Shown one piece after another: positions 1 through 27,861 of a stretch of 27,861 nt of DNA. The notes beneath the pieces are model-generated. The model was not told where the DNA came from, did no database searches, and saw nothing but the letters and a program-made list of their open reading frames with translations. Positions within the stretch are counted from its first letter, which is position 1; each line of letters begins with the position of its first letter. The position numbers were made by a program, and so were the translations under genes. Source of the DNA: a bacterium (GTDB lineage: Bacteria; NPL-UPA2; JAUVJM01); NCBI GenBank assembly GCA_030606215.1, contig JAUWGW010000023.1, forward strand, positions 1 through 27,861. The letters are read 5' to 3'.

Positions 1-1518
1 ATGGTAGAAAAACGAGAAGAACAAGCAAGAATGTATGAGGAAACTATCCAGAATTTGAAACCTGGAACAATCGTAAAGGGAAAGTTTATCCAGGTTGATT
101 AGAAATATGCACTGAGTGACATTGGCTATAAATCTGAAGGGACAGTATTGCTCAGTGAGTTTTCCGGGCCCGTAAAGGTAGGGGATGAGGTAAGTGTTGT
201 GCTTGCCCAGTTAGAAGATAAGAATGGAACAGTTGTCCTTTCAAAACAGATGGCAGACCAGCTCAAGAACTGGCAGAAATTGCAGGTCTCATACCACAAG
301 GGAGAAATTATAGAAGGTAAGGTGGAAAGACAGGTCAGAGGAGGATACATTGTTAATGCTGGGATTGATGCGTTTCTACCAGCATCACAGGTATCTTTAC
401 AATCACGGGAGATATCCTACAAAACTCTTCCTTTTAAGATAATAAAGATGAACGAGGCAAGACGCAATATCGTGGTATCTCACAGAGCTGCGATTGAAGC
501 AGGGAAAGAACAGAGCAAAACTGAACTTCTATCTGGCCTCAAGGTCGGCCAGGCACATAAGGGGAAAGTTAAGAACATCACTGATTTTGGCGCATTCATT
601 GACCTCGGGGGAATAGATGGGCTACTGCACATAACAGATATTTCCTGGGGGAGAATATCGCACCCCTCAGAAATTCTTGCGGTTGGAGACGAGGTGGAAG
701 TTGTCATCCTGAACCTCAATCTGGAAAAAAGGAAAATCTCGCTCGGACTAAAACAGAAAACACCAAGTCCATGGCTGAAAGCCGCTGAGAAGTATCCCGT
801 AGATTCCAAACATACCGGGCGCGTGGTAAATATTACCGACTACGGCGCTTTCGTGGAGCTTGAAAAAGGCATAGAAGGTCTTGTTCATATTTCCGAAATG
901 TCCTGGACGAAAAGACTTTCCCATCCTTCTGAAGTAGCCGCTATTGGAGATATGGTTGAAGTGGTTGTTCTCAGTATTGAACCTGAGAAAGGGAAAATAT
1001 CCCTCGGAATGAAACAGGTTGAGCCAAGCCCGTGGGTTCTTGTTGAGGAAAAATATCCAGCCGGCTCAAAAGTCAAGGGAAAGATACACAATCTCACTGA
1101 TTACGGTGCATTTCTTGAATTGGAGAAAGGAATTGATGGTCTTATCCATATTTCCGATATGTCCTGGGGAAATATTAAGCACCCTTCGGAAATTTTGAAG
1201 AAGGGTGATAAAGTAGAGGCAGTTGTGCTTGAAATTGATCCCGACAATAAAAAAATATCGCTCGGATTAAAACAGCTTACGGAAGACCCGTGGGGGAAAA
1301 TAGGAGAAAAATATCATATCGGGGATAGAGTAAAAGGGAAAGTAACAAAGGTTGTCTCTTTTGGTGCATTTATTGAACTTGAAAAGGGCGTTGAAGGACT
1401 GCTTCACACCTCCCGCATGGGTGACAAGAAAATTTCTGAAGGAGATATTCTTGATGTAGAAATAGTTAGTATTGAACCTGAACGGAGGAAAATCGGGCTG
1501 GATATAGTTGAGAAATGA
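1..1518 (+). CDS. rpsA: 30S ribosomal protein S1, with an in-frame amber codon
   Basis: Ribosomal protein S1 binds the 30S subunit and mRNA and helps initiation. Read from the ATG at 1, the frame gives 505 codons with six S1/OB-fold repeats, roughly at residues 20-85, 100-165, 190-260, 275-345, 360-430 and 445-505. The last four share the typical TDFGAF/TDYGAF and GLxHIS signatures. The N-terminus (MVEKREEQARMYEET) is a normal family start. Codon 34 (100-102) is TAG, inside the first S1 domain between 'IQVD' and 'KYALSDIGYKSEG', and both flanks remain good S1 sequence. A restart after it (for example TTG at 148) would lose the first domain, which docks S1 on the ribosome in known cases. TAG serves as the normal stop of several other genes here, so general recoding is unlikely; a sequencing error or a fresh mutation is more likely. 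The stop TGA overlaps the next start (ATGA). Family call is secure; gene integrity is uncertain. Confidence 0.9.
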
Positions 1519-2900
1519 AGCCTATGATAATTAGCCTTTCCGGGGTGAGAGGAATAATTGGAGAAAACCTCACCCCGGATGTTTTATCAAAACTTGCCGC
1601 TTCGTTCGGAACAATTCTCCACGGTGGAAAAGTAGTTGTTGCCACTGACAGCAGAATCTCCCGGCAAATGTGCCTTGATGCAGTAATCTCAGGTCTCATT
1701 TCCTCAGGGTGCGACGTAATCAATATCGGTATTTCCCCAACTCCTTCACTCCAAATAATGGTTCAGGAACTTAAAGCTCGCGGCGGAATATGTATAACCG
1801 CAAGCCATAATCCACCTGAGTGGAATGGATTGAAATTCTACAGAAGTGAAGGAATTCTGCTTGGTCAAACTCTGGCAAAAAAGCTCCTCTCCGTATATGA
1901 GCACTCAAGAATAAGTCCCACCCCTGCGCGCGGGGGCGGAATAAACTATGTCCCCTGGGAGAAACTCGGCGAAGTCAGAGAGAAAAAAGACGCTCACCTT
2001 TTCCACATCAATGCTATCCTGAAAAAACTGAACGTAAAATTAATCAGGAGAAGAAAATTCAAAGTTGTTATTGATTGTGGAAATGGAGCTGGCGCCGTTG
2101 CAACCCCTGCTTTCCTGAAAGAACTCGGTTGTCAGGTTATTAAACTTAACTGTGAAACCCGCGGTTTCTTTAACCGTCCACCGGAACCAATCCCCAAGAA
2201 TATCGGCGAGCTTCGCTCAGTTATCCTCAAAAAAAAAGCAGAAATAGGTTTTGCTCAGGATGCTGATGCAGATAGGCTCGCTATTGTTTCAGAAGAGGGG
2301 AAGTGTCTGGGCGAGGATTATTCGCTTGCTCTTGCCACACAATTTGTCCTCACACACAAACCCGGTACGGTTGTTACCAACCTCTCCACTACCATGGCAA
2401 TAGACGATGTGGCAGAAAAATTTGGCTGCCGGTGTCTGCGGACAAAAGTGGGAGAAATCAATGTGGTAGAGACAATGAAGAGGGTATCTGCAGTAATTGG
2501 CGGGGAAGGAAACGGAGGGGTGATTTTCCCTTCTGTTCATTATGGCAGAGACAGTCTAATTGGCATGGGACTTATTCTTCAATATATGGCAGAAACACAT
2601 ATGCTAATATCGGCGCTTGCAAGGTCCATCCCGCAGTATCATATTAAAAAGGGAAAAATTTCAGTGAAAGGGGCGGGCAGAGATATTTTAAAGAAAGTCC
2701 GTTCCTCCCTTAAGACTTGTCTGCCGGCAGGCATGGATGCAAAACTTGACCTTAGAGACGGGGTTAAAGCAATGTGGGAAGATTGCTGGGTTCATGTGCG
2801 GCCATCCGGCACAGAGCCCGTCATGAGAATAGTTGCCGAAGCAAAGACAAAAAAGAAAGCATCGCAGATTTATAAAATGGCAGCAAATCTGATACAGTAA
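1515..2900 (+). CDS. glmM: Phosphoglucosamine mutase / phosphomannomutase family protein
   Basis: Alpha-D-phosphohexomutase of 461 aa that interconverts hexose 1- and 6-phosphates. The likely role is glucosamine-6-P to glucosamine-1-P for UDP-GlcNAc and peptidoglycan. All four family signatures are present: SGVRGIIG near residue 9, the active-site loop TASHNP with the phosphoserine at S97, the Mg-binding loop DADADR (D249, D251, D253), the sugar-binding GGEGNGG (329-335) and the phosphate-binding RPSGTEP (429-435). The opening 'LSGVRG' and short length resemble the archaeal-type GlmM/ManB branch more than E. coli GlmM ('FGTDGVRG'), so sugar specificity is inferred. The ATG overlaps the rpsA stop as ATGA, which suggests translational coupling. 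Confidence 0.88.
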   Translation: MKPMIISLSGVRGIIGENLTPDVLSKLAASFGTILHGGKVVVATDSRISRQMCLDAVISGLISSGCDVINIGISPTPSLQIMVQELKARGGICITASHNPPEWNGLKFYRSEGILLGQTLAKKLLSVYEHSRISPTPARGGGINYVPWEKLGEVREKKDAHLFHINAILKKLNVKLIRRRKFKVVIDCGNGAGAVATPAFLKELGCQVIKLNCETRGFFNRPPEPIPKNIGELRSVILKKKAEIGFAQDADADRLAIVSEEGKCLGEDYSLALATQFVLTHKPGTVVTNLSTTMAIDDVAEKFGCRCLRTKVGEINVVETMKRVSAVIGGEGNGGVIFPSVHYGRDSLIGMGLILQYMAETHMLISALARSIPQYHIKKGKISVKGAGRDILKKVRSSLKTCLPAGMDAKLDLRDGVKAMWEDCWVHVRPSGTEPVMRIVAEAKTKKKASQIYKMAANLIQ

Positions 2901-2901
2901 C

Positions 2902-4086
2902 ATGGACTTTGAAAAAGAACTGGAAATTATCAGAGAAAATACGGTTGATATAATTTCAGAAGAGGAACTTCTTCAGAAACTAAAGGAAGCCCATAGCCAA
3001 AAGAGGGAATTGCGAGTTAAATATGGTGCAGACCCCTCTGCTCCGGATATACATCTCGGGCACACTGTTCCACTGCAAAAATTGAGACAACTTCAAGAAC
3101 TCGGTCATAAAGTTATTTTCCTAATAGGGGACTTCACTGCTTGTATCGGAGACCCGAGCGGTGTATCAAAAACCCGCCCGCCGCTTACGAAAGAAGATGT
3201 CCTCAAGAATGCCGCCACATACGAGAGGCAGATTTTCAAAATTCTGGACAAGAAAAAAACAGAGCTTGTCCTCAACAGCAAGTGGTGTGAGGGCATGCGC
3301 CTCAGTGATGTTGTAAAACTTGCTTCGCACTACACCGTTGCAAGGATGCTTGAAAGAGATGATTTTTCCATGCGTTTCAACAAGAAAGAGCCCATCAGTA
3401 TACATGAATTCTTATACCCTCTGATACAGGGTTATGACTCTGTTATCCTGAAGGCGGATATAGAAGTTGGCGGAACAGACCAGAGATTTAATTTTCTCCT
3501 GGCCAGGGAACTTCAGAGGGATTTCGGGCAGGACCCGGAAGTTGTCATTCTACTTCCAATTCTTGAAGGTACTGACGGGAAACAGAAAATGAGCAAAAGT
3601 CTGGGTAACTACATCGGCATCGATGAAACGCCTCTTGAAATTTATGGTAAGTTAATGTCAATACCTGATAAAATCCTCCATAGATACTACAATTTGCTCT
3701 TAGGAATTCCCTGCCCGGAAAACTCTTCACCGCATGAGGCGAAAAAGCGTCTTGCAAAAGAGATTACTTCCATCTACTATGGAGAGGAAGCCGGGAGGAA
3801 AAGTGAGGAAGAATTTCATAAAATTTTTGTCAGGAAGGAACTGCCCGATAAAATCCCTGAAGTTGCGATAGAGAAGAAGGAAATCTGGCTTGTTGAGCTT
3901 TTAGTCGAGGCGAAACTCGCAAGTTCAAGAAGAGAAGCACGAAGATTAATTGTCCAGGGAGGGGTTAAACTGGACAATAAGGTGTGCACTGACCCTGAAG
4001 CTGAGATTGAGCTGAGAGGAGGAATGATTCTCAAGGTAGGTAAGCGGCGTTTTGCAAAAATAAAACTGGGGGGTAACAATGGCTAA
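2902..4086 (+). CDS. tyrS: Tyrosine--tRNA ligase
   Basis: Class I tyrosyl-tRNA synthetase, 394 aa, cytoplasmic; it charges tRNA-Tyr. The Rossmann-fold signature is HLGH at 51-54. The tyrosine/ATP pocket follows, with the IGDFTACIGDPSG segment at 75-87, and the KMSKS loop is exact at 229-233. The C-terminus (about 325-390) is an S4 RNA-binding domain ('ASSRREARRLIVQGGVKLD'). Length and the HLGH/KMSKS spacing fit the shorter TyrS type with a compact C-terminal S4 domain. The ATG lies one base after the upstream TAA. The last 8 nt overlap the next gene. Confidence 0.96.
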   Translation: MDFEKELEIIRENTVDIISEEELLQKLKEAHSQKRELRVKYGADPSAPDIHLGHTVPLQKLRQLQELGHKVIFLIGDFTACIGDPSGVSKTRPPLTKEDVLKNAATYERQIFKILDKKKTELVLNSKWCEGMRLSDVVKLASHYTVARMLERDDFSMRFNKKEPISIHEFLYPLIQGYDSVILKADIEVGGTDQRFNFLLARELQRDFGQDPEVVILLPILEGTDGKQKMSKSLGNYIGIDETPLEIYGKLMSIPDKILHRYYNLLLGIPCPENSSPHEAKKRLAKEITSIYYGEEAGRKSEEEFHKIFVRKELPDKIPEVAIEKKEIWLVELLVEAKLASSRREARRLIVQGGVKLDNKVCTDPEAEIELRGGMILKVGKRRFAKIKLGGNNG

Positions 4087-4327
4087 AAAGAAAAAAACCA
4101 CAACTACCCGTCCGGCACGCAAGAGGGCGGAAAGCAAGAAGGCAGCAGCCAAGAGGACAGAAAGCAGGAAGCCCAGCAAACCGAAAACAGAGAAAAAAAT
4201 TGTAACCCGTGATACTGTGCGTGAGAATATAAGGTGCCGTTCCTGCCTCATTGTCGATGGTTATGCAAGAAAAGAAGAAACTTGCAGACACTGTGGAGCA
4301 AAACTCTTCAAAGGAGACGTCCTCTAA
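4079..4327 (+). CDS. Small basic zinc-ribbon protein
   Basis: An 82-aa protein I cannot assign to a named family. Residues 2-40 are an extremely Lys/Arg/Ala/Thr-rich tail, probably disordered and nucleic-acid binding. Residues 50-78 carry two CxxC knuckles (C53/C56 and C69/C72) that would bind one zinc ion. The layout resembles small ribosome- or RNA-associated zinc-ribbon proteins. The ATG overlaps the end of tyrS by 8 nt and is preceded by a GGGGG SD-like tract inside tyrS, so it is probably translated with tyrS. Its place between translation genes and cell-wall genes suggests, but does not prove, an RNA-related role. The tail has low complexity, so composition-based homology hits would be unreliable; only the zinc knuckle is informative. 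Confidence 0.75.
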   Translation: MAKKKKTTTTRPARKRAESKKAAAKRTESRKPSKPKTEKKIVTRDTVRENIRCRSCLIVDGYARKEETCRHCGAKLFKGDVL

Positions 4328-4329
4328 TC

Positions 4330-5562
4330 GTGCAAAAGTTCTGCAGGCTGGGAATTCTTTTATTCCTGCTGTTCAGCTTTCCAGGTAAAGCATCTGCTGA
4401 GAAGGGTAATGTAAAACTTGGAATAGATGTCCTGCTTGAGAAAAAAATTGGCATCTTGAGAGATAAGCGAATCGGGCTTATCACAAATCACACAGGCTGT
4501 AACTCTAAACTCCTTTCAACAGTTGACTTACTCCACAAACATCCGGAAGTCAACCTAACAGCCCTGTTCGCCCCTGAACACGGTCTTCGCGGCATGACAG
4601 AAGCAGGGGAAAGCGTCCCGTCCTCCAGCGATAAATATACAGGTCTTCCCGTACACAGTCTCTACGGAGGGAAGAAACGCCCGACAGATAAGATGCTTCG
4701 CGGCCTGGATGCCCTCGTGTTTGATATCCAGGATATTGGAGTCCGCTGGTATACGTATATTAGCACTCTGGCCCTTGCAATGGAAGAGGCAGGAAAAAAG
4801 GGAATAGAATTCATCGTTTTAGACCGTCCAAACCCACTCGGTGGATTGAAGATAGAAGGACCAATTCTAAATGCACGTCAGAAATCTTTCCTTGGATTAT
4901 ACCCGGTCCCTGTTGTCCATGGTATGACAGTCGGTGAACTTGCAAAATTTTATAAGGGCGAATTTAATCTGCCTGTAAACCTCAAAATTATACAAATGGA
5001 AGGATGGAATCGCTCTATGGTATGGGATGATACAGGTCTGAACTGGATTCCAACCTCACCATGGATACCAACACCTGAATCAGCTCTTGGTTACCCGGGA
5101 ACAGGTCTTATCGGTGAGACAGGTCTAATTTCAATTGGAATCGGATATACCACGCCATTTCAAATAGTAGGTGCACCTTGGATATCTTCATATGCCCTTG
5201 CAGAAAAGATGAATGAGAAAAATCTGCCCGGCGTGATTTTCCGTCCATTCTTCTTTGAACCATTTTGGGGAAAGTTTCACGGAGAAAAATGTGAGGGAGT
5301 TCACATTCATATTGTGGACAAGGCTGCATTCATGCCCCTTTCTACAGCACTGCATCTTCTTGAGGCAATAAGAGACCTCTACCCGCAGCGATTTGCCTCC
5401 GTCTTCAACCAGAAGAGGAAGAGAAGCTTTGATAGATATCTTGGTGTAACCACCATATCAGAAACGTTGAAAAAAGGAGAGAAGATAAAACCCATTCTAA
5501 ACAGCTGGGAAGAGAAAATAGAAAAATTCAAGGAAAAACGGAAGAAATATCTTCTCTATTGA
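4330..5562 (+). CDS. DUF1343 / NamZ-like exo-beta-N-acetylmuramidase, secreted
   Basis: 410 aa when started at GTG 4330, two bases after the upstream stop and about 12 nt behind a GGAG. The frame is open further upstream, but that part reads through the zinc-ribbon gene and is not credible. Residues 1-23 form a signal peptide (hydrophobic ILLFLLFSF, then ASA cleavage). The rest is a full DUF1343 protein: 'GIDVLLEKK', 'IGLITNHTGC', the conserved APEHGLRG segment, 'VFDIQDIGVRWYTYISTL' and 'DRPNPLGG'. Members of this family characterised as NamZ remove terminal MurNAc residues from peptidoglycan fragments. An export signal plus an RlpA-like gene next door supports a wall-turnover role. Substrate is inferred from the family. 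Confidence 0.88.
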   Translation: MQKFCRLGILLFLLFSFPGKASAEKGNVKLGIDVLLEKKIGILRDKRIGLITNHTGCNSKLLSTVDLLHKHPEVNLTALFAPEHGLRGMTEAGESVPSSSDKYTGLPVHSLYGGKKRPTDKMLRGLDALVFDIQDIGVRWYTYISTLALAMEEAGKKGIEFIVLDRPNPLGGLKIEGPILNARQKSFLGLYPVPVVHGMTVGELAKFYKGEFNLPVNLKIIQMEGWNRSMVWDDTGLNWIPTSPWIPTPESALGYPGTGLIGETGLISIGIGYTTPFQIVGAPWISSYALAEKMNEKNLPGVIFRPFFFEPFWGKFHGEKCEGVHIHIVDKAAFMPLSTALHLLEAIRDLYPQRFASVFNQKRKRSFDRYLGVTTISETLKKGEKIKPILNSWEEKIEKFKEKRKKYLLY

Positions 5563-5563
5563 C

Positions 5564-5956
5564 ATGCGAAAAGCTTATTTACTTGCAATCCTCATATGGA
5601 TGTTATGCATTCCCGCATGTGTCCAGTGCAACCACACAGGTTCCAAGAATCCAAGATTCTATGGATATGCTTCCTGGTACTGCGCGGAAGATAATAATAA
5701 ACTAACGGCAAGCGGTGAAGAATTTGACGAAACAAAGTTTACAGCCGCACACCGAACTCTACCTTTCGGAACATATGTCCGTGTTACAAGACTTGACTGC
5801 GGTAAGAGCGTCATAGTGAGAATTAATGACAGAGGACCTTTCAAATGGAGAAGGATAATTGACTTGACGCCAGCCGCCGCAAAAGAACTGGATATGCTTG
5901 AAATCGGCATAACCCGCGTCCGTGTTGAAGTCCTGGGTGAAACCCCACCAGATTAA
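5564..5956 (+). CDS. rlpA: RlpA-like septal-ring lytic transglycosylase
   Basis: 130 aa with an N-terminal export signal (hydrophobic residues 5-18; C19 in 'IPAC' gives a weak lipobox) followed by a single double-psi beta-barrel. All residues equivalent to the catalytic set of Pseudomonas RlpA are present with exact spacing: E52 and D55 in GEEFD, H63 in TAAH, and D89 in the INDRGPF motif. RlpA cleaves peptidoglycan strands lacking stem peptides. The usual C-terminal SPOR domain is absent, so this short form cannot use SPOR to find the septum. It starts two bases after the NamZ-like stop, which suggests co-transcription and joint action on denuded glycan. Confidence 0.9.
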   Translation: MRKAYLLAILIWMLCIPACVQCNHTGSKNPRFYGYASWYCAEDNNKLTASGEEFDETKFTAAHRTLPFGTYVRVTRLDCGKSVIVRINDRGPFKWRRIIDLTPAAAKELDMLEIGITRVRVEVLGETPPD

Positions 5957-5974
5957 ATCTATTCCCTGTAGTAG

Positions 5975-6027
5975 GACAAAACCCACTTGATATCAGCCGT
6001 AGAGTTAAGCAGAAGTGGTGTTTGGTC
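5975..6027. terminator. Imperfect inverted repeat between convergent genes, possible terminator
   Basis: GACAAAACCCACTT (5975-5988) can pair with AAGTGGTGTTTGGTC (6013-6027): 6 + 4 + 3 base pairs, one bulge, one mismatch and a 24-nt loop. It lies between the stop of the RlpA-like gene (+) and the stop of the Fic gene (-). The position fits a shared terminator, but there is no clear U-run on either side. Confidence 0.35.
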
Positions 6028-6060
6028 TTCTATCGCACCTCTCCATTGTTGCTTCCTTGG

Positions 6061-7212
6061 CTACCTCTGGGTGGGTAGATCTGTACCAGAGCGCAATAAA
6101 TCTAAATACTTAGCATAGCCAAACAGCCGATTTCGCTTTCGAACCGTAATATCTTTCAAGATACCTAACCTCACAAAATCATTGATTAAGCGGTTGGCTG
6201 TGCCAAAGGCAATCTGAAGCCTATTTTTAACCTCTGATATTGAAATTATCGGATATCTAAAAAGCAATTCTAAGAGATCTATTCCTTTTCTAATACGAAC
6301 CTGCTCTTGGATTAAGCGAGTATGTTCGGACTTCAAAAACAGAATGTCACGGGATGTCTCAATCGCTTCCTTCGAAACTTCCCAAACCCCTTTCAGGAAA
6401 AATTTAATCCATCCTTCCCAATCCCCTTCATCCCTTACTGACATAAGGCAATCGTAATATTGACTCCGATGTTGTTTAAAGTAATGGCTTAGGTAAAGAA
6501 GAGGTCTTGTTAAAACTTCTTTCTGACAAAGAAGAAATGTAATAAGTAATCTTCCGATACGTCCATTACCGTCAAGAAAAGGATGAATGGTTTCAAATTG
6601 ACAGTGCGCTAACCCACAAGTAATAAGTGCTGGCATTGGAGATTCATCATGAAGAAATTTTTCAAACTCTCCCATAGCCTTAATCATCTCCTGAGGTGGA
6701 GGTGGCACAAACTCAGCTGTTTTGGGGGCACAACCAGATGGTCCAATCCAGTTTTGTGAAGAACGGAACTCACCCGGCCTCCTTTCCTGTCCTCTTACTC
6801 CCGCAAGAAGTCTGGAATGAATTTCTTTGATGAGACGCAAAGAAAGGGGAAGACTTTTTACTCTCTGCAATCCGTAATTCATCGCATCTACATAATTAAC
6901 TACTTCACCTATATCACTGGGGAATTTTTGTTTTCCTCCAAAAACCTCATATTCTAAGACATCTATAAGGGAACTTTGCGTTCCCTCAATCTGAGAGCTT
7001 ATAACTGCCTCCTTGCGCACATACATAGCAATAAATAAATCAGGATTAAGCAATGTATCCGTAATTCCATCCAGCCTCCCAATTGCCCGATCAGCATTGG
7101 AAAGTAAATCTATTAATTCCTCATCCATAGACAAAGGTGGATTTGGCGGCAATGGTTTTGGTATAAATGCCTTATATCCTTGAGGTTGTGATATATAAAT
7201 TCCTGCTCTCAT
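6061..7212 (-). CDS. Fic/DOC-family protein (probable AMP-transferase) with C-terminal winged helix
   Basis: 383 aa. Fic domains usually transfer AMP from ATP to protein hydroxyl groups. The core motif HPFLDGNGRIGR is complete at 210-221, with the catalytic His, the phosphate-binding loop and the final Arg. An N-terminal Fic_N region carries the inhibitory-helix motif S72xxxE76-G77 (SSQIEG). In class II Fic proteins its Glu blocks ATP, so the enzyme would be auto-inhibited. Residues about 310-375 read as a winged helix-turn-helix ('ISEVKNRLQIAFGTANRLINDFVRLGIL'), which suggests DNA binding and autoregulation. The gene is monocistronic and convergent with the cell-wall genes. A promoter and a 9-bp inverted repeat sit directly at the start codon. 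Stop codon is TAG. Target protein unknown. Confidence 0.92.
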   Translation of the reverse strand: MRAGIYISQPQGYKAFIPKPLPPNPPLSMDEELIDLLSNADRAIGRLDGITDTLLNPDLFIAMYVRKEAVISSQIEGTQSSLIDVLEYEVFGGKQKFPSDIGEVVNYVDAMNYGLQRVKSLPLSLRLIKEIHSRLLAGVRGQERRPGEFRSSQNWIGPSGCAPKTAEFVPPPPQEMIKAMGEFEKFLHDESPMPALITCGLAHCQFETIHPFLDGNGRIGRLLITFLLCQKEVLTRPLLYLSHYFKQHRSQYYDCLMSVRDEGDWEGWIKFFLKGVWEVSKEAIETSRDILFLKSEHTRLIQEQVRIRKGIDLLELLFRYPIISISEVKNRLQIAFGTANRLINDFVRLGILKDITVRKRNRLFGYAKYLDLLRSGTDLPTQR

Positions 7213-7250
7213 CTTATTTCACAGTTTAGCATATTTTTGAAATAAGTCAA
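7213..7250 (-). promoter_or_regulatory. Fic-gene promoter with embedded inverted repeat (candidate operator)
   Basis: On the minus strand TTGACT (7245-7250), a 16-nt spacer and TAAACT (7223-7228) form a plausible sigma-70 promoter. The -10 ends 10 nt before the ATG at 7212 and no SD is visible, so the transcript should be leaderless or nearly so. A perfect 9-bp inverted repeat, CTTATTTCA (7213-7221) and TGAAATAAG (7238-7246), touches the start region and overlaps the -35. That is a natural place for the protein's own winged helix to bind. Confidence 0.5.
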
Positions 7251-7339
7251 GCGTAATTTCAACTTTTGAAAATATGGGATTTATAATTCCAACAATGTGC
7301 ATCTTACTAAAATAAGGAATGTGGAACAGGTTTGATAAA

Positions 7340-7368
7340 TCAAGCCCATACACAAGATAGGGGCTCGA
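7340..7368 (-). terminator. Possible terminator hairpin downstream of ssrA
   Basis: On the minus strand, 7368-7361 can pair with 7347-7340 in an 8-bp stem (one G-U) around a 13-nt loop. It lies 11 nt past the CCA end of tmRNA. Only a weak A/T stretch follows, so the call is tentative. Confidence 0.3.
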
Positions 7369-7379
7369 ATTGGTATCAT

Positions 7380-7735
7380 TGGTGGAGGCGGCGGGAATCG
7401 AACCCGCGTCCTGAGAGGTGTCAGCAAAAGTTTCTACATGCTTAGCTCAATGTTTATTTTTTCACTTCTTTCCGGCTCCAATGAGCGGGATCCGGGAGAA
7501 GCGTAGCTTGTATTTTCTCGCCTCACCTTCCCAAGCCAGAAAGTGAAGCCAGCCTGCTTAACCGTCACCCGGACACATCTCACAGGCAAGATGTGCGGGT
7601 GTGCCTGCTTTAATTAGCAAGCGTACGCAAACTGTTCGTTTGCACTTACTTTTTGTCAGGTGTTTTTCGAGGCCTCCTGACAACCTCGGCATGCTTCTTT
7701 TTGCTTCCATTCTCCAGTCGAAACCTATCGCCCCC
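7380..7735 (-). ncRNA. ssrA: Transfer-messenger RNA (tmRNA)
   Basis: One-piece tmRNA of about 356 nt that rescues stalled ribosomes together with SmpB. The tRNA-like ends are clear. The 5' GGGGGCG (7735-7729) pairs with the 3' CGCCTCC that precedes ACCA, giving a 7-bp acceptor stem with one G-U. A T-arm with GGTTCGATTCC lies just inside the 3' end, and the genomic CCA is at 7382-7380. The tag reading frame is GCA at 7643-7641 to TAA at 7616-7614 and encodes ANEQFAYAC. The resume codon GCA is preceded by GTAAGT, close to known resume contexts. A terminal Cys instead of the usual Ala-Ala is odd. The smpB gene is directly upstream on the same strand. Confidence 0.93.
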
Positions 7736-7826
7736 CTTTCTTCAATAGTCAGTGATTAGTAACATACACCCCCACCTTCTTCCTCCCCCATTAAGGAGGA
7801 GGATTAGGGCAAGTACATAGTGTTTA

Positions 7827-8285
7827 CTAGCCACGAGCCGCTCGTGGGCTGAGAGCCCTGTGTACTTCTATTTGAGCTTCACGCCTTTTGATGTCTTCAC
7901 GCTTATCATATTCTCTCTTCCCACGCGCAAGAGCTATCTCCACCTTTGCCCTTCCCCGCTTGAAATAAAGACAAAGCGGCACAAGAGTCAGTCCGCGCCC
8001 CGACATCTTCCCCATCAGCCTTTTTATCTCCACGCAATGGAGTAGCAACTTTCTGGTGCGTTTCGGGTCATGGTTGAAACGATTGCCGCATTCATATGGG
8101 GGTATGTGCATATTGTAGAGAAATGCCTCCTTACCGTCAATACTGGCAAAACTGTCCTGGAGGCTCGCCCTGCCATTTCTGAGAGATTTTACCTCAGTCC
8201 CCTGGAGGACAATACCCGCCTCATAGCTTTCCAGCAGACTAAAATCCCGTCTTGCTTTTCTATTTACCGCTATTGTCTTAGCCAT
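7827..8285 (-). CDS. smpB: SsrA-binding protein SmpB
   Basis: 152 aa, the normal length. SmpB is the OB-fold partner that brings tmRNA to stalled ribosomes. Family hallmarks run the whole length: GTEVKSLR, 'SLQDSFA', 'HIPPYECGNRFNHDPKRTRKLLLH', 'GLTLVPLCLYFKRGRAKVEIALARGK' written here in part, and the basic C-terminal tail from about residue 125 (KREYDKRE onward) that enters the empty mRNA channel. The tmRNA gene lies downstream on the same strand, the common smpB-ssrA arrangement. No SD precedes the ATG; a strong promoter ends 9 nt before it (see that entry). Stop codon is TAG. Confidence 0.97.
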   Translation of the reverse strand: MAKTIAVNRKARRDFSLLESYEAGIVLQGTEVKSLRNGRASLQDSFASIDGKEAFLYNMHIPPYECGNRFNHDPKRTRKLLLHCVEIKRLMGKMSGRGLTLVPLCLYFKRGRAKVEIALARGKREYDKREDIKRREAQIEVHRALSPRAARG

Positions 8286-8294
8286 TCTAAATCA

Positions 8295-8323
8295 TTTATA
8301 GCACATCCAGCGACTAATTTCAA
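8295..8323 (-). promoter_or_regulatory. smpB promoter, leaderless type
   Basis: On the minus strand TTGAAA (8318-8323), a 17-nt spacer and TATAAA (8295-8300) match sigma-70 at 5/6 and 5/6. The -10 ends 9 nt before the smpB ATG, leaving almost no leader and no SD. Five bases of the -35 lie in the left copy of the 64-bp direct repeat, so arrival of that repeat helped shape this promoter. Confidence 0.6.
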
Positions 8324-8382
8324 GTTTCTCAAAATCGGCCCTGTGATTCTGCTTGCCCAACTAAATGCAATGAAGATATAAT
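8319..8382 (+). repeat. 64-bp direct repeat, left copy, with sigma-70 promoter
   Basis: Identical over all 64 bases to 12751-12814. It ends in a perfect TATAAT (8377-8382), with TTGCCC 18 nt upstream (8353-8358). In the right copy this promoter points into the M28-AAC(3) gene; here it points into a scar made of fragments of that gene and then into the FG-GAP/LamG gene. Confidence 0.9.
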
Positions 8383-8446
8383 CAGCCTTCCAGAAAATGG
8401 AACATGGTGGATTAAAGGAAAGGATTGCTGAACGAGGGAAAGATTG
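8374..8446 (+). pseudogene. Mosaic scar of the M28-AAC(3) gene (collinear fragments)
   Basis: Directly after the left 64-bp repeat come three short stretches matching the gene at 12823-15537 in the same order. 8374-8391 equals 12984-13001 (18/18). 8386-8415 equals 13323-13349 apart from three extra A. 8417-8446 matches 15302-15331 at 27 of 30. The first two joins fall on shared words (agatataat, ccttcc), as expected for slippage deletions. I read this as a duplicate of the fusion gene reduced to about 75 bp. Its last piece supplies the TTG and 'LLNEGKI' that open the following reading frame. Confidence 0.7.
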
Positions 8447-9447
8447 ACGGAGACAACTTGAATGATGTGGTTTTCGCGAACCGGCAGCCTTACTATAGCA
8501 GTAACCTTTACTGGTATAAAAATCCCGCGGGAGCCGGCTCGTGGACAAGACATACAATTGACACCTTAAGCACTGAGCATCTTAAAGGTTCTCCTCCGGA
8601 AATAGCAGATATAGATTTGGATGGCAAACCTGATGTAATCTGCTACCGATACGACAGCTCAGCAACCTACTGGTATAAGAACCCTGGCGGCGGTTCAAGC
8701 TGGGCAAAAAACAAGATTTATGATGGCAACATAGGGGACCACAAGGGAGTAGGCGATGCAGACAATGATGGTGACCCGGATATAATTGTAGGTGGATACC
8801 TGTATGTAAATCCTAAGCATCTTGAAGCAGGTCTAAACGGATGCTGGTATCTTGATGAAGGAGAAAGAACAACAGCAGAAGATTCTTCCGGTTTCGATAA
8901 CGATGGAACCATCTACGGAGCTACCTGGACTACAGGCAAGGTTGGTTACGGTCTTGATTTTGACGGTGTGGATGACTACGTTGATTGCGGTAATGATGCG
9001 AGTTTGGATATTACTGATGCGATTACGATTGAAGCGTGGGTGAATTCAGACACGTTTACTCCCGACCTGGACTATCAAACTATTGCAGTAAAGAAAAATG
9101 CATATTATTTTCAAGTAAATAGTTCAGGGCGGCTAGTATATGGTGCGACAGCTTATGTGTCTTCTGAGTGGCCGATTCCCTCTCTCAATGAGTGGACACA
9201 TGTTGCTGTAACGGTTACTGGGACAACTGTTAAATTTTACATAAATGGAGATCTTGATTCCACAAAGAGTCAAGCATCGCCACAGACTTCTAATAATCAT
9301 TTAGGTATAGGAGCAAATTTGGATTCAAATGGGAATCCTGTCCTCAATTATGAAAGAAGGTTCGATGGCACGATCGATGAGGTCAGGATTTATGAGAGGG
9401 CTTTAACTCCAGATGAGGTTTATGAGCGCTATCTGGAAGGGTCGTAG
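8425..9447 (+). CDS. FG-GAP/VCBS + LamG-domain protein, 5'-truncated
   Basis: Open frame of 340 codons from TTG 8425. It contains acidic calcium-binding FG-GAP/VCBS-type repeats (DGDNLND, DIDLDGKPD, DADNDGDPD) over residues 1-125. A LamG/concanavalin-like jelly roll follows, about 135-330 ('GCWYLDEGE', 'DFDGVDDYVDCG', 'TIEAWVN', 'NEWTHVAVTVTG', 'FDGTIDEVRIYERAL'). Such proteins are normally exported surface or polysaccharide-binding proteins. Here there is no signal peptide, the propeller lacks its earlier blades, and the first eight codons come from the scar of the M28-AAC(3) gene. The native 5' end is therefore lost, and the gene is likely a remnant or an accidental fusion expressed from the repeat promoter. 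Stop codon is TAG. Confidence 0.7.
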   Translation: MLNEGKIDGDNLNDVVFANRQPYYSSNLYWYKNPAGAGSWTRHTIDTLSTEHLKGSPPEIADIDLDGKPDVICYRYDSSATYWYKNPGGGSSWAKNKIYDGNIGDHKGVGDADNDGDPDIIVGGYLYVNPKHLEAGLNGCWYLDEGERTTAEDSSGFDNDGTIYGATWTTGKVGYGLDFDGVDDYVDCGNDASLDITDAITIEAWVNSDTFTPDLDYQTIAVKKNAYYFQVNSSGRLVYGATAYVSSEWPIPSLNEWTHVAVTVTGTTVKFYINGDLDSTKSQASPQTSNNHLGIGANLDSNGNPVLNYERRFDGTIDEVRIYERALTPDEVYERYLEGS

Positions 9448-9456
9448 GTCTCAATT

Positions 9457-9477
9457 TTTAAGAGTACAGCTCTTAAA
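9457..9477 (+). terminator. Hairpin after the LamG gene, weak terminator candidate
   Basis: TTTAAGAG (9457-9464) and CTCTTAAA (9470-9477) form a perfect 8-bp stem with loop TACAG, 9 nt after the stop; ATTTTT follows shortly. The stem is AT-rich, so termination would be weak. Confidence 0.4.
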
Positions 9478-9516
9478 TAGGGATTTTTGCAACAGCTATT
9501 AGGAAAGGTTACAAAA

Positions 9517-10758
9517 ATGAAAAGATTTCTTATTATTAATTTGATTTTTCTTTTGTCAGGGAGTTTTCTCTATTCAGAGGAAGATATTTTTTCTGATAAT
9601 CCTCTTTTTCTCTGCCCATTCATTAAATCTCCTGTTATTGATGGAAGTCTTGATGACTCTACGTGGGGAGATGCATTCTCTGATGAACTTATGTTGAACA
9701 GAGGAAGAGGAAAGATTTCACAATTTACAAAAATATTTGTTGGGTGGAATAAAGAGAACCTCTACATTGCCTTTCACTGTCTTGAATCCAATATGGAAAG
9801 GATTATTGCTCAAAAGAGAGAGAGAGATTCTAAGGTTTACAGGGATGATTGTGTTGAGATTTTCCTTGACCCAGGGAGAGATGGACAACAGGTCCATCAC
9901 CTTATTACCAATACATTAGGCACAAAATTTGATGAATTGGAGAAAGGACAAAAGAGTAAAGAATGGAATCCAGAGTGGGAAGTAGCTATAAGGAAAGGAA
10001 AGGATTTCTGGAATGCTGAAGTATCTATCCCTTTTTCTTCATTAGGCATTTACCCTAAAAAAGGAGACTTGTGGGGAATGAACCTGTGCCGGGAGGAAAA
10101 ACCTTTGAGTGAGGATAGCGCCTGGTCACCAACAGAACGTGGTTTCGGAACCCCAGAGAAGTTTGGACTCTGTCTCTTTGGTGGGAAAAAGGCTCCAGTG
10201 ATAAAGCAGTTAACTCCTTTTAGAAATATTTTAAAAGAAGGCGCTTCTGAAGTGAAAGATTCTTTACTTTTTGAAGTTTCTGGTTATCGAAAAGGAAAAT
10301 TTATTTTGAAGGTCTGCTTTCTTTCTTTAAATGAAGGGAAGAAGGTGTTTAAGAAAGACTTCTTACTTAAAAAAAGGACCAAGATAAAGGTTGATTACCT
10401 TCTTAAAAAAGGAGGCTATTATCAGGCTTTTATTGAATTAGCAGATGATTCTTCTGAAGGGCCCCTCTTCCGTTCACGAAAATCTTATTTTATGGTTTGG
10501 CAAAGGGACCCACGAATAGTTTATCTGAAAGAACGGTTAGACTGGTGTAAGAAGGAGATCGAGAAACCGAAGAAGAAAGGAGTAAACATTTCTCTTTTAA
10601 AAGAGTATGAAAAGCTTTCTCATGAGATAGATAAACTATGCTTGGTAGAAAAACCAATTCATCTCTCTTCTTTTCAATGGGAAATACTTACTGAAGACAA
10701 GTTTTTAAAGAGAATAGAAGAACTCTACAAAAAAATCCAAAAAGAAAGGAGTAAATAA
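9517..10758 (+). CDS. Secreted CBM9-like (carbohydrate-binding) protein
   Basis: 413 aa from ATG 9517, chosen over an upstream in-frame codon because AGGAAAGG lies 8 nt before it and a clean signal peptide follows (residues 1-21, 'FLIINLIFLLSGSFLYS'). Residues 30-230 are a family 9 carbohydrate-binding-like domain: the opening IDGSLDDSTW, then 'FVGWNKENLYIAFHCLE', 'DDCVEIFLDPG', 'NAEVSIPFSSLGI' and 'WGMNLCREEK'. Residues 240-345 look like a beta-rich accessory domain and 345-413 like a charged helical tail. The protein most likely binds polysaccharide outside the cytoplasm; no catalytic domain is visible. Its AT-rich style and wording resemble the exported genes at 22180-27000 more than the flanking genes, which suggests a common functional set. 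Confidence 0.8.
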   Translation: MKRFLIINLIFLLSGSFLYSEEDIFSDNPLFLCPFIKSPVIDGSLDDSTWGDAFSDELMLNRGRGKISQFTKIFVGWNKENLYIAFHCLESNMERIIAQKRERDSKVYRDDCVEIFLDPGRDGQQVHHLITNTLGTKFDELEKGQKSKEWNPEWEVAIRKGKDFWNAEVSIPFSSLGIYPKKGDLWGMNLCREEKPLSEDSAWSPTERGFGTPEKFGLCLFGGKKAPVIKQLTPFRNILKEGASEVKDSLLFEVSGYRKGKFILKVCFLSLNEGKKVFKKDFLLKKRTKIKVDYLLKKGGYYQAFIELADDSSEGPLFRSRKSYFMVWQRDPRIVYLKERLDWCKKEIEKPKKKGVNISLLKEYEKLSHEIDKLCLVEKPIHLSSFQWEILTEDKFLKRIEELYKKIQKERSK

Positions 10759-10764
10759 CTATGC

Positions 10765-10840
10765 GTGCGCAGAGTAAAGCGTACCATGTCTTGTTGGTGA
10801 AAGTCCAACTTGGGCAAAGGTTGGCCACCAGCCCAACACC
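10765..10840 (+). mobile_element. Probable group II intron 5'-end remnant
   Basis: Begins GTGCGC, the usual 5' boundary style of bacterial group II introns. It carries stacked hairpins typical of domain I: GTTGG/CCAAC around TGAAAGT, then TTGGGC/GCCCAA enclosing GGT/ACC. No reverse transcriptase follows. Identification rests on recalled sequence style, not a covariance search. Confidence 0.45.
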
Positions 10841-11019
10841 AAATGCTCCTCCATAAGTCTTTTCCTCCCTACCTGTTTTCCATACTCTACGTTCTCTTCC
10901 AAAAGTGGTTGTCTGTCTCAATTTATATCTTCCAGTGCCGATATTAAAAACCGACACACTTTTTTAATGATAGGAAATGGCCTTTTCTTCACCCACGGCT
11001 TATGTCGAATAGACATCTT
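10841..11019. other. Gene-poor stretch between intron-like remnants
   Basis: No supportable gene. On the minus strand a short frame opens at ATG 11017, preceded by GGAGG, with about 32 codons of basic residues. It lies just inside the intron-like remnant at 11020-11110 and may be the damaged start of an intron-encoded protein. The family is not recognisable. Confidence 0.4.
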
Positions 11020-11110
11020 TTGTAACCTCCTTGGTTAGTTAATGCCCCTCACAGAACCGTGCTTCTGGATTTCCCAGACACGGATCTTCGGCAACACTTC
11101 CCTAATACGA
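11020..11110 (-). mobile_element. Probable group II intron internal remnant, opposite orientation
   Basis: On the minus strand a hairpin (CCGTG/CACGG enclosing TCTGG/CCAGA; plus positions 11057-11061, 11079-11083, 11064-11068, 11074-11078) is followed by TTCTGTGAGGGG. This is the layout seen before the reverse-transcriptase frame in many bacterial group II introns. It faces the opposite way to the 10765-10840 remnant, so the two are not one intact intron. Confidence 0.45.
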
Positions 11111-11211
11111 GGACAGAGTATACGTCAAGTGATATACCTGACGGGGAACCAAATTAATAAGCACAAAATAGGCCTCAAAAAGGGACGTTAAGAGAAAAAA
11201 TTGAAAAAAAC

Positions 11212-11273
11212 TTGACAGACATAAAAACCTAATGTATGCTTATTTCAGTAGGTGGACAAAAAGGTATACTGAA
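11212..11273 (+). promoter_or_regulatory. abiEi promoter and candidate operator
   Basis: A perfect -35 TTGACA (11212-11217), 17-nt spacer and TATGCT (11235-11240). This -10 covers the upstream in-frame ATG at 11236, so translation must begin later, at 11278. Inverted half-sites TTCAGTA (11244-11250) and TACTGAA (11267-11273), 16 nt apart, lie at and after the expected transcription start. AbiEi-type antitoxins are known to repress their own operon through inverted repeats. Confidence 0.6.
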
Positions 11274-11277
11274 TGAA

Positions 11278-11886
11278 ATGAACTTTAAAGACCTGTATAA
11301 AACCTTAGAAAAAAATAAATACTATGTCTTCTCGCACGGAGATATTTTATCATTTTATCCGGACGAAAAAAAACATAACCTTAAAAAGCTGATTTACAGG
11401 TGGAAAGAAAAAGGGTGGATTTATCCTTTAAAAAGAGGGTTGTATGAACTTACCTACCCCAAAGATTTTACCATTCCTGATATGTATATTGCCAATAAGC
11501 TCTATAGTCCTTCTTATGTGTCGTTAGAGACCGCTTTGTCCAATTACAGCATTATTCCAGAGGTATCAATGGCAGTAACCTCTATTACGACAAAACCCAC
11601 ACGAAGGTTTAAGAATAGACATGGCCTTTTTATCTATAGAACGGTTAAGTCAAATGCTTTTACCGGCTATTATGTGGAAAAACAGAGAGCCTTTAATATC
11701 CTTATTGCCGAACCGGAAAAGGCCCTGGTTGACTATTTATACTTTAAGACATATCGCAACAAGAGATTGAAACTTGAAGATGAAAGATTGGATAAGGATG
11801 TAGTCCTGCAGCTTAACAAGAGAAAATTAAACAGATATGCAAAATTGTATAATATCAATTTAAAGGAGTTTTATGCTTACCTATGA
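11278..11886 (+). CDS. abiEi: AbiEi-type antitoxin / transcriptional regulator
   Basis: 202 aa from ATG 11278; the 14 extra upstream codons fall inside the promoter. Type IV toxin-antitoxin antitoxin: an N-terminal winged helix (about residues 15-60, ending KGWIYPLKRGLYEL) and a C-terminal AbiEi domain with the typical YVSLETALSNYSIIPE segment (80-95) and 'EPEKALVDYLYF'. The family represses its own operon and counters the toxin without binding it. It overlaps abiEii by 14 nt, so the two are translationally coupled. Carried in the repeat-bracketed accessory block, consistent with horizontal acquisition. Confidence 0.87.
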   Translation: MNFKDLYKTLEKNKYYVFSHGDILSFYPDEKKHNLKKLIYRWKEKGWIYPLKRGLYELTYPKDFTIPDMYIANKLYSPSYVSLETALSNYSIIPEVSMAVTSITTKPTRRFKNRHGLFIYRTVKSNAFTGYYVEKQRAFNILIAEPEKALVDYLYFKTYRNKRLKLEDERLDKDVVLQLNKRKLNRYAKLYNINLKEFYAYL

Positions 11887-12706
11887 TTCTCTTATAGAAC
11901 AGGGGAAATCCAGACAGATGCCCCCCGCAAAAATTAGAGGTATTTTAAGAGAGTATCTTCAGATTCTTATTCTAAAGGAACTTTATAGAACTGAATCAGG
12001 AAAAAAGCTTTATTTTACCGGGGGAACCTATTTAAGATTGGCTCATAACCTCAAAAGATTTTCTGAAGACCTGGATTTCAACACAACTACTGTAACAAAG
12101 AAGAAATTTGAAGCTCTCCTGAAAAAGATAAAAAATGGGTTAGAAAAGGTCGGGATAGAGGTGCAGACAGAATTTGCTCATTGGTGTAATGTGTATGCTT
12201 CAAAACTAATCTTCCCCAAAGTAGAAAGAGCATACAATGTTATATCGAAGTATTCGAAAAAGAAGGGCATAATTATAAAGGTGGAGACCTATAGAGCAAA
12301 ATGGAAGATAAAAAATGAGACTCGCGTAATAACAGGTTTCGGTGAATTTTATCCCTGCATATGCACAGACAGAGGTATTTTATTTGCGGATAAGATAGAT
12401 GCGCTTACAAAAAAGAGCAGGGGAAGACATATCCATGATATTATCTTTATGCTTTCAAACAACTTCCCCATTGATAAAGGTTTCTTGTCTGTTCTTGGCA
12501 TAAAGAAAGATCCGCTGGAGGTTATACAGAACAGGATAAAAAGCTTTTCAAAAACCGAGTTAAAAAAACAGGCCGAAAACTTGAGACCTTTTCTTTTTGA
12601 TGAAAAGGAAGCAGATTTGGTTGTAAATGCTCATAATGTAATTCCGCCATTAGTAGAAAAATATGAATACAGTACGAACCAAGCCTCTTTGCGAGGGACT
12701 GGATGA
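11873..12706 (+). CDS. abiEii: AbiEii-type nucleotidyltransferase toxin
   Basis: 277 aa, with AAAGGAG just upstream of the ATG inside abiEi. This is a DNA polymerase beta-fold nucleotidyltransferase of the AbiEii/AbiGii family; related toxins modify tRNA ends or otherwise block growth and give abortive phage resistance. Catalytic features are intact: GGT at 50-52 with SEDLDF at 64-69 (D66, D68), the basic/acidic IKVE at 134-137, and the DKIDAL...RHIHD helix (172-188). The length is slightly short and the last ten residues (NQASLRGTG) look unlike the family, 44 bp before the right-hand 64-bp repeat, so the extreme C-terminus may have been altered by rearrangement. Predicted active. Confidence 0.87.
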   Translation: MLTYDSLIEQGKSRQMPPAKIRGILREYLQILILKELYRTESGKKLYFTGGTYLRLAHNLKRFSEDLDFNTTTVTKKKFEALLKKIKNGLEKVGIEVQTEFAHWCNVYASKLIFPKVERAYNVISKYSKKKGIIIKVETYRAKWKIKNETRVITGFGEFYPCICTDRGILFADKIDALTKKSRGRHIHDIIFMLSNNFPIDKGFLSVLGIKKDPLEVIQNRIKSFSKTELKKQAENLRPFLFDEKEADLVVNAHNVIPPLVEKYEYSTNQASLRGTG

Positions 12707-12750
12707 AATTGCATCATTGCCTCATATAAAAATCTATACAAAACTTAGGC

Positions 12751-12814
12751 TTCAAGTTTCTCAAAATCGGCCCTGTGATTCTGCTTGCCCAACTAAATGC
12801 AATGAAGATATAAT
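12751..12814 (+). repeat. 64-bp direct repeat, right copy: promoter of the M28-AAC(3) gene
   Basis: Identical to 8319-8382. TTGCCC (12785-12790), 18-nt spacer and consensus TATAAT (12809-12814). The ATG at 12823 lies 8 nt after the -10 with no SD, so the mRNA should begin at or next to the start codon. Both copies could also be read as a short peptide ending NAMKI and TAA, which I take as chance. Confidence 0.85.
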
Positions 12815-12822
12815 AAACCGCA

Positions 12823-15537
12823 ATGCTTGATTATTACAGAAAGATTTCTGAAGAATTTGACCTGACCGGTTATAAAAGAATAAGTACACAGACAGCCAAC
12901 TATGAGAGCTCTTTTTGCTACAAGGGGTTCCGTAAATCCGCACATTTTTGTGCAAAGGAATTAAAACGGGCAGGTGCCAGTGTAGATATAATCAGCCTTC
13001 CGGCAGACGGTAAAACAACTTTCCTGGACCATACACTCCCCGAAGCATTTGATGTAAGAGAAGCACATCTCCAGCTAATAGAACCGGAAAAAAGGCTTCT
13101 GGCAGATTTAAAGGAAGAACCTTTTTGTGTAGCCAACCGATGTGGAAACACTCCAGAAGGAGGAGTTGCAGCAGAAGTGATAGAGGAGCGGGATATAGAT
13201 AAAGAAGATATTAGAGGTAAAATTGTATTTACAAAGGATTTTCACCCCAGGGATATAAGAGCTAAGGTAGTGGAAAAAGGTGGTATCGGGATTATTTCTT
13301 CTTATTCTGAGGATTCGTCTGACCTTCCAGATGGAACATGGTGGATTAATGGCTGGGGTTCCGGACCCGGGTGGTATCACCTTAAAGAGGATAAAAAGAT
13401 ATTTTGTTTTTCAATATCTCCAGGGAAAGGAGAGTACCTGAAAAGTTTATTTCGAAAGGGGAGAAAAGTAAAGGTACACGCAGAAGTCTTAAGCAGAATC
13501 TACCAGGATAAGATTCATACTGTTAGTGGCCTTTTGCCGGGTAGAGACCAGAAGGAGATAATATTCTTAGCTCATCTGTATGAACCAATGCTTACAGACA
13601 ATGCAACAGGTGCCGCATCTCTTATTGAGATATGTCGTATTCTGAATACACTTACCAAGAAAGGCAAAATCCCTCCATTAAGAATAGGAATCAGATTTCT
13701 CCTGTCAATGGAAAGATACGGGTTTGCTGAATTCTTTGCCAGAGAGGAGAACAGAAAGAAGGTATTATGCGCTATTAATGTAGACAGTATCTCCTCGGAT
13801 CCAAAAAAGACCATACAGCCTGTTAATGTGAGAATTAACCCGATGAGCCATCCATTCTTCGGCGATTTTATCATGGAAAATCTGACGCACAGATACCTCT
13901 CACCTGCATATCCCCGGAAGGTTGAAAAAGGAAATTTCAGCGACGATACCTGGATTTGTGATACTACAATTGGCATCCCTGTAAACTGGTTGTGGTCGCA
14001 TCCAGGCAAGTATCATCATAATTCACTTGATGGAGAGGCAGTTGATTTTAATCTTGCCAGAAATATAACTTCCATTATTGCCACATATGCATATCTCTTG
14101 AGCACTGAGGAGAAGGAAGCAGAGCATTTTATAAGAGAGACTCTTATTCATGAGGCAAAAAAGAAGACGCTTGAGTTCTACCGGAACCTATCTCTTCAGA
14201 AGCTGAATTCAAACGACGCTTTAGCTAAAAGAGACTTCTTTGCTGGATATATTCAAAATAGCATCTCTTCTCTTGCCAGGCTCAGAGACGAGCCCGACTA
14301 CCGGATTAAGGTGGATAGTTTGAGAAAGGTAGTTGAAGATGAAGGAAGGAAAGAGTGGAAAAGGATAAAAGAGAAATTTGGACCTTCAAGAGAAAAACAA
14401 CTTAGCCCAAAAGATAAGATGGCTAAAAATATGATACAAAGGAGAAAAGCAGTAGGAGTTCCATTCTGCTTGGCTGATGTTCCTCCTTCTGAGAAGCAGC
14501 CCAGACCGGAAAAACTGGACTTAGTTTTGAACTGGATGGATGGGAAAAGAGATTTGCTGCAGACATTCGAGCTGGTAGAGTTGGAGAAAGAGGTGACATT
14601 AAGTGAAAAAGAAAGAGCAAAACTAGTAAGATACTTACTACTCCTTTCAAAACATGGTTACATATCCATTAATTACAGTATTAAACTTACGAAAAATGAC
14701 ATAAAAGAGGGGTTGAAACAGCTTGGTATAAATAAGGGGGATAGAATCATAGTGCATTCTTCTCTAGCGAGTCTCGGATATGTAAAAGGTGGACCAAAGA
14801 CTGTATGCCAGGCAATTATGGAATTGGTGGCAGATAAAGGCATTGTCATGATGCCCAGTTTCAACCATGAAAAGGCATTTGAAGAGGCAGGCTACTATTC
14901 TCCGCTTGAAACACGGACAACCAACGGTGCAATTCCCGATGCTTTCTGGAGGTTGAAAAATGTATTCCGTTCGCTACATCCAACACACGCTGTGGCTGTC
15001 TGGGGTAAGAACGCAAGAAATTATGTGAAGGACCACCACAAAGTTCTTACTATGGGAGAAGGCTCTCCATTACATTTGCTGGAGAAAAATGGTGGTAAGG
15101 TGGTTTTGATAGATGCTCCCGGTGCGAATACCTTTCATCATATCGTGGAGATGACAAACAATGTTCCATGTCTTGGAAAAAGGACAGATGAATTTCCCGT
15201 TAAACTGCCTTCAGGCGAGATTGTCAAATGCAGGGCATGGAGCTACAGAAATAGCAACTGTCCATGTGATGATACAGATGCCTATCGTGATATTATGAGG
15301 CGGAAAGGACTGCTGAACGAGGGGAAAATTGGAATGGCGGATGTTATCGTATTTAAAATGTCCGATTGCAGAAAAGTTATTGAAAAACTTATTAAAGGTA
15401 AAGCAAAAGGATTCGCAGGCTGTAAGAAGTGTAAGGTTAAACCATGGGTAAAACCGAATACAGTAGAAAGCGATTGGGATGATGAGAAAAAGAAAGTCAA
15501 ACCTACATCCCCTGCATTCACAGGAGATTGGCTCTAA
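12823..15537 (+). CDS. Fusion of M28/DUF4910-type aminopeptidase-like and AAC(3)-type acetyltransferase domains
   Basis: 904 aa with no signal peptide, so probably cytoplasmic. Residues 1-430 are an M28/DUF4910-like zinc peptidase with an inserted PA-like domain (about 100-185). The metal set is conserved: H251, D259 in TDNATG, E297, D321 in NVDS, H399 in HHNSLD. Residues 430-615 are helical linker. Residues 624-860 are an aminoglycoside 3-N-acetyltransferase (antibiotic_NAT) fold: GDRIIVHSSLASLG, VKGG, 'MPSFNHE', RSLHPTHAV with H719, and TFHHIVE near 770-776. In this family the acetyl-CoA-dependent enzymes acylate amines, not only antibiotics. The tail has CxxC at 'GCKKCK'. The pairing suggests removal of an aminoacyl or amide group followed by N-acylation of the freed amine, or the reverse; the substrate is unknown. 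A partial decayed copy lies at 8374-8446. Confidence 0.83.
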   Translation: MLDYYRKISEEFDLTGYKRISTQTANYESSFCYKGFRKSAHFCAKELKRAGASVDIISLPADGKTTFLDHTLPEAFDVREAHLQLIEPEKRLLADLKEEPFCVANRCGNTPEGGVAAEVIEERDIDKEDIRGKIVFTKDFHPRDIRAKVVEKGGIGIISSYSEDSSDLPDGTWWINGWGSGPGWYHLKEDKKIFCFSISPGKGEYLKSLFRKGRKVKVHAEVLSRIYQDKIHTVSGLLPGRDQKEIIFLAHLYEPMLTDNATGAASLIEICRILNTLTKKGKIPPLRIGIRFLLSMERYGFAEFFAREENRKKVLCAINVDSISSDPKKTIQPVNVRINPMSHPFFGDFIMENLTHRYLSPAYPRKVEKGNFSDDTWICDTTIGIPVNWLWSHPGKYHHNSLDGEAVDFNLARNITSIIATYAYLLSTEEKEAEHFIRETLIHEAKKKTLEFYRNLSLQKLNSNDALAKRDFFAGYIQNSISSLARLRDEPDYRIKVDSLRKVVEDEGRKEWKRIKEKFGPSREKQLSPKDKMAKNMIQRRKAVGVPFCLADVPPSEKQPRPEKLDLVLNWMDGKRDLLQTFELVELEKEVTLSEKERAKLVRYLLLLSKHGYISINYSIKLTKNDIKEGLKQLGINKGDRIIVHSSLASLGYVKGGPKTVCQAIMELVADKGIVMMPSFNHEKAFEEAGYYSPLETRTTNGAIPDAFWRLKNVFRSLHPTHAVAVWGKNARNYVKDHHKVLTMGEGSPLHLLEKNGGKVVLIDAPGANTFHHIVEMTNNVPCLGKRTDEFPVKLPSGEIVKCRAWSYRNSNCPCDDTDAYRDIMRRKGLLNEGKIGMADVIVFKMSDCRKVIEKLIKGKAKGFAGCKKCKVKPWVKPNTVESDWDDEKKKVKPTSPAFTGDWL

Positions 15538-15553
15538 TCTGGGTATTTGATTT

Positions 15554-15859
15554 TCAGACGACCTTTTCTTCTATCTTCTTTATTTTTTCGTACTGATCGC
15601 GTATGACGTTGCCAATGGTAGACTCGAGACTATCGAATCGTCGGTCTACCTTCTCAAATTGTCGGTCTACCTTCTCAAATCGTCGGTTTACCTCCTCAAA
15701 TTGCCTCTCGACAGAATTTCCTAGTTGATTTACTCCTTCTTTAATTGAACTGTGCTGCTCGGCAACCGTTTTAACCTGCTGTTCCATATGTTCCATCAGG
15801 ACTTTGTTATGACGCTTGATTTCTTCCAATACCCTGTCTTCTTTTTCCTTCTCGGGCAT
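15554..15859 (-). CDS. Small coiled-coil protein with heptad tandem repeat
   Basis: 101 aa from ATG 15859, chosen because GGAGG lies 5 nt upstream; the longer frame would begin before the promoter. It is charged and helical throughout. Residues 54-74 consist of three near-identical heptads (FEEVNRR, FEKVDRQ, FEKVDRR), giving a continuous coiled coil likely to self-associate. No catalytic motif or membrane segment. It resembles small hypothetical coiled-coil proteins common in mobile or accessory DNA; function unknown. It converges on the M28-AAC(3) gene with only 16 nt between stops. Confidence 0.65.
   Translation of the reverse strand: MPEKEKEDRVLEEIKRHNKVLMEHMEQQVKTVAEQHSSIKEGVNQLGNSVERQFEEVNRRFEKVDRQFEKVDRRFDSLESTIGNVIRDQYEKIKKIEEKVV
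15638..15700. repeat. 21-bp tandem repeat (3 units) inside the coiled-coil gene
   Basis: Three in-frame 21-bp units (15638, 15659, 15680), nearly identical at DNA level, each encoding one heptad. The low divergence implies recent expansion by slippage. Confidence 0.85.
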
Positions 15860-15871
15860 CTCATCCTCCAT

Positions 15872-15917
15872 CTGTAATTTACAGATTACAGTATATACCA
15901 AAACTATAAAAAATCAA
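15872..15917 (-). promoter_or_regulatory. Promoter and palindrome of the coiled-coil gene
   Basis: On the minus strand TTGATT (15912-15917), 16-nt spacer and TATACT (15890-15895). The 13-bp palindrome CTGTAATTTACAG (15872-15884) covers the expected start site, and a further TTACAG half-site lies at 15886-15891. This is a good operator candidate. The -35 lies just beyond the stop of the upstream GT2 gene. Confidence 0.5.
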
Positions 15918-16767
15918 TATAATTTTTGCTTCCCCTTACACCGAGTCTGTAGAGAGAGTTGGTAATAAACAACCTGAAATCCCTAAATCTGCTTTCCTTT
16001 CCAATTTCCGCTGGGTAATCACAAAGGTTGCTCCTTTCTATTCTATCTTTCATCACAGCAGGATGTTCCCCTTTGAAAATTCCAAGCGTTGAAAGATTCT
16101 TCCAGAAAGAATACTCTTTAACATTGCGAAATTTCTCTTCAATAAGCCTGTCTTCATGCCAGAAGCGGTAGAACGCTTTCCTCTTCTCAACCATCTTCTC
16201 AGGACTGCGCACCCAGCCGTAATGGTGGATAAGTCCACCGGAACGTGCCACCCGGAGTTTCCTCCCGTTCAGGCGGAATCCCTTTGCATCACCCCAGGAT
16301 AGGATTCTACTTTTTCCCCTTATTATGCGGACTTCATGCGGATACCATGCAAATGACCTCTGATATGTGTTATAGCTCCCATAAAAATGTATATAGTCAA
16401 AAAGCAAACCCTCAACCTCGGTTACATCAAAGTATTTGAGTAAAGCTTTTTGTATTCCGGGTAATGTCTTCTCATGAACAACTTCATCCGCCTGGATTGT
16501 GAATATCCAGTCTCCCGAACAACGACCAATTGCCTTGTTTGTCTCCTGCGAAAGCACTCCTCCTCCTCTCCTCAGATTTTCATCCCACTTGCTCTCAAAA
16601 ACAGTTACGCCGGGAATATTTTTAACAAGCTCAATTGTCCCGTCATCTGACTTTCCGACATTAATGATAAACTCATCGCAGAGAGGGATAATGCTCTTCA
16701 CTGCCTCAACCACAGGGAAATCATACTTTACAGCATCCTTTACTATACAGCACCCACTGACTTTCAA
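15904..16767 (-). CDS. Glycosyltransferase family 2 protein
   Basis: 287 aa from TTG 16767. I prefer this to the TTG at 16782 because AAGGAG lies 6 nt before it and the family normally starts MKVSGCCIVKDA-like. The fold is GT-A family 2: nucleotide-binding start 'CCIVKDAVKYDFPVVEAVKSI', then 'CDEFIINVGKSDDGT', and 'GDWIFTIQADEVVHE' carrying the DxD-like metal motif as QADE. It transfers a sugar from a nucleotide sugar. No membrane segment, so a soluble or peripheral enzyme of surface glycan synthesis is likely. It has its own promoter and is not clearly part of the upstream cluster. Stop codon is TAG. Confidence 0.85.
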   Translation of the reverse strand: MKVSGCCIVKDAVKYDFPVVEAVKSIIPLCDEFIINVGKSDDGTIELVKNIPGVTVFESKWDENLRRGGGVLSQETNKAIGRCSGDWIFTIQADEVVHEKTLPGIQKALLKYFDVTEVEGLLFDYIHFYGSYNTYQRSFAWYPHEVRIIRGKSRILSWGDAKGFRLNGRKLRVARSGGLIHHYGWVRSPEKMVEKRKAFYRFWHEDRLIEEKFRNVKEYSFWKNLSTLGIFKGEHPAVMKDRIERSNLCDYPAEIGKESRFRDFRLFITNSLYRLGVRGSKNYIDFL

Positions 16768-16801
16768 GACACGCTCCTTCAACTTTCAGCCATCAGATTG
16801 G

Positions 16802-16831
16802 TTTATATCAGAGGAAAGCACCTTCTGTCAA
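16802..16831 (-). promoter_or_regulatory. Strong promoter of the GT2 gene
   Basis: On the minus strand a consensus TTGACA (16826-16831), 18-nt spacer and TATAAA (16802-16807). It predicts a leader of about 28 nt holding the AAGGAG before the TTG start. Confidence 0.65.
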
Positions 16832-16920
16832 TTAATTATGTGGAATCGCTGGCTATCCAGCACCAACTTTCTGCAATGACATTTTGGCCATTTAGGAGGT
16901 TTTATAAGGACTTCCTGTGC

Positions 16921-17436
16921 TTACCTTCCCTCCAAAATTACCTGAATTTTTCTATGGGCGTCCTGGCTTACATCTTCTGCATTTTTCTTGCCCAACATTA
17001 AAAGATCAAACTCCATTCCCAAAATGTCTATCATCTGCTTCCAATTCTTGTTTACGTCCATGTCTACAGATTCTTCCAAAATCTCATAAAAGATTCTAAT
17101 ATTCTCCGGCTTCCCTTTATGGTTTGCTATCATATCTTCAGCAGCTTTCTTCGAAGCTGGTAACCCACCTATTTGACCAGCTACTCTCTTCTGCACTTCA
17201 TAGCTTAGATAGAATTTTAGAAATGTGCAGGCCGCCTCGCGTTTCTCTGGAACGATATTCTTTGTAATTACCAGAGCATTAGGGTCATAATAACAGGCAC
17301 GTGAAACTTTTTTTGGAGGAAAGACAACATCATAGTCCAAATCAGGAAATTTTTCATTAATAACATGAACACTATAATATATCCTCTGCATCATGGCAAT
17401 CTTGCCCATACCAACGTCAATTCTATTGTATCTTTC
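16921..17436 (-). pseudogene. Truncated ABC-transporter solute-binding protein (C-terminal remnant)
   Basis: Open frame of about 171 codons with the C-terminal half of a family 1-type sugar-binding protein: 'GKIAMMQRIYYSV', 'DYDVVFPPKK', 'NALVITKN', 'EKREAACTFLKFYLSYEVQKR' in part, and 'GGLPASKKAA'. Full proteins are about 400-450 aa with a signal peptide; here the whole N-terminal lobe and export signal are gone. The frame opens 7 nt after the stop of the isomerase gene, so a deletion removed the 5' part and joined the remnant to that gene. No permease or ATPase genes are present. It cannot bind or deliver sugar; any product would be a nonfunctional cytoplasmic fragment. Confidence 0.75.
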
Positions 17437-17443
17437 TTAGACC

Positions 17444-18331
17444 TTAAGATAAAAGTTTTTCAACGTGCAATCGTTCTTTTTTAAGTTCTTCGATACAGGG
17501 ATTCTTCACCGAAAGGTGTAGAGAAATCTGACCATCGAAGCCTCTTTCATTCAAAAAGGAGAATAGATTCCTGTAATCATCTTGCGTATAATAGCCATCC
17601 CAAGGTGGATTGTGATAAGAAGCCCTGCGAAACGTTCTAGTAAATGGTCCGGGATGATTGGCGAGATAAAGTACATCAAGTCCTCTCTTCATATACACTT
17701 CTGCTTCCCTTATTAAAGAAAAACTGTTCATATTTTGTCGGCCGGCCATCACATTGGCTGTGTCAAATACCCAACCGATCTTCTCAGTTTTTAGTCTTGC
17801 GACCTGATTGAATATTTCATCTTGAGGAATATCTAAGATATTGTAAATCTGGATCTTTCGCCTATGTGGGACAATTAGTAGATTTAATTTTAGATTACAT
17901 TTGTTAATATAGTTAACAATTTCAGTATAGGTTTTAAGAAAGAGGCCTTCCTGTCGTTCTGGTGTATGGTTTTCTGATTGCGTTGTTCCTACGTCAACTA
18001 TAATACGAGGGATATGGAAATACTGACATAGGTCTATGTATCTCTTGATGTGAGCAAGAGATTTTTGCCTCTCACCCTCTATTTCGCTAATCAGGTTACC
18101 AAATGCTATTGCATTCAAATCACAAGCTGCATTTATCGAAGCCACTCGAATACCGGAACTATGCATGCCATTTTTGAGTTCTGCAAGTTCTGCAGAAGTA
18201 AGCATGCCAAGCTGCCTACCAGTAAATTCAATAACATTAAATCCACTGGCTCCTACAAGCTTTACTATCTCGCATGGATGCTTATCTTTAAAGTACCATG
18301 CATTCATACCAATATCATCCAAGTTATACAT
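17444..18331 (-). CDS. Sugar phosphate isomerase/epimerase (xylose isomerase-like TIM barrel)
   Basis: 295 aa, AP-endonuclease-2/xylose-isomerase-like barrel without a signal peptide. Visible barrel elements: 'GFNVIEFTGRQ' (strand 2), 'IRVASINAACDLNA' (strand 3), 'IPRIIVDVGTTQSENH' (strand 4), 'LKLNLLIVPHRRK' (strand 5), 'KIGWVFDTANVMAG' (strand 6, usual metal-binding Asp and nearby His/Asn) and 'DVLYLANHPGPF' (strand 7). The strand-5 motif normally reads E-N/H; here it is VPH, so the first metal Glu may be missing. The reaction is an aldose-ketose or epimer conversion of a sugar, substrate unknown. It lies 30 nt after the glycosidase gene in the same direction, as in a sugar-use operon. Confidence 0.8.
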   Translation of the reverse strand: MYNLDDIGMNAWYFKDKHPCEIVKLVGASGFNVIEFTGRQLGMLTSAELAELKNGMHSSGIRVASINAACDLNAIAFGNLISEIEGERQKSLAHIKRYIDLCQYFHIPRIIVDVGTTQSENHTPERQEGLFLKTYTEIVNYINKCNLKLNLLIVPHRRKIQIYNILDIPQDEIFNQVARLKTEKIGWVFDTANVMAGRQNMNSFSLIREAEVYMKRGLDVLYLANHPGPFTRTFRRASYHNPPWDGYYTQDDYRNLFSFLNERGFDGQISLHLSVKNPCIEELKKERLHVEKLLS

Positions 18332-18361
18332 CTTAGAATCGGCCTTACTATATAAAGCTCC

Positions 18362-20635
18362 CTATTCTATGAATTCTACTATGGGTTTATCCAGATGAAG
18401 TTCTGCAATTAAAAAGGTTCGATCGCAAAAATCGTGAGGTGAAAGATTGAAATTCAATCTTCCATCCTTCGTCAGAGATATTTCTCTATCTTCTCTCAAT
18501 ACATCAAGCGCACGAATGATTTTAGCTCCTTTAACTTTGAGGCGACCGTAGACTGGACAAGAACGATTGTTGACTACTGTCACTACTATCTTGTCTGGTT
18601 CAGGTCTCAACGATGTAATAACCTGGACATGTACTCTCCGCAACAACTGCTTTGTATTAATACCATATTCTTCAGCTATACGAGGATCATTCCACCCGAT
18701 TACATCAGAAGCTACCACTTCTACAAGATTGAAACTATTAATGTAATCAAACCATATTTTCTTTACTCCATTAAGAAATGCATAAGGACTTGGCAGTGCT
18801 TCATCCCAATAGAGAAAATGAAACCCAAAATCGGGATCCATATTCCGGTACACATCAGCTGGAAAGGATAGGGGAACAGTCAGGCCAATTTCTTTTCTGT
18901 GTCCTAACCCAAACGGTGGAATTATAGTAACAATACGACCCTCCCCTAACTTTAAGCTGGTAATAAGTGGTTTCTTTTGGTCACTGGCAAGCCATACTTC
19001 ACCATCCTCCACTGAGATTTCCGGATAAGAATAAGGTTCTTCTTCAATAACCTTTTCGCCCTGTACAAGACTGATGCTAAATTTACTTTCTAAAGTATGC
19101 TTCCTATCACGCAGTGAAACTAATTGCTTTGCCCCTTCACTTAGCTGGTGATAACTCCAGATAACTTCGCCACCAGCACGCACATAGTGCACCAAATTTT
19201 CCAGAATATCACCTTCAATTCTTGTCTCACCCAAAATACACACGACCCTGTACCGGGAAAGAATATCTTCACGGACATTGGCAAGAAGAACATCCACTAT
19301 ATCACCATAAGGTGTGGTTGTAAGATACCCTCTATTATCATGGAAAAAAGCGCATTCCTGATAACCGGGGAACATTTCACGAAAAAAGAGATCGATCTGA
19401 TGATCTCCCTGCTCATAGGGTACTGTCCCCCAGGTATTGAAAAGATTGTCACCATATATATGTCGTGGTGGTGCCCAGCCAGAATGAAAATCTAATACTG
19501 CTGCAACAGGACAATACTGTACCCCTCGTCTTGATTTAAAGTTATGGGAAAATTTCACTGCCTTAAGCTGAAGTTCTCCCAGCGGGCTCAAGTATTCTTC
19601 CGAAGCTCCAGGAGGCTTTATAAACTGCGAACACTCAAAACCCTGTATATTAACACCATACATATAAAGAACATACCAGACCTTTTCCATAAGTGATAAG
19701 GGAGGGCCATGATCAGGCCCACTCTGACTACCACTGTGGGCAGCATGTGCTTTATTGGCTTCGAAATTTTTCCAGCCAAATTTGTTCCATACACTTATTC
19801 CTGCATACCAGAGAATCTGATACTGCCGCGCAGCTCCCCTAATAAATGATGCCCGCATGGGAATACTAGGAAGTGCCTGCAAGAATTCAGCCCCAATCAT
19901 TCGCTGTCCTCCCATTTCAATGAAATAATGTGGATAGGTCAAACTGCACAACGTCGTACAATAGTTTCGCAAATCTTTTAACACACAGGCAAACCATTCC
20001 TGAAAATATTTCCACCCTTTCTCTCTTGTCACAATCGCAGGATATGTCTGTTCTACATGCCAAAACCAGCGACCATCCAGTTCACCTATATCCCAGCCCA
20101 AGAAACGTGACCCGAGCCTTTTCAGAACATATGATTGAATTTCATCAGTAACGAATGCACCACTTCCGCCTTCATAGAGCGAAGGATATCCCGGCAGATA
20201 TCCCCATGTATCAAACATATATAGATCTCTTCTAGCGATTTCGTCAATCACCACCTTCCAGTCTTTAGCTCTGAAGAAACCATTGTTTAGCCGAAGACAA
20301 CTGCCAAAGTTATGTCTGAGCTTATCTGAAGAAGACCCCCCTGGCTCAAGAGAAATATCATGCCACTGACGTAATAATTTTCGAAACGTAGTAAGGTCTA
20401 TTGTGCCGTCTTCGTAAATACGTGTATTCCCGCTATTGACCCATTGTCCTTTTACGGGTACATGTCTTAACCCAATTGTTGCATAATCCCCGTTCAAATC
20501 TTCAAGCGTTACAGGCCGAGGATTTTTGTTCATAAAGTCACGGTCACTCGCTGGATCTACTCTTTTGTTCCATACTCGTGGTAATCTTCCCTCCTTTGAA
20601 AGTTTTTCCTTTGAGGCTTTGCTATCACTTTTCAT
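18362..20635 (-). CDS. Putative glycoside hydrolase (GH-A/GH42-like layout)
   Basis: 757 aa with a good SD (AAAGGAG) and no signal peptide. I see a probable TIM barrel over about residues 60-390 ('FLGWDIGELDGRWFW' with acidic residues near a strand end, 'LTYPHYFIEMGGQRMIGAEFLQA'). A GATase1-like or Rossmann domain follows at about 390-600 ('YRVVCILGETRIEGDILENLVHYVRAGGEVIWSYH'), then a beta-sandwich C-terminal domain ('PDKIVVTVVNNRSCPVYGRLKVKG'). The order barrel, trimerisation-like domain, beta domain is that of GH42-type beta-galactosidases, but I cannot place the family or name the two catalytic Glu with certainty. Between the sulfatase and isomerase genes, so an intracellular oligosaccharide-cleaving role is inferred. 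Stop codon is TAG. Confidence 0.6.
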   Translation of the reverse strand: MKSDSKASKEKLSKEGRLPRVWNKRVDPASDRDFMNKNPRPVTLEDLNGDYATIGLRHVPVKGQWVNSGNTRIYEDGTIDLTTFRKLLRQWHDISLEPGGSSSDKLRHNFGSCLRLNNGFFRAKDWKVVIDEIARRDLYMFDTWGYLPGYPSLYEGGSGAFVTDEIQSYVLKRLGSRFLGWDIGELDGRWFWHVEQTYPAIVTREKGWKYFQEWFACVLKDLRNYCTTLCSLTYPHYFIEMGGQRMIGAEFLQALPSIPMRASFIRGAARQYQILWYAGISVWNKFGWKNFEANKAHAAHSGSQSGPDHGPPLSLMEKVWYVLYMYGVNIQGFECSQFIKPPGASEEYLSPLGELQLKAVKFSHNFKSRRGVQYCPVAAVLDFHSGWAPPRHIYGDNLFNTWGTVPYEQGDHQIDLFFREMFPGYQECAFFHDNRGYLTTTPYGDIVDVLLANVREDILSRYRVVCILGETRIEGDILENLVHYVRAGGEVIWSYHQLSEGAKQLVSLRDRKHTLESKFSISLVQGEKVIEEEPYSYPEISVEDGEVWLASDQKKPLITSLKLGEGRIVTIIPPFGLGHRKEIGLTVPLSFPADVYRNMDPDFGFHFLYWDEALPSPYAFLNGVKKIWFDYINSFNLVEVVASDVIGWNDPRIAEEYGINTKQLLRRVHVQVITSLRPEPDKIVVTVVNNRSCPVYGRLKVKGAKIIRALDVLREDREISLTKDGRLNFNLSPHDFCDRTFLIAELHLDKPIVEFIE

Positions 20636-20651
20636 CCTTGACTTTCTCCTT

Positions 20652-20735
20652 TTATATCCTTGTTGATTTTTCTATGGTGCAAGGTAATACCATTATAGGC
20701 TCCACATCAGACTTATCTACACATATGTTAGCCAT
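20652..20735 (-). CDS. Possible small ORF (27 aa) between sulfatase and glycosidase genes
   Basis: ATG at 20735 with AGGA 8 nt upstream, ending at a TAA that abuts the SD of the next gene. The same frame is open further upstream into the sulfatase gene. No recognisable family. It may be a leader peptide coupling the glycosidase gene or just chance. Confidence 0.25.
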   Translation of the reverse strand: MANICVDKSDVEPIMVLPCTIEKSTRI

Positions 20736-20757
20736 TTCGTGTCCTGTAAAGCTGATA

Positions 20758-22125
20758 TCAAAGATACTTTCTAACCCCCGTATCCTCAAATTCGTAAGCT
20801 TCTTGAATATTGCCAGTTATAACTGGTCCATCGAAAAGGCTCTTTGGTGCCTTTTCAAGCAGGTGGACCACTACCTCCCTGTTTTCCTCAATGAGATTTA
20901 TCTTTTCGGAAGGGTCCTTTTCCAAATTGTAAAGCTCATGGCCTCCAGAAGGCCGGTAAATGAGACTCCATTTTTCATCTCTAATGACTCGGTGACCCTC
21001 TCCAAAGTATCCGCTGACTGCCACATCTCTGAGCTTTTCTCCTTTTAGCAAAGGCAATAGATTTTCCCCTCCCATATTAAAACTTTCCTTTCCTAAACCA
21101 AGAAGGGACAAAATGGTTGGTAAAATATCGCAGGTTTGGACAATTCCTTTAACCTTCATTGGCCGATAAATCTGTTCTGGCGGTTTAATTATTAGAGGAA
21201 AGTTTACTAACTCACTGTATAGATTATCAGAAGTTTTCATTATCTTGCCATGGTCTCCGTGGGGATGCCCATGGTCCGACAGAAGCACAATCAACGATGT
21301 TTCGTATAAATTTAACTCCTTGAGTTCATCTAAAAATTCACCTACCCACTTATCAACAAAACTTACCTCCCCAGCATATAAAGCTCTCACATTGTTTAAC
21401 TCTTCCTCGGTCATCCAGTCCACCGGGCCATACTTTGGATGGATGAGCTCTGGGCCTTTATAATTAGAGTCTTTATACATACTAAGAAATGGCTCGGGAG
21501 GAAACCACGGTTCATGCGGATCGAATGAATCTACCCATAAGAAGAACCGGCTATCCTTATTTCTCTTTATCCACTCAATCCCTCTGCTCATCACCTGCAC
21601 CGGGAAGTAGTCCTCTTCCTTCTTCCAATGCTCTATGTTTCTGAAATATTGGTCCAAGGAGCACCAGATATGATCCCCTTCCATGGCCGGTTTGGTAAAC
21701 CTCTTCATATCTTTGGAATGGTTGCCTGTTCTCCAGGCATCCGCTTCCTGACCTCTTATCCAATCAAAGGAAAAACCCCGGTGGAAATTCATACCTGGTT
21801 TAAAAAGATGGTAGGTATCCGCTATCAATCCACGTTTATACCCATACCTTTCTAAGATCTCAGAGATCACCACATCCTCCTTATTCAACGGTTGCCAGCC
21901 TCTATTGGTAAGGGTCTCATTTCCAGTGAATAATTGAGTTCTTATGGGGATAGTTGGCAGCCCCCCGGTAATCGCGTTCATAAATACCAGGCTATCCTTA
22001 GCCAGAGCATCTATATTTGGTGTCTTTACTACCTTACCGTTTATCCGGAATTCATTGTAGAAGCCAACGTGGTCCCTTCGTAAGCTATCTAACATTATCA
22101 CTATTAGATTTATCCCTTCTCCCAT
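20758..22125 (-). CDS. Sulfatase / alkaline-phosphatase-superfamily hydrolase with Thr at the catalytic site
   Basis: 455 aa behind a strong SD (GGGAGGGTGAA), no signal peptide. The superfamily fold is clear: the N-terminal metal site 'VIMLDSLRRDHVGFY' (D13), 'TPNIDALAKDS', 'DPHEPWFPP', and the metal/acid motif LSDHGHPHGDHGK (D284, H285). Ordinary sulfatases have C/S-x-P-x-R where Cys or Ser becomes formylglycine. Here the motif is T58-I-P60-I-R62 followed by TQLFTG, so no formylglycine can form. Thr is the nucleophile in the related nucleotide pyrophosphatase/phosphodiesterases, so a phosphodiesterase or phosphotransferase is a real alternative to a sulfatase. First gene of the cytoplasmic-looking sugar set, 54 nt after the exported set. 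Confidence 0.82.
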   Translation of the reverse strand: MGEGINLIVIMLDSLRRDHVGFYNEFRINGKVVKTPNIDALAKDSLVFMNAITGGLPTIPIRTQLFTGNETLTNRGWQPLNKEDVVISEILERYGYKRGLIADTYHLFKPGMNFHRGFSFDWIRGQEADAWRTGNHSKDMKRFTKPAMEGDHIWCSLDQYFRNIEHWKKEEDYFPVQVMSRGIEWIKRNKDSRFFLWVDSFDPHEPWFPPEPFLSMYKDSNYKGPELIHPKYGPVDWMTEEELNNVRALYAGEVSFVDKWVGEFLDELKELNLYETSLIVLLSDHGHPHGDHGKIMKTSDNLYSELVNFPLIIKPPEQIYRPMKVKGIVQTCDILPTILSLLGLGKESFNMGGENLLPLLKGEKLRDVAVSGYFGEGHRVIRDEKWSLIYRPSGGHELYNLEKDPSEKINLIEENREVVVHLLEKAPKSLFDGPVITGNIQEAYEFEDTGVRKYL

Positions 22126-22179
22126 TTCACCCTCCCTATCTCTTAAACCGTATACCTATCAAGCAAAAATTATAGCCAG

Positions 22180-23415
22180 CTAATTAATCATATCAGCAAC
22201 TAACTTGCAACCAATTATTTTGAATTCGTCTTTCCCAGAAGAAGTAATTAGTTCTCCTATAAGAAGATATTCTCCAGGAGAAAGATTATCTGGAAGGATA
22301 ATCTTTTTCTCTAATATCTTTCCTGGCCTGAGTTCAGACAGAAAAAGTTTTTTTATTTGATACTTTTTTTGGGGAGAGGAAAGAAATAGAATAAGGGTTA
22401 TATCCTTAATCTCTTTAGTAGGAGAAAGTTTGGCCTGGAAATAACCTTCCTTTTGCTCTACACTGATTCCCATCTCTCGATTAAGATAAGAAAGATTATC
22501 CATACCTGAAATAGTCACTAAAGAGATGGTAAAGGTTCTTTCCTCCTCTGGTTTAACTATAGGAAAAATAATCTCTTGAGTCATGGCAGGAATTTGCACC
22601 ATAACTGGCCCAGAGCTATCCCAGCTTTCTCCGCAGTTAGAATAAAGAACTGTTCTTTCTTTAGTTAGTAAGGTAGGAGAAATTACTTGGCCAACAATTA
22701 ATCTCTTCTTTTTGTCTATCAGGGCCCACCAGGGTTGAGAAGGAAGATAGAAGAGATTTGGCTCTTCCCTCACTCTTTTCTTTACTAAAAGACTTTCTTC
22801 CGGAACTATCTCTGTTTTATTATTAAGAAATCTCCTGGAAGTTTTCCTTAAAGGAAAGATAATATAATCATCATACTTAAAGTCTCCTCCTACCTGAACC
22901 ATGGAATGCATCCAGTAGCTATAAGAGCTTTCTGATTGATTGTTAATACTAATCTCTATCTTAAGTTCTGTGCTTTTATCCTTTAGACTGACTGTTCTCT
23001 CTAACCTCACTCCCCCTTTTTCCCCAGGGGGGATAAGTGCAACTGCTACTTCTCTGCCTTCTTTCTTTAGAACTTTAGCTTCATATTTAATCTTACTCTT
23101 CTGTAAGCCTGTCTCCCAGCACCAATCCTCATATCCGCCAAAGTTGGTTTCGGCTACTACTGCTCTTGCCAGCTCCAAAAGAGGGTTAGTACTAATTCTC
23201 TGTTCCTGGTAAGGTAGAAAGTAATTGCTTCCGATAGGCTTATAGATATACTCTGCTATTCGGCCATTAGAATCAGGAATAATAGTCGCTTTAATATACT
23301 CATTTTCTAAAATTAAGGATTCATAACCAAAATATTCTCCTTTTTTGATGGTTGCTGAGTTAACCGAAGAAGAGAAAAGAAGTAAAATAATAAAGAGAGT
23401 TAATTTTTTTTCCAT
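22180..23415 (-). CDS. Exported protein with mutarotase-like/DUF5107-type beta domain
   Basis: 411 aa with a signal peptide (residues 1-20, 'LTLFIILLLFSSSVNSA'). Residues 25-270 have the look of a galactose-mutarotase-like beta-sandwich: 'LENEYIKATIIPDSNGRIAEYIYKP' at the start, then 'VRLERTVSLKDKSTELKIEISINNQSE' in part. Residues 290-411 look like an Ig-like beta domain. Such folds bind or epimerise sugars or form accessory domains of glycosidases; no catalytic residues can be assigned. The start overlaps the end of the 942-aa gene by 16 nt, so the two are translationally coupled and probably act together outside the cytoplasm. Confidence 0.6.
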   Translation of the reverse strand: MEKKLTLFIILLLFSSSVNSATIKKGEYFGYESLILENEYIKATIIPDSNGRIAEYIYKPIGSNYFLPYQEQRISTNPLLELARAVVAETNFGGYEDWCWETGLQKSKIKYEAKVLKKEGREVAVALIPPGEKGGVRLERTVSLKDKSTELKIEISINNQSESSYSYWMHSMVQVGGDFKYDDYIIFPLRKTSRRFLNNKTEIVPEESLLVKKRVREEPNLFYLPSQPWWALIDKKKRLIVGQVISPTLLTKERTVLYSNCGESWDSSGPVMVQIPAMTQEIIFPIVKPEEERTFTISLVTISGMDNLSYLNREMGISVEQKEGYFQAKLSPTKEIKDITLILFLSSPQKKYQIKKLFLSELRPGKILEKKIILPDNLSPGEYLLIGELITSSGKDEFKIIGCKLVADMIN

Positions 23416-26228
23416 GGGAAATATCCCTCTTTTTCTATTCCTAATGCCTTAGCATCCGGACTTGCCTTAAAATAGGATGGTGGGATTTTGCGGTAGAAAC
23501 CGGAGAAACCAGTAAAGTAACCATAAAAGGCATACTCTTTATCTAAAGCCTCCAGTAATAAAAGAGTTGTTTCTTTAAGAGAATGAAGATCTTTAGCAGC
23601 AATAATCAAGTTTTCTCCCTCTTTATAGATGAAACCTTTCTTTTCTTCTGGAAGTTTATTGATTAAAGGGTTGCTCTCTGGTGTTCCTATGATGATGAAA
23701 GAACTATATCCTTCCTTCTCTTTTCCCACCTGTATATCCTTTTTCAATGGAGAGCGAAGAGCATATTGATGATAAAAGGAAAAATAGTTTGAAACCCAGG
23801 AAGCAAAAACTTCTTCCTCTGTGGCAGCATCTTTCGCAATTAGTATCTTACAGTTAGGTTCTTTATTCTTGATAAATGGAAATTCAAGGAGAGAGGTCAT
23901 ATTTTTTATCTCAATCTCCGGAGAAAGATTAAGGATTAGGTTATTCTTTCCTTTACTTAACCTTATCTTAGAGACTACAGAATTATCATTCTCAAAAAAT
24001 TTACATCTCTGGCCATTAAGAAGAAGGGACTCAGGATATGTTCCTTTAGGAAGCCAGAGATAGATACTACCAGAAAAATTCTTGCCGGAAATTATCTCTA
24101 TATCTAGAAAGCCCTTTTCTCCCGTGGTGAGATTGATTTTAGAAGAAAAGGAAAGATTATGTCCTTTATCTATACCAGCTATTGTTCTTAAAATAAGAGG
24201 GGTTCTGGCTTTGATATCTTCTGAAATAATAGTATCTTTTCCTTTTATCTGAGAAGTTATCTCTTTTTCTCCTTCATATTCAGCCAGGACATAAGAGAAA
24301 GGACCAAGATAAGAATTATTTAGTTTAATTTCGGTTTGGATATCCTTCAGGGTGCAATTCCCTAAAACTAAACAACTGCCTAATTCCTTCCCATATCTAC
24401 TCAGCCAGAGTCTCTTATCTGCCTTAAAACCAGGAGCCGGTTCCCAACCCAAATCAGTTAAATCTATCAAAATAGGCATATAATGAAGAACCTTAGGAAC
24501 TCCTAAGGAATAAGTAGGCGGTGGATAACCACAGAGATAAAGTGAATACAGAATAGTATAGTCAATCAGAGCAGAGAAGGATTTCCTTAGCTCCTCTGGG
24601 GAAAAAGACTTCCAGTCGGGGATACTCCAACCCCTCCACCAGGTAACAGGTTTCTTTCCTAACCAGAGTCTTACATGGATAGGGTCATACCCATAGAGAT
24701 GGAATTGAGGGCTTGCTTCATAGATAGCACTATCGGCTGTCAGCCAGGCGTAATAGCCTTGTGCTCCATCAAGGTTAACAATAATTCCCATCCGAAGGCC
24801 ATCTCTATAGAAGGAATGAACTTCTTTAGCGACCATAGCTATTGCTGTCCCTACAGTTGCATAAACGCCTTTTCCTTTCTCATAAGCTTTACCTGGTGAG
24901 CCCTCTGTTCCTTTACCAAAGTGACGAATACCTCTTCCTGCTCCAGTATCAAAAGCAAAACCAGAGATCGGCCAATTCTTGGCAATCTTCTCGAAATCCT
25001 TTATTGTCTTTTCTCCAAAGGAATTCCTGTAAGGATAGACAAACAAAGTGGGTTGATTGCCAAAAGCATGAGACTTACGCCATATTTTTACTTTTCCATC
25101 CTTAGGTACAAGAATAGCCTCAGGGAAATATTTTTTGGCCAATTCCTCTTCACAAGCAATAAAGCCTGAATAGGCCATTGGAGCAATATTATAAATTCTT
25201 CCTTTCTCTAATCGGAAAAACATCTCCTCTATCCAATTTTCAGGATTTGGCCATGTTGGGGGAGTTTTACCAACCTTCCTAAACTTCCCTAACCATTTTT
25301 TGGTAAGTTCACTTGGCCAATAATCTCCCTGTCTGGCTCCTGAGGCAGCACCATAGCACCAGTCACATCCAGCGCCTGCTTTTCTTAAAAGCTCAAAAGT
25401 ATTGACCCCACCTGAACGTTTGCCAAAGTGGCTACTAAAATTCCAGTAAAGATGCGAAGCACAGGGCTTCTTTATTCTGGGGTCTATCCCTGGGGTAGCA
25501 ACAAAGATATCAGGAAAACAGTCATAATATACCTGAACTGCATCCAAGTAGCCGAAGTTATTCTCAAAAGGGAATAGAATAAACTCAATCTCATCTTTAC
25601 CTTCAGGGTCAATCACCATTCTGGTGGCAAAAAACACTTGATGGGTAGAGGGGTTAAGTTCTACTTTCAGATAACTTCTTAATTGATGAGGTTCAATACC
25701 TAAGGCTAAACCATTTTTCTGATAGATTGCTGCCAAGGGAAACATTCCTCTTAGGTCATCTCTACTGAGAATCTTATCAGGAGAACTATATATTTGGAAA
25801 CCATCCCAATAACTATAGTCTCTCTTAAAAGAATAAGGAAGAGATAGACCCACCTCTATCCACATCTCTTCTTTTGATAAGTTATTTAAGGTAATCTTAT
25901 AAGAGATGTAATTATTCTTTGGAGTAACAAGATGCGTAGCCCGAAGAGATGGCTTCTCTATGAAGGAGTGTTTATAAATAAAGGCTTCTCTTTCTCTCTG
26001 AAGGCAAACTTCACTCTCTTTAAGATAGAATTCCTTTTCCCCATCAAAGAAAGTTACTTTCCCTTTTCCTGGGAACGGAGAACCAAAAAGAGAGAGTTTC
26101 TCTATAGAGACTTCCTCTAATTCTAAACTAAAGGAGAGATTCTCTATAGAAATAAAGGCAGCATTTGAAGAGAAGCAAGAAAGAAAAAGAAAACAAAATG
26201 AGAATAACAATAATAGACTATTCCTCAT
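23400..26228 (-). CDS. Large exported putative glycoside hydrolase
   Basis: 942 aa with a signal peptide (residues 1-23, 'LLLLFSFCFLFLSCFSSNA'). Residues 25-240 are beta-rich, and 255-580 read as a TIM barrel with strand-end acids ('SGFAFDTGAGRG', 'MGIIVNLDGAQGYYAW', 'TWWRGW'). Residues 620-760 are beta-rich. Residues 800-905 form an alpha/beta domain ('CKILIAKDAATEEEVFASWVSNYF', 'FIIIGTPESNPLINKL', 'GENLIIAAKD') resembling the N-terminal accessory domains of GH67/GH20-type enzymes or S-layer-associated modules. I cannot name the GH family. The Asp in FAFDTGAG and the Asp in VNLDG are candidate catalytic residues. It overlaps both neighbours (11 nt and 16 nt). An exported enzyme working on the polysaccharide bound by the LamG partner is the simplest reading. 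Confidence 0.55.
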   Translation of the reverse strand: MRNSLLLLFSFCFLFLSCFSSNAAFISIENLSFSLELEEVSIEKLSLFGSPFPGKGKVTFFDGEKEFYLKESEVCLQREREAFIYKHSFIEKPSLRATHLVTPKNNYISYKITLNNLSKEEMWIEVGLSLPYSFKRDYSYWDGFQIYSSPDKILSRDDLRGMFPLAAIYQKNGLALGIEPHQLRSYLKVELNPSTHQVFFATRMVIDPEGKDEIEFILFPFENNFGYLDAVQVYYDCFPDIFVATPGIDPRIKKPCASHLYWNFSSHFGKRSGGVNTFELLRKAGAGCDWCYGAASGARQGDYWPSELTKKWLGKFRKVGKTPPTWPNPENWIEEMFFRLEKGRIYNIAPMAYSGFIACEEELAKKYFPEAILVPKDGKVKIWRKSHAFGNQPTLFVYPYRNSFGEKTIKDFEKIAKNWPISGFAFDTGAGRGIRHFGKGTEGSPGKAYEKGKGVYATVGTAIAMVAKEVHSFYRDGLRMGIIVNLDGAQGYYAWLTADSAIYEASPQFHLYGYDPIHVRLWLGKKPVTWWRGWSIPDWKSFSPEELRKSFSALIDYTILYSLYLCGYPPPTYSLGVPKVLHYMPILIDLTDLGWEPAPGFKADKRLWLSRYGKELGSCLVLGNCTLKDIQTEIKLNNSYLGPFSYVLAEYEGEKEITSQIKGKDTIISEDIKARTPLILRTIAGIDKGHNLSFSSKINLTTGEKGFLDIEIISGKNFSGSIYLWLPKGTYPESLLLNGQRCKFFENDNSVVSKIRLSKGKNNLILNLSPEIEIKNMTSLLEFPFIKNKEPNCKILIAKDAATEEEVFASWVSNYFSFYHQYALRSPLKKDIQVGKEKEGYSSFIIIGTPESNPLINKLPEEKKGFIYKEGENLIIAAKDLHSLKETTLLLLEALDKEYAFYGYFTGFSGFYRKIPPSYFKASPDAKALGIEKEGYFPWKKN

Positions 26229-27000
26229 TTCTACCTCTTGGATTAAAGTCTTCCCTATACCGACAAATATCCGATATCCTTAATTCATCAATCAATCCTT
26301 CAAAACCCAAGCCACCAATTTGTATCTTAGGTGCGATTGGTGGGAACTCCATGTTTGCCTTTTTTTTACTTTCAAGTTTGCCATCTAAGAAGAGATAGAT
26401 ATTCTTCTTATCCCAGCTCATGGCTAAGTGATACCAAGTCTCCTTGGTAATTTTATCCATGGAAAACGCACAGGTAACATACCCGGTTCGTTTCTTCCAG
26501 TCAGGCATATTATTCACCCAGAAATGGAAAGGGCTAACTCCATCTTTCTTAGATTCAAAGAAGGCAGTTAAACAACGGTCAGGTTTCTCCGCACAGTTAA
26601 GGAAAGTAACTCGTGCCGGTGATGGGAACTCCTTTGGCTCTTTGAAAAGGAAAAAACAGAACTCTATTGTCCCTTCTTTTTGATTAAGGTTATCCTTGGT
26701 TTCATACTTGATAAAACCTCGGCCCAAAGGAATAAAGGTATACTCATTGGTCTTGGCAGAAAGTACCACTGCTTCTCCAAACTTACCTTTTTCTCCCTTA
26801 GTAAGGGAAGCATTGCCAAAGCATTTTGGGTCTCCCTTGCTATAGCCAGCATCAAGGGAACTATTATAGTGACAGAGAAATAATGTATGCCCATCAGGCT
26901 GAAATTCATCTTTTAAATTCTCTGCTTTTATTTCACTGGATATAAACAAAACCGAGATCGCAATGCACCATCCGATTAAAAAACACCGCCTTTTCATCAT
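26218..27000 (-). CDS. Exported LamG-like (concanavalin jelly-roll) protein
   Basis: 260 aa. Residues 1-26 are a signal peptide ending EIKA. The rest is one LamG-like jelly roll: 'TLFLCHYNSSLDAGYSKG', 'GKFGEAVVLSA', 'EGTIEFCFFLF', 'KETWYHLAMSWDKKNIYLFLDGK' in part, and the closing GFEGLIDELRISD. This architecture is common in surface polysaccharide-binding proteins. A GGGGGAT SD-like tract precedes the ATG. The last 11 nt overlap the 942-aa putative hydrolase, so LamG protein, hydrolase and mutarotase-fold protein form one translationally coupled exported set. There are five cysteines in the mature part, so disulfides are possible. Confidence 0.8.
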   Translation of the reverse strand: MMKRRCFLIGWCIAISVLFISSEIKAENLKDEFQPDGHTLFLCHYNSSLDAGYSKGDPKCFGNASLTKGEKGKFGEAVVLSAKTNEYTFIPLGRGFIKYETKDNLNQKEGTIEFCFFLFKEPKEFPSPARVTFLNCAEKPDRCLTAFFESKKDGVSPFHFWVNNMPDWKKRTGYVTCAFSMDKITKETWYHLAMSWDKKNIYLFLDGKLESKKKANMEFPPIAPKIQIGGLGFEGLIDELRISDICRYREDFNPRGRNEE

Positions 27001-27096
27001 TATCCCCCTTCGTATATTAACATTCTAACATCTTTAACGTTTTTCTCCGGTCGAATTTCTTACATTCTTTCACCAATTCCAAATTTTTGCTCTTCT

Positions 27097-27774
27097 TTAA
27101 AATGTAACCTCTGTATAGTCTTTTTCCAGCACAGTAGTAACACCACACTCTTTCAATCGGGATTTATCACAAGCTTCCACATGGCCATCGGCAAACCAGC
27201 AATTAGCCATGCCTGAATGTCGTAGGTGGATAAGATTCCAAGCAGGTACATAAGTCGAAAATAGGTAAGACTGATTAGGATGCTGTGCATGTGCAGGTAT
27301 CCATACACTATCTGCAAGATAAAGAAAATTTGATGTATTTTCTATCTCATAGAAATGTATGTACCAATTACCAGCCGACCCAATCACATACTCAGATGGA
27401 AAGTTCAACCTATCTTTATGACCATACCTTTCATAGCTAGTGGGTGTCTTTGGCGGTTGGGAAGGGCAGAGAAAGACCTTCCCATCTTTTATGTATCCAT
27501 TATCCCAGAGAGATTTGTGCCAAGTTACTTCAGGAGGAGCCCTATAATATAGGGTTTTTCCATCATAATCCTGAGCATACATCATAATAGCCAATCCGAC
27601 CTGCTTTAAATTATTCATACACACTGCCTGCCTCGCTTTTTCCCTTGCTTGAGAAAGAGCCGGTAATAGCATTGCCGCCAGGATGGCAATGATTGCTATT
27701 ACCACAAGCATCTCTATTAAAGTGAAACCATGTCGGCTCGGAGCCTTTGTGTTAAAATGGTTTATATGAAGCAT
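27097..27774 (-). CDS. Type II pseudopilin-like protein with H-X9-DG motif
   Basis: 225 aa behind a near-perfect SD (GGAGGTGA, 6 nt spacing). Residues 1-16 are a long prepilin leader ending at G16; [20 protein letters not shown] follows, with cleavage before F17 and the conserved Glu at +5. A hydrophobic helix then passes into [13 protein letters not shown]. The C-terminal part contains the H-S-G-M-A-N...FADGHVE segment characteristic of the large prepilin-like families of planctomycete-type bacteria. Membrane-anchored; function of these families is largely unknown, often beside polysaccharide-degradation genes, as here. Its stop lies 96 nt before the next gene, so it may be transcribed with the exported set. 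Confidence 0.87.
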
Positions 27775-27829
27775 AACAAATCACCTCCAGTTCAGGCATA
27801 AAGTCCATCTGTTATTGAAAATGTTAATC

Positions 27830-27844
27830 GCTCCGCTGCGGAGC
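27830..27844. repeat. GC-rich 15-bp palindrome upstream of the pseudopilin gene
   Basis: GCTCCGCTGCGGAGC, two 7-bp arms around one base, in an AT-rich leader near the window edge. It could be a terminator stem of an upstream gene (A-rich flank) or a protein site; the flank is cut off. Confidence 0.4.
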
Positions 27845-27861
27845 AGAAAAGGAGAAAAACA

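Follow-up and report, generated by a model that had tools for sequence, protein, structure and literature searches.

Deletions between short direct repeats have long been known. In bacteria, the erosion of pseudogenes by deletion is an established rule (PMC5447742; PMC2916853), and in Salmonella, Rickettsia and others a redundant or broken gene is shortened by deletions under a deletional bias (PMC2916853; PMC5447742). For MMBIR, complex junctions have been described in which discontinuous duplication is mixed with deletion (PMC2621351). We analysed a stretch of 27,861 nucleotides from an uncultured bacterium (hereafter the window), in which positions 8319–8446 form a scar. We interpret this scar, with a probability of about 0.7, as what is left of a collapsed second copy of an M28-AAC(3) fusion gene that was shortened mainly by deletions between short words.

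The locus is consistent with the described eroding pseudogenes in that the gene concerned appears to have been reduced by deletions. Unlike those pseudogenes, the remnant, at 128 bp, still resolves into four collinear pieces, since its parent gene lies 4.4 kb away. Replication slippage or alternative end joining can delete DNA between short direct repeats, and the scar agrees with this in that joins fall on common words of 9 and of 6 bases, one copy of each being retained; here, however, three joins are stacked in one remnant and the third has 2 common bases. The discontinuous collinear copies and the microhomology also resemble the junctions of serial replication slippage or MMBIR (PMC2621351). 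A single recent event of this kind would probably not leave differences such as those in the scar, which are unevenly distributed, are synonymous in the last piece and include an insertion.

Composition of the scar and its joins

The scar (128 bases) is accounted for entirely by four collinear pieces, all drawn from the M28-AAC(3) gene with its promoter (12751–15331). The pieces and their sources are as follows:

12751–12814, plus strand: second copy of the 64-base block, the promoter region of the intact gene (64/64)
12823–15537, plus strand: intact M28-AAC(3) fusion gene, 904 aa (Pfam Peptidase_M28 1.6e-6, Antibiotic_NAT 1.1e-42)
8319–8382, plus strand: scar piece 0, copy of 12751–12814, 64/64, match not extendable; carries a promoter-like site at 8353–8382
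8374–8391, plus strand: scar piece 1, copy of 12984–13001, 18/18; codons for DIISLP
8386–8416, plus strand: scar piece 2, copy of 13323–13349/50, 27/27 with AAA inserted; codons for LPDGTWWIN
8417–8446, plus strand: scar piece 3, copy of 15302–15331, 27/30; codons for KGLLNEGKI

Pairwise comparison of the scar region with the intact locus reproduced all four pieces in identical order and on the identical strand. The original prediction had described a 64/64 match to the promoter region of the intact gene, which is exact (8319–8382 = 12751–12814), followed by three short matches in the same order (18/18; 27 bases plus three inserted A; 27/30), which are right to the base. The uninterrupted exact cores of pieces 2 and 3 span 19 bases (8397–8415 = 13331–13349) and 13 bases (8426–8438 = 15311–15323), respectively.

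Searching positions 8300–8460 against the whole 1.52 Mb genome at E ≤ 0.001 returned four matches, one of them the query and the other three in the M28-AAC(3) locus; the 18-base piece 1 was also found at this locus once the cut-off was loosened to E ≤ 1. For the 64 bases that follow the promoter block, the collinear chain score was 49. This compares with a mean of 13.3 and a maximum of 34 in 400 dinucleotide shuffles, a maximum of 31 in 400 other 64-mers from the window, and 9 for the reverse complement of the same 64 bases. Chance similarity is therefore ruled out, as the score exceeds all 800 controls, and the collinearity is beyond chance as had been claimed. A repeated mobile or regulatory element is likewise ruled out, because the genome contains just two instances of the 64-base block and viral contigs none. 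An Rfam search at the scar gave no structured-RNA match.

With the intact gene taken as a stand-in for the ancestor, the three joins imply deletions of 178, 327 and 1951 bp. Join 1, between pieces 0 and 1, lies on the 9-base common word AGATATAAT, and join 2, between pieces 1 and 2, on the 6-base common word CCTTCC. Among random joins in the M28-AAC(3) gene, at least 9 common bases occur at a frequency of 6e-5 and at least 6 at 0.0024, so both of these words, already singled out in the original prediction, are far above chance. Join 3, between pieces 2 and 3, has a common word of only 2 bases (GG), a degree of sharing found at a frequency of 0.17 among random joins, and one extra base change alongside. 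The proposal that a duplicated gene was eroded by microhomology deletions is thus the best-supported reading, given the first two joins, the derived state of the scar wherever polarity can be assigned and the truncation of its neighbour, except at join 3, where 2 bp of microhomology are meaningless.

The joins differ in their effect on the reading frame. At join 1 the start codon (ATG) was lost and the complete TATAAT was kept, because TATAAT lies within both copies of the 9-base word. Join 2 is in frame and fuses DIISLP to ENGTWWIKG at the common LP codons. Join 3 shifts the frame, as 1951 bp is not divisible by 3, and there is a stop codon in all three frames between 8379 and 8430.

Flanks of the scar and the retained promoter motif

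The left flank of the scar carries the following features:

7380–7735, minus strand: tmRNA (ssrA; Rfam RF00023, 190.9 bits)
7827–8285, minus strand: smpB (Pfam SmpB 4.3e-59; 74–75% identical in the nearest relative, G001)
8295–8323, minus strand: smpB promoter-like site, a motif match (TTGAAA-17-TATAAA, 9 nt before ATG)

The tmRNA and smpB genes adjoin on the minus strand (7380–8285), with smpB upstream. G001, the only other genome of the same family, has the same layout (TTGAAA-17-TAGAAA-9-ATG); beyond its smpB lies, by eye, a MATE-like transporter ORF, and we found no conserved gene order with the window. Five of the six bases of the smpB −35 box fall within the 64-base block, and the left edge of the scar is localised inside the box, with which it has the 5-base word TTCAA in common. 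Either the join used TTCAA as a common word, and microhomology there would fit the other joins, or the 64-base block is native beside smpB and the copy at 12751 is a daughter carrying five smpB −35 bases. We slightly prefer the latter because it needs no coincidence; the scar may mark the older site and the intact copy may be its daughter. The −10 box stands 9 nt from the ATG in smpB and 8 nt in M28-AAC(3), and both messages may be leaderless.

On the right, piece 3 is directly followed by the remainder of a second gene:

8425–9447, plus strand: FG-GAP/LamG ORF (Pfam FG-GAP_3 and Laminin_G_3), fused in frame to piece 3

This ORF comprises 340 codons and is open throughout. Its best relative in the searched genomes (L061 in G023, about 53%) has a 411-residue frame with several more repeats and, by eye, an apparent signal peptide at its N terminus. 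The ORF in the window aligns only to the last part of this relative, and about 290 N-terminal residues are absent exactly at the scar; judged by this alignment, it is probably what remains, after loss of the 5' end, of a gene for a secreted lectin-like protein. Both genes keep their reading frame across the join (KGLLNEGKI, then DGDNLNDVV). Based on the missing residues and the in-frame join, the last deletion probably took both the 3' end of the M28-AAC(3) copy and the 5' part of the FG-GAP/LamG gene.

Our promoter scan identified TTGCCC-18-TATAAT (8353–8382) intact in the scar, where it now precedes the truncated FG-GAP/LamG ORF, and join 3 placed AGGA 5 bases before the TTG start at 8425. 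The original prediction held that a working promoter was left facing another gene. The motif does face the FG-GAP/LamG ORF; however, that gene is a remnant without a signal peptide, and the promoter is a motif match only. Expression of the fused ORF is possible, and its product would be without an export signal. The intact motif, the AGGA and the open frame might point to capture of the promoter by a new working gene starting at 8425. We consider this very unlikely, since the predicted product has neither the signal peptide nor the upstream repeats found in its homologue and would probably not be exported, and since the motif was already in the duplicated DNA, so that its presence needs no selection. 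The retained motif probably has no selected role.

The intact gene, its relatives and the divergence of the scar

The M28-AAC(3) gene has a single intact copy in its own genome (one match). Its AAC(3)-like domain falls far short of the NCBIfam score cut-offs that mark true aminoglycoside acetyltransferases, and in G005 the M28 and AAC(3) parts match separate contigs. Among the nine genomes of the phylum, a very thin sample with one other member of the family, we identified neither a longer or intact second copy nor an intermediate, and G001 is without the M28-AAC(3) gene altogether. Loci with relatives at about 51% identity contain single copies only, and conserved gene order was not found among them; a scan of viral contigs with the protein gave no match.

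Directly upstream of the intact gene, an AbiEi/AbiEii-like pair (11236–12706) occupies a stretch of lower G+C, and another AbiEii relative (37%) is present on contig C31 of the same genome. Downstream, three 21-base tandem units (15633–15695) are found inside a coiled-coil-like ORF (15554–15901). By eye, a short ORF at 16921–17409 is similar to a sugar-binding transport protein over the C-terminal part of the latter alone; the ORF had no NCBIfam match and is possibly another gene remnant.

Comparison with three of the relatives (L025, L026 and L027; about 51% identity) gives the differences between the scar and the intact gene a polarity. Because all three read LPDGTWWING, the scar is, by this alignment, the derived sequence at both the AAA insertion and the N-to-K change. 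The residues encoded by pieces 1 and 3 are present in the gene of the window and absent from these relatives; therefore, the duplication belongs to this lineage. A distant paralogue as the source of the scar is ruled out, as both pieces match residues specific to the M28-AAC(3) gene found here.

Piece 3 differs at three positions, each time by a synonymous transition. Only 23 of the 90 possible changes in this piece are synonymous (12 of 30 among transitions), and three synonymous changes out of three would arise by chance with a probability of about 0.02 if any substitution is allowed and about 0.06 for transitions. This is weak evidence that the copy may have evolved as a gene before its decay. 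The differences are also unevenly placed along the scar: the first 73 bases show none against five events in the last 55 (p ~0.013, hand calculation), with four substitutions and one insertion in pieces 2 and 3 and none in pieces 0 and 1. This pattern could be due to chance, to gene conversion or to constraint acting on the promoter block. Two differences arose on the side of the scar, and those in the last block, three in number, are synonymous; on this ground we prefer a genuine gene copy, diverging before its decay or in the course of it, to a misassembly or an insertion templated in one step.

Origin of the scar and its meaning

Based on these comparisons, we propose that a once full-length second M28-AAC(3) copy with its promoter stood divergent from smpB. 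Nearly the whole copy would then have been lost in successive steps of about 178, 327 and 1951 bp, the deletions at two of these steps falling between direct repeats (9 and 6 bases). One more deletion would have joined the rest of its 3' part, in frame, to the interior of the FG-GAP/LamG gene, whose start was thereby lost. These deletions would have been made by replication slippage or end joining. We infer the former full-length copy, the one-after-another deletions and their cause, and, with less confidence, that the site beside smpB is the older and the copy at 12751 its daughter. Three observations count against this reading: the genomes compared show no intact second copy or intermediate, join 3 has 2 common bases, and the clustering of differences towards the right of the scar calls for constraint, conversion or chance.

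A single complex event would yield the same arrangement, though with pieces of equal age. In this case, a stalled or broken fork near smpB would have been repaired from the M28-AAC(3) gene 4.4 kb away via short common words, by serial replication slippage or MMBIR-like template switching, and a full second copy would never have existed. The collinear forward jumps, the microhomology at the joins and the TTCAA word common to the left edge and the conserved smpB −35 box fit such an event. We nevertheless regard it as rather unlikely: the pieces would start identical, yet substitutions and the insertion are confined to pieces 2 and 3, piece 3 has synonymous changes only, which suggests that it evolved as part of a gene, and at least four template changes would be needed within 130 bases. 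That one-step serial template switching provides here a clear natural MMBIR-like example in an uncultured bacterium is distinctly doubtful. An assembly or library chimera, with joins absent from the organism, might be suspected in a draft genome of 34 contigs, where a 64-base repeat can mislead short-k-mer assemblers, but appears highly improbable. The usual word lengths of assemblers far exceed 9 bases, and the inner joins share 9, 6 and 2 bases, far under such lengths. Also, the five differences in the pieces do not occur in the only other copy, and at the outer edges the conserved −35 box of smpB and an FG-GAP ORF in frame are preserved.

A variant of the main reading, whose probability overlaps with it, specifies where the duplication came from. 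Here, a circular DNA with an allele of M28-AAC(3), FG-GAP/LamG, CBM9 and AbiEi/AbiEii would have recombined into the chromosomal gene by Campbell-type insertion, and the copy on the smpB side would then have decayed. In line with this, the 64-base direct repeats bracket 8319–12750 (4.4 kb), the AbiE-like pair lies inside this block, G+C is 36–38% across 9001–13000, compared with about 44% for most of the preceding genes, and among the genomes searched none from elsewhere in the phylum matched the FG-GAP part. However, no integrase, replication or other mobility gene was seen, similarly low G+C also occurs at 22001–24000 in the window, and AbiEii and CBM9 relatives are present in other members of the phylum. 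We consider such a source unlikely.

The mechanism proposed for the scar is already known, and the scar represents a well-preserved example of an ordinary bacterial process that leaves our knowledge of the deletion mechanism unchanged. Read as the remnant of a second M28-AAC(3) copy, it shows base by base how a redundant copy vanishes in a small bacterial genome, including the words that were used, and that the same decay can cut one neighbour, the FG-GAP/LamG gene, while sparing the smpB promoter on the opposite side.

Follow-up and report, generated by a model that had tools for sequence, protein, structure and literature searches.

An M28/DUF4910-type metal domain fused to an AAC(3)-like acetyltransferase: a candidate enzyme for N-acyl remodeling

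Described systems related to the fusion

DUF4910-type 'peptidases' occur in many surface-sugar clusters, and the reaction they carry out has been a question since at least 2010-2014. Cj1295, a DUF2172/M28-type protein of C. jejuni, is required for the replacement of acetyl by di-O-methylglyceroyl at C5 of pseudaminic acid; its authors suggested that the C5 acetamido group is cleaved so that another acyl group can be put on (PMC3068675, PMC6321876). Cj1296/7, next to it in gene numbering, carries the annotation aminoglycoside N3'-acetyltransferase (PMC3025981). One recent paper considers Cj1296-Cj1310 uninvolved in flagellar glycosylation (PMC13317340). Structure 3K9T is that of CA_C2195, which combines DUF4910, DUF2172, and HTH_47, forms a trimer, binds one zinc, and was judged to be no conventional peptidase (PMC4000134). 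In the published comparison, Ser191 and Pro225 of 3K9T occupy the positions of the M28 catalytic Asp and general-base Glu, and the same paper points to clan members that have no enzymatic activity, such as the transferrin receptors (PMC4000134). Das and colleagues, the authors of 3K9T, suggested that DUF4910 proteins transacylate or deacylate amino sugars, and they reported aminosugar N-acetyltransferase neighbors as well as some gene fusions, the partners of which are unspecified in the main text.

The protein described here is encoded at positions 12823-15537 on the forward strand of the window (the whole 27,861-nucleotide stretch of bacterial DNA that was analyzed; all coordinates below refer to it unless prefixed with another locus). 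It joins an M28/DUF4910-type module to an AAC(3)-like acetyltransferase. Judged by their published descriptions, Cj1295 and Cj1296/Cj1297 comprise the same two kinds of protein, and Cj1295 also lacks a signal peptide. However, the Campylobacter pair consists of two separate phase-variable genes rather than a single fused gene, Cj1295 has 435 amino acids compared with 620 for the M28 module of the fusion, and the known effect of Cj1295 is on pseudaminic acid, whereas no such glycan cluster lies near the window gene. The fusion resembles 3K9T in its predicted M28-like fold, PA-like insert, possible C-terminal winged helix, and replacement of the conventional catalytic Asp and Glu. In contrast, 3K9T retains three ligands, binds one zinc, and has no acetyltransferase, whereas the window protein retains five ligand positions and carries one. 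The M28 module shares its fold family and five metal-ligand positions with 2EK8, 1AMP, and YwaD, as well as the PA insert with 2EK8, but lacks their HxD Asp, general-base Glu, and signal peptide and adds a winged-helix-like tail and the acetyltransferase. The second half shares a full-length domain match, the TxPhiHPhiAE motif, and a C-terminal Cys pair with AAC(3)-IVa, FrbF, and YokD, but scores far below curated AAC(3) cut-offs and is attached to an M28-type module. In the literature searched, no paper named both Pfam domains together.

Our leading proposal, to which we give slightly less than an even chance, is that the fusion is a cytosolic bifunctional enzyme that remodels N-acyl groups on an amino sugar or similar amine.

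Domain layout and active-site residues

The gene begins with ATG and runs as a single frame of 904 codons with no internal stops. Peptidase_M28 (PF04389) matches residues 237-422 (E = 1.6e-6; 28.5 bits against a Pfam cut-off of 21.3) and Antibiotic_NAT (PF02522) matches residues 643-856 (E = 1e-42; 146.6 bits against 25). With one frame and both domains above their cut-offs, the earlier note was right to call the protein a peptidase-acetyltransferase fusion. From the N-terminus, the M28/DUF4910-type metal domain with its PA-like insert is followed by a helical and winged-helix-like tail and then by Antibiotic_NAT, all on the forward strand. The insert (approximately residues 95-225, with approximate edges; 13105-13497) was placed by profile alignment to 2EK8 and by the domain order of 3K9T. 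The Peptidase_M28 core (13531-14088) is delimited by Pfam, structure-profile alignment, and multiple alignment. AlphaFold2 returned a pLDDT of 41 for the whole protein and 39 for the M28 module, the alignment being too shallow.

Residues 431-620 (14113-14682) had been described as a 190-residue helical linker. The segment is present, but it is not a linker specific to the fusion; rather, it is part of the M28-type protein and recurs in the separate genes of genomes G005, G045, and G160 and in free-standing relatives of other families. A DGKRDLL motif lies within approximately residues 566-616 of its winged-helix-like part. The resemblance of the tail to HTH_47 is weak, some relatives give weak HTH_47 and PqqD matches, and comparison of the winged-helix segment with solved structures gave zero significant matches.

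The profile of the M28 half finds aminopeptidase 2EK8 as its best match among solved structures (E = 1e-11) and also matches the DUF4910 structure 3K9T (E = 3.4e-8). Against PF16254, the model for the CA_C2195-like group, the window protein reaches 12.9 bits, below the cut-off of 26.6, while the related half at locus L037 reaches 52 bits. The full set of M28-type metal ligands claimed from the sequence is retained, at five positions (H251, D259, E297, D321, and H399); 18 of the 19 sequences in the alignment, some with as little as approximately 22% identity, keep them too. The canonical catalytic positions, however, are replaced by Y253 (the HxD Asp) and M296 (the general-base Glu), an assignment that, together with the designation of E297 as a ligand, leans mainly on the 3K9T comparison because, when other M28 structures are aligned by HMM, E297 could in some cases fall at the general-base position. 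Neither canonical residue occurs in any of the seven fusions, in which the HxD Asp becomes Tyr or Asn and the general-base Glu becomes M, Q, S, L, or W; the general-base Glu is missing in 19/19 aligned M28-type sequences. Thus, at the sequence level the fusion shows the feature that characterizes CA_C2195, an M28-like domain with a PA-like insert and both catalytic residues lost. The absence of both residues makes hydrolysis by the usual M28 mechanism unlikely and, provided that the mapping is right, a peptidase-like step could not be the ordinary M28 reaction.

These replacements also suit an explanation in which catalysis is confined to the AAC(3)-like half, while the M28/DUF4910-type half binds metal as a pseudo-enzyme and serves to recognize, position, or oligomerize on the substrate. 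The precedent of 3K9T (a one-zinc trimer unconventional as a peptidase) and of the inactive transferrin receptors points the same way, as does a relative of the M28 module (L049) that has lost every one of the five metal-ligand positions. Nevertheless, retention of the five ligands in nearly every aligned sequence exceeds what would be expected of a mere binding module, and a specific glycan modification is lost with Cj1295. We regard the pseudo-enzyme explanation as possible but unlikely.

Judged by eye, signal peptides are absent from the fused forms but likely present in several free-standing M28 relatives. The difference would fit a move to the cytosol and to dependence on acetyl-CoA. Elsewhere, at locus L054 (1701-8513), a uroporphyrinogen-decarboxylase-like gene is followed by genes in tandem for three M28-winged-helix-like proteins that appear to be secreted.

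In the acetyltransferase half, the Antibiotic_NAT domain (14749-15390) was located by Pfam, solved structures, and motif. Solved AAC(3)-type structures match inside residues 620-852 (best E = 8e-18). TxPhiHPhiAE, the catalytic motif of Antibiotic_NAT according to the published family paper, is intact as T770-H773-E776, with the His and Glu invariant across the alignment. The full-length match and the preserved H773/E776 dyad bear out the claim of a complete AAC(3)-type core. The CxxC tail is likewise present (C867 and C870; 15421-15432), but it is a normal part of this acetyltransferase subfamily, being common to the free-standing relatives L005, L006, and L016. These nearest acetyltransferase relatives are unannotated and have no resistance context. 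By analogy with the published zinc site in the C-terminal extension of AAC(3)-IVa, C867 and C870 likely form a structural zinc site.

Matches to Antibiotic_NAT and to AAC(3) models raise the idea that the protein serves in aminoglycoside resistance and that its other domain is accessory. However, all NCBIfam AAC(3) models fall far under their cut-offs (99 bits where the cut-off is 270; 89 where it is 420), and matches to known resistance genes reach only ~25-30%. In the acetyltransferase tree, the window protein groups with unannotated proteins of gut Clostridia and Ratteibacteria, and the window contains no mobile context and, as the earlier note had observed, no resistance context. A resistance function is therefore highly improbable. 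No second Antibiotic_NAT gene was found elsewhere in the source genome assembly.

Antibiotic_NAT takes part in another recurrent fusion, with an AP_endonuc_2 TIM barrel, at L053 (1033-2580; tested with Pfam), L009 (559-1995), and L055. A PF04199 cyclase adjoins this fusion in L053 and L009, and a DegT gene does so as well in L009. A haloarchaeal AAC(3)-family gene adjoins a sugar isomerase, with Gfo/Idh/MocA and PIG-L deacetylase genes near.

Recurrence, context, and proposed function

The same fusion, with the same junction position, is found in six other genomes: CSMAG_1977 (L002), CSMAG_1143 (L003), a Ratteibacteria MAG (L004), G008 (L018), G359 (L050), and G276 (L051). The L004 and L018 fusions are interrupted by a contig end. 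In all fusions, one frame crosses the junction near residue 620. The two halves also exist apart. In G005 they are separate genes of 653 and 292 amino acids on different contigs. In G045, where adjacent separate genes were indeed found, a second M28-type gene precedes an AAC-type gene on the same strand across a 326-bp gap of repeat-like DNA with an insertion-like look (L037:1301-1628), which possibly splits a former fusion. Two near-identical N-termini of a further M28-type gene lie at G045 contig ends (L038:5750-6018 and L039:1-270), which indicates that this genome holds several M28-type copies. In plasmids and phages the halves occur only as separate proteins, and among the free-standing M28 relatives with inspected flanks none had an AAC neighbor.

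The separate genes of G005 and G045 recall the refuting idea that the halves are normally apart and were joined in the window by a missed frameshift or another sequencing or assembly error. Separation was indeed observed, but a frameshift join was not borne out; because six other genomes carry a continuous one-frame fusion with its junction in the identical place, a joining error is very unlikely, to the point that we give it almost no weight.

In trees built for each half, a single clade of the acetyltransferase halves of the fusions is rejected (AU test, p = 3e-8; p = 8e-6 with the split genes), while a single clade of the M28 halves of fused and split genes is not (p = 0.30); the L051 sequence, on a long branch, was excluded from the AU test. 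By these trees, polyphyletic acetyltransferase halves and M28 halves compatible with one clade indicate either two or more separate couplings of the M28 module to AAC(3)-like partners or the replacement of one partner.

No conserved sugar operon surrounds the fusion in the neighborhoods of the window or the relatives examined. The fusion is flanked by tig in L002-L004, by ruvB in L050, by glycine cleavage (gcv) and lipoate ligase (lplA) genes in L018, and by toxin-antitoxin-like genes in the window. In L002 its start codon immediately follows the tig stop codon, and in L003 it sits between tig and clpP-lon. Since the neighbors vary by lineage except in the tig-linked trio, they give no clue to the substrate. 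On contig C72 of G045, genes for a DegT aminotransferase, Gfo/Idh/MocA, and AP_endonuc_2 immediately precede one copy of the further M28-type N-terminus. Such an arrangement is typical of amino-sugar pathways.

The M28 family consists mostly of exopeptidases. This, the aminopeptidase 2EK8 as best solved match, and the position of the L003 fusion would suit an enzyme that uses its M28 half to cleave peptides, as an aminopeptidase or amidase, and its AAC half to N-acetylate the amino terminus so exposed. Such trimming and capping is improbable in our estimate: the canonical catalytic residues are missing, the Antibiotic_NAT members in the family paper work on small amines, aminoglycosides among them, and not on peptides, and the window, L018, L050, and L051 lack the tig neighborhood.

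In the N-acyl-remodeling reading that we favor, an N-acylated amine, most probably an amino sugar or a metabolite derived from a sugar, would be bound by the M28/DUF4910-type domain, whose non-canonical metal chemistry would remove or transfer the acyl group. The freed amine of the same molecule would then be acylated from acyl-CoA by the AAC(3)-like domain through the H773/E776 dyad. Should acetyl-CoA be required, the apparent lack of signal peptides in the fused forms would be in keeping with a cytosolic role. The repeated natural fusion to an acyltransferase argues strongly that both halves act together. The two-step amine remodeling first suggested for this gene thus stands in part: the conserved fusion, intact dyad, recurrent coupling, and precedent of Cj1295 and DUF4910 support it, but ordinary M28 hydrolysis as its first step is unlikely. 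The idea is plausible and was in part anticipated in the literature, and the fusion would be a genuine variant of an already known pairing. We also consider, as a rather unlikely proposal, a single-chain amide exchange assembled at least twice, in which a metal domain without the usual M28 pair removes or transfers an N-acyl group by new chemistry and passes the amine to the fused CoA-dependent acyltransferase. The fusion offers one protein for a direct test of the proposed N-acyl swap. If true, remodeling of this kind would constitute a general bacterial route for varying the N-acyl groups of amino sugars, and an AAC(3)-type domain would have a role outside resistance.

Upstream region and second-copy remnant

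An AbiEi/AbiEii-like toxin-antitoxin pair (11236-12706) lies directly upstream of the fusion gene. Between them, a possible promoter, TTGCCC-18-TATAAT (12785-12814, forward strand), ends 9 nt before the ATG. The spacing fits a possible leaderless start, but the 'strong leaderless promoter' previously claimed was not upheld: the region contains six promoter-like sites against 6.1 expected, a number not above chance.

A 64-nt segment upstream of the gene (12751-12814) has an identical copy at 8319-8382. Sequence comparison extends this copy to 128 bp (8319-8446, forward strand), in which the upstream segment is followed by pieces of 12985-13001, 13323-13352, and 15302-15331. The three gene fragments lie on the same strand as the fusion gene, are colinear with it, and have short repeats such as GATATAAT and CCTTCC at their junctions. 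The longest exact match between remnant and gene is 19 nt, compared with at most 13 nt for approximately 1,800 random window segments. This pattern is that of a deletion remnant of a duplicate of the fusion gene, in agreement with the decayed second copy and duplication that had been proposed. After trimming of shared microhomology, the fragments differ from the gene by approximately three mismatches and one 3-nt insertion; with differences so few, the notion that the upstream repeat is better conserved than the coding fragments was dropped.

Two other genes in the window appear incomplete. A solute-binding protein gene at 16921-17409 has only its C-terminal part left (162 amino acids). At 8319-9447, the remnant runs in frame (GLLNEGKI) into an FG-GAP/LamG gene that adjoins smpB and is probably 5'-truncated.
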